A program made the position numbers and the translations under genes. Shown here piece by piece: positions 1 through 64,000 of a stretch of 64,000 bases of DNA. The notes below the pieces were generated by a model. That model was not told the DNA's origin, did not search any database, and saw nothing but the letters and a program-made list of their open reading frames with translations. The DNA is from Rhodococcus sp. Leaf278 (lineage in GTDB: Bacteria > Actinomycetota > Actinomycetes > Mycobacteriales > Mycobacteriaceae). The stretch is from the NCBI RefSeq assembly GCF_001426085.1, contig NZ_LMRR01000043.1, positions 62,001-126,000 of the forward strand. Reading direction: 5' to 3'. The stretch's first letter is position 1. Every line of letters starts with the position of its first letter.

Positions 1-1312
1 GTCAATCCGCTTCATCGTTCGCAGACCTGGGGCTCCCGGTGGTTCTTGTTCATTCACTGCAGAATGCGGGCGTGTCCAACCCCTTTCCGATCCAGATTGC
101 TACCGTCCCCGACGCCCTTGCCGGCCGGGACGTACTGGGCCGTGCCCCTACCGGGTCGGGAAAGACGCTGGCGTTCGGACTTCCACTTCTCGTGCGGCTG
201 GCAGGTCGTCGAAGCGAGCCGGCCGCACCGCGCGGGCTCGTGCTCGCTCCGACCCGCGAACTGGCGCTCCAGATCCACGAAGTTCTCGACCTTCACGGTG
301 CCACGTTCGGACTGCGCACCGTCGGTGTCGTGGGCGGTGTCCCACTCGAACGAAATGTTCGCGAGATACAGCGCGGTGTCGACATAGTGGTTGCCACCCC
401 CGGTCGTCTCAACGACCTGCTGGAGCGACGTTCCATCGCGCTGAATCGCGTCGAGACGACCGTGATCGACGAAGCGGACCGCATGGTGGACATGGGGTTT
501 CTGCCCCAGATCGAATCACTTCTGGCCGCGACGCCGCCCGACGGCCAGCGGTTGTTGTTCTCGGCCACCCTCGACCAGGACACCGACCGCCTGGTCGAGA
601 GGTTCATGCACGATCCGGCAAAGCACTCGACCGCCGAATCGGTGAGCGTGCCCGACATTGCGCACTACGTGTTCGAGGTCGATGCCACGCGCAAGACAGA
701 AGTAGCTGCCGCGCTTGCCAACAGAGACGGACGAACGCTGCTGTTCGTCCGCACCACCCACGCGGTCGATCGACTCACCGACGAGTGTCGCCGACTCGGC
801 GTACCCGTATCGTCGTTGCACGGCAACAAGACTCAGGCGCATCGCACGCGTTCGCTCGCCGCCTTCGCGGACGGCAGCTCGGGTGCGCTGATCGCAACCG
901 ACGTCGCCGCTCGCGGTGTTCACGTCGACGACGTCACACTGGTGGTGCACGTCGATCCGCCGATGGATTCCAAGGACTACGTGCACCGTGCAGGCCGAAC
1001 CGCCCGAGCCGGGGCCAGCGGAACCGTCGTGACCTTGGCGACCGGCGATCAGTTGGCGGGGGTACGAGCCATGGCGGACGAAGCGGGGGTATCCGCCACC
1101 GTCGTCGATACCGAGGCGGATCCCGTCTCGTGGCGGCGAATGACCGGTGCCCGAGCCCCCATCGGCAGACCACTGCCGAATCCGGCCGACACCTCGGCAT
1201 CCGCCCGTGGCGATCTGCCGGAGCGAGGGGCACGGCGGGGCGCTGCACCCTCGCGGCACGAACGACGGGGCCGAACCGGTGGCAGTCGGGGCACCGGGCG
1301 AGGACGACGCGG

Positions 1313-1316
<4 letters not shown>
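1..1316 (+). CDS. DEAD/DEAH-box RNA helicase, 5' truncated by window edge
   Basis: ATP-dependent RNA helicase of superfamily 2. The frame is open from base 3 with helicase-like residues (ADLGLP, then a Q-motif-like PFPIQ) before any start, so the gene begins left of the window. Visible motifs in order: Walker A TGSGKT, PTRELALQI, TPGR, DEAD within VIDEADRM, SAT, the helicase C-terminal block ARGVHVDD, and HRAGRTAR. The last ~50 residues form a Gly/Arg-rich basic tail (RGRTGGSRGTGRGRRG), typical of RNA-binding extensions in cold-shock or ribosome-assembly helicases. The stop overlaps the start of the next gene (GTGA), suggesting translational coupling. The specific paralogue (RhlE, CsdA or other) cannot be decided. 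Confidence 0.93.
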
Positions 1317-3660
<2,344 letters not shown>

Positions 3661-3808
3661 CCGTCGTTCACGGTTAGACTCACCAACAGCAAACAGAGTT
3701 GTCCGCGCTCGCTGCGCGCCCGAGGCCGATCATTCGTGCTTGGGGTGCCGCCGAACGTAGATCCCGCACGGGTGGGGTCACAGCGCGGACCATACAGAAG
3801 GGAATCAG

Positions 3809-4000
3809 GTGCCCGAGGCACCCACTATTTCGGTTGCCGGTCCGGCAACTGCAGAGCAGCACGACGAGAGTTCCACTTCGGAGGGATCCTCTATCGAGCC
3901 GGGAGAGAAACCCGGCGACACCGATTTCGGCATCCGCGCGCAGTCCGGCGGCGCAATGCTCTTGTCCCAGCTTCGGCGGCCCCGGCTCGGACGGGGTTGA
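3809..4000 (+). CDS. Small uncharacterised polar protein upstream of CNNM pair
   Basis: Predicted 63-aa protein, not recognised. GTG start at 3809 is preceded by a good ribosome site (AGAAGGGA, 3796-3803, about five bases away), and the stop lies three bases before the GTG of the first CNNM gene, so it may be the first gene of that operon. The sequence is acidic in its first two thirds (SSTSEGSSIEPGEKPGDTDF) and basic at the C terminus (QLRRPRLGRG); no signal peptide or membrane helix. The alternative is that this stretch is only a leader region for the transporter genes. Confidence 0.45.
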   Translation: MPEAPTISVAGPATAEQHDESSTSEGSSIEPGEKPGDTDFGIRAQSGGAMLLSQLRRPRLGRG

Positions 4001-4003
4001 GAC

Positions 4004-5383
4004 GTGGCGACCCTTCTCACCATCGTCAGCCTTCTCGGCTTCGTTGCCTTGACGGCGGGAACCGCGTTGTTCGTTGCGGCCGAGTTCTCCCTCACTGCGT
4101 TGGAACGCAGTGCGGTCGAGTCTCAGGCCGAGAACGGCGACATGCGCTCGCGTCAGGTTCTGCACGCGCACAAGACTTTGTCCTTCCAGCTATCCGGTGC
4201 CCAGCTGGGCATCACCATCACCACTCTGATCACCGGATATCTCGCAGAACCCGTGCTGGCAGGCTTCATCCGGCCGCTGGCCGATGCCCTGGGCGCGTCC
4301 GAGACGCTCGCGTCGGGCATCTCACTCGCCGTGGCGCTGATTCTGGCCACCTCGTTCTCCATGATCTTCGGTGAGCTCGTCCCGAAGAACATTGCCATCG
4401 CGAAACCGATGTCGACGGCCCGCGTCACCGCAGGTGCGATGGCCGGGTTCTCACTGATCTTCAAGTGGGCGATCAACGGGCTCAACGGCTCTGCCAACTG
4501 GCTCGTTCGACGGCTCGGCATCGAGCCGGCCGAGGAACTCAGATCGGCGCGATCGCCACAGGAACTGGGTTCGCTCGTACGCACGTCCGCACAACAGGGT
4601 TCGATCGACGAGAACACGGCTCGATTGGTCGATCGGTCGTTGCAGTTCGGCGATCGAACGGCCGAGGAGCTGATGACACCGCGAGTCAAGATCGAGACGC
4701 TCGCCACCGACTCCACCGTGGCCGATTTGATCGAAACTGCTTCGCGCACCGGCTTTTCCCGTTTCCCGGTGGTCGATGGCGATCTGGACGACACCGTCGG
4801 CGTCGTCCACATCAAGCACGCGTTCACCGTCGCGGCGTCGCTCCGTCGTTCGACGACCGTCGAGTCCCTGGCACGTGATGTTCCCGTCGTACCGTCGAGC
4901 CTGGACGGCGACGCGGTGATGGAACGGGTGCGGGCCGACGGTATGCAGGTGGCTCTCGTCGTCGACGAGTACGGCGGTACCGCAGGCATGGTGACGATGG
5001 AAGATCTGATCGAGGAGATCGTCGGTGACGTGCGCGACGAACACGACGAGCCTGAACTCGATGTCTCGCGTTCCGGCGAGGGCTGGGACTGCGCCGGCCT
5101 ACTACGCATCGACGAAGTCGCGTCGGCTACGGGCTATTCCGCGCCGGAGGGCGAGTACGAAACCATCGGTGGTCTGGTTCTGTCCGAGTTGGCCCGTATC
5201 CCGACCGAGGGGGACGCAGTGCTTCTGCCCCCGCCGTCGAGCGAAGATCCGCTCGACGGAGACGGCGGCTGGGTGGCACGGGTGATCCGCATGGACGGTC
5301 GTCGGATCGATCGGGTGTTGCTCATGCCCGTCGACGCCGCAACGGTGGCTCGAATGAGATCGGCGGGAGAGATCGATGGGTGA
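4004..5383 (+). CDS. CNNM/CorC-type (DUF21-CBS-CorC_HlyC) membrane protein
   Basis: Integral membrane protein of 459 aa, historically called hemolysin family; CNNM/CorC relatives transport or control Mg2+ and other divalent cations. Domain order: N-terminal DUF21 membrane domain (about residues 5-190, with the Pro-rich [11 protein letters not shown] helix motif), a CBS pair (about 205-330, ending [20 protein letters not shown]) and a C-terminal CorC_HlyC domain (about 345-440). GTG start at 4004, after the small upstream gene; its last eight bases overlap the next CNNM gene, so the two are probably co-translated. The order guaB1-CNNM-CNNM is conserved in mycobacteria. Ion specificity is not evident from sequence. 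Confidence 0.92.
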
Positions 5384-6497
5384 CCTGTTCGGAGTCGGTC
5401 TCGCCGTTCTTTTGCTGGCCGGCAATGCATTCTTCGTCGGAGCCGAGTTCGCGTTGATCTCCGCTCGGCGCGATCGACTCGAAGCACTGCTCGCGCAGGG
5501 AAAGAAGCGCGCACAGAGCGTCATCGAGGCCGGTCAGAATCTGTCGCAGATGCTCGCCGCTGCTCAGCTCGGCATCACGATCTGCTCGATTCTCCTGGGC
5601 CGGGTGGCCGAGCCGGCGGTGGCGCACCTGATCGAGGTCCCCCTCGATGCCGTCGGAATCCCCGAGTCGTTCCTGCACCCGATCGCCTTTGCCATCGCGT
5701 TGACGCTGGTGGTCGTATTGCACATCCTGGTCGGCGAGATGGTTCCCAAGAACATCGCGATCGCGGGTCCGGAGAGCACCGCCATGATTCTGGTGCCGAT
5801 CCACCTGGTGTTCATCAAGGTCGCGCTGCCGCTGATCTCGTTCTACAACCTGTGCGCCAACCTGACGCTCCGGATGCTGCGTATCGAGCCCAAGGACGAG
5901 CTGAGTTCTTCGGTCTCGGCGGTGGAGTTGTCGCAGATGATCGGCGAATCACGTTCCGAGGGATTGATAGACGCCGAGGAGCACCGCAGACTGCGGCAGG
6001 CACTGGAGACGTCCGGTCGGACGGTCGGCGAGGTGTTGATCCCTTCTCACCAGGTTCGCAGCATCGAGTTGTCCGGGCCCGATCACACCCTCGGACCGAC
6101 ACTGGGCTCTGTCGAACGCGCCGTCATCGAGACCGGCTTCTCGCGTTACCCGGTCCGCGATGCGGCCGGCGCGCTGGTCGGCTACCTGCACCTCAAGGAC
6201 GTTCTCGACGACATGGCCGACGAATCGGCCGGACCGGACACGGTCATCCCGCGAAGCGACGTTCGGGCACTGCCCGTCGTCTCCATCGACACGGTGCTCG
6301 ACGATGCACTGACCAAGTTGCGACGCGCCAGCAGCCACCTCGGAGCCGTGCACGACGCGACGGGGGCCACTGTCGGGATCGTCGCACTGGAAGACTTGGT
6401 CGAGGAGTTCGTCGGTACCGTTCGAGACGGCACGCACCGCGTGGCCGGTCCTCGGCCGGGTCAATCTGCATCGAGCACTCCCCCGCGGAACGCGTAG
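5376..6497 (+). CDS. Second CNNM-type membrane protein, lacking CorC_HlyC domain
   Basis: Paralogue of the preceding gene, 373 aa. DUF21 membrane domain at about residues 1-185 ([27 protein letters not shown]) and a CBS pair at about 200-350 ([20 protein letters not shown]). It ends soon after the CBS pair, so the C-terminal CorC_HlyC domain of its neighbour is missing, as is common for the second member of such pairs. The ATG start at 5376 lies inside the previous gene with a ribosome site GGGAGA, and the stop TAG abuts the ATG of the next gene. The pair may work as a heterodimer (inference). Confidence 0.91.
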
Positions 6498-7412
6498 ATG
6501 TCCGGCCCGGCGTCGCTGACCGAAGCGGAGTGGACCACCCGACGGGCTGCGCACACGGCGCGGGTCGAGCACCTCGTCGGTGATTATCTGACCGACCGAG
6601 GACATGGCAACACCCATCCGGTGCTGGATTTCCTGTTCACGTATTACAGTCACCGACCTGGTCAACTGCGCCGGTGGAATCCGGGTCACGGCATCGCGCT
6701 GACCGGCGAACGTGCATGCGAGTACGCCGAGTTCGCGTCCTACGAACAGGTGCAGACCGATCGGGGCGTCGGTTACCGGGTGCGGTCCGATCTCGTCGAG
6801 CGCCGCCGCGCCAGTATCGAATTCATCCTGGGACTGCTGACCGCCACCGCCGAGCGAGCACCCATGCTCGGCTGCTTCGGCCTGCACGAGTGGGCGATGG
6901 TCTACCGCGGAGGAATCTCGGCGCAGCGGCACGAGCAGGTGCCACTGCGCCTCGGCCGTGACGGGACCGATGCTGTGGTCGATTCGATGTCGTTACGGTG
7001 CACCCACTACGACGCCTTCCGGTTCTTCACCCCCGACGCCACACCGCGCAACGCTGTGACGCTTTCCCCGGAATCGCGCCTGGGGTCCGAGCAGCCCGGG
7101 TGCATTCATGCCTCCATGGATTTGTACAAGTGGTGCTACAAGCTGGGGCCATTGATCGATTCGGAGTTTCTGACCGACTGTTTCGAGCTGGCGCTGCACG
7201 CGCGCACGATCGATATGCGGGCCAGCCCCTACGACCTGAGCGACTACGACCTCGAACCCATTCGGATCGAGACCGCGGCCGGGCGAGCAGAATATGTGCG
7301 CGCGCAGGGGGAACTGTCGACCGAAGCGGCACCACTGCGCTCGGCGTTGATGGCTCGGTGCCAGAATTTACTGATCGGCGGCGAGTTCGGTGACGGACTT
7401 ACTGCCGAGTAA
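6498..7412 (+). CDS. Conserved actinobacterial protein, commonly labelled 3-methyladenine DNA glycosylase
   Basis: 304-aa soluble protein starting immediately after the stop of the CNNM gene, so probably in the same operon. The conserved segment [21 protein letters not shown] and the later [14 protein letters not shown] and [11 protein letters not shown] blocks are typical of a family found across Mycobacteriales; as I recall, automated annotation names it 3-methyladenine DNA glycosylase. I see no helix-hairpin-helix or AlkA/MPG signature, so that function is not supported by the sequence itself. Several conserved His, Cys and Trp residues suggest an enzyme. Function should be taken as unknown. 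Confidence 0.72.
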
Positions 7413-7476
7413 CATCGACATCGTTGTCGTGGGGACACCGTCATCGGTGTCCGAGACCGGAAAGAGTGAGGAATTC

Positions 7477-9651
7477 ATGACCGATCGTGTGCAGGCTGGT
7501 GGACTTCAGGTCGCCAAAGTCCTATTCGATTTCGTCGAGAAGGAGGCGCTGCCAGGTACCGACGTAGATTCCGACGCCTTCTGGGCCGGTGCCGCGTCGT
7601 TGATCGCCGATCTCGCTCCCAAGAACAAGTCTCTGCTGGCCGTCCGCGACGAGATCCAGGGCAAGGTCGACGCCTGGCACGGCGAGCACGCGGGTCCGAA
7701 CTACGACCGTGCCGCATACAAGGCCTTCCTGAAAGAGATCGGCTACCTGCTGGACGAGCCGGCCGACTTCCAGATCACCACGGCAGGTGTGGACACCGAG
7801 ATCACGACCACAGCCGGTCCGCAGCTCGTGGTGCCGGTGCTCAATGCCCGGTTCGCGATCAACGCGTCCAACGCACGGTGGGGCTCGCTGTACGACGCCC
7901 TCTACGGAACCGATGCCATCCCCGAGGCCGACGGCGCCGAGAAGGGATCGAGCTACAACAAGGTCCGCGGCGACAAGGTGATCGCGTTTGCTCGTGACTT
8001 CCTGGACGAGGCGCTGCCCTTGAGCTCCGGCTCGCACGTCGGCACCACCGGCTATGTAGTCGACGCCGCATCGTTGACGGTCACACTGGCCGACGGCAGC
8101 ACGGTGGGCCTGAAGGAGCCAGCACAGCTGCTGGGGTACCAGGGCGCACCGGACGCGCCGACGGCAATCCTGTTCGTGCACAACGGTTTGCATTTCGAGA
8201 TCCAGATCGATGCCGAGAGCCCGATCGGCAAGACCGACGGCGCAGGCGTCAAGGACGTCCTGCTCGAGTCGGCTGTCACCACCATCATGGACTTCGAGGA
8301 TTCGGTCGCGGCAGTCGATGCGGACGACAAGGTTCTCGGTTACCGCAACTGGCTCGGTCTGATGAAGGGCGATCTCACCGAAGAGGTCTCCAAGGGCGGC
8401 AAGACATTCACTCGCGCGCTGAACAAGGACCGTACCTACACCTCGGTCGACGGTTCCGAACTGACGCTGCACGGTCGCTCGCTGTTGTTCGTCCGCAACG
8501 TCGGTCATCTGATGACGTCCGACGCGATCCTCGACGCCGACGGTAACGAGGTCCCCGAGGGCATTCTCGATGCCCTCTTCACCTCGCTCGCAGGTCTGCA
8601 TTCGTTGACCGCGGACAACGTCCTGTCCAACTCGCGGACCGGTTCGCTCTATATCGTCAAGCCGAAGATGCACGGACCGGACGAGGTCGCCTTCACCGCC
8701 GAACTGTTCGGCCGCGTCGAGCAGGTGCTGGGGCTCCCGACCAACACGCTCAAGGTCGGAATCATGGACGAGGAACGCCGCACGACGGTCAACCTGAAGG
8801 CATGCATCCAGGCAGCGTCCGAGCGCGTCGTGTTCATCAACACCGGATTCCTCGACCGCACCGGCGACGAGATCCACACCTCGATGGAGGCAGGGCCTGT
8901 CGTCCGCAAGGGTGCGATGAAGGGCGAGAAGTGGATCGCCGCGTACGAGGACTTCAATGTCGACACCGGGCTGGCCGCGGGCCTCGAAGGCAAGGCGCAG
9001 ATCGGTAAGGGCATGTGGGCCATGCCGGATCTGATGCACGACATGCTCGAGCAGAAGATCGGTCACCCCAAAGCCGGGGCCAACACCGCGTGGGTTCCCT
9101 CACCCACGGCCGCGACGCTGCACGCCTTGCACTATCACAAGGTCGATGTGTTCGCCCGCCAGCACGAGATCGCTCAGGCCAAGCGCGCCACGGTCGACGA
9201 CATTCTCGAAATTCCTCTGGCTCCGTCCACGGACTGGACCGACGAAGAGAAGCAGAACGAACTCGACAACAACTCGCAGTCGATTCTGGGCTACGTCGTG
9301 CGGTGGATCGACCACGGCGTCGGGTGCTCCAAGGTTCCCGACATCAACGACATCGCACTCATGGAAGACCGTGCGACGCTTCGTATTTCGAGCCAGTTCA
9401 TCGCGAACTGGCTGCGCCACGGCGTCGTCACCGAAGACCAGGTGCGCGAGTCGTTGAAGCGGATGGCCCCGGTGGTGGACCGTCAGAACGAATCGGATCC
9501 GACGTACCAGCCGTTGGCTCCCGACTTCGACACCAACATCGCCTTCCAGGCTGCCAGTGACCTGATCTTCCAGGGCACCAGCCAGCCCAACGGCTACACC
9601 GAGCCGATCCTGCACCGCCGCCGACGGGAGTACAAGGCCGTCAACGCCTGA
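7477..9651 (+). CDS. glcB: Malate synthase G
   Basis: Glyoxylate-shunt enzyme: condenses glyoxylate with acetyl-CoA to give malate, cytosolic. 724 aa, near the usual 725-741 aa of isoform G. The start is ATG 7477 with ribosome site GTGAGGA; the longer frame upstream has no ribosome site and overlaps the previous gene. Recognisable blocks: [32 protein letters not shown], the [18 protein letters not shown] segment, and [20 protein letters not shown], which carries the catalytic Asp and the redox-sensitive Cys known from the M. tuberculosis enzyme. The gene is monocistronic or heads the following group; isocitrate lyase is not in the window. Confidence 0.97.
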
Positions 9652-9667
9652 CGGACTTGTCGACCTC

Positions 9668-11383
9668 GTGGGTGAACATCGGAACGCAGGGCGCGGTCGG
9701 TCCATAGCCGCGGGACCCGTGATCGTCGTGATCACGATCGCGGTGGTCGTCGCGGCCGTGTTCGGATGGTTTCAGCTGCGAGATCGGATTTCCGATCAAG
9801 GTGTCGAAGCTGCGAGCCAGTGTGTGGAGGGATCGGCGGTGCTCACTGTGGCCGCCGATCCCGACATATCCGGGCCCGTCGAACAGTTGGCCGAGCGGTT
9901 CGACGCCACCGCTCCGGTGGTACGGGATCACTGTGTGACAGTGCAGGTTCGAGCCACGGCTTCGGACGTGGTGCGGTCGGCTCTGAATGTCGGTATCGAC
10001 TCCTGGGATGCCGGTGCACTCGGCGACCGACCGGGCCTGTGGATACCTCAGTCCACGGCCGACGTCGAGGCCGTGACCGCGCGCGGATCCATCGACGGCA
10101 CTCCACGGTCGCTGGCGTCGAGCCCGGTGGTACTCGCGGCCCCGACCGCCATAGCCGACGCCGTCACTGCTGCGGGCTCGAGCTGGGCCGACCTGGTCCG
10201 GCTGCAACGTGACCCACAAGCTCTCGGATTGGGTGAATGGGGCGGGCTCCGTCTCGCTGTCCCGACGGGTTCCGACACCGGTGCCACCACTCTCGCGGTA
10301 GCTGCGATCGCAGCCGGTGTCCTGGGCGACCCGACCACGCCGCTGACCGTCGAGCAGGCCTCGTCGAGAGAGCTGGTGTCGGCGATGTCGGAGCTGGCGT
10401 TCACCGATACGAACGCCGCCGCGCTGTCCACGTCCACGACGTACGACGCCCTGGCGAGCCTTGAGAACGAAGCAGGCCCTCAGGCCCCTGTTCATGCGGT
10501 TCCGGTGACGGAACAGCAACTGGCGTCGACCGATTCGTCCACACTGACCGCGGTACGACCGCAAGGTCCGACGCCCGTCGCCGATCATCCGGCCGTCGTC
10601 CTCACCGGTGACGAGACGTCCACTCGAGCGGCTGCGACGTTCGTCGAGTTCATGCGGCAGGCGGAAGGCGCGCAGACACTTCGAGACGCCGGGTTCGACG
10701 TCGACGAGGCAGAGGACGCAGGGGTCGTCGCCCCACCATCGGGACCGGTCGCCGACGCATTGCTCGCCGTGTTGCGCAATCCGGTCCTGCCGCGACGCGC
10801 CACCGTTCTGCTCGACGTGTCCGAGTCGATGGGCACCACCGAAGGCGGGGCGACGAGACTGCAGAACACCGTTCGCGCTCTGGGTGAGCAGTTCGAGCGC
10901 GTTCCCGACTCCACCGAGCTGGGATTGTGGAGCTTCAGCGAGAATTTGAACAACTCGCTGCCCTTCCGAGTGGATGTTCCGACCGGACCGATGACGATTA
11001 CGGTCGGGACGACTCCCAGACGCGCTGCACTCGAGGCCGCCGCGGCGGCATCGACTCCGTCTACCGGGTCGTTCACGTATGCGTCCGTACTGGTCGCATA
11101 TCTCGATGCCGTGGCCGGGTACGTTCCTGGCCGCGTCAACTCCGTCGTACTGATCACCGACGGTGAAGACGACTCGACCTTGTCCCTGGAAGAGTTGCTC
11201 ACCGACCTGACCACGGCGGCCGACCCGGCGCGTCCGGTGGCGGTGAACATCGTGCGCATCGGAGACAACCCCGATGCCTCCGCGTTCGACGACATCGCAG
11301 CCCGGACCGGCGGCACCGTGGAAGCGGTACCGGCATCGGATTCACCAGACCTTATCGATCGACTCGGAAAGTTGCTGTACTAG
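9668..11383 (+). CDS. Membrane-anchored substrate-binding-like/VWA-domain protein
   Basis: 571 aa. One N-terminal transmembrane helix (about residues 14-35, VIVVITIAVVVAAVFGW) with a basic preceding segment, then a long extracytoplasmic part. Residues about 55-350 look like a periplasmic-binding fold (ABC substrate-binding type); residues about 380-560 are a von Willebrand A domain with a MIDAS motif (DVSES at the first strand, later LITDGEDD). Equivalent to the mycobacterial protein encoded next to glcB (Rv1836c family). Start at GTG 9668, 16 bases after glcB. Role unknown; adhesion- or assembly-type metal-dependent binding is suggested by the MIDAS site. Confidence 0.85.
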   Translation: MGEHRNAGRGRSIAAGPVIVVITIAVVVAAVFGWFQLRDRISDQGVEAASQCVEGSAVLTVAADPDISGPVEQLAERFDATAPVVRDHCVTVQVRATASDVVRSALNVGIDSWDAGALGDRPGLWIPQSTADVEAVTARGSIDGTPRSLASSPVVLAAPTAIADAVTAAGSSWADLVRLQRDPQALGLGEWGGLRLAVPTGSDTGATTLAVAAIAAGVLGDPTTPLTVEQASSRELVSAMSELAFTDTNAAALSTSTTYDALASLENEAGPQAPVHAVPVTEQQLASTDSSTLTAVRPQGPTPVADHPAVVLTGDETSTRAAATFVEFMRQAEGAQTLRDAGFDVDEAEDAGVVAPPSGPVADALLAVLRNPVLPRRATVLLDVSESMGTTEGGATRLQNTVRALGEQFERVPDSTELGLWSFSENLNNSLPFRVDVPTGPMTITVGTTPRRAALEAAAAASTPSTGSFTYASVLVAYLDAVAGYVPGRVNSVVLITDGEDDSTLSLEELLTDLTTAADPARPVAVNIVRIGDNPDASAFDDIAARTGGTVEAVPASDSPDLIDRLGKLLY

Positions 11384-11386
11384 AAC

Positions 11387-12526
11387 ATGTCTCGCGTAAT
11401 TTTTGTCGGCGTCTTCTTACTACTCGTCACTCTGTTTCTGCACTGGCGATTTCTCTCCGTCACCAGGATGCCGACACGTCCCAAACTGGCTGTCGATGCC
11501 GTGCTGCTGCTCTTGTGGCTCTGTGCGGTGGTCGGCTTCGGCAGCGGCGTCGCATTCGATCCGTCCTGGGCACGGGGCCCCGCGTTCGTCGGCCTCAGTT
11601 GGCTCGCCGTCGTGCTGTACCTGTTCCTGGGAACGGTGCTGGTGGCCGTGGTCTGCACGATCATGAGAGTGGTGTTCGCCGCGAGGCATCGTGATTCGTC
11701 CGCTGCTCGACTGCGTGTATCGAGGATCGGCTCGGCGGCGGTGGCACTCGTCAGCGTGGTCACAGTGGGGTACGGACTCGTCGAGGCGGCAACTCCCCGA
11801 GTGACGAACACCGACGTCGCACTCGACCGGCTACCGATCGAATTCGAGGGCGTCCGAGTGGCATTGGTGTCGGACCTTCATGCCGGTCCCTCCCGCGGCG
11901 CGGATTTCGTGCGCAAGGTCGTCGATTCGGTCAATGCCCAGAATCCTGATGTCGTGCTGCTCGACGGCGATCTCATCGACGGAACAGTTGCTCTGGTAGG
12001 AGAGGATCTCGAGCCGCTACGCGACCTCGACGCGCCGTTGGGCGTGTTCGCCGTCAGTGGCAATCACGAATTCTACGCGGGAGACGGCGGCGAATGGCTC
12101 GACTTCTGGTACACGCTCGGTATCGACGTGCTGCGAAACGAACGCACGACCATCACTCGGGGCGACGCGGCACTCGATATCGCCGGGATCAACGACGCCA
12201 CGGCACCGGCTCCGTACGAACCCGACCTCGCCGCGGCATTGGACGGGATCGATCCCGATCGATTCGTTCTACTGATGGCACATCAGCCGAAGCAAGCGGT
12301 GGAGGCATCGGACTTCGGAGTCGACATGCAGGTGTCCGGGCACACGCACGGTGGCCAGATATGGCCGATCCGCTATCTGGTGCCGCTACAGCAGCCCAGT
12401 GTCGAAGGGCTGGACACGATCGGAAACACCACGCTGTATACCACCCGCGGTGCGGGCGCGTGGGGTCCACCGGTGCGGGTGGCCGCCCCGCCCGAGATCG
12501 CGATGCTGGAGCTCACGCGGGGCTGA
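11387..12526 (+). CDS. Membrane-associated metallophosphoesterase (YkuE-like)
   Basis: 379 aa, ATG three bases after the stop of the VWA gene. Four predicted membrane helices occupy the first ~125 residues. The calcineurin-type phosphoesterase domain follows (about 145-375) with all five signature blocks: LVSDLHAGP, LLDGDLIDG, SGNHEFY, LMAHQPKQ and VSGHTHGGQIWP, supplying the dinuclear metal ligands. Members of this type are often linked to phospholipid head-group or UDP-sugar lipid hydrolysis at the membrane; the substrate here is not known. A strong hairpin terminator follows. Confidence 0.9.
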   Translation: MSRVIFVGVFLLLVTLFLHWRFLSVTRMPTRPKLAVDAVLLLLWLCAVVGFGSGVAFDPSWARGPAFVGLSWLAVVLYLFLGTVLVAVVCTIMRVVFAARHRDSSAARLRVSRIGSAAVALVSVVTVGYGLVEAATPRVTNTDVALDRLPIEFEGVRVALVSDLHAGPSRGADFVRKVVDSVNAQNPDVVLLDGDLIDGTVALVGEDLEPLRDLDAPLGVFAVSGNHEFYAGDGGEWLDFWYTLGIDVLRNERTTITRGDAALDIAGINDATAPAPYEPDLAAALDGIDPDRFVLLMAHQPKQAVEASDFGVDMQVSGHTHGGQIWPIRYLVPLQQPSVEGLDTIGNTTLYTTRGAGAWGPPVRVAAPPEIAMLELTRG

Positions 12527-12546
12527 GGCCTCCGACGCGAATTCGA

Positions 12547-12578
12547 CAGAGCCCGCCACGTCGATGCGGCGGGCTCTG
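12547..12578. terminator. Hairpin terminator between convergent genes
   Basis: Perfect 11-bp inverted repeat (CAGAGCCCGCC / GGCGGGCTCTG) around a 10-base loop, in the 60-base gap between the metallophosphoesterase (+) and gcvP (-). No long U tract, so it is a GC-rich actinobacterial-style terminator that could serve both strands. Confidence 0.8.
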
Positions 12579-12586
12579 CATTCGGC

Positions 12587-15439
<2,853 letters not shown>

Positions 15440-15499
15440 GATGTTCTCCCAGGTGCCGGAAAGACGAGGCGTCGGACGACCGAGGCATACGCGCCGGCC

Positions 15500-15724
15500 G
15501 CTCCTCCCCCTCTGTCGTGTGCTCGCTGACGCGTGCGCCTGAGAGATTCGGTCGAACACGGCGCGTCATGTCGACGGCACCGGCACCTTTCCCCTTGGGC
15601 GGGTGGGTACTCCCACCACTTTCCAGAGTTGTCGAAGCCCACACGGTCCGTGTGCCTGAGAGATTGACGGGGAGGTATTGCTCCTTCGGCGTCCGAGACT
15701 GGATGCCTCGGAACTCTCCCGCAC
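15500..15724 (-). promoter_or_regulatory. Tandem glycine riboswitch upstream of gcvP
   Basis: On the minus strand two glycine-aptamer signatures lie back to back in the gcvP leader. Aptamer 1 (about 15724-15613): GGGAGAG opening, CGAAGGAGCAA near 15689, CTCTCAGGCA near 15662, then ACTCTGGAAAG. Aptamer 2 (about 15612-15500): opening GTGGGAG-like strand, CCCAAGGGGAAA, CTCTCAGGCGC near 15545, then GACAGAGGGGGAGG. The linker is very short, as in cooperative glycine riboswitches. About 60 bases remain for an expression platform before the gcvP start. Known class effect: glycine binding turns on glycine cleavage genes. Confidence 0.93.
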
Positions 15725-15743
15725 GGGCGCGACGAGACTCAGT

Positions 15744-16421
15744 CTAGCCGGTCTTGCGACTCGCGCGATTCTTGCGACGCGAGGCCAGCTCGTCTTCGGG
15801 ACTCGGCTGGCTTTCACCACCATCGGCTCGTTCGGCCGGAAAGTCCGCGATGGTGCCTGTGAGCTCACGCATCGCGCCGTTCACGGCAATACCGAACACG
15901 CCCTGACCGCCCTGCAGCAGGTCGACCACCTCTTCGGCGGACGTGCACTCGTACACGGTCGTTCCATCCGAGAACAGGGTGATATTGGCGAGATCGCCCA
16001 CCCCGCGCTGGCGTAGGTGATCGACGGCGACACGGATGTTCTGCAACGAGATACCGGTATCGAGCAGGCGCTTGACGATCTTCAGAACCAACATGTCCTT
16101 GAAGGAGTACAGCCGCTGACTGCCCGAGCCCGCTGCGCCGCGGATGGACGGGACGACCAGTCCGGTACGCGCCCAGTAATCGAGCTGGCGGTAGGTGATG
16201 CCGGCAATCTGGCAGGCACTGGGCACTCGGTAACCCACGAGTTCGTCCGGCACCGAATCGTCGGGAAACAATCCCGGCTGAATGTCCTGAGGTGTGTCGA
16301 CCCGGACGTTCGACGCCTGGTCGGGGGTGTCGACCCGAGCATCGGAAGCGGACGCGTCCTCGGTCCGGCCTGCGGCGTCGGACTCTCGACTGCCGTGATG
16401 CTGCTGCGGCTGATCTCCCAC
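15744..16421 (-). CDS. MerR-family transcriptional regulator (Rv1830-like)
   Basis: 225 aa when started at GTG 16421, which has ribosome site GAGGGAG six bases upstream; this matches the length of the mycobacterial homologue. A disordered acidic/polar N-terminus of ~70 residues precedes a MerR helix-turn-helix (about residues 72-140: YRVPSACQIAGITYRQLDYW, then LYSFKDMLVLKIVKRLLD), and a C-terminal part of unknown ligand. No metal-binding Cys cluster. It ends only 20 bases before the glycine riboswitch, so gcvP may be transcribed by readthrough from this gene or from a promoter inside it. Confidence 0.88.
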   Translation of the reverse strand: MGDQPQQHHGSRESDAAGRTEDASASDARVDTPDQASNVRVDTPQDIQPGLFPDDSVPDELVGYRVPSACQIAGITYRQLDYWARTGLVVPSIRGAAGSGSQRLYSFKDMLVLKIVKRLLDTGISLQNIRVAVDHLRQRGVGDLANITLFSDGTTVYECTSAEEVVDLLQGGQGVFGIAVNGAMRELTGTIADFPAERADGGESQPSPEDELASRRKNRASRKTG

Positions 16422-16660
16422 TGACTGCTCCCTCTCGGATGTCTCACTGCGTTCGGATCGAGTCAGTACTGCGATCCGTCCGGGGCACCTGAGCGCCTCG
16501 GTGTACTCGCGTGAAGTCATACCGTGTACCAGGCCAGAGTACGCCTCACCAGGCCTGCGAGAGGCGCGAAACTGCACCGAATCCGACCAGCGGCGGCGAT
16601 GAACTTCACTGGCACGAACGTTATGGGGGCAATCGCGCAGATTCAACGCAACGCGCCGTA

Positions 16661-16690
16661 AACCTGAACCTAAAGTTGAGGTTGAGACTC
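16661..16690. promoter_or_regulatory. Inverted repeat, candidate MerR-type operator
   Basis: Perfect palindrome AACCT-7 nt-AGGTT at 16667-16683, flanked by a further AACCT on the left and a partly matching GAGACT on the right, giving an extended dyad across 16661-16690. It lies in the 274-base gap between the DUF151 gene and the merR gene downstream (both minus strand). Dyads of this AT/CCT type are usual MerR-family targets; two MerR genes flank it. Which protein binds is not shown. Confidence 0.5.
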
Positions 16691-16695
16691 TTCTG

Positions 16696-17169
16696 TTACC
16701 CGTCGGTGGCCTTGAAGTCGTCCGGCGACACCGATTCGAGGAACTCCTTGAACTTCTCGACCTCGTCCTCACGCTCGTCGGGCATGATCAAGCCGGCCTC
16801 GGCCAGCACCGGTTCCTCGGCGAAGATCGGCACCCCGGCTCGCAGTGCGATGGCGACGGAGTCCGACGGCCGAGCAGAAACCCGGACGTCTTTGTCGAAC
16901 ACGAGATCGGCGTAGAAGGTGCCCTCCTGAAGGTCCACGATGCGCACTTCCTTGAGCTCCCGGCCGAGTGCCGAGATCAAATTCTTGACGAGATCGTGGG
17001 TGAGCGGCCGGGCGGGCTGGACGCCTTGTTGCTCCAAAGCGATTGCAGCAGCCTCGGTTTGACCGATCCAGATCGGCAGGTACCTGTCACCGTCGGCCTC
17101 GCGCAGCAGCAGCACGGGCTGATTCTGCGGCTGTTCGACACGAATACCGACCACGCGCATCTCACTCAT
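16696..17169 (-). CDS. Bifunctional nuclease family protein (DUF151)
   Basis: 157-aa soluble protein covering the whole DUF151/BFN domain: LLREADGDRYLPIWIGQTEA, PLTHDLVKNLI, the LQEGTFYADL strand and RPSDSVAIALR, followed by an acidic tail. Plant and bacterial members have been reported to have DNase/RNase activity; in actinobacteria the role is unproven. ATG 17169 with AGGTGAGAGG upstream. The gene sits between two MerR regulators in the same order as mycobacterial Rv1828-Rv1829-Rv1830, so it may be a functional partner of them. Confidence 0.9.
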   Translation of the reverse strand: MSEMRVVGIRVEQPQNQPVLLLREADGDRYLPIWIGQTEAAAIALEQQGVQPARPLTHDLVKNLISALGRELKEVRIVDLQEGTFYADLVFDKDVRVSARPSDSVAIALRAGVPIFAEEPVLAEAGLIMPDEREDEVEKFKEFLESVSPDDFKATDG

Positions 17170-17266
17170 CGTGTCTGCCTCTCACCTCGAAAAATCCGGG
17201 CTGCACTTCGTTCGTTCAGCTCGTCGCAGCCGAGTCTATTGGAAGTCGAACGGACGCGAGCGAGCG

Positions 17267-18004
17267 TCACCGGTCGAGTGCACCGCGCACGGCCGCTTTG
17301 ACCAAACAGGTGTGCAGCGTCAACGACAACGCCGCGAGCTCTCGAATCATTTCCTCGGCGCGATCACGCGCACCGGCGTCGCGACCCTTGGCCACCGGTC
17401 CGGCTATCTGTGCAACCAGACCGGCCTCGCGGTCCGCCGCTAGTTTGAAGGCACGCAGGTGTCGCACTTCGAGACCGAACTGCAACATCGCGTGTGCTGT
17501 GCGTGCGAGCGTCACGGCACCGTCGTCGTAGAAACCGGCCTGCCCGGGTGTGATCAACCCGCTCCGCAACAACTCGGTCAGGAACGCATCGTCGATACCG
17601 GCCTGCGCCAGAAGATCGGCCTTGCTGATCCGCACCTCGCGGTCCGGCAAGAACTCCTCGGGCGATACCTCGCCCGCGGCGAGGGTCAGAGAACGCGGTC
17701 GCTTGACCGACGCGTCGGCCCGCTCGACAGTCGCTACGCCGTGATCGATAGCTTCGAGCTGCTCCTTGATCACCTTCAGCGGCAGGTACTGATCACGCTG
17801 AGCAGTCAGTACGAATCGGAGCCGTTCGCAGTCTGCGATGGAGAACCGTCGGTACCCCGACGGAGTGCGTTCCGGAGAGATCAGACCCTCGGCTTCGAGG
17901 AATCTGATCTTCGAGATCGTCACATCCGGAAAGTCGGGCCGAAGTCGATCGAGGACGGAGCCAATCGACATCCCCCCGTTGGACTGCTGCCCGACGGCGG
18001 TCAC
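17267..18004 (-). CDS. ftsR: MerR-type regulator, FtsR/Rv1828 family
   Basis: 245 aa from GTG 18004, whose first bases overlap the garA stop (GTGA), so translation is coupled. An alternative start is ATG 17971 (MSIGSVLDRLRP). N-terminal winged helix (TISKIRFLEAEGLISPERTPSGYRRF) of MerR type, then a second helical domain (about residues 140-230, LLAQAGIDDAFLTELLRSG and VRHLRAFKLAADREAGLVAQ). Corynebacterium FtsR of this family activates ftsZ; M. tuberculosis Rv1828 is the counterpart. A role in cell-division control is therefore likely but inferred. Confidence 0.87.
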   Translation of the reverse strand: MTAVGQQSNGGMSIGSVLDRLRPDFPDVTISKIRFLEAEGLISPERTPSGYRRFSIADCERLRFVLTAQRDQYLPLKVIKEQLEAIDHGVATVERADASVKRPRSLTLAAGEVSPEEFLPDREVRISKADLLAQAGIDDAFLTELLRSGLITPGQAGFYDDGAVTLARTAHAMLQFGLEVRHLRAFKLAADREAGLVAQIAGPVAKGRDAGARDRAEEMIRELAALSLTLHTCLVKAAVRGALDR

Positions 18005-18498
18005 TGGCTTCCTGCACCCGCAGACGTGTCGCCGACCTGAGATCCGTTGCCGCCCCGCGGTCCGGTCAGGAACACCAACCGGAACTTGCCGATCTGTACC
18101 TCGTCGCCGTTGGCCAGAACTGCGGAGTCGACCGGCTCCCGATTGACGTAGGTGCCGTTGAGGCTGCCGACGTCGACGACCTGGAAGTCGTCCTCGTCCT
18201 GCCGGAACTCGGCGTGCCGACGACTGACGGTGACGTCGTCCAGGAAGATGTCGCTGTCGGGATGCCGTCCGGCCGAGGTGGTCGGCTGGTCGAGCAGAAA
18301 GCGCGATCCGGCGTTGGGGCCGCGCTTGACGACGAGCAGAGCGGCACCGACAGGCAACCCCTCGACACCCGAGACCGGAGCTTCGGTGCTCTGGGCGGCC
18401 GCGGAGTTGTCCAGCTCCTGGAGGAAATCTGCGCGGAAGACCGAGGTGGTCTCGGCCGGCGACTCCCCGTAGTTGCTGTCGTTGTCGTTCTGGCTCAC
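18001..18498 (-). CDS. garA: GarA/OdhI-type FHA-domain regulator of glutamate/2-oxoglutarate metabolism
   Basis: 165 aa, GTG start with ribosome site AAGGAG. The N-terminal flexible segment carries ETTSVF at residues 16-21, the site phosphorylated by PknG/PknB in relatives; an FHA domain follows (about 60-145, with GRHPDSDIFLDD, VSRRHAEF and SLNGTYVN). In the unphosphorylated state GarA/OdhI binds and inhibits 2-oxoglutarate dehydrogenase and glutamate dehydrogenase. Genetic context gcvH-garA-merR is conserved in mycobacteria and fits a role in amino-acid nitrogen/carbon balance. The cognate PknG is not in the window. Confidence 0.95.
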   Translation of the reverse strand: MSQNDNDSNYGESPAETTSVFRADFLQELDNSAAAQSTEAPVSGVEGLPVGAALLVVKRGPNAGSRFLLDQPTTSAGRHPDSDIFLDDVTVSRRHAEFRQDEDDFQVVDVGSLNGTYVNREPVDSAVLANGDEVQIGKFRLVFLTGPRGGNGSQVGDTSAGAGSQ

Positions 18499-18710
18499 CG
18501 TTACTCCTTCTCAGTCCGTTCACCCGGGCAATGGACGCCGCGGGTAACGCAGTACATGGTCTTCACATCTGGTATTGCGTTGCGCCTGGTTCTATTTACG
18601 TCTGTACAGCTTGCTGGACTTCCGCCCCGACAGGGTATTCGCTCGGTGTCGACCGTACCCTGCGCAGTGTGGACCGCGTGGCCGGTTGGCAGGTGTCGAC
18701 AGCCGGCCGA

Positions 18711-19115
18711 TCACTCGACCGTGATGAGAGCATATCCGGCAGCATCGAGCATCTGCGCCAGTGCCGCGTCCAACTCCTCGGGCGATGAAACCTCCAGGTC
18801 GATCAGCCAGCCCCCGGTGTACGGTCCCGAGTTCACCTTCTCCGGTTCGCCGTCCAAATCCTGGTTCACGCCAATCACTTTCGCAGTCAGTGGGCTGAAC
18901 ACGTCGGACACACTCTTGGTCGATTCGACTTCTCCGAGAGACTCACCCGCAGTGACGGTGTCGCCGACAGCAGGAAGCTGAACGAACACCACGTCCCCCA
19001 GCTGGGACTGCGCGAAATCGGTGATACCGATTCGCACCGCCGCCGGACCCGTGCGCTGCACCCACTCGTGCTCGGGCGTGTAGTACAGATCAGCTGGTGT
19101 GTCGATGTCGCTCAA
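18711..19115 (-). CDS. gcvH: Glycine cleavage system H protein
   Basis: Lipoyl carrier that shuttles the aminomethyl group between GcvP and GcvT. 134 aa if started at TTG 19115 (LSDIDTPADLYYTPEHEWV), which has AAGGGA upstream and matches the mycobacterial length; an ATG seven codons further upstream (19136) lacks a ribosome site. The lipoylation site is Lys67 within GEVESTKSVSDVF. It is separated from gcvP by the merR/DUF151/garA genes, as in mycobacteria. A 212-base gap to garA leaves room for a separate garA promoter. Confidence 0.94.
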   Translation of the reverse strand: MSDIDTPADLYYTPEHEWVQRTGPAAVRIGITDFAQSQLGDVVFVQLPAVGDTVTAGESLGEVESTKSVSDVFSPLTAKVIGVNQDLDGEPEKVNSGPYTGGWLIDLEVSSPEELDAALAQMLDAAGYALITVE

Positions 19116-19155
19116 CGCGGCATTCCCTTCGATCATGGCCCGGGCGGTCGGGCGG

Positions 19156-19905
19156 TCAGTTACCGGGCTGAGCGTATTGACGCAGGCGCGGATCCCGCAA
19201 GGCGGAGACCGTGACCTGGTCCGACTGCGCGATATTCGAGGACGCCCCGTTGCGAGTGACGGTGTCCACCACGCCCCCGGGGATGTTCAGCGCCGACTCC
19301 AGCGTGGGCGGGTCTCCGATTGCGGTGAACGTGTACGGGGCTCGCAGTTCGCGGCCGTCGACCACCACCCGACCGGCAGGCCCCGCGATCCACGTATCGA
19401 CGCCGATCCGGACGGCACTACCGCCGCCTTCGATCTGGAGTGCCTCGGCACCGGCGGCACGCAACTCCTGCATCGCGTCGAGCAACACTTCGGACCCGAC
19501 GCCCGAACTCGGGTCATCGATGACCAGGGTCACGCCGGGGCCCTGTGCGGCGACCGTACCGACTTGAATCGACAACGCGGACAATCGCTCCTGTGCTTCT
19601 GCCACTGCTGCCTCCGATCCGGAGCCCGACTGGCGCAGAGTCGCCAACGTGGCTTGCAGTGCGCTGATCTCGTCGCGAATCGACGCCTCGCGCCGCGTCA
19701 GGGTGTCCAGCACGACCAACAGATCCTCCGGCCGGGAACTCTCCACATTGTCGGAGGTACTCGTCTCTCGCACCTGGGTGGCGATACCGATTCCCAGTAC
19801 GCACAACAGGGCGAGCGCAAGAATGCCGAACGCTCTTCCGCGCCTACGTCGATCTGCATCCAGAGCTCGCGCGCGCCAACCGTGCCGCCCGGTCCGTGCC
19901 GTCAT
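19156..19905 (-). CDS. DUF881 membrane-anchored protein (first of two)
   Basis: 249 aa; basic cytoplasmic N terminus, one membrane helix at about residues 26-43 (AFGILALALLCVLGIGIA), a coiled-coil segment (about 60-110, REASIRDEISALQATLATL), and the extracytoplasmic DUF881 domain (about 115-240; GVTLVIDDPS, LRAAGAEALQIEG). ATG 19905 with TAGGAG just upstream, three bases after the small-basic-protein gene. DUF881 proteins flank a DUF1290 protein in many Actinobacteria and Firmicutes, often near division or sporulation genes; function unknown. YlxW/YlxX-like. Confidence 0.88.
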   Translation of the reverse strand: MTARTGRHGWRARALDADRRRRGRAFGILALALLCVLGIGIATQVRETSTSDNVESSRPEDLLVVLDTLTRREASIRDEISALQATLATLRQSGSGSEAAVAEAQERLSALSIQVGTVAAQGPGVTLVIDDPSSGVGSEVLLDAMQELRAAGAEALQIEGGGSAVRIGVDTWIAGPAGRVVVDGRELRAPYTFTAIGDPPTLESALNIPGGVVDTVTRNGASSNIAQSDQVTVSALRDPRLRQYAQPGN

Positions 19906-19908
19906 CTC

Positions 19909-20352
19909 CTAGGCACCGAACAGACGGCGGCGCAGAGCCGCCGCGTTGCCGAAGATGCGAATTCCCAGCACGACGACGATGGCAGTGGACAGCTGCGTTC
20001 CCACCCCGAGCTGGTCACCGAGCCACACGATCAGGGCCGCGACGAGGACGTTGAACACGAACGAGACGACGAATACCTTGGCGTCGAAGATTCCGTCGAG
20101 AAACGCACGCAGACCACCGAATACCGCATCGATCGCAGCGACGACGGCGATCGGTAGATAGGGCGCGACGACTGCGGGCACCTGCGGTCCGGCAACCGTG
20201 CCGATGACCACTCCGACGATCAGGGCTACGAGCGCGGCGAGGGCGTATGCGCCGTGACCGGTGGTGATCGGCGATTCCAGGGCTGTGTCGGCAACTGTTG
20301 CCTCGCCGTCGTCCTCGGCCGGTACGGCCTTCGTCGGGTCGTGCTCGGTCAT
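19909..20352 (-). CDS. Small basic protein family (DUF1290) membrane protein
   Basis: 147 aa with three or four membrane helices from about residue 34 (GAYALAALVALIVGVVIG), and the family signature AVFGGLRAFLDGIFDAKVFV. The family is usually 110-120 aa; this one has an acidic N-terminal extension of about 32 residues (EHDPTKAVPAEDDGEATV). Its ATG at 20352 overlaps the stop of the upstream DUF881 gene (ATGA), so the DUF881-DUF1290-DUF881 trio is one translationally coupled unit and probably forms a membrane complex. Confidence 0.87.
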   Translation of the reverse strand: MTEHDPTKAVPAEDDGEATVADTALESPITTGHGAYALAALVALIVGVVIGTVAGPQVPAVVAPYLPIAVVAAIDAVFGGLRAFLDGIFDAKVFVVSFVFNVLVAALIVWLGDQLGVGTQLSTAIVVVLGIRIFGNAAALRRRLFGA

Positions 20353-21275
20353 CGTGGAGCTACCTCCTGTGCCTGGAACGACTCTCTCACAGCGGCAGGA
20401 CCCAATTCGAGATCGTCGGCCGGGCGCACCGAGAACCCGACACCGTACAGCTGCGCCACGGTGCTCATTCGGAGATACGCGTCGCTGACGACGAATTGGA
20501 CTTGGATACGTTGCGGGGGGCCGATCGCCTGAATGTCGTACGGCGAGTCGATCGGGCGGTTGTCCAGCAACATGGCCCCGCCGGCCTGCCGGATGGTGAC
20601 GTTCGGACCGACTCGAACGCCGTCCACCGATACCGCCTCTGCACCGCTGGCCCACAGCGAGTTGACGATTGCGGCGATATCTCGATCCAGCACTGCGGCG
20701 CCCGAGCCGGTACGAGCCCCCGGACCGCTCCCGCCTGTCGGCTCCGTGACGACGATGGACAGTCCCGGACCCGAGACCGTGTCGATACCCGCCGCGGATT
20801 CGACGGCACTCAATCGGTCCAGCAGTGCACTGCCCGCAGCGTCGGACTGCAGGGCTCGATCACGCTCGGTCGACACCTGCTGGGCAAGTTCGTCTCTCGT
20901 CGATTCCAGGTCGGCGCTTCGAGCCTGAGCGGCTCGGACGGCTGCGGACGCATCGGCACCTGCACGCTCGACCGCGGCAGCACCGGATGCCGACTGGGAA
21001 AGAGCGACTCCGCATATCAGACCGACCACAACGGCACCTGTCGTCAACCACAAGGCCGCAGGCACTCGCGGCCTACGGGTGTGCTGCGCTGTGCGTTCGG
21101 CCGCCGCGGCGGCGTATCCCGGATCGAGGTGGTCGGTCAGCAACGAGGTCAGCAGCGACGGGACAGGATTTCGCCTGACCCTGACCCTGTCCCCCGGTCG
21201 TTCCGCAGGCTCCACTCCTGCCCCCGGTCGTTCCGCAGGCTCCACTCCTGCCCCCGGTCGTTCCGCAGGCTCCAC
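20349..21275 (-). CDS. DUF881 membrane-anchored protein (second), repeat-containing N terminus
   Basis: 308 aa from GTG 21275. The start is uncertain: three copies of a 30-bp repeat each encode VEPAERPGAG with an in-frame GTG (21275, 21245, 21215), and each repeat supplies a GGGGCAGGA ribosome-like site before the next GTG. One membrane helix (about 75-95, LWLTTGAVVVGLICGVAL), a coiled coil (about 100-150), then a DUF881 domain. The longest choice matches the mycobacterial homologue's length. Located 2 bases from the pgsA stop and overlapping the DUF1290 start. Confidence 0.83.
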   Translation of the reverse strand: MEPAERPGAGVEPAERPGAGVEPAERPGDRVRVRRNPVPSLLTSLLTDHLDPGYAAAAAERTAQHTRRPRVPAALWLTTGAVVVGLICGVALSQSASGAAAVERAGADASAAVRAAQARSADLESTRDELAQQVSTERDRALQSDAAGSALLDRLSAVESAAGIDTVSGPGLSIVVTEPTGGSGPGARTGSGAAVLDRDIAAIVNSLWASGAEAVSVDGVRVGPNVTIRQAGGAMLLDNRPIDSPYDIQAIGPPQRIQVQFVVSDAYLRMSTVAQLYGVGFSVRPADDLELGPAAVRESFQAQEVAPR

Positions 21276-21280
21276 CGTCA
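21191..21280. repeat. Three tandem 30-bp repeats at a start region
   Basis: Units 21191-21220, 21221-21250 and 21251-21280, each beginning CCCCCGGTCGTTCCGCAGGC on the plus strand; the first two are identical and the third diverges in its last six bases (CCGTCA), where the pgsA stop lies. Exact multiples of three keep the DUF881 frame open, so copy number would change the protein's N terminus or its start position without a frameshift. Confidence 0.92.
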
Positions 21281-21880
21281 GGTGCCGGCCGCTGCCGGGT
21301 CGACCGCCCTGGCCACTGCAATGGCCTTGCCGAGGTACAGCAGTCCCGTCCAGGAGTACAGAACGGTGCCCCAGATGAGCAGGGCGTACCCGAGCGGTCC
21401 TGCGGCGTCGGCCACCGAACTGGTGCCTGCGGAGACCAGCAACACGGGCAACGCGATCATGACGACGAAGGTGGCGGCCTTGCCGAGGTAGATGACGTCC
21501 GGAGGCGGAAGCGATCGACGTCGGTAGACGAACATCGTCAATCCGAGCACAGCATCTCGCCCGATCAGTATCGCCGCCACCCACCACGGAATGATGCCGC
21601 GCAGGACGAAGGCGACGAGAGTACTGACTACGTAGAGCCGATCGACCAATGGATCGAGTACGGCACCCAACTTCGATGCCTGTCCGAGCATGCGAGCGAG
21701 TTTGCCGTCCAGCCAATCGGTTCCGCCGCTGACCAGCAGAATGACCAGTGCCCACCCATCAGCCGCGGGCCCGAGCAGGAGATACAGAAACAGCGGAACG
21801 CCGGCGAGCCGGATGGCACTGAGCAGGTTCGGAACGGTCGCAATGCGATCGGATACGTCGAGCTCACGGTTGTCGGTCAC
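21278..21880 (-). CDS. CDP-alcohol phosphatidyltransferase (PgsA2-like)
   Basis: 200-aa membrane enzyme that transfers a phosphatidyl group from CDP-diacylglycerol to an alcohol. The family signature is complete: DWLDGKLARMLGQASKLGAV followed by LDPLVDR, giving the D-x2-DG-x2-AR-x8-G-x3-D-x3-D pattern. About six membrane helices. GTG 21880 is preceded by a near-perfect anti-16S sequence (AGGAGGTGATC), an unusually strong ribosome site. The mycobacterial counterpart is called pgsA2; whether it makes phosphatidylglycerophosphate, cardiolipin or another lipid cannot be told. Confidence 0.93.
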   Translation of the reverse strand: MTDNRELDVSDRIATVPNLLSAIRLAGVPLFLYLLLGPAADGWALVILLVSGGTDWLDGKLARMLGQASKLGAVLDPLVDRLYVVSTLVAFVLRGIIPWWVAAILIGRDAVLGLTMFVYRRRSLPPPDVIYLGKAATFVVMIALPVLLVSAGTSSVADAAGPLGYALLIWGTVLYSWTGLLYLGKAIAVARAVDPAAAGT

Positions 21881-21939
21881 CGACGATCACCTCCTGTCCA
21901 TTCTGCTCGTCGTGCATTCGAGCCGAGTCTGCGGCCACG

Positions 21940-22575
21940 TTAGCGCCACGCGAACACGGGCTGCTCGAAGTCCGCGACTCTCGTGTGTCGACCGTGCATC
22001 GCCACTTCACGAAATTGATGCACGATCGCCCCGGTCGGAGCATGGATGGCTCCGGTTCGGTACGGCCATCGAATGACCGGGCGGGTCGATTCGGGAATCG
22101 ATACGAACTGCGCGTCGACGTCGAGTTCGGCCGCCGTCACCTCGAACACCTGAGATACCTCGTCCTCGTTGGGACGCAACGTGGACGAGTAGTCACCTAC
22201 CCACACGACGAACGGGGTGATGACGTAACCGGATCGGGTGACGTAGTCGTCCAGCCTGCCGAGCACGTCGACCGTCCCAGCACGAATGCCCAGCTCCTCG
22301 TGCAATTCCCGTAAGCACGCCTGCATCGAAGATTCACCTGGATCCACGCCGCCGCCCGGAAGCGCGTACTGGCCCGGATGTGCGCGCAATCGACTCGGCC
22401 GCTTCGTCAGCAGCATCCGCCGGTCCCCCGGCGCTCCGCCGAGTGCGACGGCCACCGCAGCGGCGCGCAGGCCCTCGGCATCGGCGGTGCGGCATGTGAA
22501 ACGTGCGAGTTCGCGCGCGACGGAACTCCGATCGAGCAGGTCCTCGGCCGACTCGGCGGAAGTATCGTCACTCAC
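21940..22575 (-). CDS. NUDIX hydrolase, CoA pyrophosphatase type
   Basis: 211 aa, soluble. The NUDIX box GGGVDPGESSMQACLRELHE continues ELGI, matching GX5EX7REUXEEXGU. Directly before it, LLTKRPSRLRAHPGQYALPG matches the extra motif that marks coenzyme A pyrophosphatases (NudL/NUDT7 type). GTG 22575 was chosen; it lies ten bases after the idi stop and the frame upstream is the idi gene out of phase. Ribosome site is weak, so translation may depend on idi. Confidence 0.86.
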   Translation of the reverse strand: MSDDTSAESAEDLLDRSSVARELARFTCRTADAEGLRAAAVAVALGGAPGDRRMLLTKRPSRLRAHPGQYALPGGGVDPGESSMQACLRELHEELGIRAGTVDVLGRLDDYVTRSGYVITPFVVWVGDYSSTLRPNEDEVSQVFEVTAAELDVDAQFVSIPESTRPVIRWPYRTGAIHAPTGAIVHQFREVAMHGRHTRVADFEQPVFAWR

Positions 22576-22585
22576 AGCACGAACA

Positions 22586-23203
22586 CTAGAGCCCCGGCGA
22601 TGTCGACGGGAGACGGGCGGCGGGCGGAAGCAGGTCGTCGGCGGCAACCGGCCAGCTGCGAGGGTCGTCGGCCAGAACCGACAGTTGTTCCACTTGTGTA
22701 CGGCACCACGGTGATACGTCGACGGTTCCGTCGAGCACGCCGGCAGAGAATTCCGCCCACGACACCCACCGGATCTCGTCCACCTCGAGTGGGTCGGGGT
22801 CGAGCGTCGCGCTCTCGTCCACCCGCACGCGGTACACGGGACAGATCTCGTTCTCCACGATGCCGTTGTCCATGACGGCCCGGTACCGGAAGTGCGGGAG
22901 AACCAGTTCGGCCGAGCTTGCGTGCAGTCCCAACTCTTCACCGATCCGGCGCAGCACCGCATCGGAGAGCTCTTCACCGGGAGCGGGGTGACCACAACAC
23001 GTGTTGGTCAGTACGCCCGGCCAGGTCGTCTTGCTCGACGCTCGTCGCGTGAGCAGTACCGCACCGTCCGATCCGACCACATAGCTGGAGAACGCCAGAT
23101 GCAGCGGTGTCTGCAGCGTGTGCACGGTCGTCTTGTCCTGTGTGCCGACAGCGCGGCCTTCGTCGTCGAGCAGCACCACGTGCTGCGCCGGAGATCGATC
23201 CAT
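22586..23203 (-). CDS. idi: Isopentenyl-diphosphate delta-isomerase, type I
   Basis: Interconverts IPP and DMAPP for isoprenoid, menaquinone and carotenoid synthesis. 205 aa from ATG 23203. Type I signatures: TNTCCGHP (catalytic Cys) and ENEICPVYRV (catalytic Glu), within a NUDIX-like fold (EELSDAVLRRIGEELGL). Length matches actinobacterial Idi (about 180-205 aa). Only 44 bases separate it from the divergent small gene at 23248, so the promoters of both must overlap. Confidence 0.95.
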   Translation of the reverse strand: MDRSPAQHVVLLDDEGRAVGTQDKTTVHTLQTPLHLAFSSYVVGSDGAVLLTRRASSKTTWPGVLTNTCCGHPAPGEELSDAVLRRIGEELGLHASSAELVLPHFRYRAVMDNGIVENEICPVYRVRVDESATLDPDPLEVDEIRWVSWAEFSAGVLDGTVDVSPWCRTQVEQLSVLADDPRSWPVAADDLLPPAARLPSTSPGL

Positions 23204-23247
23204 AGTTCCATGGTCCCACGGCCGATCCGTCGGTCTACTGTCGAACC

Positions 23248-23412
23248 ATGGGACGTGAAACGAACGCAGACGACGAGACACCGACCGACAGCGAGAATTC
23301 GACTACGCCCGATTCACCGAAGGGCGGCCGCCCAGGACCGGTGGACGGCGGAGGCGGCGGCGGGATGGCGACACGTGAGAATGCGCCGGAGATCGCAGAC
23401 GGCTCTGCCTGA
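23248..23412 (+). CDS. Small Gly-rich mini-protein, divergent from idi
   Basis: 54-aa open frame, ATG at 23248, TGA ending 23412. N-terminal half is acidic and Ser/Thr-rich (GRETNADDETPTDSENSTTP), followed by GGRPGPVDGGGGGG and MATRENAPEIADGSA. No hydrophobic segment and no Cys. Its lack of hydrophobics, acidity and Gly-rich core resemble the repeat peptide encoded 102 bases downstream, though there is no clear alignment. It could be a second substrate of the cupin oxygenase, or an unrelated small protein. No good ribosome site, so it may be a leaderless transcript. Confidence 0.4.
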   Translation: MGRETNADDETPTDSENSTTPDSPKGGRPGPVDGGGGGGMATRENAPEIADGSA

Positions 23413-23440
23413 AAGTTCCACACCACGGCTGTTTGAAAAA

Positions 23441-23446
23441 TATAGT
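23441..23446 (+). promoter_or_regulatory. Candidate -10 element for the repeat-peptide/cupin operon
   Basis: TATAGT within an AT-rich patch (TTTGAAAAATATAGTT) that stands out in GC-rich surroundings. It fits the actinobacterial TANNNT -10 pattern; no good -35 is seen at 16-18 bases. It lies about 70 bases before the peptide start, after the stop of the preceding mini-gene, implying the peptide and oxygenase have their own promoter. Confidence 0.45.
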
Positions 23447-23514
23447 TCGCGTCAATACCCCCGATGTTCTCGCGCGACGCGGGCACACGAACCTCCACGA
23501 CCGGAAGGATCTCG

Positions 23515-23772
23515 ATGAGCATCAACGACGACGACATCACCACCACGGGCGGAGCCGCAGGCGAAGGCCCGGCTGACGGCGGATCGAACCCGGGTGGCCA
23601 TGACGGCGGAGCAGACGGCCCCGCCGGAGCCGGCGAAGGCCCCGCCGACGGCGGATCGAACCCTGACGGTCACGACGGCGGAGCAGACGGTCCCGCCGGA
23701 GCCGGCGAAGGCCCCGCCGACGGCGGCTCCAACCCCAATGGACACGACGGCGGTGCGGACGGTACCGCTTGA
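23515..23772 (+). CDS. Tandem-repeat Gly/Asp-rich peptide, putative oxygenase substrate (RiPP-like precursor)
   Basis: 85 aa. ATG 23515 with ribosome site GGAAGG (23503-23508). A 15-residue N-terminal segment (MSINDDDITTTGGAA) is followed by three copies of a 24-residue unit, GEGPADGGSNPxGHDGGADG plus PAGA; the last copy ends GTA. Only position 12 of the unit varies (Gly, Asp, Asn). The whole peptide uses just eleven amino-acid types, with no Lys, Arg, Cys or aromatic residue, and one His and one Asn-Pro per repeat. The stop overlaps the start of the cupin gene. The architecture (short leader, multiple cores, adjacent modifying enzyme) suggests a post-translationally modified multi-core peptide; this is inference. 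Confidence 0.8.
   Translation: MSINDDDITTTGGAAGEGPADGGSNPGGHDGGADGPAGAGEGPADGGSNPDGHDGGADGPAGAGEGPADGGSNPNGHDGGADGTA
23560..23769 (+). repeat. Three tandem 72-bp coding repeats
   Basis: Units at 23560-23631, 23632-23703 and 23704-23769 (last one short). Differences between copies are nearly all silent third-base changes apart from the variable codons for residues 27, 51 and 75, so the protein repeat appears to be kept by selection rather than being a very fresh duplication. Confidence 0.9.
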
Positions 23773-25031
23773 TCACTGAGTCGAGCGACGAGCGCGGATC
23801 GGATAACCGGTCCGCGCTCCGTCGTCTCACCGGTGTAGACCTCGCGACGTTCGCCGATCGGTTCTGGGGCGTCGCGCCCAAGCTGAGCAGATCCGCTGAT
23901 CTCTCGGACTCGTTCGACGATCTGATGACGCTCGCCGCGGTAGACGAACTGATCGCCGAACGCGGAGTACGCACTCCGTTCGTGCGAATGGCCAAAGACG
24001 GTCGGCTGCTGGACAAGTCGCAGTTCACCGCGTCCGGCGGGTTCGGTGCCGAGGTCACGGACCAGGTCGACTCCGCAGCGGTGCTGGCAGCCTTTGCGGC
24101 CGGAAATACGCTGGTACTTCAGGGCCTGCACAGACTGTGGCCCCCGTTGATTCATTTCGTCGGTGATCTCGTTCGCGAGCTGGGCCATCCAGTGCAGGTC
24201 AATTCGTATGTCACACCGGCTGCGTCGCAAGGTTTTTCACCGCACTACGACGTGCACGATGTGTTCGTCGTACAGATCGCGGGAACCAAGCGGTGGAGCA
24301 TTCACTCACCGGTGCACGTGCATCCGCTCAACAATCAACCGTGGTCGGACCGGCGGTCGGCCGTCGAAGACCACGCATCGAATACTCCCGAACTGGACAT
24401 CGTCCTCGAGCCCGGCGATGTGCTCTACCTGCCGCGCGGGTGGATCCACTCGGCGCAAGCGCTCGGTGACACCACAGTGCACCTGACCATCGGCGTCGCG
24501 TCGTACAACGACTACGACCTCGCGCACCACGTACTGAAGTCGCTCGGCGACGTCGAGAGTCTGCGTGCTCCTCTTCCCGCCGGCCTCGACCACTCCGACC
24601 CGGAGTCCATCGTCCCGCACGTGCATCGAGTTGTGGACGCCATGCGTGCCGCGCTCGACGACATCGACCGAGACCCCGCTGCGGTACGTCGACTCGCCGA
24701 ACGCCTCGCAGACCGTCACGACGCCCTCGTCCGACCGGAACCGGTGCGCCCACTGGCCAGTGTCGCCGCGATGGGTGCGTTGCGGGGCGAGGATTCGATT
24801 CGATTGCGGCCCGGCATGTTCGCGCGGATCGCGCACGACAAGGACGGAGTGTCGATGGTGCTTCGGAACAAAACCGTCACGCTGCCGCCTCAGTGCACCG
24901 ACGCGATCGAGAGCCTGATGAAGGGCTCTCCGTGCCGCCTCGATTCGATGCCGGGCCTCGACCCCGGCGACGCACTGGTGGTCGCGCGCAGACTCATTCG
25001 CGAGGGGATAGCGGTGACGGCAGCGCCGTAG
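23769..25031 (+). CDS. JmjC/cupin-4 (ribosomal-oxygenase-like) Fe(II)/2-oxoglutarate dioxygenase
   Basis: 420 aa, soluble. TTG 23769 overlaps the TGA of the repeat-peptide gene (TTGA), so the two are translationally coupled. Cupin_4/JmjC core at about residues 110-245: SPHYDVHDVFVVQIAGTKRW gives the HxD iron ligands (His159, Asp161) and probable 2-oxoglutarate Lys174; the distal ligand is His227 in LPRGWIHSAQ. A helical dimer region and winged-helix-like C terminus (about 270-420) follow, as in ribosomal oxygenases of the YcfD/MINA53/NO66 group, which hydroxylate Arg or His in ribosomal proteins. Because the coupled peptide has no Arg but one invariant His, Asn and several Asp per repeat, it is the likely substrate (inference). 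Confidence 0.85.
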   Translation: MITESSDERGSDNRSALRRLTGVDLATFADRFWGVAPKLSRSADLSDSFDDLMTLAAVDELIAERGVRTPFVRMAKDGRLLDKSQFTASGGFGAEVTDQVDSAAVLAAFAAGNTLVLQGLHRLWPPLIHFVGDLVRELGHPVQVNSYVTPAASQGFSPHYDVHDVFVVQIAGTKRWSIHSPVHVHPLNNQPWSDRRSAVEDHASNTPELDIVLEPGDVLYLPRGWIHSAQALGDTTVHLTIGVASYNDYDLAHHVLKSLGDVESLRAPLPAGLDHSDPESIVPHVHRVVDAMRAALDDIDRDPAAVRRLAERLADRHDALVRPEPVRPLASVAAMGALRGEDSIRLRPGMFARIAHDKDGVSMVLRNKTVTLPPQCTDAIESLMKGSPCRLDSMPGLDPGDALVVARRLIREGIAVTAAP

Positions 25032-25037
25032 CCGCCG

Positions 25038-25799
25038 TCAGGTGATCGTGACCCCACCGTCGACCGCAATGGTCTGACCCGTCACGTATCCCCCGGCGTC
25101 GGAGGCGAGCCAGATCGCGGTGGCGGCCAGTTCCTCGGGATCGCCCTTGCGGCCGAGGATCATGCGTGGAGCCATCGACTCGAGGTACCCGGGCTGATAG
25201 CTGTCGGTCATCTCACTCTGGAAGAAGCCCGGGGCAATGGCATTGACCCTGATCCCTTTTCGCGCACCCCACTGCTGCGCAAGGTCGCGGGTGAGCCCGA
25301 CGATGGCTGCCTTGCTTGCGCTGTAGGCGGCCTGAGGCAGGCCTGCAGTGGTCAGACCGAGCACGCTCGAGATGTTCACGATCGAACTGCCGGGCGCCAT
25401 CACCCGTCCGCACGCCTGGGCCGCCCAATACGACCCGTTCAGATTGATGTCGATCACCGAGCGAAACTGCTCGGGGGTCTCGCGGGTCGCCGGGAAGGCT
25501 GTGCCGATGCCGGCGTTGTTGATCAGCACGTCTACCTTCCCGAACTCTGCCACTGCGGCGTCGACCATCGCGGAGCACTGGTCAGGATCGACCACATCGG
25601 TCCCGACGGAGATCGAACGTCCTCCGACACTGTCGATCAGCTTCGCGGTCTGCGCCAATTTGTCCACCCTTCGCGCGGCGAGCACGACGTCGGCCCCGGC
25701 CTCGGCAGCTGCTTTGGCGAAGGCGACACCCAGACCCGAGGATGCGCCGGTAACGACGACAACTCGGCCGTCGAGGCGGAATTTGTCCAAGATCGACAT
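25038..25799 (-). CDS. SDR-family oxidoreductase
   Basis: 253-aa classical short-chain dehydrogenase. Rossmann motif TGASSGLGVAFA (residues 18-29), NNAG, catalytic Ser in NISSVLG, and YSASK for Tyr/Lys; ends with the usual TGQTIAVDGGVTIT. NADP preference is possible from the ARR after strand 2. ATG 25799 with AAGGAG. It lies downstream of the acyl-CoA dehydrogenase in the same direction (27 bases apart), suggesting a fatty-acid or alcohol oxidation operon; it converges on the cupin gene with a 6-base gap. Confidence 0.92.
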   Translation of the reverse strand: MSILDKFRLDGRVVVVTGASSGLGVAFAKAAAEAGADVVLAARRVDKLAQTAKLIDSVGGRSISVGTDVVDPDQCSAMVDAAVAEFGKVDVLINNAGIGTAFPATRETPEQFRSVIDINLNGSYWAAQACGRVMAPGSSIVNISSVLGLTTAGLPQAAYSASKAAIVGLTRDLAQQWGARKGIRVNAIAPGFFQSEMTDSYQPGYLESMAPRMILGRKGDPEELAATAIWLASDAGGYVTGQTIAVDGGVTIT

Positions 25800-25826
25800 G
25801 TACGTGAATCTCCTTGTAGGTCGCGG

Positions 25827-27623
25827 TCAGAACCAGGCGGGTGACATATCGAGGGTGGTGCGGTCCAGTCGCGCGAGCAGGTCCAGTTGAGCCGTCACCT
25901 TGGGCAACTCGTAGACGTAGAAGAATTGCGCTGCAGAACGCTTTCCGTCGTAGAAGTCGCCGGACTTCGCGCCGACGGCCAGTAGCTGTTCGAGCCACAT
26001 CCAGGCAATGACGATGTGCCCCATGGCTTCGAGGTAGGCAGTGGAGTTCGCCAAGGCCACAGCTGCGTCACCGGTCCCCCACAGTGTCGCGGTGACCTCG
26101 ACGATTCTCGCGAATCGGTCCTGCAGTTCCGCGCCGAAAGTGCCAGCGTCACCGCCGGCAGCGTCCGCCTGCGCGACCGTCTTCGAGATCTCTTCGCTGA
26201 GCAGTGTCAAACCAGCGCCGCCCTGCATAACAACCTTGCGGCCCAGCAGGTCCAACCCCTGAATACCGTGCGTACCTTCGTGAATCGGATTGAGCCGGTT
26301 GTCCCGGTAGTGCTGTTCGACGTCGTAGTCGCGGGTGTATCCGTAGCCGCCGTGCACCTGGATGGCCAAGCTGTTGGCCTCGAGGCACCACTGTGACGGC
26401 CAGCTCTTGGCGATGGGAGTCAGGACGTCGAGCAACAGTGTCGAGCGCGCCGATTCGGCATCGTCGGACGCCGAGTCCTGGAGGTCGACCAGATGCGAGC
26501 AGTACAGACCGAGTGCCAGCGCACCTTCGACGTAGGACTTCTGCGCCAACAACATTCGTCGGACGTCGGCATGTTCGATCAGTGCTACCGGAGGTGATGC
26601 AGGATCCTTCGCGCCGAGCGGCCGTCCCTGGGTGCGTGTCTTCGCGTACTCGACCGATTTGAGGTACCCGACGTAGCCGAGGGCGATGGCCAGGAACCCG
26701 ACACCGATACGGGCCTCGTTCATCATGTGGAACATGTAGGACAGTCCACGATTCTCCTCGGCGACCAGGAAGCCGATCGCCCCGGGCTGTCCTGCGGGAG
26801 AATGGGTTCCGTCGCCGAACGCCAGCAGAGTGTTGGTGGTCCCGCGGTTGCCCATCTTGTGATTGAGGCCGGTCAACACGATGTCGTTCCGCTCTCCCGC
26901 ACCGCCGTCGCCGTTCGGGAGGAATTTGGGAACGATGAACAACGAGATCCCCTTGACACCTGGAGGACCTCCCGGTGTCTTCGCGAGCACCAGGTGGACG
27001 ATGTTCTCGGTCAGTTCGTGATCGCCGCCGGAGATCCACATCTTGGTACCGGTGATACGAAAGCTGCCGTCGTCCTGCGGTATCGCTTTGGTCGTGATGT
27101 CCGCCAGTGACGATCCGGCCTGCGGCTCCGACAGGCACATGGTTCCGAACCATCGTCCGTCCAGCATGGGCCCGACGTAATCACGCACCTGATCCGGCGT
27201 CCCGTACGTCGCGATCAAGTTGGCGTTGGCCATGGTCAGGAACGGGTACGACGACGTGCCTGCGTTCGCCGCCTGGAAGAATGCCATCGCCGCCCGAGAG
27301 ACGGTCGCAGGAAGCTGCATCCCGCCGATCGACTCGTCGAACTGCCCGGCGATCAGACCTGCCGCCGCGTACACATCGAGCGCTTCCTTCACCTCCGGAA
27401 TCAGCTCGACCGAGCCATCCGGATTCATGGTCGGTTCGTGCGTGTCGGCCTTCTTGTTGTGCGGCGCGAAGTGCTTGCGGGCAATATCCGCGCTGAGGTC
27501 GAGTACTGCGTCGAAGGTCTCGCGCGAGTGTTCGGCGAAGCGGGGGCGAGTGGTCAGGCCTGCTACGTCCAGCCACTCGTACAGCAGAAAATCCAGGTCG
27601 CGGCGCGAGAGGACGTCCGACAT
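25827..27623 (-). CDS. Acyl-CoA dehydrogenase, 600-residue class (DmdC/FadE5-like)
   Basis: FAD flavoenzyme, 598 aa, longer than the 380-aa standard class because it has an extra N-terminal acyl-CoA_DH_N segment and a C-terminal domain (about 470-598). CLSEPQAGSSLADITTKA and WISGGDHE bind flavin and substrate; the active Glu is in NPIHEGTHGIQGLDLLGRK. Such enzymes oxidise medium/long-chain or 3-methylmercaptopropionyl-CoA; the substrate here is unknown. ATG 27623 with GGAGAAGTGA. First gene of a two-gene operon with the SDR and divergent from the carboxylic acid reductase. Confidence 0.92.
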   Translation of the reverse strand: MSDVLSRRDLDFLLYEWLDVAGLTTRPRFAEHSRETFDAVLDLSADIARKHFAPHNKKADTHEPTMNPDGSVELIPEVKEALDVYAAAGLIAGQFDESIGGMQLPATVSRAAMAFFQAANAGTSSYPFLTMANANLIATYGTPDQVRDYVGPMLDGRWFGTMCLSEPQAGSSLADITTKAIPQDDGSFRITGTKMWISGGDHELTENIVHLVLAKTPGGPPGVKGISLFIVPKFLPNGDGGAGERNDIVLTGLNHKMGNRGTTNTLLAFGDGTHSPAGQPGAIGFLVAEENRGLSYMFHMMNEARIGVGFLAIALGYVGYLKSVEYAKTRTQGRPLGAKDPASPPVALIEHADVRRMLLAQKSYVEGALALGLYCSHLVDLQDSASDDAESARSTLLLDVLTPIAKSWPSQWCLEANSLAIQVHGGYGYTRDYDVEQHYRDNRLNPIHEGTHGIQGLDLLGRKVVMQGGAGLTLLSEEISKTVAQADAAGGDAGTFGAELQDRFARIVEVTATLWGTGDAAVALANSTAYLEAMGHIVIAWMWLEQLLAVGAKSGDFYDGKRSAAQFFYVYELPKVTAQLDLLARLDRTTLDMSPAWF

Positions 27624-27941
27624 TCACTTCTCCGATCGCGAGGGGTGACACGTGCGCACGATGGTGACGAGCACTGTGACGCACATGACTGTGGATTCAC
27701 CATACAAGTCTTGATCTCCGGCTTTCACCGAGCACCAGAGTGAGCTGTCGACGCAGACCTACGTTCGTCGTCCGGCGTTCAAAAACCCAGCCAGGCAGAC
27801 TTTTACGACTTATCGGGCTATGAGGAGCGTCACGATTGGCACAGCCCCCGGCGGCATATACTTACCTTTGATAACGATATGAATCGGACAATCGCGAGGC
27901 GTCCCGGCCCACCGGGCGCGCATCGTCGGAGGGAGTCGAGC
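27624..27941. other. Divergent intergenic region, no gene seen
   Basis: 318 bases between the acyl-CoA dehydrogenase (-) and the carboxylic acid reductase (+). It holds the divergent promoters, including the good plus-strand promoter listed separately, and an AT-richer stretch at about 27775-27815. No convincing open frame, tRNA or repeat. Confidence 0.6.
27836..27863 (+). promoter_or_regulatory. Promoter for carboxylic acid reductase
   Basis: TTGGCA (27836-27841), 16-base spacer, TATACT (27858-27863): close to the sigma-70/SigA consensus. Predicted start of transcription near 27870 would give a 5' leader of about 70 bases before ATG 27942. Confidence 0.6.
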
Positions 27942-30900
27942 ATGACGCACACGCTGGCCGTCGACAGCCGACAGGATCGAGAGACCAGGCAACGCAGTCG
28001 GTTTCAGGAGCTGCACGAGTCCGACCAGGAATTTCGCGCCGCCGAACCGGACAGCTCCGTAGCGGACGCCGCCCAGGAGCTGGCACCCAACCTCGCACGC
28101 GTGGTTGCCGAGATCATGACGCGCTACTCCGACCGCCCGGCCCTCGGCAGCCGGGCTCGACAAATCACTCGCGTGGACGACGCAAACGTCCTTCACCTAC
28201 TCCCGCGCTTCGACACCGTCACCTACGGGGAAGTCTGGAAGAGTGCCGGTGCACTGGCCTCGGCTCTCACGCACGACTCGGTCGGAATCGCGCCCGGTGA
28301 TTTCTTCGCAACGCTGGGATTCGCGAGCGCCGACTATGTCATCGCGGAGTTGGCCACGATCCGGCTCGGCGCAGTCGCCGTTCCGTTGCAGGCCGGTACC
28401 TCCGCGGGCCAGCTGTCGGCCATCGCGGACGAGGTCGAACCCGTCGTCCTCGCAGCCGACGTCGACAATCTGTCCGTTGCGGTCCAGGTTGCCGGCCAGT
28501 GCAGGTCCATTCGGCGAATTGTCGTCCTCGATTACGACGCTGAAGTCGACGTGCACACACGGATCATGAAGTCCGCGCGCGACGATGCCGAACAGGCCGG
28601 GGTCGTCATCCGGCCCCTGACCGAGCTGATTCGCGACGGCGAGCAACTACCGGAGATTCCACTACCCGATGCCGAAGATCCCGACCGACTCGCGACACTG
28701 ATCTACACCTCCGGCAGCACCGGAACTCCCAAAGGAGCGATGCACACCGAACGAATCGTCTGCGGAGCCTGGACCGGAGCCTGGCACCACACCGGAGCTT
28801 CCTCCGAATCCGTGGACCGGCCTGCTTTCCCCGTGATCACTCTCGACTATCTTCCGATGAGTCACCTGGCCGGCCGTGGCCTCGTGTTCTCGGCGCTCGC
28901 TGCCGGCGGGACGGTGCACTTCGCCGGAGCCAGCGACCTGTCCACCCTGTTCGAGGACTTCGCACTCGCTCGGCCCACGATGGCACTGTTGATTCCCCGA
29001 GTGTGCGAGATGATTCGGCACAACGTTCTTGCCGAGATCGACCGAGAGGTCGACCGGTCCAGTGGCGGAGACGAAGACAGTGTCCGTCGAGACGTTCTGG
29101 AGCGCCACAGGAACGACCGATTCGGCGGACGCATCCTGGCGGCGATGGTCGGCACCGCGCCGATCGCGACGGAGGTCAAGGACTTCGTTACCGAGCTGCT
29201 CGACATCCAGGTCCGCGACAACTACGGCTCCACCGAAGCCGGAATGGTGCTGCACGACGGCGTCATCGCGCGTCCGCCGGTGATCGAGTACAAACTCGAC
29301 GACGTACCCGAGCTCGGCTACTTCTCCACCGACACCCCGCATCCACGCGGCGAACTCCTACTCAAGACGTCGTCCATCATTCCCGGGTACTACAAGCGCC
29401 CGGACGTCACCGCGGACGTGTTCGATTCCGAGGGCTTCTATCGCACCGGAGACGTTGTCGCCGAGATCGAGCCGGACCGACTCGCCTACGTCGACCGCCG
29501 CAAGAACGTTCTCAAGCTGGCCCAGGGTGAGTTCGTGGCCCTTGCCCGTCTCGAGGCAGTGTTCGGTACCAGCGATCTGGTGGACCAGATATTCCTCTAC
29601 GGCAACAGCCAACGCGCATATCTGCTTGCCGTCGTCGTCCCGTCTCACCCGGATACGACCACAGCCTCGATCATCGAGTCGCTGCAAGAAATCGCTCGTA
29701 CGGAATCGCTGAACTCGTACGAAATTCCGCGTGACGTGACGATCGAGCACCAGCCGTTCACTCAGGAGAACGGGCTCCTCTCGGGCGCCGGGAAGCAACT
29801 ACGGCCGAAGCTCGTCGAACGCTACGGTGCCGATCTCGAGCGTCGCTACGTAGATCTCGAGTCGGGTCAGAACGAACGCATCCGCGAGCTTCGACGCCAT
29901 GGTGCCGACGCCCCGGTTCTGACCACCGTCGGCGATGCAGCACAGGCACTGCTGGGATGCGACGGATCCGATGTCCGACCCGACGCACATTTCAGCGACC
30001 TCGGTGGAGACTCGTTGTCGGCGTTGACGTTCTCGACGCTCCTGCGAGACATCTACGGAGTGGACGTGCCGGTGGGAGTGATCACGGGGCCGGCCATGGA
30101 TCTGTCCGCCTTGGCCGACTACATCACCTCGGCCCGGGACAACGATTCCGACACAGCAACATTCGCCTCGGTACACGGACGCGACGCCACCGTCGCGCAC
30201 GCCTCCGACCTGCGCTTGGCTGCATTCCTGGACGAGACACTCCTCGATACCGCTCATCACGTTGCTGGCCCTCGCACCCGAACCGAGACAGTGTTGTTGA
30301 CCGGTGCCAACGGATACCTCGGCCGCTTCCTCTGCCTGGAATGGCTCGAGCGTATGGCCGAGGTAGGCGGGACGGTGGTGTGCTTGGTTCGCGGGCGCTC
30401 CGATTCCGACGCGCGTTCTCGACTCGATGCAGCGTTCGACAGTGGTGACGAAAAGCTGTCCGCTCACTACCGGGCTCTGGCAGACTCCACGCTCGAGGTT
30501 GTGGCAGGAGATCTGGGCACGCCTCGATTCGGCTTGGACGACGACGAGTTCGCGGCTCTGGCCGAGCGGGTCGATCGCATCGTTCACCCCGCTGCGCTGG
30601 TCAACCACGCTCTTCCGTACGAGCACCTGTTCGGTCCCAATGTCGTCGGTACGGCGGAGGTGATTCGGCTCGCGCTGACCGACCATGTCAAGCCGGTGAC
30701 CTACCTGTCGACGGTCGCCGTCGCTGTGGGCGTCGACAATTTCCGGGAGAACGGCGACATTCGCATCGACAGCCCCTCGCGAGCTGTCGACGATTCCTAC
30801 GCCAACGGCTACGGCAACTCCAAGTGGGCCGGCGAAGTGTTGTTGCGCAACGCATTCGACGAATTCGGCCTGCCGGTGTCGGTCTTTCGCTCCGACATGA

Positions 30901-31469
30901 TCCTCGCGCACAGCACGTGGTCGGGTCAGCTCAACGTACCGGATGTGTTCACGCGTCTGATCCTCTCGGTCGTGGCCACCGGCCTGGCTCCCAGGACGTT
31001 CTACGCCACGGGCACCGGTGCACCCACAGACGACAGTGGGCGCCCCCTGGCCCATTACGACGGGCTCCCTGCCGATTTCAGCGCCGAAGCCATCACGTCG
31101 ATTGCCGGTGCCGACGTATCGGGCTACCGAACCTTCGACATTCTCAACCCGCACGACGACAGCATCTCGCTGGACACGTTCGTCGATTGGATCCGCGAGG
31201 CGGGTCGCGACATCGAAATCGTCGCGAACTACGACGAATGGTTCGAGCGCTTCAGCGCTGCAGTCGAGGCTCTTCCGGAAAAGCAGCGTTCGCATTCGCT
31301 GCTTCCCTTGATTCAGTCGTACGCGCAACCGCAGCAACCGTCGTCGGGTGCGATGTTGCCGGCGGACGAGTTCGCTGCGGCCGTCGGGGAGATTCCGCAC
31401 CTCGGGCGTGGACTGATCGAGAAGTATCTGTCCGACCTCGAGGTCCTCGGACTCGTCGTCAAGCGCTGA
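27942..31469 (+). CDS. car: Carboxylic acid reductase (adenylation-PCP-thioester reductase)
   Basis: Three-domain enzyme reducing carboxylic acids to aldehydes with ATP and NADPH. ATG 27942, with ribosome site GGAGGGAG, gives 1175 aa, the canonical CAR length; the open frame extends upstream without support. Adenylation domain: IYTSGSTGTPKGAM, YGSTEAGMVL, YRTGDVV. Peptidyl carrier: DAHFSDLGGDSLSAL with the phosphopantetheine Ser691. Reductase: TGANGYLGRF near residue 786 and the YGNSKWAGE catalytic Tyr/Lys near 957. The enzyme needs a phosphopantetheinyl transferase, not seen here. Physiological substrate (aromatic or fatty acid) cannot be fixed. Confidence 0.96.
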   Translation: MTHTLAVDSRQDRETRQRSRFQELHESDQEFRAAEPDSSVADAAQELAPNLARVVAEIMTRYSDRPALGSRARQITRVDDANVLHLLPRFDTVTYGEVWKSAGALASALTHDSVGIAPGDFFATLGFASADYVIAELATIRLGAVAVPLQAGTSAGQLSAIADEVEPVVLAADVDNLSVAVQVAGQCRSIRRIVVLDYDAEVDVHTRIMKSARDDAEQAGVVIRPLTELIRDGEQLPEIPLPDAEDPDRLATLIYTSGSTGTPKGAMHTERIVCGAWTGAWHHTGASSESVDRPAFPVITLDYLPMSHLAGRGLVFSALAAGGTVHFAGASDLSTLFEDFALARPTMALLIPRVCEMIRHNVLAEIDREVDRSSGGDEDSVRRDVLERHRNDRFGGRILAAMVGTAPIATEVKDFVTELLDIQVRDNYGSTEAGMVLHDGVIARPPVIEYKLDDVPELGYFSTDTPHPRGELLLKTSSIIPGYYKRPDVTADVFDSEGFYRTGDVVAEIEPDRLAYVDRRKNVLKLAQGEFVALARLEAVFGTSDLVDQIFLYGNSQRAYLLAVVVPSHPDTTTASIIESLQEIARTESLNSYEIPRDVTIEHQPFTQENGLLSGAGKQLRPKLVERYGADLERRYVDLESGQNERIRELRRHGADAPVLTTVGDAAQALLGCDGSDVRPDAHFSDLGGDSLSALTFSTLLRDIYGVDVPVGVITGPAMDLSALADYITSARDNDSDTATFASVHGRDATVAHASDLRLAAFLDETLLDTAHHVAGPRTRTETVLLTGANGYLGRFLCLEWLERMAEVGGTVVCLVRGRSDSDARSRLDAAFDSGDEKLSAHYRALADSTLEVVAGDLGTPRFGLDDDEFAALAERVDRIVHPAALVNHALPYEHLFGPNVVGTAEVIRLALTDHVKPVTYLSTVAVAVGVDNFRENGDIRIDSPSRAVDDSYANGYGNSKWAGEVLLRNAFDEFGLPVSVFRSDMILAHSTWSGQLNVPDVFTRLILSVVATGLAPRTFYATGTGAPTDDSGRPLAHYDGLPADFSAEAITSIAGADVSGYRTFDILNPHDDSISLDTFVDWIREAGRDIEIVANYDEWFERFSAAVEALPEKQRSHSLLPLIQSYAQPQQPSSGAMLPADEFAAAVGEIPHLGRGLIEKYLSDLEVLGLVVKR

Positions 31470-31476
31470 AGCATCT

Positions 31477-31506
31477 CCCGGTGCGGGCCTATCGGCCCGC
31501 ATCGGG
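31477..31506. terminator. Hairpin terminator between car and NCS2 permease
   Basis: Perfect 8-bp stem TGCGGGCC / GGCCCGCA with loop TATC, extended by CCCG/CGGG after one mismatch, in the 41-base gap between convergent genes. Confidence 0.7.
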
Positions 31507-31510
31507 AAAG

Positions 31511-33100
31511 CTACTCCCCTGACTCGCCGACCGGTTCCGGCTCGTCCGTCCGCGTCGTGCGGGGAACCAGCCGCGAGTACGCCAGACACACCAGTCCGAA
31601 GAACAGGTACCCCAGGGCCACTTGGGGATTGGCGGCCCATCCCACCTGGTGCGAGTGGATCAAGCCGACCCACGACAACGCTGCAGCAACCCCACCTGCT
31701 GCAGCGGCGGCAATAAATCGTTTGTCGAGAACGAACGTGACGATGGTACCGAGCATCAGTCCGGCGAGTACCGCTCCGGACCCGAACGTCTTCAGCCCGT
31801 CGTACACGACACCTGCCTGGCCCAGCGCCTCGCTCCCCACTTCCGTCGCCGATGTGCCGGCAGCACTGAGCGCATTGTCGATCAGGCCCACTGCCCACTC
31901 CGCGAGGTTGGGGAGCAGTGCCACGACCACCGCGATGGCGTGGAGCTTCGGCACCGACTGGAATGCCTGAGCACCGATCAGCAATCCGATGTACAGCAGA
32001 ATCGGGACGATAGCTGGAATCGGAAGGAGCGTGGCCAGTAATCCGAAGAGCCCGAGAAAACACATGATTCCGATCGCGACACCCGACGCGAGCGAATACC
32101 CGGTTCGGCCGCCCGCGTCTTTCCAGCCCGGGTGGCCGATGTAGACCGCAGGGGGAAACGGCGAGCCGAAGGCCGAGCCGACGATCGCACCGAATCCGTC
32201 CGCGAGCAACACGCTGCGGAGGTTGTAATTGTCTCCCGCGGCGGATGCACTTTCGACGTTGCTCATCGCCTCGGTGAAGTTGTACACCCCCAACGGAATT
32301 GCGGTAGCGAGCAGCGGAGCCAGATTACCGAGACCGTCGAGTAGGAGATCGAGGCGAAGATCGGGTAGGCCGAGTGCGATGTTGCTCGCCGCTTCTGACA
32401 CGTCCGGGACCGACATGTATCCGCCGATCCAACCGATCGCCGTACCTAACAGGAGCGCTGCGAGACCGACCGGGATGTTGCCCGGCAGCTTCACATCCGT
32501 GAAGAAGCCGATCAGAATGATGGCCAGAACGGGCAACCCGATCCAGGCTGCCTCCCACATCTGAGCGGCCGGACGCATTGCGATGAACGTGATCGAGATG
32601 CCGGCAAGGGTGCCGAGCATGGCAGCGCGCGGGGTGATCCTCCGAATGTACGGCCCCACGAATGCGCCGATCATGACGATGATGCCGATCATGAACGCCC
32701 AGGCCAACCCCGCTGCCCACGCCTGCAGCGCGTCTCCAGATGCCAGGTACACCGGCAACATGACTACGAACACCACGATGAACATATGCGGAACGCTCGG
32801 CCCGTACGGCAGCGCTGTCACGTCGGTTCGTCTCTCGCGCTTGGCCAATCGACGCGCAAGAACCATGTAGTAGAGGTTTCCCAGAATCAGTGCGATACCG
32901 AGGGCGGGAAGCAGAGTCCCGAGGACGTCACTCGACGGAATCCCGACCACTGCGATACTGAGTGTCGTCAGCGTGAGCACGTTGACGAGGATGTTGAAGC
33001 CGAGTCCGAAGAACGCGTTGGTGTCTCCCTTCGTCCACCACGAGAGAACGAACGGAGACGACGGGCCGGCAGCGGGTTGATCTTTCACGTCCATGGTCAT
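31511..33100 (-). CDS. NCS2-like (xanthine/uracil-type) permease of the biuret/allophanate operon
   Basis: 529-aa polytopic membrane protein with about 12-14 helices. N-terminal FFGLGFNILVNVLTLTTL and the central AIPLGVYNFTEAMSNVESA block, which resembles the substrate-binding region of NCS2 permeases. It is the last gene of a four-gene minus-strand operon (GntR regulator, allophanate-hydrolase-type amidase, isochorismatase-like hydrolase, permease), 10 bases after the hydrolase, so it probably imports the nitrogen compound (biuret, or a urea or purine-derived amide). A second ATG lies at 33094. Confidence 0.83.
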   Translation of the reverse strand: MTMDVKDQPAAGPSSPFVLSWWTKGDTNAFFGLGFNILVNVLTLTTLSIAVVGIPSSDVLGTLLPALGIALILGNLYYMVLARRLAKRERRTDVTALPYGPSVPHMFIVVFVVMLPVYLASGDALQAWAAGLAWAFMIGIIVMIGAFVGPYIRRITPRAAMLGTLAGISITFIAMRPAAQMWEAAWIGLPVLAIILIGFFTDVKLPGNIPVGLAALLLGTAIGWIGGYMSVPDVSEAASNIALGLPDLRLDLLLDGLGNLAPLLATAIPLGVYNFTEAMSNVESASAAGDNYNLRSVLLADGFGAIVGSAFGSPFPPAVYIGHPGWKDAGGRTGYSLASGVAIGIMCFLGLFGLLATLLPIPAIVPILLYIGLLIGAQAFQSVPKLHAIAVVVALLPNLAEWAVGLIDNALSAAGTSATEVGSEALGQAGVVYDGLKTFGSGAVLAGLMLGTIVTFVLDKRFIAAAAAGGVAAALSWVGLIHSHQVGWAANPQVALGYLFFGLVCLAYSRLVPRTTRTDEPEPVGESGE

Positions 33101-33110
33101 GTCCGAGGTC

Positions 33111-33824
33111 CTATCGACTCGCCGAGGTGGGGACGAAAGCAGACAACGCAGCGACTACGTCCTCCGACGGCGCGGTCCACCCGAAAATTCCGCCTTGAGC
33201 CGAGATCATCTCGAGGCCCACTCGCTGGAATTCCGGAAAATACGAACCTACGCAGTCCGTCACCACGAGGCACTCGTATCCGCGATCGTTGGCTTCACGC
33301 ACTGTCGTGTGCACGCATACCTCGGTCGTCACCCCGGTGACGAGCAGTGTGGTGATTCCTGCGGCGATCAGAATTTCGGCGAGTTCGGTTGCGTAGAACG
33401 CTCCCTTCCCGGGCTTGTCGATGACGGTCTCGCCAGCGATCGGTGCCAGTTCGTCGACGATGTCGTGACCGTACTCACCGCGAATCAGGATGCGGCCGAA
33501 CGCTCCTGGATCTCCGATGCGTTGTGACGGGGTGCCGCGGCGCAGCTTTGCCGGCGGACAATCGGACAGATCCGGTAGATGACCCTCCCTGGTGTGGATC
33601 ACCGGGATGCCGGTTTCTCGTGCCACCGAGATGAGGCGTGCGAGCGGTTCGATCACGCTCCGAAGAAGGCCGACGTCGTTGCCGAGGCTTTCGCCGAATC
33701 CCCCGGGCAACAGAAAGTCCCGTTGCATGTCTATGACGAGTAGCGCCGTCGTCGCGGTGCCGATGGTGAATTCCGAGGGTGAGGCCGACGGAACCACCGA
33801 TTCCGGTGGATATTCCGATGTCAT
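33111..33824 (-). CDS. Cysteine hydrolase (isochorismatase-like), probable biuret amidohydrolase
   Basis: 237 aa. Catalytic triad of the isochorismatase-like superfamily: Asp32 in LLVIDMQRDF, Lys137 in DKPGKGAF, and nucleophile Cys170 in GVTTEVCVHTTVREA. ATG 33824 overlaps the stop of the allophanate hydrolase gene (ATGA). Biuret hydrolases (BiuH) and triuret hydrolases belong to this family and make or feed allophanate, so the neighbouring gene makes biuret amidohydrolase the best guess. Alternatives: peroxyureidoacrylate hydrolase or another ureide amidase. Confidence 0.82.
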   Translation of the reverse strand: MTSEYPPESVVPSASPSEFTIGTATTALLVIDMQRDFLLPGGFGESLGNDVGLLRSVIEPLARLISVARETGIPVIHTREGHLPDLSDCPPAKLRRGTPSQRIGDPGAFGRILIRGEYGHDIVDELAPIAGETVIDKPGKGAFYATELAEILIAAGITTLLVTGVTTEVCVHTTVREANDRGYECLVVTDCVGSYFPEFQRVGLEMISAQGGIFGWTAPSEDVVAALSAFVPTSASR

Positions 33825-35644
33825 GAGATCTCCTGTGCTGCAGTCGAAGTGTCGTACTCGGATGAAAGCGCCCGGGAGTATGCCCGCCAGCCACCGAACT
33901 CGCTGATGTCGTCGACGTCGTGGCCCTCCGCTCCGGTCTGGACAGTCGCGTCGCAGACGTAGCCGAGAACGTCGGAACCGTCGGCCAGCAGCACTCGTCC
34001 CAGAGCGAGCACCGCCGGCAGTCTGCCCGCGAGTACAGCAAGAGAGGCGGCGGGCAGTCGCCACCTCTCCACGTGTATTGCGCTGCCGCCGAATGGAACT
34101 CGCAGCAGGCCAGGTGTGGGATCGGTGGTTCCGATCCGAAGCAGTGTGTACGTCGGTGCGGTAGTCGTCGCCTCCACCATGGTTCCGCCCAGCTCGAGCA
34201 GTTGCGAATTGGCCCGCTCGCCTGACAGATGGTGCCCCGCCACGACGATGTCGACAGGCGATTCTTCGGTTGGAGTGGGAGCCGAGACGATGCGTCGTTC
34301 GCCGATGATCCTGGCTGCGACCGCCAGCACCGTGTCGTCGGCGAGCGCGGGCCCGATCACCATGAGACTGGCCGGTCGACCGTCTTCGGTGAACCCCGCG
34401 GGGACTGCCACGGCCGTCAGGTCGAGAAGGTTCCCGAAGTGGGTGTAGTGACCGAGCTTCGTATTGCACGCGATGGGGTCTGCGAGCACCTCCGGAACGG
34501 TGAAAGTGGTGCCGATGGTCGGCACGATCATCACGTCCATCGAGCTCCAGAGTTGTGCGACGCGAGCACGAAGCTGCTGGAGTGTCTGCAGGGCGCGAAA
34601 AGCATCGACTGCGCTGTACCGACGCCCTCCCAGGAAGATCTCGCGGACGACGGGGACGATGGAATCCGGCTTTTCGGTGAGGAATTCGTCGAACTCGACC
34701 AGCCGCTCGGCAACCCACGGTCCTTGGTACAGCAACGAGCCGGCATCGAGAAACGGCATCAGATCGACTGTTGCCGTGTGCAGTCCGTACGTGGGCAACA
34801 ACTCCCGCGCAGCCGAATGCGCGTCGGCCATGGCCACGTCGCCGAAGAAATCCAGTTGGGTCGGGTCCGGTAGTCCGACGGTGATCTCGCGACCGTCGTA
34901 TCTGCCTCCACGTGGGCGTGACCACCCGTCTTCCGGGTCTTCACGACACATCACGTCGAACACGAGGTCTAGGTCCTCGACGGACGATGCCATCAGCGTG
35001 ATGCAGTCCAGTGACTTGCAGGCGGGGACGAGTCCGATGGTGCTGATCAGGCCACGTGATGGTTTCCATCCGACGATTCCGTTGAGCGCGGCCGGTACTC
35101 GACCGGATCCGGCGGTGTCGGTGGCCACGCAGAACGGCACCTGCCCAAGTGCGACGGCCAAGGCAGATCCGGAGCTCGATCCGCCCGAGATCATGTCGTT
35201 GCCGTAGACACTTCGCGGAACGGTGTGTGGTGTGCGAGTGCCGTTCAGCCCTGTTGCGAACTGATCGAGACTGGTCTTGCCGACAAAGATGGCTCCGGCG
35301 TCGAGCAGTGCCTGAACCGCAGGTGCCGTCGAATCCGGTGTGTACGCATAGTCCGGGCAGGCGAGGGTGGTGGGGTACCCGGCCACGTCGATGCTGTCTT
35401 TCACTCCGAAAGGAATGCCGAACAGCGGAAGCGACAGCGGGTCGGTCCGAGCTTCCAGCGCTGCGGCCGCCGCGGAGAGTTCCGCGCGCCCGACGACGGT
35501 GATCCAGGTGCCGTCGTCGCCGCGCGACTCCGCGGCGTCCGAGAATGCTTCGACAACACTCGATGGAGTCTTTGCCCCGGTCCGGTACGCCTGGAGCATC
35601 TCTGCAACGGTGGGGCCGAACGTGGGGCCCGTGCCTGGATTCAT
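33821..35644 (-). CDS. atzF: Allophanate hydrolase (AtzF/DUR1,2-type amidase)
   Basis: 607 aa. Amidase-signature domain (residues about 1-470): Lys82 in FGVKDSID, the Gly/Ser loop ISGGSSSGSALAVA (residues 152-165) with the cis-Ser, and nucleophile Ser180 in TDTAGSGRVPAA. A separate C-terminal domain (about 480-600, LLELGGTMVEATT, IHVERWRLP, ALGRVLLADGSDVLGYVCD) matches the allophanate hydrolase C domain that decarboxylates the intermediate. Releases ammonia and CO2 from allophanate. ATG 35644; the gene is coupled with the downstream cysteine hydrolase. No urea carboxylase is present here, pointing to biuret rather than urea as the source. Confidence 0.9.
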   Translation of the reverse strand: MNPGTGPTFGPTVAEMLQAYRTGAKTPSSVVEAFSDAAESRGDDGTWITVVGRAELSAAAAALEARTDPLSLPLFGIPFGVKDSIDVAGYPTTLACPDYAYTPDSTAPAVQALLDAGAIFVGKTSLDQFATGLNGTRTPHTVPRSVYGNDMISGGSSSGSALAVALGQVPFCVATDTAGSGRVPAALNGIVGWKPSRGLISTIGLVPACKSLDCITLMASSVEDLDLVFDVMCREDPEDGWSRPRGGRYDGREITVGLPDPTQLDFFGDVAMADAHSAARELLPTYGLHTATVDLMPFLDAGSLLYQGPWVAERLVEFDEFLTEKPDSIVPVVREIFLGGRRYSAVDAFRALQTLQQLRARVAQLWSSMDVMIVPTIGTTFTVPEVLADPIACNTKLGHYTHFGNLLDLTAVAVPAGFTEDGRPASLMVIGPALADDTVLAVAARIIGERRIVSAPTPTEESPVDIVVAGHHLSGERANSQLLELGGTMVEATTTAPTYTLLRIGTTDPTPGLLRVPFGGSAIHVERWRLPAASLAVLAGRLPAVLALGRVLLADGSDVLGYVCDATVQTGAEGHDVDDISEFGGWRAYSRALSSEYDTSTAAQEIS

Positions 35645-35652
35645 ACCGTCGA

Positions 35653-35688
35653 TTGTCGACAGTTTTGTGTTTCTGCAGGTTGTCGACG
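35653..35688. promoter_or_regulatory. Two TTGTCGAC repeats, candidate GntR operators
   Basis: TTGTCGACA at 35653-35661 and GTTGTCGACG at 35679-35688, about 26 bases apart (centre to centre), in the 57-base gap between gntR and the allophanate hydrolase gene. FCD-class GntR proteins commonly bind TNGTNNACNA-type dyads, and TTGTCGACA fits. They may control the three enzyme/transport genes separately from gntR. Confidence 0.5.
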
Positions 35689-35701
35689 TGTTTCGAGTCT
35701 G

Positions 35702-36379
35702 TTAGGAAATACTCTCGAGGTGCAGGTACGTGAGTTCGCCGTGTTGCTTCAGCGCAGCAAGCGCAACCGAGACATCGTTGGATTCGATCGCGTCGAGCAA
35801 CCACTCGTGACGCCTGATCCCGTCGACCGGATTCGCGACCCGAGCTTCCTCTCTCAGGTTGCGAGCCATGGGTAGCTGCAATTTCAGCAATATCGGCGCG
35901 TACGCCACGTCGAGCTGACGGCTACCGGCCAGCGAGACGATGGCTTCGTGAAAGCGACGATGTGCGTCGTCCTTCCCCAGCGTGTCTCCGCGGGAGTCGG
36001 CGTCACGCATCTCGTCGAGAGCTGCTCGGACCGGAGCGAAAGAATCGCGGGACGTCGAGGACGCAACCGGGAGTGCACGCCTGAGCGCATGCTGTTCGAG
36101 AACTTGACGAAGCTCGAAGAGTTCGAGAATGTCCTCCGCCGACCACACTGTCACCCGAAACCCTCGACGCGGAAGGTGTTCGACGAGGCCTTGCTGAGCC
36201 AACAGACGAAGCGCCTCGCGCACCGGTGCCCGGCTGATTCCGAGGCGCGCGCACAACGTCTCCTCGACTACTCGTGATCCGGGTTCGAGCTCACCGCTGA
36301 GCACCTCGGATCGCACCTGGCGGGTCGCCATTTCGACAAGGCTCGGCGGCAAGGATCCATGTCCCTCCGGCGCAGCCAT
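35702..36379 (-). CDS. GntR-family regulator (FadR/FCD subclass)
   Basis: 225 aa. N-terminal winged helix (ATRQVRSEVLSGELEPGSRV, ETLCARLGISRAPVREALR, LVEHLPRRGFRV) followed by an all-helical FCD effector domain (about 85-215) with the metal-type His residues DAHRRFHEAIV. Placed first in the minus-strand biuret/allophanate operon, so it is the likely ligand-responsive repressor. ATG 36379; no clear ribosome site, possibly a leaderless or near-leaderless transcript. Confidence 0.9.
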   Translation of the reverse strand: MAAPEGHGSLPPSLVEMATRQVRSEVLSGELEPGSRVVEETLCARLGISRAPVREALRLLAQQGLVEHLPRRGFRVTVWSAEDILELFELRQVLEQHALRRALPVASSTSRDSFAPVRAALDEMRDADSRGDTLGKDDAHRRFHEAIVSLAGSRQLDVAYAPILLKLQLPMARNLREEARVANPVDGIRRHEWLLDAIESNDVSVALAALKQHGELTYLHLESIS

Positions 36380-36482
36380 GACGTCAGTGTACGAACCCGA
36401 GGGTCGAATTGCGTGTATCGACGGCCATCGCCACCTCGAGTCGGGACTACTCGGGTGCCGCCGGCATTAGACTGGCGTGCCT

Positions 36483-36779
36483 ATGTGGATTGGATGGATA
36501 GAATTCGACTTCCTTCTCGGCGATGTTCACTCACTCAAAGAGAAGCGCTCCGTGATCCGGCCGGTGATCTCCGAGATGCACCGCAAATTTGCAGTATCGG
36601 TCGCAGAGACCGATCATCGCGAATTGCACCGACGAGCAGGTATCGGCGCGTCCGTCGTAGCAGGCGATCGCGACCACGTCACCGACGTTCTCGACCGAAT
36701 CGAGCGCGTGGCGGCGTCACGCCCCGAGCTGCAACTCGTCTCCGTTCGGCGACGGACCATCCGGAGCGACGACGTCTGA
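36483..36779 (+). CDS. DUF503 (YlxP-like) small protein
   Basis: 98 aa starting MWIGWIEFDFLLGDVHSLKEKRS, the DUF503 signature, followed by VAETDHRELHRRA and a C-terminal VRRRTIRSDD. ATG 36483 gives the family's usual MW start; a GTG two codons upstream (36477) is an alternative. DUF503/YlxP is found near rbfA or infB in many bacteria and may assist ribosome function; here it stands alone between gntR (divergent) and a convergent reductase-like gene. Confidence 0.87.
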   Translation: MWIGWIEFDFLLGDVHSLKEKRSVIRPVISEMHRKFAVSVAETDHRELHRRAGIGASVVAGDRDHVTDVLDRIERVAASRPELQLVSVRRRTIRSDDV

Positions 36780-36795
36780 GGCCCACCCCGGCGGG

Positions 36796-37359
36796 TCATC
36801 GACGTACGTCGAACACCTGCTTCTGAATTCCGTTGCCGTAGACCTCGTGTTCGACCAAGTCGAGATGCGTTGTGTCCTTGTCGGCCTCACTGAACAATCG
36901 TTTTCCCGACCCGAGCAGCAGCGGAAAGACGAGCAGGTGGTACCGATCGACGAGTCCGGCGTCGGCGAGACTTCGTCCCAGGGTGGCGCTGCCGTGTACG
37001 GAGATCGGGCCACCGTCGGTGTTCTTGAGCTCGGCGACGTCGTCGATACTGCGCAAAATGGTTGCCGGCCAACGTGAATCGTCCTGCTCCAGCGTGGTCG
37101 AGACCACATATCTGGGCATCGCATTGTATTCGGCGAAATCGTCCATCGTCGGCCAGATCGGCGCGAATGCCTCGTACGAGGTGCGGCCGAGTAGCAGCGC
37201 CGACGCTTCTTCCTGCTCGCGTCCCTTTATTTCGTACGCCGCCGGGTCGAACTCGATGTCCTTGAACGTCCACCCGGAGTTGCGATAGCCGGCCTCGCCG
37301 CCGGGTCCTTCCATCACGCCGTCGAGCGAAACGAACGCGGTGACGATCAGAGTGCGCAT
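36796..37359 (-). CDS. Dihydrofolate reductase family protein (RibD C-terminal-like)
   Basis: 187 aa, close to the family's common size. MRTLIVTAFVSLDGVMEGPG at the N terminus, LLLGRTSYEAFAP for the NADPH-binding turn, SVHGSATLGRSL and the C-terminal LLVFPLLLGSGKRLF block are typical of RibD_C/YyaP-YwjB proteins, which use NAD(P)H on unknown substrates. It is not the essential FolA. Stop lies 16 bases from the stop of the convergent DUF503 gene. Confidence 0.87.
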   Translation of the reverse strand: MRTLIVTAFVSLDGVMEGPGGEAGYRNSGWTFKDIEFDPAAYEIKGREQEEASALLLGRTSYEAFAPIWPTMDDFAEYNAMPRYVVSTTLEQDDSRWPATILRSIDDVAELKNTDGGPISVHGSATLGRSLADAGLVDRYHLLVFPLLLGSGKRLFSEADKDTTHLDLVEHEVYGNGIQKQVFDVRR

Positions 37360-37437
37360 CGGCGGTCCTCACAGTCGAAAATGTCGGGTGCCGGAATCGT
37401 AGACCATCGGGATCGGTCGACGAATACCATCGTCGGC

Positions 37438-38596
37438 ATGATCGGCACCGTCAGCATCGACATGTCCCGGCCGACGTGGGACGACGACACTGTCGTGTCC
37501 GGCTGGCAGGGCTTGCCCACGTTGGACGGCGACTGCGCTGCCGACGTCTGCGTCGTCGGCCTCGGCGGATCGGGCCTGGCCGCTGTCGCTGATCTGCTCG
37601 GCCGCGGCCTCGATGTCGTCGGAATCGATGCCGGGCGAGTCGCAGCCGGTGCGGCGGGCCGAAACGGCGGCTTCTTGTTGGGCGGCCCGCATCGTTTCTG
37701 CATACCGCACAGTCGATGTGGGGGCCGTGCGCCGTCGATCTGTACCGAGCAACCCTCGACGAGATCGATTCGCTGGAAGCACTCCTCGGATCGTCCGTTG
37801 TCCGCCGCACCGGGTCGATCAGACTTGCGGGCGTCCCGGACACGGAGGCCGACCCCGCCGATGCGCAGGACTGCGCGGATTTACAGAAGTGTCTGCGCGA
37901 GAACAACATCGCCGTCGAAGAGTATTCGGGCGAGCTGGGAAACGGCATCTTCCTGCCCGATGATGCGGTGATGAATCCTGCCCGTCGTGCAGTCGGAATG
38001 GCGGCGGCGCTGGCCGGTCGCGCCAGGCTCCACGAGTACACACCCGCGGTTGGCATCGAACCCGGAGCGGTGACAACGCCGACCGGGGTGATCCGCTGTG
38101 ATCTCGTATTGGTTGCCGTGGACGGTCGCCTCGAACGCGTACTCCCCCAGCTCGACGGTCGAGTTCGGACAGCCCGCCTCCAGATGCTCGCCACCGCTCC
38201 TGTCTCGGCGTGTCGGTTGCCGTGCCCCGTGTACGGACGATGGGGATACGACTACGCGCAGCAGGATGCGTCGGGACGGCTGTACGTCGGGGGTGGCCGC
38301 GACTTGTTCGCCGAGGAAGAGTGGACCTTTTCCACCGAACCGACGGCGCGAGTGCAGAGTTACCTCGACTCGCTCGCCGAGTTGTTTGCCGGTGAACACG
38401 TCTCCGTGAACGCCCGCTGGGCAGCGTCGGTGGGTTCACCGCGGACGGGAGGCCGATGTGCGGCTACGTCGATGACGGAGTGGTCGCGTTCGGCGGCTAC
38501 AACGGAACCGGCAATCTCGTCGGGCCGGTGACCGCTCGCGCTGCTGTGGCCCTCGGACTGGACGCAATCGAGGTTCCGAAGTACCTGAGCAGCTGA
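37438..38596 (+). pseudogene. FAD-dependent oxidoreductase (DAO family) broken by two single-base deletions
   Basis: The full protein would be about 386 aa: N-terminal DVCVVGLGGSGLAAVADLL with the FAD dinucleotide fold, central DUF, and a C-terminal block ADGRPMCGYVDDGVVAFGG followed by GTGNLVGPVTA. The frame is lost twice. Near 37690 a base is missing in GGCGGCCCGCATCG, after which the sequence continues in the +1 frame as FLHTAQSMWGPCAVDLYRAT; near 38434 a base is missing in GGGTTCACC, where GGGTTTCACC would restore VGFTADGRP. Everything else is well preserved, so this is either recent inactivation or two homopolymer sequencing errors. Start taken at ATG 37438 (or 37462). Confidence 0.78.
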
Positions 38597-38615
38597 CCCA
38601 TGGCAGTGTGTACTC

Positions 38616-38933
38616 ATGGCTGACGAACCGGATCGCACCGAAGACGGCCACTACGTTGTCATAAAGGGGCGACGTTGGCGCGCAACGGATCCCGACATAC
38701 CCGAGGATCGAAACGCAGAACTGCGGTCGATTCTCATGGCCTGGCGCAGGGAGGTCAAACGTACGTCGGGTGCCCCGGAGTCTCGCGCGGGTGTGCAGGC
38801 AACCAAGGTCGCTCTCGGTGAACGGGGAACACCGTGGTGGGAGCAGTCCGAAGACGAGCGACGGGCTCGATGGGAGTCCGCAATACCTAGGCCGGGAGAT
38901 ACCGATACCTCGTCCGGTGACTTTTCGTCGTAG
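38616..38933 (+). CDS. Conserved actinobacterial protein of unknown function
   Basis: 105 aa. Family hallmark GHYVVIKGRRWRATDPDIPED and a basic helical centre ILMAWRREVKR, ending with ALGERGTPWWEQSEDERRAR. Widespread in actinobacteria, where automated annotation often calls it biopolymer transporter Tol without support. No membrane helix, so a small cytosolic or nucleic-acid-associated protein is more likely. ATG 38616, 20 bases after the oxidoreductase remnant. Confidence 0.75.
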   Translation: MADEPDRTEDGHYVVIKGRRWRATDPDIPEDRNAELRSILMAWRREVKRTSGAPESRAGVQATKVALGERGTPWWEQSEDERRARWESAIPRPGDTDTSSGDFSS

Positions 38934-38983
38934 TGCGGGTCTACCGTTTCGACGGATGCACATCAGCGAAAAAGGAGCCTGCC

Positions 38984-39403
38984 ATGTCCCTTCTCAATCC
39001 GTATCTTTCGTTTCGTGACAACGCCCGCGAGGCCATGGAGTTCTACCGGTCCGTGTTCGGGGGCGAGCTGACGGTCAGCACGTTCGGCGAAGCACACGCA
39101 AGCGAGGATCCCGCCGACGAGAACAAGATCATGCACGGCCAGTTGACCACTTCCAACGGATTCACCTTGATGGGTGCGGATACACCGTCCTCGATGGAAC
39201 ACACTCCCGGTAGCGCGATCAGCGTCTCTCTCAGCGGCGACGAGGAGGACGAATTGACGGGGTACTGGAACAAGCTCGCCGTCGACGCGCAATTCACGAT
39301 GGGCCTCGACAAGGCTCCGTGGGGCGATACGTTCGGCATGCTGACCGACAAGTTCGGTGTGCAATGGATGGTGAACATCGCGGGATCCACGGCCGGTAGC
39401 TGA
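38984..39403 (+). CDS. VOC-family (PhnB/glyoxalase-like) protein
   Basis: 139 aa from ATG 38984, which has AAAAAGGAG upstream. PhnB-type VOC layout: LNPYLSFRDNAREAMEFYRS, FGGELTVSTFGE, KIMHGQLTT, GFTLMGAD, and the C-terminal WGDTFGMLTDKFGVQWMVN. No gene for a clear substrate nearby. The longer open frame starting at 38933 is unsupported. Confidence 0.88.
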   Translation: MSLLNPYLSFRDNAREAMEFYRSVFGGELTVSTFGEAHASEDPADENKIMHGQLTTSNGFTLMGADTPSSMEHTPGSAISVSLSGDEEDELTGYWNKLAVDAQFTMGLDKAPWGDTFGMLTDKFGVQWMVNIAGSTAGS

Positions 39404-39434
39404 GCCCCGGCGCAACCGTCCCTGCTCATTACAC

Positions 39435-40715
39435 CTAGCCGGCGAAGGTCTTCGGAGGAATCACCTGCCGAAGACCTTCGGGGCCCCAACCCCGGTCGAG
39501 CGCGACAAGCAATGTCGCGCAGCCGATTCCGGACAACACCAGGGCAGAACCGAACATTGCTGTGTAGCCGAACAGGTCTCCCACCACACCGGCTGCGATT
39601 CCTGCCGCCCCTTGCGCGAACACGACCGCACAGGCCATCAACGTGTAGTCGCTTCCTGCGAAACGCTTCTCCGATGCGTCCATCATCAGCGCGAACACCG
39701 CGACCGTAGCCGCCCCGCCGAGCACGTGCTCGGTGATGTTCGCCGTGATCAATAGTGGAAATCCACCGATGCCGAAGGACGCGATGACGTACAACGCGAG
39801 GCTCAGGGTCTGGCTCACTCCGCCCACCAACAGCGCCCGGCGACGTCCGTGCCGGAAGGTCATCCACGCCCCGAGGGCAGCACCCCCTAGCGCTGCCACC
39901 GAAGAGAGGCCGCCCTCGACCAACGCGATCTGTGGCAACGACAGTCCACTGTCCGACAGAAACGGCCCCACCAATGCCGATCCCATCGAGTTTCCGAACT
40001 TGAACCCGATGATCAGCAGTATGAACGCGACCATGCCGGGCCTGCGAAGCCTGGACCACCAGACAACCGCAAGCCGAGCCGGCGATTCCGACTCTCCGCG
40101 CCGATCGGAAGCGGCATCCGCCGCGTCGAGTTGCCTGCGCATCCACCACACCGGGACAGTCGTCAATACGATGAGCAACGCCATCGCGACGAACAATACT
40201 CGCCACCCGGCAAAGGTGAACAGCCACAACAGCAGTCCACCGCCACACACCATTCCGATTCGATAGGCACCGACTTGGAGGCCGTTGCCCAACCCGCGCT
40301 GCGCCGCGGTCAGCGTTCTGACCGCAATTCCGTCGGTCGCGATGTCTTGCGTGGCCGAGAGCGCATTCATGACGAAGATGCCGACGAACAACCAGCGCAA
40401 CGTCGACGACAGGTCGAGGAACGACAACGCCAGAGCCACCACCGCAGCCGAACACTGCAGCGACAGCAGCCACCGTCGTCTGGATCCGTAGCGATCGACG
40501 TACGGTGCCCAGAGAAATTTCAGCGCCCAGGGCAGAAACAGCACACCGGTGGCACTGATCTTCACCAGCGAGAATCCCGACTCGCGCAGTACAACCGGGA
40601 GTGCCTGGGTGAAAAATCCGAATGGTAGCCCCTGCGCAAAATAGAGAGCCCCGAGCAAGGTGAGGGTTCCGGCTGTGAACGAAGCCGGACGCACCGCGTT
40701 GGTCATGTCGGCCAT
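39435..40715 (-). CDS. MFS transporter, AmpG-like
   Basis: 426 aa with 12 predicted helices. LYFAQGLPFGFFTQALPVVL near the N terminus and FLWAPYVDRYGSRRRWL in the first cytoplasmic loop resemble the AmpG/acetyl-CoA-type MFS subgroup; AMNALSATQDIATDGIA-like loop follows. AmpG imports muropeptides in Gram-negatives; in actinobacteria the substrate is unknown. ATG 40715 chosen (ATG 40706 also possible). The start lies 16 bases downstream of the GyrI-like gene, so the two may be co-transcribed. Confidence 0.83.
   Translation of the reverse strand: MADMTNAVRPASFTAGTLTLLGALYFAQGLPFGFFTQALPVVLRESGFSLVKISATGVLFLPWALKFLWAPYVDRYGSRRRWLLSLQCSAAVVALALSFLDLSSTLRWLFVGIFVMNALSATQDIATDGIAVRTLTAAQRGLGNGLQVGAYRIGMVCGGGLLLWLFTFAGWRVLFVAMALLIVLTTVPVWWMRRQLDAADAASDRRGESESPARLAVVWWSRLRRPGMVAFILLIIGFKFGNSMGSALVGPFLSDSGLSLPQIALVEGGLSSVAALGGAALGAWMTFRHGRRRALLVGGVSQTLSLALYVIASFGIGGFPLLITANITEHVLGGAATVAVFALMMDASEKRFAGSDYTLMACAVVFAQGAAGIAAGVVGDLFGYTAMFGSALVLSGIGCATLLVALDRGWGPEGLRQVIPPKTFAG
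39443..39480. terminator. Inverted repeat acting as convergent terminator, inside the MFS 3' end
   Basis: Perfect 13-bp inverted repeat CGAAGGTCTTCGG / CCGAAGACCTTCG with a 12-base spacer, about 40 bases after the VOC stop (+) and within the last codons of the MFS gene (-). It could end transcription of the VOC gene and stall or end the MFS transcript. No U run. Confidence 0.6.
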
Positions 40716-40731
40716 CGTGTCAGAGCGTCGA

Positions 40732-41352
40732 CTACCCCGCTGAACGCACAACCGGTTGACGGAGAACAGTCCGGAGTTTCGCGGGCTCGACCCGGCGCGG
40801 ATCGCTCAGGTAGATCTCGTGGTGTCTGCCGGTCATCGTCAATCCGGAATCGGGGATGCACCGATCGTGAAGTTCGGCCAGCACCGGCGTCTCGTCGTCG
40901 TAGGACCCGATGTGCAGTGTCTGCACGCAGAGTCCCTCGCTCAGGGTCTCCAACCGAACTTTGGTCGACGCCTCGGACCTGCGTTTCGCACCGGCTGACG
41001 CCATCGCCGCCTCGAACATTGTTGAGTCGATCCAGTCGGGCACCATGATCATGACGGTCCAGTTCCACTCGGCCTTGTTGCGAGCAGTGGTGAACGACGC
41101 CATGTCGTCGGCCCACCACAGAGCTTCCAGCGGCGGGACGACGTAGTCGCGGTCGAGGTCCTTCTTGCTGGCGAATTTCAGCGCGTACGCCACCGGGTAG
41201 AGAGCGGCGAGTGCGTCCGCATACTCGGGCGCGGTATTCGGATCACCGCGTCCGTCGATCATCAGATACTGCAACGGCGGCACGGCGAGAGTCCGAAAGA
41301 CATTGCGCTGGGCCGAATACGAGTCGAGCGTCTTCTTGAAATCGATCTTCAT
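40732..41352 (-). CDS. GyrI-like small-molecule-binding domain protein
   Basis: 206 aa. LQYLMIDGRGDPNTAPEYAD and VAYALKFASKKD near the N terminus, VPPLEALWWADD, and the C-terminal LHIGSYDDETPVLAELHDRC followed by HHEIYLSDPRR are hallmarks of the GyrI-like (SRA/Rob-BmrR effector) stand-alone family. These bind small aromatic compounds; some have cyclopropanoid hydrolase activity. ATG 41352. Upstream of the MFS exporter in the same direction, so a binding-plus-efflux pair is possible. Confidence 0.87.
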   Translation of the reverse strand: MKIDFKKTLDSYSAQRNVFRTLAVPPLQYLMIDGRGDPNTAPEYADALAALYPVAYALKFASKKDLDRDYVVPPLEALWWADDMASFTTARNKAEWNWTVMIMVPDWIDSTMFEAAMASAGAKRRSEASTKVRLETLSEGLCVQTLHIGSYDDETPVLAELHDRCIPDSGLTMTGRHHEIYLSDPRRVEPAKLRTVLRQPVVRSAG

Positions 41353-41465
41353 GGCACCCGATCCGTTTCGACCACGGATTCAGCGTAACGATGGAGACCG
41401 TTCGTGCAAGTAGAGCGTTGAACGTTTCCCCTCAGAACAGTCCGACCGGCCGGTAGTATCGCCGA

Positions 41466-41996
41466 ATGCGAAAAGTGATCTTGGCCGTCGTTCTGGTTGC
41501 TGCGTGGTCGACGACAGTGATCATGCCTGCGACGGCAGCACCGACGACGAGCGATGCATCCTGGAACGGCCTGTACACGCTGGAACGATTCGCAGCGACC
41601 AAATCCGGTTCCAGCCTGGCTGCCCGCCAGCCGGAGCCGGATTTCTCCGACGACTACATGTTCGTTTCCACGTGCATGGGTGGTCCTTGCGTGGCAACCG
41701 TGGTCGGCGGCCCTCCCCCGAAGAATCCCACTCTCCCCCAGCCTCCTCAGTACACCTGGGACGGAACGAGCTGGGTCCACGTGTACGACTGGATGTGGGA
41801 CTGCTACCAGGGCCCTGATGTCCCACGCCCGTTGGCTCCGGCGCACTCCGTTGCGACGTACACGCCTCAGCCCGATGGCACGTTCTCCGGTGTATGGCGC
41901 ACCGTCATCGACAGCGGACCGTGCGCGGGAGACGTGGTGATGAACGTCGCGGCCTACCCCGTGCAGGTTGCTCCCACGCCGTTCGGCAGCAGTTAG
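41466..41996 (+). CDS. Secreted mycobacterial-type protein of unknown function
   Basis: 176 aa with a clear Sec signal peptide: MRKVILAVVLVAAWSTT..., cleaved at about ATAA|PTTS (residues 23-25). The mature part is rich in Trp, Pro and Gly with three spaced Cys residues (STCMGGPC and WDCYQGP) plus DSGPCAG, likely two disulphides. Resembles secreted hypothetical proteins common in Mycobacterium, Nocardia and Rhodococcus. No known enzymatic motif. Confidence 0.78.
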   Translation: MRKVILAVVLVAAWSTTVIMPATAAPTTSDASWNGLYTLERFAATKSGSSLAARQPEPDFSDDYMFVSTCMGGPCVATVVGGPPPKNPTLPQPPQYTWDGTSWVHVYDWMWDCYQGPDVPRPLAPAHSVATYTPQPDGTFSGVWRTVIDSGPCAGDVVMNVAAYPVQVAPTPFGSS

Positions 41997-42027
41997 CCCG
42001 GCCCTACACCGAACCGAACACGGCCCG

Positions 42028-43548
42028 TCACACCAGCCACGCCCGTTCGTCGTCACTGAATCGGTTGACTGTTCCGCGGGTCGACATCGCCCTGTCGTAC
42101 ATCGCGGCCAACGCGTCGAGCAGGGGCCTGTTCTGCGAATCCAGTTCGTTCTGGCGCGTCACGATCTCGTCGAGGCGCTCGGCGAGTTCGGCCAGTACTG
42201 CCGAACGATCGATCGTGTTGACCCGTCCGCCCTCGACCACGATGCGTCCGGCCACGATCACCGTGTCGATCGACGATCCGTTCTCGGAATACACCAGTTG
42301 CCGATCGAGCTTCTGCCGAGGGGTGAACGCCATGGTCTCGAGGTCGAAGATCACCAGATCTGCTTGCATCCCGACCTCGACCGAACCGACGGTGTCCTGA
42401 AGGAGTGCACTGCGGGCACCGCCGACCGTGGCCGCATGCAGCACCTCGTCCACTCTCGGCCAGGTGGCGAAGTCTGGACTGGTGACCTTGTGCAGCAGCG
42501 CAGCGGATTTCACGACGTCGAGCATCCGTGGAGAATCGCTGCTCGAGCACCCGTCGGTTCCGAGCCCGAGGTTCACGCCGGCGTTACGCAGTGCGCGCCA
42601 CGGGGCGATCCCAGACCCGAGCTTGAGATTGGAGATCGGATTGTGCGAGATCGATGTGCCCGCCGAAGCGATCATCGACATGTCATCTTCGGTCAGCCAA
42701 ATGCCATGCGCCAGTGTGGTATTCGGCGACAGGGCACCGATCCTGTCCATGTACGCCACCAGTGAGCCGCCGTACATCTCGGTTCCCGTAACCAGTTGAG
42801 TCTTGGTCTCGAGCACGTGGATGTGGCATTCGGCGTCGAATTCCTGAGCCAACCGCGTAGCGCCGACCAGAAGATCCTCGTCGCACCGTTGTGGTGCCGA
42901 GGGGGCGACCATGTACCGCAGACGTCCGTTCCCTCGACCGTGATACTGCTCGAATGCCTGCCTGCTGAAGGCTAGATACTCCCCCGTCGTGGGGACGGGA
43001 TGGGACAAGATCTCGGCTGTGATCTCCTGCGGTAGGTAGTCGACGACGAACGGCACGGTGTCGACGAACGGCTTGCTGATCACGTGTCCGGAAATGTTGG
43101 CTCTGATGCCGATCTGTTCGTACGCGTCGAACACCGCCGACAGTTGCGCCCAATCCTGAGTCGGGTTCTCCAGCACGTCGTCGACGATCGTGGTGACGCC
43201 CGCCTCGAGAGATTCGATTGCGAACAACGTGCTGCGCAGACGAACCAGATCGGGTTCGACGCGACTGTCGCCGAGAATGGGATACGACATGGCCATCCAC
43301 ATCTCGAGGGGCATGTTGTCGTATCGGCCCTTGTAGAACGTCTCCCAAGAATGCGTGTGCGCGTTGACGAAACCCGGCGTCACCAGCCGGTCACGCCCGT
43401 CGATGATGGTGTCGCCTTCACGGGGTTCGAGATCACCGGCGACTGCGGTAACTACGTCGTTCTCGATTCGGATGCTGCGAACGATCGGCTCGGATCCGGT
43501 GCGGCTGTCCATGGTGATGACGTGCGCGTTTCTGATGAGGATTCCCAT
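42028..43548 (-). CDS. Amidohydrolase-superfamily deaminase (AtzB/TrzN/guanine-deaminase-like)
   Basis: 506 aa from ATG 43548 (ribosome site AAGGA). Mononuclear-metal amidohydrolase: His64 and His66 in VNAHTHSWET, His244 and Glu247 in CHIHVLE, His281 in TLAHGIWL, and Asp332 in LGTDGCSS. This arrangement fits deaminases of purine, pyrimidine or s-triazine rings. It follows an NCS1 permease and is divergent from a PucR regulator, a typical set-up for nucleobase nitrogen use. The exact substrate is unknown. Confidence 0.86.
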   Translation of the reverse strand: MGILIRNAHVITMDSRTGSEPIVRSIRIENDVVTAVAGDLEPREGDTIIDGRDRLVTPGFVNAHTHSWETFYKGRYDNMPLEMWMAMSYPILGDSRVEPDLVRLRSTLFAIESLEAGVTTIVDDVLENPTQDWAQLSAVFDAYEQIGIRANISGHVISKPFVDTVPFVVDYLPQEITAEILSHPVPTTGEYLAFSRQAFEQYHGRGNGRLRYMVAPSAPQRCDEDLLVGATRLAQEFDAECHIHVLETKTQLVTGTEMYGGSLVAYMDRIGALSPNTTLAHGIWLTEDDMSMIASAGTSISHNPISNLKLGSGIAPWRALRNAGVNLGLGTDGCSSSDSPRMLDVVKSAALLHKVTSPDFATWPRVDEVLHAATVGGARSALLQDTVGSVEVGMQADLVIFDLETMAFTPRQKLDRQLVYSENGSSIDTVIVAGRIVVEGGRVNTIDRSAVLAELAERLDEIVTRQNELDSQNRPLLDALAAMYDRAMSTRGTVNRFSDDERAWLV

Positions 43549-43589
43549 GTCTCTTTCCTTGACTGCGCGGTCTGAAGTCGGAACGGACG

Positions 43590-45047
43590 CTATTCGACCG
43601 GTTGCGGAGCCGGTGCCTGCCCGTCCGGTAGCTGTTGCCGAACATTCCACTGCCGATGCGTTTTTCGTGCGAGTAGGTAGTAGGTGAGCGCTGCGGCGCT
43701 CCCGCCGACCAGCCACGAGATGTCGAGACCGCCGAGTGCCTGCGAGCCGAATCCCTGCAGCGCCGGGACCAGGCCGTTGAGGAACATCCAGGTTCCGACA
43801 ATTCCCACCGCGAACGCCACGAGCGCACGCCAGTTGACGTCCTGGATCCTCCTCGAACCCACTTCGTCGAACAGATGGTCGTAGCGGGTGCTGGCGCGCT
43901 CGAAGACGTAGTAGTGCACCAGCATGATGGCACCCCACGTCGCTACCCAGCCCACCACTCCGACCAGCCAGGCGTCGAGAGTCTCGGCCGCATCCTCCTG
44001 GAACACGAAGAACACGCTGGCGGCCAAGGCGAGAACACCGACGCACAAGTTCAGCGTCCGCCGACTCAGTCTGATGTCGAGGGCCTGCGCCGTGACACCG
44101 AAGCTGTAGACGTTGAGGACGTTCGTAGCGATGGGGCCGTGCAGAACCAACAGCAACACCGGTACAGCGAGTGCACCGAAGTTCTCGACGATGAGCTTGC
44201 CCGGATCGACGGAGCCGTTGGTGGTGGCCAGCGTCGCGCCGAGCACACCGAGCCAGACGACGGGAATGAACTGCCCCAACGCACTGACCAGGTACAGCTT
44301 GCGTCGTGGAACGCTGGTACTCACGAACCGGGAGTAGTCCGCCGCATAGGTCAGCCACGTCAGGCCCCATCCGATTCCGATGGCCGTCATCACGGCTGAC
44401 ATGGCGACGATGCGCTCGGAGCCTGCCAGGGCAACACCGTTGGGACCTGAGTAGCTCCAGTCGATGTCGAGGTAGAACCAGGCCACGATGGACATCAGAA
44501 CCAGGACGGCGACGGTGGGCGGAACCGTCCAGCGCTCGAACGCAGCGATAGCCCGGTACCCGGCCATGGAGATACCGACCTGAATTGCCATGATGGCTGC
44601 AGCCACGAGGACCTTCCATCCGACGTTAGCGGCATCCGGATCGACCCAGCCGAGTTCGCCGAGCAAAGCCATCACCAGGTCCAGGACGATCCAGGTGTTC
44701 ACCGCGCACCAGCCGACTACCACCACGGCTTGGACGGCAGACGGAACATAGTTGCCTCGACGCCCGAAGACCGAGCGTCCCAACAGCATTCCGGTGGTTC
44801 CCGTTCGCTGTCCGAGTAGGACGAAGAACCCGAAGATCGACATTCCGATCACGTTTCCGAGGACGAGCACCGTCAATGTGTCGGTCAGCCCGAGGCCCAT
44901 GCTGATGCCGAGCGCGCCGAGCACCCAATTGATCGGTGCAATGTTCGCGCCTGCCCATATCCAGAACTGACCGGACAGCGCTGTAGTTCTCTGGCTTTCG
45001 GGAATCGGTTGCAGCGATTCCTCGATGTCGTGGGAATGTGTGGTCAC
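43590..45047 (-). CDS. NCS1-family nucleobase/cation permease
   Basis: 485 aa with 12 helices. NCS1 features: WIWAGANIAPINWVLGALG in helix 1, WCAVNTW in helix 3, TWLTYAADYSRFVS in helix 6, and SFGVTAQALDIRLSRR. Closest in type to cytosine/purine permeases (CodB-like). GTG 45047 with AGGAG. Lies 41 bases upstream of the amidohydrolase and probably brings in its substrate. Confidence 0.9.
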   Translation of the reverse strand: MTTHSHDIEESLQPIPESQRTTALSGQFWIWAGANIAPINWVLGALGISMGLGLTDTLTVLVLGNVIGMSIFGFFVLLGQRTGTTGMLLGRSVFGRRGNYVPSAVQAVVVVGWCAVNTWIVLDLVMALLGELGWVDPDAANVGWKVLVAAAIMAIQVGISMAGYRAIAAFERWTVPPTVAVLVLMSIVAWFYLDIDWSYSGPNGVALAGSERIVAMSAVMTAIGIGWGLTWLTYAADYSRFVSTSVPRRKLYLVSALGQFIPVVWLGVLGATLATTNGSVDPGKLIVENFGALAVPVLLLVLHGPIATNVLNVYSFGVTAQALDIRLSRRTLNLCVGVLALAASVFFVFQEDAAETLDAWLVGVVGWVATWGAIMLVHYYVFERASTRYDHLFDEVGSRRIQDVNWRALVAFAVGIVGTWMFLNGLVPALQGFGSQALGGLDISWLVGGSAAALTYYLLARKTHRQWNVRQQLPDGQAPAPQPVE

Positions 45048-45127
45048 CGTGAGCTCCTCAGGAATTCGGCGGACCGGCGGTTCGGTTGGCCTGTCACACA
45101 GCCTGGTTCACGTGTGTTTCCCGAACC

Positions 45128-45142
45128 CTTACGTAATGTAAG
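45128..45142. promoter_or_regulatory. 15-bp palindrome in pucR/permease divergent promoter
   Basis: CTTACGTAATGTAAG: arms CTTAC/GTAAG around a 5-base centre, overlapping the smaller palindrome TTACGTAA, 17 bases before the pucR start. Position between divergent genes makes it a candidate PucR (or other regulator) operator. Confidence 0.45.
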
Positions 45143-45158
45143 CCACTCGTAACAGCGG

Positions 45159-46685
45159 GTGGACAAAATGTCACCTATGAATCTGCTCGACGCCTTCGAC
45201 GACGTCTATCTGTCCGCAGCGCGTCCCGAACTCGTCGCGGCCGGGCGTTCCGCAACGCGGGCGCTGCGGTGGGTTCATGCCAGTGAGCAACTCGACATCG
45301 CACCGCTGTTGCGCGGTGGGGAGCTGATCTTGATGGAGGGCGCGAACTTCGGAACGTGTTCCGATGCCGGGCTGATGGCGTATGTCGATTCGATGAAGGC
45401 GGCAGGGGTAGTCGGGATCGCAGTGGAGACGAACGGACACCTCGACGTCATTCCGCGGTTTCTGCTCGAGCACGCTGACCGAGTCGGTTTTCCGGTGGTA
45501 CAACTCCGTCGCCGGGTTCCGTTCGTGCAGGTGTGCGAGAGCATCAACAGCCAACTGGCCGACTCCGCTCTGCGCAGGCTGCACATGGCAGACCGCATAT
45601 CGCGGTTGTTGTCGGCCTCGATCGAGACAGACGGGGCCGTGGGTGCAGTTCTCGACGTACTCGCCGTCGAGACTCGCTCGTCGGTGACGCTGCACTCGGT
45701 GTCGGGAGATTTGATCGGGCAGGCCGGCGTCGCCAGCCCGCACTCGGAGTTCACCGGTTTCGACGTGCCGGTGACGAGCGGCGGAACGGATGTCGCTACA
45801 TTGACCGTGACACCCGGCCCTGACGCCGACATCTACACGATCAACGCCGGGTTGGAGAGGGCTCCGGAGATCTTGTCGATCGCGTTGCTGAGCGGGCACC
45901 CGGCCACGATGGAGGACCGGCTGCGCACACGCTTCTTCTCACTGTTGTCGGCAACGGCACACCCTGCCTCCGATGTCACCGACCACCTCGACGGCGTCGC
46001 CGAGCGCATGGGTCTGTCCGAACACGATTCCTACCTGACGCTGTCCGTCGAATTCGACGTCGACCCGCCTGCGGGAACCCTGCGCCGTCTCGCCGATGCG
46101 GTCACAGTACGGAACTGGCATCACCGGATCGGCGACCACCACGTCGCGGTTCTCGGCTTCGACAGTTGGGAACTACTCGACAGCCGACGCCCGGTCGTGA
46201 TGTCGATGTTGCAGGCCGGCGAGTTGCGGATTCGACGAGCGGTCGTCGGTCCGGGAGCCAACGACCGCCATGGTCTGCGCCGGTGTTTCAGCACGGCCAC
46301 TGCGGTGCTCGCATTGGACCCAGACCCTCAGTGCCGAATCCGCGACGCCCGCGATTTCGCCGTCGCTCTGCTGGTGGAGTCGATGTCGGGAGAATCCACT
46401 ATCGACAAGTTCATCCAGAATCAGATCGGGGCGTTGCTCGCGCACGATCGCGAGCGGCACAGCGAGCTGTTCACGACCCTGCTGGCGTACATCACCCATT
46501 GGGGCAGCAAGACCGAGACCGCGAAAAGCCTTCTGATACAACGGCAGACGCTCTACCAACGGCTCGACAGGCTGTTCGACGTTCTCGGTCCACTGCCGGC
46601 GGGCTCCCCTCGGTTCCCTGGGATCGCCACGGCAGTGTTTCTCGAACAGGCCCGCCGCCAAGGCCGTGTCGGCCTCGGCAGCTGA
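45159..46685 (+). CDS. PucR-family transcriptional regulator
   Basis: 508 aa. N-terminal PucR (purine catabolism regulator) domain at about residues 25-140 (ALRWVHASEQLDIAPLLRGG, GVVGIAVETNG), a central GAF-like linker, and a C-terminal CdaR-type helix-turn-helix ending TLLAYITHWGSKTETAKSLL, QRQTLYQRLDRL. Starts at GTG 45159; ATG 45168 or 45177 are alternatives. Divergent from the NCS1 permease/amidohydrolase genes that it likely controls. Confidence 0.9.
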   Translation: MDKMSPMNLLDAFDDVYLSAARPELVAAGRSATRALRWVHASEQLDIAPLLRGGELILMEGANFGTCSDAGLMAYVDSMKAAGVVGIAVETNGHLDVIPRFLLEHADRVGFPVVQLRRRVPFVQVCESINSQLADSALRRLHMADRISRLLSASIETDGAVGAVLDVLAVETRSSVTLHSVSGDLIGQAGVASPHSEFTGFDVPVTSGGTDVATLTVTPGPDADIYTINAGLERAPEILSIALLSGHPATMEDRLRTRFFSLLSATAHPASDVTDHLDGVAERMGLSEHDSYLTLSVEFDVDPPAGTLRRLADAVTVRNWHHRIGDHHVAVLGFDSWELLDSRRPVVMSMLQAGELRIRRAVVGPGANDRHGLRRCFSTATAVLALDPDPQCRIRDARDFAVALLVESMSGESTIDKFIQNQIGALLAHDRERHSELFTTLLAYITHWGSKTETAKSLLIQRQTLYQRLDRLFDVLGPLPAGSPRFPGIATAVFLEQARRQGRVGLGS

Positions 46686-46702
46686 CCCGTCGAGCTGGGA
46701 TC

Positions 46703-48247
46703 TCAGACCTCGGCGTCGACCTTGTTCGGCTCACCCCGGCGCATTGCCATGTAGTCGGCCAGTTCACGCTTGACGACCGGCAACAGCAGGTACAGACCGG
46801 TGATGTTGACCAGCGCCAGCAGGAAGAGCGTTGCATCGGCGAAGTCGAGAACCGAGCCGAGCGAGAGCACCGTTCCGATGACCGTGAACACGCAGAACAT
46901 GATGTTGAAGAAGCTCCGCGAGAGTCGGCTGCGGCCGAACAACGAGGTCCAGGCCTGTAGCCCGTAGTAGGCCCACGTGATCGCCGTCGACAGTGCGAAC
47001 AGCGCCACCGCCAGCGTGAGTACGTACGGGAACCACGGCAGCACGGTCTCGAAGGCGTCCGAGGTGAGCGTCACTCCGCCTGCCGGTAGTTCGCCGGTCT
47101 CGGCGACGATGGCACGCTGGTCCTGCCAGGAGACGGTATTGGCGATCACGATGGTCAAAGCGGTTGCAGTACAGATGACGACCGTGTCGATGAAGGGTTC
47201 GAGCATGGCCACGAATCCCTCCGTGACCGGGTGCCTGGTCTTGACGGCGGAGTGCGCGATCGCCGCTGATCCCAGCCCCGCCTCGTTGGAGAACGCGGCC
47301 CGCTGGAATCCGATGATCATGACACCCAGCACACCACCTGCCACGCCCTCGGGCGAGAACGCACCCTCGAAGATTGCCGTGAACGCGGTGGGAACGGAAC
47401 GGAAGTTGACGGCGATCACCACACCACACGCGACGATGTAGATCAGGGCCATGGTCGGCACGAGCTTCGCGGTCACCGCGGAGATCGACTTCATGCCACC
47501 GATGATGACCAGTCCGATGATCAACGCGACGACGATACCGAACACGGCCTTTGCCCCGTCGGAGCCGAGGAATCCGTCCTCGCCGCCGGTGACCGAGCGA
47601 ACCTGCGCGTAAGTCTGGTTGGCCTGGAACATGTTGCCGCCACTGATGGCGAAGAACGTGATGATGATGGCGTAGAAGACGGCCATCACCTTGCCCACCT
47701 TGGCAAGACCTCGCTCGGCAAGACCTTTGGTGAGGTACTTCATCGGTCCGCCGGATACTGTGCCGTCCTCGTTGATGTCTCGGTACTTCACACCGAGTGT
47801 GCACTCGACGAATTTCGAAGCCATGCCGAGAACGCCCGCGAGGATCATCCACAGCGTGGCGCCGGGGCCGCCGAGCGTCACCGCTACCGCGACACCTGCG
47901 ATATTGCCGAGTCCGACAGTTCCGGACACGGCCGCCGTGAGCGCGCGAAAATGACTCACCTCGCCCGGGGCATCGGCCTCGTCTTCCTTGCCGCTCACCA
48001 GGATCAGCGATCTCTTGATCCCGCGGAACTGGATGAATTTGAAGGTCACCGTGAAGATGACGGCACCGAGGATCAGCCACAGCACGATCAGAGGAACAGC
48101 GGCACCGCCGATGTTCACGGTGAAGAACACGAAGTTCGACACCGCGGCGGAGATCGGATCGAACGCGTTGTTGATCGCCGTCTCGATGGAGCTGAGTGTG
48201 CCTCCATCCGCGGCCAGATGATCGGTGGCAAGGGGGTGAGAGCTCAT
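46703..48247 (-). CDS. Alanine/glycine:cation symporter (AGCS family)
   Basis: 514 aa, about 11 helices. AGCS signatures: FRALTAAVSGTVGLGNIAGV near residue 100 and GFQRAAFSNEAGLGSAAIAH near 320, both involved in Na+ and amino-acid binding. ATG 48247 (the upstream 7 codons are optional). The stop is 17 bases from the convergent pucR stop. Likely a sodium-coupled alanine or glycine importer. Confidence 0.94.
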   Translation of the reverse strand: MSSHPLATDHLAADGGTLSSIETAINNAFDPISAAVSNFVFFTVNIGGAAVPLIVLWLILGAVIFTVTFKFIQFRGIKRSLILVSGKEDEADAPGEVSHFRALTAAVSGTVGLGNIAGVAVAVTLGGPGATLWMILAGVLGMASKFVECTLGVKYRDINEDGTVSGGPMKYLTKGLAERGLAKVGKVMAVFYAIIITFFAISGGNMFQANQTYAQVRSVTGGEDGFLGSDGAKAVFGIVVALIIGLVIIGGMKSISAVTAKLVPTMALIYIVACGVVIAVNFRSVPTAFTAIFEGAFSPEGVAGGVLGVMIIGFQRAAFSNEAGLGSAAIAHSAVKTRHPVTEGFVAMLEPFIDTVVICTATALTIVIANTVSWQDQRAIVAETGELPAGGVTLTSDAFETVLPWFPYVLTLAVALFALSTAITWAYYGLQAWTSLFGRSRLSRSFFNIMFCVFTVIGTVLSLGSVLDFADATLFLLALVNITGLYLLLPVVKRELADYMAMRRGEPNKVDAEV

Positions 48248-48340
48248 GCCTACGAGTGAACAGCACAAAGAGTGCAGTCGAAGCCCTTTACCGAATCTAC
48301 AGCGAGTGTTTACCTGAATTTGACCGCTTGGATCGGCCGA

Positions 48341-49594
48341 TCATGACGAAGGTCGCGCAGGAATTCGCCTGAGAAGCACCGTGGCTGCATCGAGTACGAC
48401 GTCGCGGTCGTAGGTCAGGCGGTAGTCGTAGAGTGTCGTGCCATCGGGCGTGACACCACACTCGACAGCGATCAGCGCCACGCTCGACATCGGTGCCACG
48501 ATCACAGTCGAGCGCTCCCTGGCCAACGGCTCGTTCTCCCCCACCGGCACCGACCGATAGCGGTGCGGCGGCAGCGCTGGATCGAAGCCGAACACTGCCA
48601 CGAGAGCGGTGCGCGCGGCCAGGTCGTCTAAGACTGCGGCACGTGCTGGCGTCAGCCGATTCGACACATTTGCCGTAGCCAACACGACTGTCGACGGTCC
48701 GGTGCCGAACGCACCGGTCAGCAAGCTTTTCTCGATGGCCTCGAGAAAAGCTGTCTCGGCATGTCTGCGGGCACCGAGCTGATGGATGAGACCGAAGGGT
48801 GTCACCGCCACCGGAGCGCGGACGGTGACTGTCGCATCCAACTTCAGAGATCCAACTCGTTCCCGCACATAACCGAAGTCCGGGAGTGGCCCCGGAGCAC
48901 CATAGAAGAAGCCCTGTCCCAGAACGGCACCCATGTCGCGTGCATAGCGTTCGTGTACGTCGGTTTCGATTCCCTCGGCCAACACGAGGGCACCGGTACG
49001 TTCGACCTCGGCGGCGACAGCAGCAATTATGGCGGCGGTCTGGTCGGTCGAACGTTCCTGCACGAGCGTCATGTCGAGCTTGATCACGTCGGGACGCAAC
49101 AACGGGATCAGCGCCAGACTGGACGAGTCTGCTCCCACGTCGTCGATGGCGACCCGCCAACCCATGCTTCGGGCATGCTCGGCCGCCCTCAGCAATCCTG
49201 CTGGATCTCCCATCAGATCTCGCTCGGTAATTTCGACAGTGATCGACAGGCGTGCGGCGTCGGCAATCAGCGGCCGGCTGTCTCGAGGTGGGAGCGTGTC
49301 GAGTGCGGTCGGCTCTGCATTGACGAACAGCTCCAGCTCATTGGGATAACCCGCCTCGACGGCCCCGTGCAGTGCGCTCGCTCGGCACCGCCAGTCGAAG
49401 TCGCTGATCACGCCCTGCTCGCGTGCAGCGCGCAGTAGCTCCGGCGGAGCAATGGACGGACCGTCGCCGCTGGTCCGCACCAGGGCCTCGTACCCCACCA
49501 CGGCGCGGTCGTCCAGGGAGACTATCGGCTGGTAGACCGACGTGATGTCGATCGACATCGGCTGGATCTGCGCATTCGTCGATTGGGGACGCAT
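48341..49594 (-). CDS. EAL-domain c-di-GMP phosphodiesterase with C-terminal DICT-like domain
   Basis: 417 aa, cytosolic. EAL domain at about 15-245 with the full catalytic set: Glu36 in YEALVR, Asn92, Glu121/Glu124 in EITERD, Asp151-Asp152 in AIDDVGAD, Lys172 in IKLD, Glu207/Glu210 in LAEGIET, so it should hydrolyse c-di-GMP. No GGDEF domain. The C-terminal ~160 residues resemble the DICT sensory domain found with actinobacterial diguanylate enzymes. ATG 49594 with AAAGG. Divergent from the Ser/Thr kinase gene. Confidence 0.9.
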   Translation of the reverse strand: MRPQSTNAQIQPMSIDITSVYQPIVSLDDRAVVGYEALVRTSGDGPSIAPPELLRAAREQGVISDFDWRCRASALHGAVEAGYPNELELFVNAEPTALDTLPPRDSRPLIADAARLSITVEITERDLMGDPAGLLRAAEHARSMGWRVAIDDVGADSSSLALIPLLRPDVIKLDMTLVQERSTDQTAAIIAAVAAEVERTGALVLAEGIETDVHERYARDMGAVLGQGFFYGAPGPLPDFGYVRERVGSLKLDATVTVRAPVAVTPFGLIHQLGARRHAETAFLEAIEKSLLTGAFGTGPSTVVLATANVSNRLTPARAAVLDDLAARTALVAVFGFDPALPPHRYRSVPVGENEPLARERSTVIVAPMSSVALIAVECGVTPDGTTLYDYRLTYDRDVVLDAATVLLRRIPARPSS

Positions 49595-49738
49595 GGGTAG
49601 GACCTTTCTCGACGCCTGCTCGATCTCTCCCCACCCGGTTGATCATCATGCCCGACGGACTTACAGAGTCGAGAACGGACTGCACTCCGAACGAGTGTTC
49701 GTTGGCTATAGGGTGCTCGGAGTAGTCGACGAACGGCG

Positions 49739-51109
49739 GTGAAATCACGATGGACGAGGATGTTCGTTCTCGCCCTACTCAGGACCGTCTGTTCGCGGGG
49801 TCGATATCGACTGGGCCCAGTTCTGGGCCGCGGTGCCATGGCCGACGTCGTGCACGCGGAGGACCAAGTCCTCGGCCGACCGGTGGCAGTGAAGATATTC
49901 CGCCACGGCGAACCGGTGGACACAGCCCAACGGATCGACGCAGAGATTCGAACCCTGGCGTCGCTGTCGCACCCAGGCCTGGTCACGTTGTACGACGCAG
50001 GAACTGCCGAGGACGCCGCAGGATTGGCCACGCCCTTTCTGGTGATGGAATTGATCGACGGACCGACGCTCAACAGCTTTCGCCGGAACAGATCGATGCC
50101 CGCCGTCCATGTTGCGCGGATCGGAAACGAGATGGCGGAAGCGCTCGCGTACATCCACGACCGGGGCGTGGTGCACCGGGACATCAAACCAGCCAACATC
50201 CTGATCGCTCACGCCCCGGACTCGGGTGCGGGTCAGTGCGTCAAACTGGCCGATTTCGGTATCGCCCGCATCGTCGACTCCGAGCGACTCACCGAGCACG
50301 GCACCACAGTCGGCACCGCGCACTATCTCAGCCCGGAACAGGCGACGGGTACGTCTGCGGGACCGCCGTCCGACATCTACACACTCGGCCTCGTCCTCAT
50401 CGAGTGCCTCACCGGCACAATGGTATTCGAGGGCAGCGCGGTGGCCGCCGCGGTAGCGCGACTGCACCGTGATCCCGCCGTCCCCGAGAATGTCGGGCCG
50501 GAGTGGCATTCGCTGCTGACGGCTATGACGTCTCGGCAGCCGGAGGATCGCCCCGACGCAGCTGCCGTCGCGCACCGCCTGCGCAGGATCGTCGGAAGCA
50601 CAACCCCACTGCCGCCGACCGCAGTGATACCTGTCGAGCGCACGAACGTAGTTGCGGCTGCTGATCTCGTAGGCACCGCGCACAATCCAGTGCGTCGACG
50701 TTGGATCGTTCCGGTGGCGGCCGCGCTCGTCCTCGCGCTCGGAGCGGGAATCATCTGGCTGGCGTCCAGCGCAAGCGACGACCCGGGTCAGGTGCCTGCA
50801 TCACCGACGACACCGACACCGAACGAGTCGCCGATCGCCGTACCCACGACGCAGGTGCCGCAGCCTTCGCCGACCACCTTGCCGAACCCGACCATCGCCG
50901 AGGTGACGCCATCATCGAATCCGGTGCTGATCCAACCTGCAGCACCGGCAGCACCCGCCGCACCGCAGCAGAACGATAATCCCGGCAACGGCAATTCGGG
51001 CAGGGGCAACGGCAACTCAGGTCCCGGGAACTCCGGAAACGGCAATTCAGGCCCCGGTAACTCCGGAAACGGCAATTCGGGACCGGGAAACCCTGGTAGA
51101 GGAAACTGA
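49739..51109 (+). CDS. Transmembrane Ser/Thr protein kinase with Gly/Asn-rich extracellular tail
   Basis: 456 aa as an intact frame from GTG 49739. Hanks-type kinase domain at about residues 23-290: GRGAMADVV loop, Lys52 in VAVKIF, HRDIKPAN (Asp147), DFG 171-173, GTAHYLSPEQ. One membrane helix near 323-343, then a Pro/Thr/Ser linker and a tail of NGNSGPGNS repeats. The N terminus is odd: in another frame ATG 49750 encodes MDEDVRSRPTQDRLFAG, which would run straight into RYRLGPVLGRG if one G were removed from the GGGG at 49797-49800. The annotated start may therefore be an artefact of a one-base insertion. Confidence 0.85.
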   Translation: MKSRWTRMFVLALLRTVCSRGRYRLGPVLGRGAMADVVHAEDQVLGRPVAVKIFRHGEPVDTAQRIDAEIRTLASLSHPGLVTLYDAGTAEDAAGLATPFLVMELIDGPTLNSFRRNRSMPAVHVARIGNEMAEALAYIHDRGVVHRDIKPANILIAHAPDSGAGQCVKLADFGIARIVDSERLTEHGTTVGTAHYLSPEQATGTSAGPPSDIYTLGLVLIECLTGTMVFEGSAVAAAVARLHRDPAVPENVGPEWHSLLTAMTSRQPEDRPDAAAVAHRLRRIVGSTTPLPPTAVIPVERTNVVAAADLVGTAHNPVRRRWIVPVAAALVLALGAGIIWLASSASDDPGQVPASPTTPTPNESPIAVPTTQVPQPSPTTLPNPTIAEVTPSSNPVLIQPAAPAAPAAPQQNDNPGNGNSGRGNGNSGPGNSGNGNSGPGNSGNGNSGPGNPGRGN

Positions 51110-51137
51110 CCGGGCCCACTACGTGATCGGAGCAGCT

Positions 51138-52472
51138 ATGACCCATTTCGACACGATCGTGGTGGGAGCAGGAATATCCGGTGCCACTGCAGCCCGGATT
51201 CTGCACCGTGCAGGTCGGCGAGTTGTCGTCCTCGAGGCTCGCGATCGTGTGGGCGGTCGTGTCTGGACGGTGCGCGGCGACGGCAACGTTCTCGACGTCG
51301 GTGCTTCCTGGATTCACGGGATCGACAACAACCCCCTTGCCGACGCCGCACGCGCTTTCGGCATCAAAACAGCCGAGTTCACCGTGGGCAGCTACCAACC
51401 GGATGGTCGACCGATCGCGTACTACTCCCCCACCGGTGCCAGGTTGAGCGAGTCCGCGGCCGCGAGGTTCGCCGCCGACGTTCACGACTTCGACGAACGG
51501 TTCGCCAGGACCGTTGCCGAGTCCGCTCCCCTTACATCGTTCGGAGGCGCGGTGGAAGCGACTCTTGCGCAATTGAATTGGGACAACGATCGATTGGACC
51601 GAGTGCGTGAATTCCTCGGCCACCGAGCCGAGGAACAGCTGGGGGTAGCCCAGGGTGATCTCGACGCACACGGTTTGGACGACGACGCCATCGACGGCGA
51701 CGAAGTGGTGTTTCCCGACGGCTACGACGAGCTTGCACTCCGTATCACCGAGGGACTGGACGTTCGACTCGAGCACGAGGTCACGCAGGTCCGTTGGGGC
51801 GACACGGGAGTGGAAGTGACGACCTCGGAAGGCTCGTTCACGGCTGACAGTGCGGTGGTGACAGTACCGATCGGGGTACTGAAGTCACCGAGTTTCACCG
51901 TCGAACCGCCGCTGCCAGAACCTGTTTCGGGTGCTCTCCACCGGCTCGAAATGAACGCCTTCGAGAAAGTCTTCCTCCAGTTTCCGGTGAAATTCTGGGA
52001 CGAGAACGTCTACGCCATACGGCAGCAGGGCGAAGCCGGGCGCTGGTGGCATTCGTGGTATGACGTGACTCGGCCGAACGGCAGGCCCACTCTTCTGACG
52101 TTCGCCGCGGGACCGTGTGCACAGGAGACCCGACACTGGTCGGACGAACGTATCGGCGACTCGATCGTCCACGCGTTGCGTGGCCTCTACGGCGACCGCG
52201 TCGTCCCGCCGGACAGTGTGTATGTCACACGGTGGCAGGACGATCCGTTCTCGTATGGTTCGTACTCCTACATGACGGTCGGTTCGCAGACGCGCGATCA
52301 CGACGATCTCGCCACGCCGATCGGCGGTGTGCTGCATCTTGCGGGTGAGGCCACCTGGACCGACGACCCGGCCACGGTCACCGCTGCCATGAGGTCGGGA
52401 CATCGCGCTGCAGAACGAATCCTGGGCCGTACCGTTCCGTTCAGCGACATCTGGACGCTGTCGGACACGTGA
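51138..52472 (+). CDS. Flavin amine oxidase (FAD-dependent monoamine/polyamine oxidase-like)
   Basis: 444 aa. FAD-binding GXGXXG: TIVVGAGISGATAARIL, then VLEARDRVGGRVW, DVGASWIHG, and the C-terminal FAD block LHLAGEATWTDDPATVTAAM. Full-length amino_oxidase domain. ATG 51138 with GGAG was chosen over the in-frame GTG at 51123. Substrate (amine, amino acid or polyamine) is open; 28 bases after the kinase gene, probably unlinked in function. Confidence 0.9.
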   Translation: MTHFDTIVVGAGISGATAARILHRAGRRVVVLEARDRVGGRVWTVRGDGNVLDVGASWIHGIDNNPLADAARAFGIKTAEFTVGSYQPDGRPIAYYSPTGARLSESAAARFAADVHDFDERFARTVAESAPLTSFGGAVEATLAQLNWDNDRLDRVREFLGHRAEEQLGVAQGDLDAHGLDDDAIDGDEVVFPDGYDELALRITEGLDVRLEHEVTQVRWGDTGVEVTTSEGSFTADSAVVTVPIGVLKSPSFTVEPPLPEPVSGALHRLEMNAFEKVFLQFPVKFWDENVYAIRQQGEAGRWWHSWYDVTRPNGRPTLLTFAAGPCAQETRHWSDERIGDSIVHALRGLYGDRVVPPDSVYVTRWQDDPFSYGSYSYMTVGSQTRDHDDLATPIGGVLHLAGEATWTDDPATVTAAMRSGHRAAERILGRTVPFSDIWTLSDT

Positions 52473-52684
52473 GATGTCGTGCACCGAGCGGGCAAGACGG
52501 GTCGTGTGCACCCTGAAGCCTGCCGTCGGGACGCGAGTTCGGCCGATTTCGCCCACGAAACGTACGTGGGGATTACCATAACGATTTCATCCAGGCGGAT
52601 GACCCGTTCCAAGTGCTCGCCGCCATCCCCTGGTCGGTGCTGATGCGACGTTGTTGTCCGCCTCGGCGGGTACAGGGGTGGGGA

Positions 52685-54748
52685 ATGGTTTCGGACGTCA
52701 TCGACTGCAAGGTTGTGTTCGCGCACGACGTCGAGCAGGTATGCGAGGTCTTGAGCGCGGTCGAGTTGTTCCCACGTTACTTCCCCGGTCTCGAGTACTG
52801 CTCGCTCCGCGAAACTGCCACCGGGTATCGATGCGGCGTCGGCGGCGTAGAGCACAATCTCGAGCTCGTGGTGAACCGGCGTAATCAACCGATCATCACC
52901 ATCGAGCACACCGAGTCCGGCGGCTTCATCAGATTTACCCTGACCAGACGCGCGGCCGGCGAGACGAAGATAGATGTCACCGTGTTCAGGGCAGGTCTCG
53001 GCGGAGCCTATGCACCCCAGCCCGAAAACAACCGTGCGGTGGTCGAGTGGGTCATGGGTGGTCTTCGCAGACTGGAGAATTCTCTTTCCGGCACAGCTGA
53101 CTCCGTTGTCTCGAACAGCGGCGACTCCCGATCGCTGCAATTGGCGATCCTGAAGACGATGGTGGGAACAGGCGTCGTGCGTGCCGCACGCCCCGACCGC
53201 GCGTACCGGCAACTGAACTCGCTGGCGAAGTGGGGTTTCACGTTGGGAGGAGGATTCGCGGCCGCGACGGCGAAGTCACCCGACGAGATAGCCGTTGTGG
53301 ACGATCGGGGGACCCGTACGTTCGCGGAGGTTCATCACCGATCTCACCGCATCGCAGCAGGTCTCGATGCATCAGGGATTCGTCCCGGCAGCACGGTCGG
53401 AATTCTGGCCCGCAATCACTCCGCCATGATCGAGTGCACTGTCGCGTGCGGGATGCTCGGAGTCGAGGTCGTGCTTCTCAACACCGGCCTCGCGGCGCGT
53501 CAGATCGAAGCGATTGCCGCCCGCCACCAGCTCCGAATGCTGTTCGTCGACGACGAATTCGACACGATGGTTCGCTACCTGCCGGAGGACGTCACCCGAG
53601 TCAGTCTCTCTTCTCATACCGCCATTCCGCGTCGGCGCACCTTGGAGCATTTCGTCGCACCCCCGTCTGCAACATTCGTACGACCGGATCGCCCAGGGTC
53701 GGTCGTCGTGTTGACATCAGGGACCAGCGGATCACCCAAGGGCGCGCTCCGCCCCACCCCGAGGGGCTTCGGAACCATCGCCGCAATGTTGTCTCGGATG
53801 CCCCTCAAGACGAACGAGCGGATGCTCATCGCAGCACCCATGTTCCACAGCTGGGGGCTCGCTGCCCTGCAAATCAGCACGTCGTTGCGAGCCACAGTGG
53901 TGCTCCAGGATCGATTCGATGCAGAAGACTGCCTGCGTGCAGTCGAGGAGAATCGGTGCACCTCGTTGATTGCCGTACCCATCATGCTGCAACGAATCCT
54001 CGATCTGCCCGAGTCGGTGCGATCCCGCTACGACACCTCCAGTCTGCGGGTCGTCGCCTGTAGCGGTTCCGCGCTGACCGGGTCGACAGTCAGCCGCTTC
54101 ATGAACGTCTTCGGCGATATTCTCTACAACTTCTACGGTTCCACCGAGGTCTCGTGGGCCACGATCGCCACGCCCGACGACCTGCGCGCGTCACCTGGCA
54201 CCGCAGGACGTCCACCGCTCGGCACGACGATCGCGGTTCTCGATGCCGAAGGCTCTCCTGTGCCGGTGGGAAGCCTCGGTCGCATTTTCGTCGGTAACGA
54301 CATGCTGTTCGACGGCTACACCAACGCCGAACCTCCGCCCACCGCGTCTGCACGTGGAGCCGCGTTGATGGACACCGGAGATCTCGGGTACATCGACTGC
54401 AACGGGCGACTGTTCGTATGTGGCAGGGACGACGAGATGATCATTTCCGGTGGCGAGAACGTATTTCCGGGACCGGTCGAGGATGCAATCGCCAATCTCC
54501 CGCAGGTCGGCGAAGTTGCAGTTGTCGGTGTGCCCGACAGTGAGTACGGGCAACGTCTTGCAGCGTTCGTCGTCGGCCGCGGTGCCGCAGGTCTGGACGC
54601 AGACATGGTGCGCGCCTACATCCGAAACCGACTGAGTCGCTTCTGTGTTCCCCGAGACATCACGTTCCTCGACGAACTCCCCCGAACCGCAACCGGCAAG
54701 GTCATCAAGAGAATGCTGATCGAACCCCCGACCGCCGCTGGAATGTGA
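52685..54748 (+). CDS. SRPBCC (START-like) domain fused to acyl-CoA synthetase
   Basis: 687 aa from ATG 52685. Residues about 1-150 form a polyketide-cyclase/START-type SRPBCC domain (DCKVVFAHDVEQVCEVLSAV, ELFPRYFPGLEYCSL, TIEHTESGGFIRFTL). Residues about 170-687 are a complete AMP-forming acyl-CoA synthetase: VVVLTSGTSGSPKGAL (P-loop), FYGSTEVSWATI, MDTGDLGYIDCNGRL and catalytic Lys in ELPRTATGKVIKRML. This arrangement is uncommon; in mycolic-acid actinobacteria fatty-acid ligases (FadD) are abundant but normally lack it. The SRPBCC part may present a hydrophobic substrate to the ligase (inference). Confidence 0.86.
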   Translation: MVSDVIDCKVVFAHDVEQVCEVLSAVELFPRYFPGLEYCSLRETATGYRCGVGGVEHNLELVVNRRNQPIITIEHTESGGFIRFTLTRRAAGETKIDVTVFRAGLGGAYAPQPENNRAVVEWVMGGLRRLENSLSGTADSVVSNSGDSRSLQLAILKTMVGTGVVRAARPDRAYRQLNSLAKWGFTLGGGFAAATAKSPDEIAVVDDRGTRTFAEVHHRSHRIAAGLDASGIRPGSTVGILARNHSAMIECTVACGMLGVEVVLLNTGLAARQIEAIAARHQLRMLFVDDEFDTMVRYLPEDVTRVSLSSHTAIPRRRTLEHFVAPPSATFVRPDRPGSVVVLTSGTSGSPKGALRPTPRGFGTIAAMLSRMPLKTNERMLIAAPMFHSWGLAALQISTSLRATVVLQDRFDAEDCLRAVEENRCTSLIAVPIMLQRILDLPESVRSRYDTSSLRVVACSGSALTGSTVSRFMNVFGDILYNFYGSTEVSWATIATPDDLRASPGTAGRPPLGTTIAVLDAEGSPVPVGSLGRIFVGNDMLFDGYTNAEPPPTASARGAALMDTGDLGYIDCNGRLFVCGRDDEMIISGGENVFPGPVEDAIANLPQVGEVAVVGVPDSEYGQRLAAFVVGRGAAGLDADMVRAYIRNRLSRFCVPRDITFLDELPRTATGKVIKRMLIEPPTAAGM

Positions 54749-55156
54749 ACCTGGCCTCGTATCTCGTACGGCACCCCGCACTGCGACGTCCATGAGCGGA
54801 CAGCTGCGTCGAAATCGAGTGCACACGGGACGGCGGAGTCGGCGCTCGGCAAGGTGCCGGCCGGCGGTGGGCCTTCTGGCTGTACCGGCGCACGAACGTT
54901 CGACGATTGTCGACGCGCCAAGACGCTGATCCGTAAGCGGGCGGTACCACTTTTCGTGCTCATCACGAGGTCGACGCACTCGCGTTGCACCGCCTGGTCG
55001 AATTCGTCGCCATCGAACACCGGTAGTCGATCGTTTCTCCTCTGCGCTTTGGGTACTATCTCAGTTGTTTGACTATTCAGAATCTGAGACTGTTCGCCGG
55101 AGTCAGCAATAACGTGAGTTCTCCGCGCAGCCGATACGGGAGGGACGCGAATCGCC
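54749..55156. other. Intergenic region, no convincing gene
   Basis: 408 bases after the fused ligase. It contains weak open frames only; the minus-strand frame across it runs into the ligase coding sequence and is a shadow. Toward the right it holds an AT-richer stretch (about 55045-55085) and a palindrome listed separately. Probably the promoter region for the small gene at 55157. Confidence 0.5.
55077..55087. promoter_or_regulatory. TCAGAATCTGA palindrome
   Basis: Perfect 11-bp palindrome TCAGA-A-TCTGA; a wider TCTCAG...CTGAGA dyad (arms at about 55059-55064 and 55084-55089) surrounds it. It lies about 70-80 bases upstream of the small gene at 55157 and next to a TACTAT-like -10 (near 55054). 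Candidate operator for an unknown regulator. Confidence 0.4.
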
Positions 55157-55297
55157 ATGCCTCAGCAATCCGAAGAACCTCACGCGGAGAAATCGACTCG
55201 AGAACGCCGCGAGCATTCGTCCTTTCTCCAACTGTTCCTCGAAGCGACACGTGACGAAGAACCGCCCGGCGACAACGTATCGACTGGCCTTCTCTGA
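55157..55297 (+). CDS. Small hydrophilic mini-protein, unrecognised
   Basis: 46-aa frame from ATG 55157 (MPQQSEEPHAEKSTRERREH...) with GGGAGGGA about 13 bases upstream. Highly charged N-terminal half followed by FLQLFLEAT and an acidic tail EEPPGDNVSTGLL. Not recognised. It may be real because it follows a promoter-like region, but length alone is weak evidence. Confidence 0.35.
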   Translation: MPQQSEEPHAEKSTRERREHSSFLQLFLEATRDEEPPGDNVSTGLL

Positions 55298-55391
55298 TCG
55301 GACCGGCAGCGTTCTCGTCCCTTACAGATCCGCAGTCGATTGACAGCGGCTCGATCATGGTCGACGGTGGGGAGTAAGGACAAACAGGGAG

Positions 55392-55664
55392 ATGCCCGTG
55401 GACACTGCATTAGCTCTCGTCGCCGTGGTCGCGGTTCTTCTGTTCTTCTTGGTGTCGGCGCACTTTCTGCGCGCCAGAATGCGTGCCGGACGTTTTCACG
55501 GAATCGAAAGCTCTGTCGGCGGTACGGCATTCATGGGAGCGACACGCTCGCCAGGAATTACTCCACCCGATCACGGCGATCCGCGCTCGGACACAGGTGG
55601 ACGCGAGACGTCGCCGATGCGAGCAACTCCTACGGAACGGACACAGTCGCCAGGCCCGGAGTGA
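55392..55664 (+). CDS. Small single-pass membrane protein
   Basis: 90 aa. One N-terminal membrane helix (about 6-24, LALVAVVAVLLFFLVSAHFL), a basic stop-transfer segment (RARMRAGRF), then a polar Gly/Pro/Ser-rich tail. ATG 55392; GTG 55398 is an alternative with AGGGAG at better spacing. Not recognised. Its 3' end overlaps the convergent secreted-protein gene by 35 bases. Confidence 0.55.
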   Translation: MPVDTALALVAVVAVLLFFLVSAHFLRARMRAGRFHGIESSVGGTAFMGATRSPGITPPDHGDPRSDTGGRETSPMRATPTERTQSPGPE

Positions 55665-56049
55665 TAATGCCGCCGCTCGCGACGATCGTGATTGCAACCT
55701 GACCGGGCCCGGTCGCAAGAATGGCTTCTGGCACGAAGCCTTGCACGCCCGCCGAGGTAACGGCCGTACCCACCGCCCCGCTCGACAGGTTCACCCAGTA
55801 CACCTGGGACGAGATCAGGCATCCCCACCCGCCCTCTTTGCCGCCGGTGACTCTGACCGTGCCGGCCTGCTCTCCGACGACAGCGACACATCGAACAGAG
55901 GGAGCATCGAAGCTACCGTTGGGATTTCCGAACGGTGCCGGGTTGATCTGAAACGGTACTGCTGTCGCAGCGGACGCAGTACCCACCGACGCCAAAGCCG
56001 ATCCGAGAACAATCGATGCGCAAACAACAAGTGTACGAACATGTTTCAT
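55630..56049 (-). CDS. Small secreted protein of unknown function
   Basis: 139 aa from ATG 56049 (ribosome site GGAGGC). Sec signal peptide KHVRTLVVCASIVLGSALA with cleavage after about ASA (residue 27). The mature protein has a single Cys pair (SVRCVAVVG, WGCLISS) and a beta-rich pattern (GTVRVTGG, VYWVNLSS). Looks like a small secreted protein common in Mycobacteriales; no enzymatic motif. The longer frame upstream has no signal-peptide continuity and was not used. Confidence 0.72.
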   Translation of the reverse strand: MKHVRTLVVCASIVLGSALASVGTASAATAVPFQINPAPFGNPNGSFDAPSVRCVAVVGEQAGTVRVTGGKEGGWGCLISSQVYWVNLSSGAVGTAVTSAGVQGFVPEAILATGPGQVAITIVASGGIITPGLATVSVP

Positions 56050-56195
56050 GAAATCTGCCTCCGTAGCTCGAGTAAGCAAGCGTGTTCGATACTCCACTCC
56101 CTTCGTCGATAGAACAAGGGCCGCGGCCGAATCGAGACCTCGCCGATGTGGGCCTGACATGATCTGACGACATCTACCGGACGAGAGGGCAAAGC

Positions 56196-56630
56196 ATGAT
56201 CGACAATGAATTCACCGAGGACAGAGGCCCGCGGTTTCTGGACGGACTAGGGGTTCGAAAAGACGTGATGGGCGAAGAATTCGTGGAGCGGGCATTTGCC
56301 GATGCTGAGCACACCGACTCTGCCGCGCTGCAAGACTTCGTCACCGACACCGTGTGGGGAGGAGTGTGGACCCGCCCCGGACTCGACCACCGTAGCCGCA
56401 GTCTGCTCAATCTCGGAATCCTCATAACGTTGCGCGCACACGAAGAACTCGCAGGCCACGTCCGGGGGGCGCTTCGCAACGGCCTCACCAGAACTGAGGT
56501 CACCGAAACCGTCATCCACACTGCGGGATACTGCGGTGCGCCGGCCGCGCGGGCGGCAATGCGCGTTGTGCAGAAAGTGCTCGACGCCGAACTCGGTCCG
56601 CTCGTTGCGGAATCGGACTCCACCCGGTAA
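56196..56630 (+). CDS. Carboxymuconolactone decarboxylase family protein
   Basis: 144 aa, PcaC type. Conserved core VWGGVWTRPGLDHRSRSLLN, TLRAHEELAGHVRGALRNG, EVTETVIHTAGYCGAPAAR. True PcaC enzymes act in protocatechuate breakdown; this gene has no other aromatic pathway gene next to it, so it may be one of the many stand-alone CMD proteins. No CxxC redox motif of AhpD, which argues against a peroxidase role. ATG 56196 with GAGAGGG. Confidence 0.9.
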   Translation: MIDNEFTEDRGPRFLDGLGVRKDVMGEEFVERAFADAEHTDSAALQDFVTDTVWGGVWTRPGLDHRSRSLLNLGILITLRAHEELAGHVRGALRNGLTRTEVTETVIHTAGYCGAPAARAAMRVVQKVLDAELGPLVAESDSTR

Positions 56631-56702
56631 GTGGCGCATGCGGATTCCGATGTTCAGTTCCCGAGAACCGATTAATGTTCGTCGATCGGGTACACCGGAT
56701 CC

Positions 56703-57521
56703 ATGCCCGAACTCCCCGAAGTCGAAAACGCTCGACAGGTCGTCGAAAAAGCCCTCGGTCGCGTCATCGTCGATATCGACGACACCGACACGTTCGAGTG
56801 CCGTCCGCACATGCCGGGCGACATCGCGCATGCCCTGACCGGCGGCAAACTCACCGAGGCCTGTCGGCGCGGCAAGGCTATGTGGTGCGAAACTGTCACC
56901 GCCGACGGATCCAGTGGTCCGACGCTGGGAATCCATCTCGGGATGGGCGGCCGGGTCATCGTCACCGCGCCGGACGGTGAGCAGTCGTCTCGTTACGGTG
57001 GCGGTGATCCACACGTGGGCGAGCGCGATACCGACAAGCCCGAGTGGACGCGCTTTGCCATGACGTTCGAAGACGGGGGTCAACTTCGGCTCTTCGACAA
57101 GCGACGCCTGGGCCGAGTTCGACTCGAGCCCGATATCGATGCGCTCGGCCCGGATGCCGCGGAGATCACACGCGACGAGTTCAGACACCGAATCGGTTCC
57201 AGCGCAGCACCTTTGAAGGCGCGCCTGCTGGACCAGGCGGCAATTGCCGGGGTCGGAAATCTGCTGGCCGACGAAGTGCTGTGGCAGAGCGAGCAATCCC
57301 CGTCCCGGCGAGCCAAAACGCTCACTACGGAGGAGCTCGACGAACTTCGCGTTGTTCTGCGTCGCGCAATCAGATCGGCAATCAAGAAGGGTGGCGTTCA
57401 CACAGGCGAGATCATTCCGTTCCGCAAGGCGGATGCGGCATGCCCTCGGTGTGGTGCTCCCATGACTCGCGGAACGGTGGGCGGACGTACTACCTGGTGG
57501 TGCTCGCAAGAACAGGCCTGA
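56703..57521 (+). CDS. Fpg/Nei-family DNA glycosylase
   Basis: 272 aa. Starts MPELPEVENARQVVEKALGR with the catalytic Pro2 and Glu3; H2TH domain contains LLDQAAIAGVGNLLADEVLW; C-terminal zinc finger CPRCGAPMTRGTVGG and WWCSQEQ. Excises oxidised bases and nicks AP sites. Several residues differ from standard MutM (for example the shortened middle segment and RRGKAMW), so it is likely one of the secondary Fpg-like proteins of actinobacteria rather than the main MutM. Confidence 0.92.
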   Translation: MPELPEVENARQVVEKALGRVIVDIDDTDTFECRPHMPGDIAHALTGGKLTEACRRGKAMWCETVTADGSSGPTLGIHLGMGGRVIVTAPDGEQSSRYGGGDPHVGERDTDKPEWTRFAMTFEDGGQLRLFDKRRLGRVRLEPDIDALGPDAAEITRDEFRHRIGSSAAPLKARLLDQAAIAGVGNLLADEVLWQSEQSPSRRAKTLTTEELDELRVVLRRAIRSAIKKGGVHTGEIIPFRKADAACPRCGAPMTRGTVGGRTTWWCSQEQA

Positions 57522-57534
57522 GCGGCACATGCAG

Positions 57535-57560
57535 AAGGCCGGCCCCACGGGGCCGGCCTT
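57535..57560. terminator. Strong hairpin terminator after the glycosylase gene
   Basis: Perfect 12-bp inverted repeat AAGGCCGGCCCC / GGGGCCGGCCTT with a 2-base centre, flanked by A/T-rich ends, between the glycosylase (+) and SRPBCC (-) genes. Confidence 0.85.
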
Positions 57561-57585
57561 CGTGGTCGATCTGTGTGTCAGTGAA

Positions 57586-58050
57586 TCAGGACGTCGCTTC
57601 CACGGCGAGGCGAGCGAGGGTGTCGTTGAGCTGATCCTCGGTGACGAGCGGGAACTTGATCTGCTCGAGAAGCTTCTTGTCCGTGACTTTGGACCAGTCG
57701 TAGGTGTGGCGCACCAAGGTCTCGTTCGGACCCTGGGACTCCAACTCCCACAACCACTCCCAGCCGGGAGGCTCGTAGCCGGCGGGTGCTGTTTTCCACG
57801 CGAGCAGCTTGTCCTTGATGTAACCGCTCACCACGTTGTCGGTCTGGTACTCGCCGCCCATGTGATCGCCCTGCATGTTCATGGTGAACTTCTCACCGAC
57901 CTTCTGAATCCGGTCGGCGTGGTCGACACTGCGTACGAAGCCTGACCCATCGAGCGCCTGATGCCGCTCGGGATTGGACAGGACGTCGAATACTGCGTCG
58001 ACAGGTGCCTCGATGGTGCGTTCGACTGTGACCTTGGAATTCTCTGTCAT
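57586..58050 (-). CDS. SRPBCC-family protein
   Basis: 154 aa from ATG 58050 (MTENSKVTVERTIEAPVDAV). START-like/polyketide-cyclase fold: FDVLSNPERHQALDGSGFVR, and the C-terminal amphipathic helix DQLNDTLARLAVEA. Binds an unknown hydrophobic ligand or acts on a small substrate. The frame upstream of 58050 overlaps the next gene and is a shadow. Confidence 0.87.
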   Translation of the reverse strand: MTENSKVTVERTIEAPVDAVFDVLSNPERHQALDGSGFVRSVDHADRIQKVGEKFTMNMQGDHMGGEYQTDNVVSGYIKDKLLAWKTAPAGYEPPGWEWLWELESQGPNETLVRHTYDWSKVTDKKLLEQIKFPLVTEDQLNDTLARLAVEATS

Positions 58051-58103
58051 GCCTACTGGGTGCCCACTGTCTCGACTCCTCAACCATCCCGTTCGCACCG
58101 CAC

Positions 58104-58745
58104 TCACTCGGACCGAACCGGCTGGACCTCCAACTGGGTGATCGACGGGTCGGTTGTGCGGCATCCTGTCGTGGGATACGCCAGGTACACGACCTTCGCT
58201 GTGTTTGGCGAGTACACGTCGAGTCCGGACACCGAACTGGGCTCACACGTGTCGGTCGAGTAGTTCTGCACCACGGTTGCTTTCACCAAGGACTCGGCCG
58301 ACGCACCGGGGGCCAGCACCACAGGGTTCGCCTCGGATCCCGATCGGACCGCTGCCTGCCCCACTTGCGTGCCGCCCGGGCTGGATACGTAGGAAACCCC
58401 GGGATAACCGTCGAGCGTGCATGTTCGGTTGCCGGTGTTCGAGAACTCGATCGGGAGCGCAGTGGAACCGGCAGCGCCTTGGACCGCACCGAGGGATACC
58501 GACAGCTCCGCCGCGACGCAGTTCGAGGTGTTCGGCGCAGTGTCGTCGATGGACGGCGTCGACTCGGTTGCGGGCGCATCGGCGCTGCTCGGCGCAGCTT
58601 CGGACGTGTCCGGATGGGTCGTCATCGCGGACGTGGATGGTTCTTCTACGGGCGGCGGAGCAGCAGATTGCTGCCCGGCGCACCCAGCGATCACGGCCCC
58701 GGATGCAAAATGTAATACAGGCCAGATTTTCCTCGTCGTACTCAT
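58104..58745 (-). CDS. Lipoprotein with DUF4232 domain
   Basis: 213 aa. Signal peptide with lipobox VIAGC (lipid Cys at residue 22), a Pro/Ser/Thr-rich spacer of ~50 residues, then a DUF4232 domain (about 75-213): FSNTGNRTCTLDGYPGVSYV, and LAPGASAESLVKATV. Cell-envelope protein of unknown role, widespread in Mycobacteriales and Streptomyces. Start at ATG 58745; a TTG/ATG three codons upstream is also possible. Confidence 0.85.
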   Translation of the reverse strand: MSTTRKIWPVLHFASGAVIAGCAGQQSAAPPPVEEPSTSAMTTHPDTSEAAPSSADAPATESTPSIDDTAPNTSNCVAAELSVSLGAVQGAAGSTALPIEFSNTGNRTCTLDGYPGVSYVSSPGGTQVGQAAVRSGSEANPVVLAPGASAESLVKATVVQNYSTDTCEPSSVSGLDVYSPNTAKVVYLAYPTTGCRTTDPSITQLEVQPVRSE

Positions 58746-58813
58746 CGTAAGCAAGGCTACCGACTTCTATCGACCACGCAAGCATAGGGCTGACGCGACG
58801 TCCCCGATGTCGT

Positions 58814-59596
58814 TCAGTCCATCAACTCCGGGTGCTGCGCGACGATTCGGTCGAACATCGGCTGAAACTGGAACCACCCTGCGTACTCCAGACCCACCTG
58901 GTTGTACGTCAGCTTCGCCGTCACGTCGTCCAGCGGTTTAGGTTCACCCGCCGCCATGGCGATGAGCTGCGCCTGGCTGGATCGCTCCATGGTGATGAAC
59001 CACCACGCCGCGGAGTCCACGGTCCGACCGACCGTGAGCAGACCGTGGTTCGACAGCACAATCGCCTTGCGCTGACCGAGTGCTGCACCGATCTTCCTAC
59101 CCTCCTCCAACTCCGCAACAACACCCGTGTAGTCGTCGAACACGGCGTGATCATCGTAGAACGCGCAGGCATCCTGAGTCAGAGGGGCAAGCCCCATCCG
59201 TAAACTCGAGAGGGCTTTGCCATACAACGAGTGTGCGTGTGCGGCCGCGACAACGTCCGGTCGAGCGGCGTGCACCTGGGAGTGGATAACGAAAGCAGCA
59301 CGGTTGACCGGACGATTGCCTTCGACGATGTTGCCCTCGTGATCGACCAAGATCAGATCGCTCGCTTTGATCATGCTGAAATGCATACCGAACGGGTTGA
59401 CCCAGAAATGGTCGGTCTTCTCCGGGTCGCGAGCGGTGATATGCCCCGCCACTCCTTCGTCGAAGCCGCACTGACTGAAGAGCCGGAAAGCGGCCGCAAG
59501 TCGTTGCTTTCGGTGCTGTCGTTCGTCGTCGACCGACTCGAACACCGGCGGAGCGGGTACGTCGATTCCTGGGCGGGTCTGTGCCAGTTCGGACAT
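58814..59596 (-). CDS. Class II aldolase/adducin family protein
   Basis: 260 aa. Zn ligands in AAAHAHSLYG and VLSNHGLLTVG plus the N-terminal FDEGVAGHITAR and NPFGMHFSM loop. Family includes fuculose-1-phosphate aldolase and bacterial enzymes of unknown substrate; the adducin-like variant is common in actinobacteria. ATG 59596 with AAGGA. Confidence 0.9.
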   Translation of the reverse strand: MSELAQTRPGIDVPAPPVFESVDDERQHRKQRLAAAFRLFSQCGFDEGVAGHITARDPEKTDHFWVNPFGMHFSMIKASDLILVDHEGNIVEGNRPVNRAAFVIHSQVHAARPDVVAAAHAHSLYGKALSSLRMGLAPLTQDACAFYDDHAVFDDYTGVVAELEEGRKIGAALGQRKAIVLSNHGLLTVGRTVDSAAWWFITMERSSQAQLIAMAAGEPKPLDDVTAKLTYNQVGLEYAGWFQFQPMFDRIVAQHPELMD

Positions 59597-59887
59597 CGTG
59601 TTCCTTCGAGTCGCAGGTGTCGTATCCGCGCACTACATCGGGGCCATGGTCGACGCGTAGCGGACGGTCCGCATGACAAACCTCGCAGCGAAATGTCACC
59701 GCTCGGTCATGCTTCAGTTCTACACCCGCGGGTCACCGGAGTGGCGGCATTCGCTACGCCTCGTCGCTTTCGGTCATGACGCCCACGCCGACGTCCCGTT
59801 CAGCGTGCCGCAACGGGCAAATAAGCTCACCCAGATACTGTCGCGCTGCGCTATCCGTGATTCCGCCTGCGCCACAACCTTTTTGTC

Positions 59888-60187
59888 TCAGACCCATCGA
59901 TCATCCACCACGCTGAGCTGTCCGAACGGTGCATTGCACCACCGGCAGCTCGCATCGACGTAGTCGTGTCCGTCTTCACGTTCGCACTCATCCACCGCGC
60001 ATCCGCTACCACATGACAGCATCTGCCCGCATCTGCACCGTTCGCCGTCACACCCCGGGTGGTGAAGCGCTCTCGGTGGAGTGCCGCAGTCGTGACATTT
60101 ACTCCTGCCGTTGGGTATTCGACTGGGCCGCCAAGTGCAACCCACCGAATCGAGCATTTCCAGTTCACACGCCATGCAGATCGCCAT
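59888..60187 (-). CDS. Cys-rich zinc-finger-like small protein
   Basis: 99 aa from ATG 60187; ATG 60175 is an alternative. Has at least four Cys pairs: ICMAC, SKCHDCGTPP, ERCRCGQMLSCGSGC, ASCRWC, and the family motif ALHHPGCDGERCRC. This HHPGCD/CxxCG layout is familiar from small zinc proteins on actinobacterial mobile elements. It lies next to the tRNA-Pro fragment, on its outer side; function unknown. Confidence 0.55.
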   Translation of the reverse strand: MAICMACELEMLDSVGCTWRPSRIPNGRSKCHDCGTPPRALHHPGCDGERCRCGQMLSCGSGCAVDECEREDGHDYVDASCRWCNAPFGQLSVVDDRWV

Positions 60188-60321
60188 GCGTGCAGAGTCG
60201 CACGGAGCACCGACAGGAAAAGATTCTCGCGCTCGAACCTCAGCGTCTCGAGGCACTCACACCGTCGAGTTCAGGAGACATCATCCAGATCGACCGGTGA
60301 CAGTCGCGCCACACGCAAGCA

Positions 60322-60357
60322 AAAAGGCGGCTCCGAATTTCTTCGGAGCCGCCTTTT
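60322..60357. terminator. Perfect 16-bp hairpin terminator downstream of tRNA-Pro remnant
   Basis: AAAAGGCGGCTCCGAA / TTCGGAGCCGCCTTTT around a TTTC loop with flanking A and T runs: an intrinsic terminator in both directions. On the minus strand it follows the tRNA-Pro 3' end by about 12 bases, where a tRNA terminator is expected. Confidence 0.92.
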
Positions 60358-60369
60358 ACCTGCACTCTG

Positions 60370-60412
60370 TCGGGCTGACAGGAATTGAACCTGCGACCCC
60401 TTGACCCCCAGC
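60370..60412 (-). tRNA. 3' fragment of a tRNA-Pro(GGG) gene, probable att site
   Basis: Minus-strand sequence from the anticodon loop (CTGGGGGT) through the T arm (GCAGGTTCAATTCCTG) to acceptor end CAGCCCGA matches the 3' half of tRNA-Pro with anticodon GGG. The 5' half is absent: the bases to the right do not form a D arm or anticodon stem, although CGGGTGG 74 bases away would pair partly with the acceptor by chance. A half tRNA retaining its terminator is the usual footprint of integrase-mediated insertion in a tRNA gene; the restored intact tRNA would lie right of the window. Confidence 0.68.
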
Positions 60413-61187
60413 TAGATCGACCATACTTCGATGGTCCCACCCGGACCCACCGCATAGCCTCTGAGCAGGCCTTCTCATCCATACCGGTTCACGCGAATCC
60501 ACCCCCAGTTGCACCGAGTAGTGACACGCTCGCGGCACGCTCGAATACCGATTGCTCCAGGTGGATCCACCAAAGTGCTCCGAACACCAGAAGGGTCCAA
60601 CGCCGCGAGAAGTGACCAAAACATCGCCCCACGACGATCTCGCCCCTAACATCGAGGCCCCTATACACACAGCCGAATTGCCGCTCACGACGGCCTCCGC
60701 GAGAACACCGAGGTCCCCGAGTCGCGCGCACGACCCCATTCCGTACGCCACATCGCCTCACGCTCAGTGCAACTCACTGGCACCGACACCGCGGCTGGCT
60801 GTACCCAGCGTCCGCACAGGCCGCCATCTGCACGCCAACACGATGGAGGACCGCATCCGGTCCCTCGGAATCAACCTGCTCGGTGCACGCACAACATCGC
60901 TACGGACCCTCGTCACGCAGGTTCCACCTCCGACTTCGGCGGAAATGCTCGGCTACAGGTGCTCCGGCTCCGACCGCCACGCCGAGTTGGCAGCGCAGCC
61001 ATGGTCGCAGTAGCCACCTCGACCATCGCGGGTGTGAACGGGTGCTGCTCGGCGCTGCTGAACGAGTCGAAGTCGTGACTGAACGCGGTCTGACACAGAG
61101 TCTGAATGGTCAGCTCGATCATGTCCGGGGACACGTCGACAGGGCCCGAGGACGTCCACACATCCCAGGACCGGGGAGACTCGGGGA
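60413..61187. other. Gene-poor stretch at the left end of a probable island
   Basis: 775 bases with no convincing intact gene. Open frames on both strands lack ribosome sites or family resemblance. At the right a minus-strand frame (60913-61161) may be the remnant of a regulator. No repeat array or tRNA. Consistent with the degraded edge of an integrated element. Confidence 0.5.
60913..61161 (-). pseudogene. Possible remnant of a helical regulator-like protein
   Basis: 82-aa frame in which the central part (SPDMIELTIQTLCQTAFSH, PFTPAMVEVATATMAALP) looks like amphipathic helices of a real protein, reminiscent of the C-terminal region of a TetR-like regulator, while the flanks degenerate into Arg/Ser runs. 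Too short and isolated to be intact. Offered as a low-confidence remnant only. Confidence 0.25.
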
Positions 61188-62075
61188 ATGGCCGGCAAAC
61201 AACACCTTCCTGCGAACCTCACGTCCGACCAGGTCGTGGCGCTGCAAGATGCGCTGCTCGCGAATGCGGATCGTCTACTGCAAGCAGCTATTGCCTTACT
61301 GGACCGTGGCGACGTGTCACTTGCTCGGTCTCTCGCGATCCTCGGCGTGGAGGAGTCGGGCAAGGCAATTGCCCTCCACGAAAGACGTGTGCAGATCGTC
61401 CACTCCGCCGAAGGCGAACCTTTCGTGGATCAACGACTGCGGGATCTGTGGGGGTTACACAAGCTCAAGCTCGAACTAGTGCACGACTTCCTGGTGCGCG
61501 AAGATTATTGGTTCGGAGCCGAGCCATCGGACCCGGAGAGGAACGCCGAGGTCCTGGGCACCATCGAGGACTGGAAGCGCAACCAGAACCAACTCAAGCA
61601 ACGTGGGTTCTACGTAGACGTCTCACCGTATGGTGATCCGATCTCGCCGCAGGAAGCTGCCGATGCCGGGGCGGTCCGGGCCGTTGTGGGCCATGTGCAT
61701 CAGATCGGCTGGCAGCTACGTCTCGGCGAACATATCGAGGGCAAGCGCCAGCGCGATCAGCAAGAGGACGTATATCCCGCCTCCGAAGACGAGATTGAAC
61801 AGACACGACGACTTATGCGGGACGTCGATCCGAGCATTGTCGAGCAGGTCGTTGAATCAATGAGTGTGGGCGCGAAAGGAGTTGACCTGCGCAACGCCAG
61901 CTACGCATTTGTCCTGCCGGCAAACCCCTTCGACAACGTCGGTCGACCCGGATACGAAGCCCAGGACCGTGAACTCTGGGCTCTAGCTCAAGACATCGAA
62001 GAATCGTCAGACGCGGATGATGCAAACGATGAGGCCTCACAGCACGAGAATCTAAGCTCACCCGAGACCAAGTGA
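61188..62075 (+). CDS. AbiV-family (HEPN-type) abortive-infection protein
   Basis: 295 aa, cytosolic. N-terminal part shows the AbiV pattern: LLANADRLLQAAIALLDRGD, LARSLAILGVEESGKAIALH (the conserved ExGKA helix), then a charged helical region and an acidic C-terminal tail (EESSDADDANDEA). AbiV proteins block phage maturation in lactococci; distant members are HEPN-like. Inside the accessory segment, so a phage-defence role is reasonable but unproved. ATG 61188; GGGGA immediately upstream. Confidence 0.7.
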   Translation: MAGKQHLPANLTSDQVVALQDALLANADRLLQAAIALLDRGDVSLARSLAILGVEESGKAIALHERRVQIVHSAEGEPFVDQRLRDLWGLHKLKLELVHDFLVREDYWFGAEPSDPERNAEVLGTIEDWKRNQNQLKQRGFYVDVSPYGDPISPQEAADAGAVRAVVGHVHQIGWQLRLGEHIEGKRQRDQQEDVYPASEDEIEQTRRLMRDVDPSIVEQVVESMSVGAKGVDLRNASYAFVLPANPFDNVGRPGYEAQDRELWALAQDIEESSDADDANDEASQHENLSSPETK

Positions 62076-62348
62076 CCGCGACTTCTCGGACCCATGACGG
62101 CCTCGGCCACGCTGCGGTGATGATGCGCTAGGTGGACTGCGATGCCAGCGTCATCCTCCACCTGGTGACCGCGCGACGATCGGTGCCCACGGCGGCCAAC
62201 GACCGGCCCGCGCCGCGGTAACGGTCTCGAAACCGAGGTTGTCAGTTTCAGGAGTCGCGTTCACTGTGTCAGAAGTCGAATGCACTGAGCGCCAGCAATA
62301 TGAGGCGGGGTCGGCTCGCCCTCCGGCTCGTCGGCGTTAGTGTTGCCT

Positions 62349-62798
62349 ATGGGCATGTCGAAAGTGGTACCTGCGCTGCCGGTACGAGACATCGACACCG
62401 CTGCCGAGATATACGTCCGATCGTTCGGCTTCACGACCCGGTACACCGACCCGACTTTCGCGAGGCTCACCCGCGACGACGTCGAGATCCACTTGTGGGC
62501 CGCCGACGACGACAGCTGGGATACCCGTTCAGACCACGCGGCATGGCCGGTGTGCAGCGGAGCCGAGACGTTCCTTGCCGGCACCGCCAGCTGCCGCATC
62601 GCCGTGGACGAGATCAACGACCTTTACGCCGAGATGTCCCGCGCCGGGGTGCTTCACCCCGCAGACGTAGGCCGTCCCGTCTCGACAGGCTGGGGAACGA
62701 CGGAGTTCGCAACTGTCGACATCGACGGCAATCTGATCACGTTCCATACCGAGAAGAGGCAACACGAGCCCAACACTCCAGGCGACGGCGTACCCTGA
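62349..62798 (+). CDS. VOC/glyoxalase-bleomycin resistance-like protein
   Basis: 149 aa. VOC half-domains: VVPALPVRDIDTAAEIYVRS, FGFTTRYTD, DVEIHLWAADD and RIAVDEINDLYAEMSRAGV, GTTEFATVDIDGNLITFHTE. No Zn-binding Glu/His pair of a true glyoxalase I is evident, which fits antibiotic-binding or unknown-function members. Located in the accessory region; ATG 62349 (62355 also in frame). Confidence 0.85.
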   Translation: MGMSKVVPALPVRDIDTAAEIYVRSFGFTTRYTDPTFARLTRDDVEIHLWAADDDSWDTRSDHAAWPVCSGAETFLAGTASCRIAVDEINDLYAEMSRAGVLHPADVGRPVSTGWGTTEFATVDIDGNLITFHTEKRQHEPNTPGDGVP

Positions 62799-62914
62799 CC
62801 CCACCCCCCTCGGGGAGCAACGAGCCCGACGTCCCTCGTGCTGCCGCGGACTCGATGGCGGGCCGGACTCGGCCGGTTTGCCTTCGAGCCGACTCGAACC
62901 TTTAGTCTGCGGTC

Positions 62915-63349
62915 ATGTCTGCTCTGTTGATCTCGCAACTGTCCTCGGCAACCGGGGTGCCAGCGACAACGCTGCGCTTCTACGAGAGCGAGGGCCTACT
63001 TCCGGCGGACCGAGCCCCGAACGGCTACCGTGTCTACGACGAACGAGCACAGCAGCGATTGGCGTTCATCACCGCCGCGAAGAGCCTGAATCTCACTCTG
63101 CCGCAGATCAAGTCGATGCTGCGTGTGTGGGAGAACGATTCGTGCGCCGCGGTGAAGTCCGGGCTGCGACCGGCACTGCGTGAACACATCGCCCGAGCAG
63201 AGGAGTCGATCGCGCAGCTGACCGTGCTGCGGGACGCGCTGACCGCCGCGCTGGTTCGTCTCGACGAGACCCCCGACGCGTCGACACCGTGCGACCCGCA
63301 ATGCAGCTGGTTGGCGTCGACTTTGACCGCACCCGTGAGCGCGTCATGA
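62915..63349 (+). CDS. MerR-family metal-responsive-type regulator
   Basis: 144 aa. MerR winged helix at residues 1-70 (LISQLSSATGVPATTLRFYE, NGYRVYDE). A dimerisation helix (about 80-115) is followed by CDPQC (Cys126, Cys130); Cys77 sits at the start of the helix, the position of the metal-binding Cys in ZntR/MerR proteins. Three Cys at these positions suggest a metal or metalloid sensor. Its stop overlaps the start of the downstream permease (ATGA), so it likely regulates and is co-translated with it. Confidence 0.85.
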   Translation: MSALLISQLSSATGVPATTLRFYESEGLLPADRAPNGYRVYDERAQQRLAFITAAKSLNLTLPQIKSMLRVWENDSCAAVKSGLRPALREHIARAEESIAQLTVLRDALTAALVRLDETPDASTPCDPQCSWLASTLTAPVSAS

Positions 63350-64000
63350 CCGAAACAGCTCGAACGTCGGCGGTGCAATGGTGGGACACCCACCAGATCG
63401 GCCTGTATCTACTCGCACTCGTCGCCGGCGCAGGGGTGGGGTTGTCCTTCCCCTCCGCAGCACCGACGTTCGAGCACGCCATCAATCCGGTGCTGATCGT
63501 TCTGCTCTACGCGACGTTCCTCGCAGTGCCGTTCGCCGCGATCGGCCGGTCCCTACGTGATGCCCGGTTCACCACCGCGGTGGTCGTTCTGAACTTCGCA
63601 GCCGTCCCCATCGTGGTGTTCGCACTGACCCGCATCATCGCCGGGAACGAAGCTGTCCTCGTCGGTGTGGTGCTGGTGCTGCTCGCCCCCTGCATCGACT
63701 ACGTCATCGTCTTCAGCGGACTGGCCGGCGCGGCGTCGGAACGCCTTCTCGCCGGGGCACCGCTGCTGATGTTGCTGCAGATCGCCCTGCTGCCGTTGTG
63801 GCTGTGGTTGTTCGTCGGGGCCGAGACTGTCTCGATCATCGACATCGCCCCCTTTGCCGAGGCGTTCGTTCTACTCATCGTGATCCCGCTGGCGCTGGCT
63901 GCGGCGACGCAGCTGTGGGCGCGACGTCGACGTCTGGGCGAGCAAATCATCGAGGCGATGGCAGCAGCGATGGTGCCGGTGATGATGGTGACACTCGCGG
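63346..64000 (+). CDS. Bile-acid:sodium symporter/ACR3-type arsenite permease, cut by window end
   Basis: First 218 residues of a membrane protein. Begins MTETARTSAVQWWDTHQIGL, then helices including VLIVLLYATFLAVPFAAIGRS, and LLAPCIDYVIVFSGLAGAA. The APCIDYV segment, with a Cys in the fourth-to-fifth helix region, is similar to the ACPCTAMV-type motif of ACR3 arsenite exporters, and the overall helix pattern fits the BASS/ACR3 superfamily. Coupled to the Cys-bearing MerR regulator (ATGA), so metal/metalloid export is the likely job. The 3' end lies outside the window. Confidence 0.8.
   Translation, partial: MTETARTSAVQWWDTHQIGLYLLALVAGAGVGLSFPSAAPTFEHAINPVLIVLLYATFLAVPFAAIGRSLRDARFTTAVVVLNFAAVPIVVFALTRIIAGNEAVLVGVVLVLLAPCIDYVIVFSGLAGAASERLLAGAPLLMLLQIALLPLWLWLFVGAETVSIIDIAPFAEAFVLLIVIPLALAAATQLWARRRRLGEQIIEAMAAAMVPVMMVTLA

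Follow-up and report, generated by a model that had tools for sequence, protein, structure and literature searches.

In the window (the whole stretch of DNA that was analysed, 64,000 nucleotides), the gene of an 85-aa repeat peptide overlaps that of a JmjC/cupin oxygenase, and sequence comparison and structure prediction suggest a dedicated, RiPP-like precursor–oxygenase pair in which the enzyme most likely hydroxylates aspartate (probability about 0.6). Because many actinobacteria carry such a gene pair, the locus looks like an undescribed peptide-modification system, probably hydroxylating the peptide's aspartates. Within this reading, the peptide is very probably the substrate of the oxygenase, the reaction is probably a hydroxylation, and a role of the resulting hydroxy-Asp array as a metal ligand is put forward tentatively.

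Layout of the locus and constraint on the peptide gene

The peptide gene starts with an ATG located behind a GGAAGGA site, and its stop codon is interlocked with the TTG start of the oxygenase gene. The features of the locus are as follows.

23431..23458 (+): GTTTGA-N16-CAATAC, a conserved element located 84 nt upstream of the peptide's start codon
23503..23509 (+): GGAAGGA, ribosome-binding site for the peptide, kept in 13/13 sister loci
23515..23772 (+): putative precursor peptide gene, 85 aa, including the stop codon (open reading frame, pN/pS, homologues)
23515..23559 (+): predicted leader MSINDDDITTTGGAA, 15 aa (conserved residues in 55 aligned peptides)
23560..23769 (+): predicted core, three tandem repeats GEGPADGGSNPxGHDGGADG, with x = G, D, N
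23560-23631, 23632-23703, 23704-23769 (+): core repeats 1, 2 and 3, of 24, 24 and 22 aa
23769..23772 (+): TTGA overlap of peptide stop and oxygenase TTG start, with a GCTTGA junction in 13/13 sister loci
23769..25031 (+): oxygenase of the JmjC/cupin group and ribosomal-oxygenase type, 420 aa (PF08007, invariant residues, predicted fold)
24243-24245, 24249-24251 and 24447-24449 (+): predicted iron ligands H159, D161 and H227 (PF08007, alignment)
25038-25799 (-): short-chain dehydrogenase, convergent, the next gene after the oxygenase

The peptide with its three near-identical repeats, the TTGA overlap and the cupin reading frame had been described in a first-pass annotation, and all are present at these coordinates; the peptide is also free of Arg, as described there, with a single His, a single Asn-Pro and three or more Asp per repeat. 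The tandem repeat is found independently, with a period of 72 nt and 2.9 copies (23560-23768). The peptide gene is real and under strong protein-level constraint. Among 12 genes of the same length, comprising the window's gene and 11 sisters, the summed pairwise differences are 1222 synonymous and 202 non-synonymous, with a pN/pS of 0.058. This ratio, together with the homologues across the phylum, rules out an artefact or a non-coding GC-rich repeat. The peptide has no match in a Pfam search at a threshold of 0.1, and four family peptides have none in NCBIfam at E 1; when four further precursors are compared with NCBIfam, the sole match is NF033629, at 17 bits, far under its cut-off of 60.

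Upstream of the gene, the GTTTGA-N16-CAATAC element at -84 is seen in the window and in 9 other scanned loci, all belonging to the R. fascians group; the window's genome is itself placed in this Rhodococcus fascians ('Rhodococcoides') group by its nearest named proteins and records. The element is a putative promoter or regulatory site. A 54-aa open reading frame (MGRETNADD...PKGGRPGPVDGGGGGGMATRENAPEIADGSA) lies just 5' of the peptide gene at 23248-23412 (+); it has no Pfam match and is kept in 11 of the 13 sister loci, being absent from L013 and L014. Elsewhere in the window, the open reading frame at 49739-51109 (+), which by eye resembles a Ser/Thr protein kinase, ends in NGNSGPGNSG repeats with a 30-nt period, and a 30-nt repeat is present in three copies at 21186-21275.

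Pairing of the peptide with the oxygenase across genomes

The oxygenase is found in 35 of 36 other congeneric genomes, and in all 29 loci examined from these 35 genomes the peptide lies directly upstream of it. The number of repeats is one in L020, two in L005 and L025, and three in the other 26. A covariation of repeat number with the enzyme, for which the first-pass annotation had suggested a test, is not seen, as L005 carries two repeats next to an enzyme 94% identical to the window's (informal comparison). Among 296 genomes of the class, 31 contain the window's peptide type, in every case just upstream of the oxygenase, on the same strand and within about 330 nt of the oxygenase match (coordinates compared by eye). 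The exception is a weak second peptide match, G159:C155, which is not upstream of an oxygenase.

A total of 96 class genomes match the oxygenase at 1e-10, 60 with near orthologues and 36 with more distant ones; the near loci were read in 59 of 60 (G195 excluded, contig end) and the distant loci in 11 of 36. The region upstream was scored for Asp-richness (Asp content minus R/K/C/F/W/Y/L), with thresholds of 0.10 and 0.13 that were chosen after the scores were known. A score of at least 0.10 is reached in 56/59 class oxygenase loci against 1/212 control genes, and a score of at least 0.13 in 53/59 against 0/212. The loci below 0.10 are L104 and L106, where another acidic protein is located upstream, and L082, where the contig begins. 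The oxygenases of L104 and L106 fall inside the GTPGV clade, and their different acidic upstream protein ends in GADLPEDQADGQGPTVEPGA or alike. In a set of 80 named loci (Rhodococcus, Subtercola, Herbiconiux, Agreia, Cellulomonas, Curtobacterium, Leifsonia, Agromyces, Gordonia, Williamsia, Dietzia, Mycolicibacterium and others), 78 pass the threshold of 0.10, and the remaining two were judged by eye: L197 lies at a contig edge with repeats visible, and the repeats of L210 are interrupted by N.

Outside the class, 27 genomes match the oxygenase at 1e-40, and 19 of these loci were read. An Asp-bearing core is positioned upstream in 18 of the 19, including L241, whose ADGTDQGVxGGTYGPRDA repeats have a low score of 0.05 and were accepted by eye; the acidic leader is visible in 17 (the leader of L250 is not displayed), and the sequence of L246 begins inside the gene. 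Of the 11 more distant PF08007 loci of the class that were read, 5 have DGTDSSSDFI-like precursors, and in the other 6 no comparable peptide is clearly recognisable; the pairing is thus not general for PF08007 proteins. A homologous peptide upstream of orthologous oxygenases, whose absence had been named in advance as a refuting outcome, is found, and the RiPP-like features proposed for the window recur as a conserved dedicated pair with leader and core organisation across congeneric, class and phylum loci. A mobile element was considered and rejected: the plasmid records that match the enzyme, 36 in number and 31 of them from Streptomyces, all have less than 60% identity to it.

Leader, core, enzyme and candidate target residue

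In 55 aligned peptides, D7 of the leader is invariant, and D5, D6 and I8 are each conserved in at least 90%. The acidic leader, approximately L/I-x-DDD-I/M-x-T, is kept in most peptide types across the phylum while the core differs, so that similar leaders precede cores as unlike as (DGGA)n, DGDATDTTDGDAS and DADGTDGDGTD. It is seen in 123/136 peptides, a count that is inflated because the choice of start favoured acidic leaders, and in the GTPGVxDGG clade it is mostly gone. On a tree of 87 oxygenases, with core types labelled by simple patterns, core type largely follows enzyme clade; the tips that break this rule are L095, L103, L104, L106, L086 and L150, and L118 is mislabelled. Judged from these alignments, a conserved leader joined to a variable core is a RiPP-like arrangement, with the GTPGV clade and its little leader as the exception, and the gene of the predicted precursor adjoins that of the predicted modifying enzyme as a conserved pair.

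The oxygenase matches PF08007 at 104.9 bits against a cut-off of 22. The intact HxD...H iron ligands reported in the first-pass annotation are confirmed as H159, D161 and H227, invariant in 26 aligned proteins, and K174 is likely the 2-oxoglutarate Lys. The predicted model of the enzyme matches the whole ribosomal-oxygenase (ROX) fold: a PF08007 JmjC domain with HxD...H is followed by helical and C-terminal winged-helix parts, with strands and then helices modelled past residue 340. Enzymes of this type are known for modifying ribosomal proteins. The solved folds closest to the model are NO66 and MINA53, which hydroxylate His of ribosomal proteins; to NO66 the sequence match of the oxygenase is weak (94.9 bits for the profile). 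Proteins of the family are currently named cupin, NO66 or L16 arginine hydroxylase. One source calls a Leifsonia homologue 'BatC'; among 8 papers listed for BatC with Mycobacterium, none concerns this family by its title.

The fold relationship raises the possibility that the His (or Asn) found once per repeat is what the enzyme hydroxylates, by analogy with NO66 and MINA53, which act on His of ribosomal proteins. In the window's sub-family (266 units), His is present in 98.9% and Asn in 99.6%, so that both residues are nearly invariant there; this does not extend to many sister cores, where Asp remains. In 250 units from 120 listed homologous peptides, the Asp position that the search pattern leaves free holds Asp in 247, while His is kept at its position in 206 and Asn in 234; the other 44 units have Q, R, S, N, T, A or K in place of His. 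In the wider family, among 61 Asp-rich cores (a count that excludes L104, L106, L115, L120, L125, L128, L129 and L130), 19 have no His and 35 no Asn, as in the (ADGG)n core of L094. In these sequences Asp is the constant core element and His and Asn are not, although the constancy of Asp is partly circular because the peptides were picked by Asp content. Since many sister cores are without His or Asn and still contain Asp, Asp would be the likelier target. It is the best single candidate and somewhat favoured, with His as its main rival; hydroxylation of His or Asn is unlikely overall.

Accessory genes, proposed chemistry and known systems

In most relatives, a third gene downstream of the oxygenase encodes a thioredoxin-like [2Fe-2S] protein of PF06999, present in 61 of the 80 named loci. 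The window's whole genome has no PF06999 match, and the three-gene cassette is not found in it. Within one genus, this gene stands beside the oxygenase in some species (L016-L018, L020, L023, L026-L031) and is absent in others (L003-L015). The protein carries a motif that is invariant in 20 sequences, C130-X8-C139, X23, H163-x-G-G-D167. Its closest known counterparts are Apd1/Aim32 and the thioredoxin-like [2Fe-2S] ferredoxins (PMC11138216). The bishistidinyl [2Fe-2S] proteins of the Apd1/Aim32 kind have C-X8-C-X24-75-HxGGH, and the third protein of the relatives departs from this pattern with HxGGD. A Foldseek search with the PF06999 model gives no PDB match at E <= 0.001; the ferredoxin match of the model comes from the VIA-align list.

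The presence of a [2Fe-2S] partner suggests further redox steps in the relatives, and the core might be oxidatively cross-linked, macrocyclised or cleaved in its backbone, and not just hydroxylated. A 2025 paper, reference 45 of PMC12710340, reports by its title macrocyclisation by a 2-oxoglutarate oxygenase in RiPPs. The window, however, does without the partner gene, and the cores are rich in Gly, Ala and Asp, with Cys, Trp and Tyr almost absent; both points count against such reactions, and they are quite unlikely here. The peptide might also be a disordered acidic partner or regulator of an enzyme whose real target is another molecule, such as a ribosomal protein. The ribosomal-oxygenase architecture is consistent with this, as is the surrounding gene content: a protease or exporter is common, not universal, in RiPP clusters, and none recurs within about 5 kb in 60 loci (crude ORF calling). 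A substrate nevertheless fits better than a structural partner, because core type is linked to enzyme clade, the leader stays constant while cores change, and the number of repeats varies; a non-substrate role is improbable.

The preferred reading, a precursor–oxygenase pair directed at Asp, implies the following mechanism. The locus would be a RiPP-like cassette reduced to a precursor and its modifying enzyme. The JmjC oxygenase would recognise the acidic leader, possibly via its C-terminal winged-helix part, and, using Fe(II), O2 and 2-oxoglutarate, would introduce several hydroxyl groups into the repeat core, the C-beta of Asp in DGG/DG motifs being the most likely site. The [2Fe-2S] protein that the next gene encodes in most relatives may assist the reaction or help to make use of what it yields, a contribution that the window's genome would dispense with.

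A distant cassette in one family (L117, L121, L122, L126, L127) encodes a PF08007 protein that has diverged further and a precursor of 35-37 aa that ends in ...DGTDSSSDFI or close. A prolyl oligopeptidase is present in this distant lineage only, and 4 of the 5 loci encode a FhuF-like protein, in which the FhuF_C 2Fe-2S domain is above its cut-off and the larger FhuF model below. The FhuF-like protein is the only hint of iron. An IdeR-type box was not found in the 250 nt upstream, where the best candidate, in 2 loci, differs at 6 of 19 positions and shuffled controls match at least as well. A ribosomal siderophore-like product would fit this lineage, because it pairs a ...GGDNDGTDSSSDFI-like precursor with the enzyme family, the prolyl oligopeptidase and the FhuF-like [2Fe-2S] protein. 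It is rather doubtful that the whole phylum holds an undescribed class of ribosomal peptides built as beta-hydroxyaspartate arrays, in which a lone ROX-type JmjC enzyme would recognise an LxDDDIxT leader and the arrays, together with a [2Fe-2S] redox partner, would serve to bind iron or some other hard metal.

Across the entire phylum, a ribosomal-oxygenase fold is tied to a peptide gene that encodes both a leader and a repeated core. Should this be borne out, the system would constitute a new and very simple RiPP-like class, with hundreds of substrate–enzyme pairs for comparison, one genome collection containing 478 encoding stretches. It would offer a natural means of hydroxylating a peptide at multiple sites, and it would suggest a function, open to testing, for the proteins that at present go by the names cupin, NO66 or L16 arginine hydroxylase. 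The PF06999 [2Fe-2S] proteins would gain context as well.

In the open-licence text of PubMed Central (subscription papers and most preprints lying outside this scope), no description of such a peptide family was found, and the strings DGGADG, GHDGGAD, EGPADGG and DGDATDTTDG occur there in one unrelated paper. The first-pass remark that no described family is known to show this combination holds for the peptide within that scope; for the enzyme it is narrowed by JmjC proteins already known in RiPP pathways, and for that reason the system is not categorically new. An update of RRE-Finder remarks on PF08007 proteins with RRE-like folds, whose bacterial homologues it places in RiPP-like contexts (PMC12710340). 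These belong to the same Pfam family as the oxygenase described here, and the section of that paper that treats them does not describe a precursor family, a leader motif, an Asp core or a PF06999 partner. What sets the present oxygenase apart from the PF08007 enzymes NO66, MINA53 and YcfD/RoxA is that its gene, in most of the loci read, adjoins one for a dedicated repeat peptide. In biphenomycin RiPP biosynthesis, as presented in the passages on BipG (PMC12707348), this JmjC 2-oxoglutarate/Fe(II) enzyme has a ribosomal precursor peptide as its substrate, of which it hydroxylates an ornithine. The cluster of BipG is large and includes several tailoring enzymes, whereas the oxygenase here has at most a single [2Fe-2S] protein as its partner, and faces Asp-repeat cores. 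Hydroxylation of peptide Asp to 3-hydroxyaspartate is described for PesHI in nitrilobacillin RiPPs, in the part of PMC13060819 that concerns it; there, a different enzyme system modifies a single Asp, while an array is proposed for the peptides described here.
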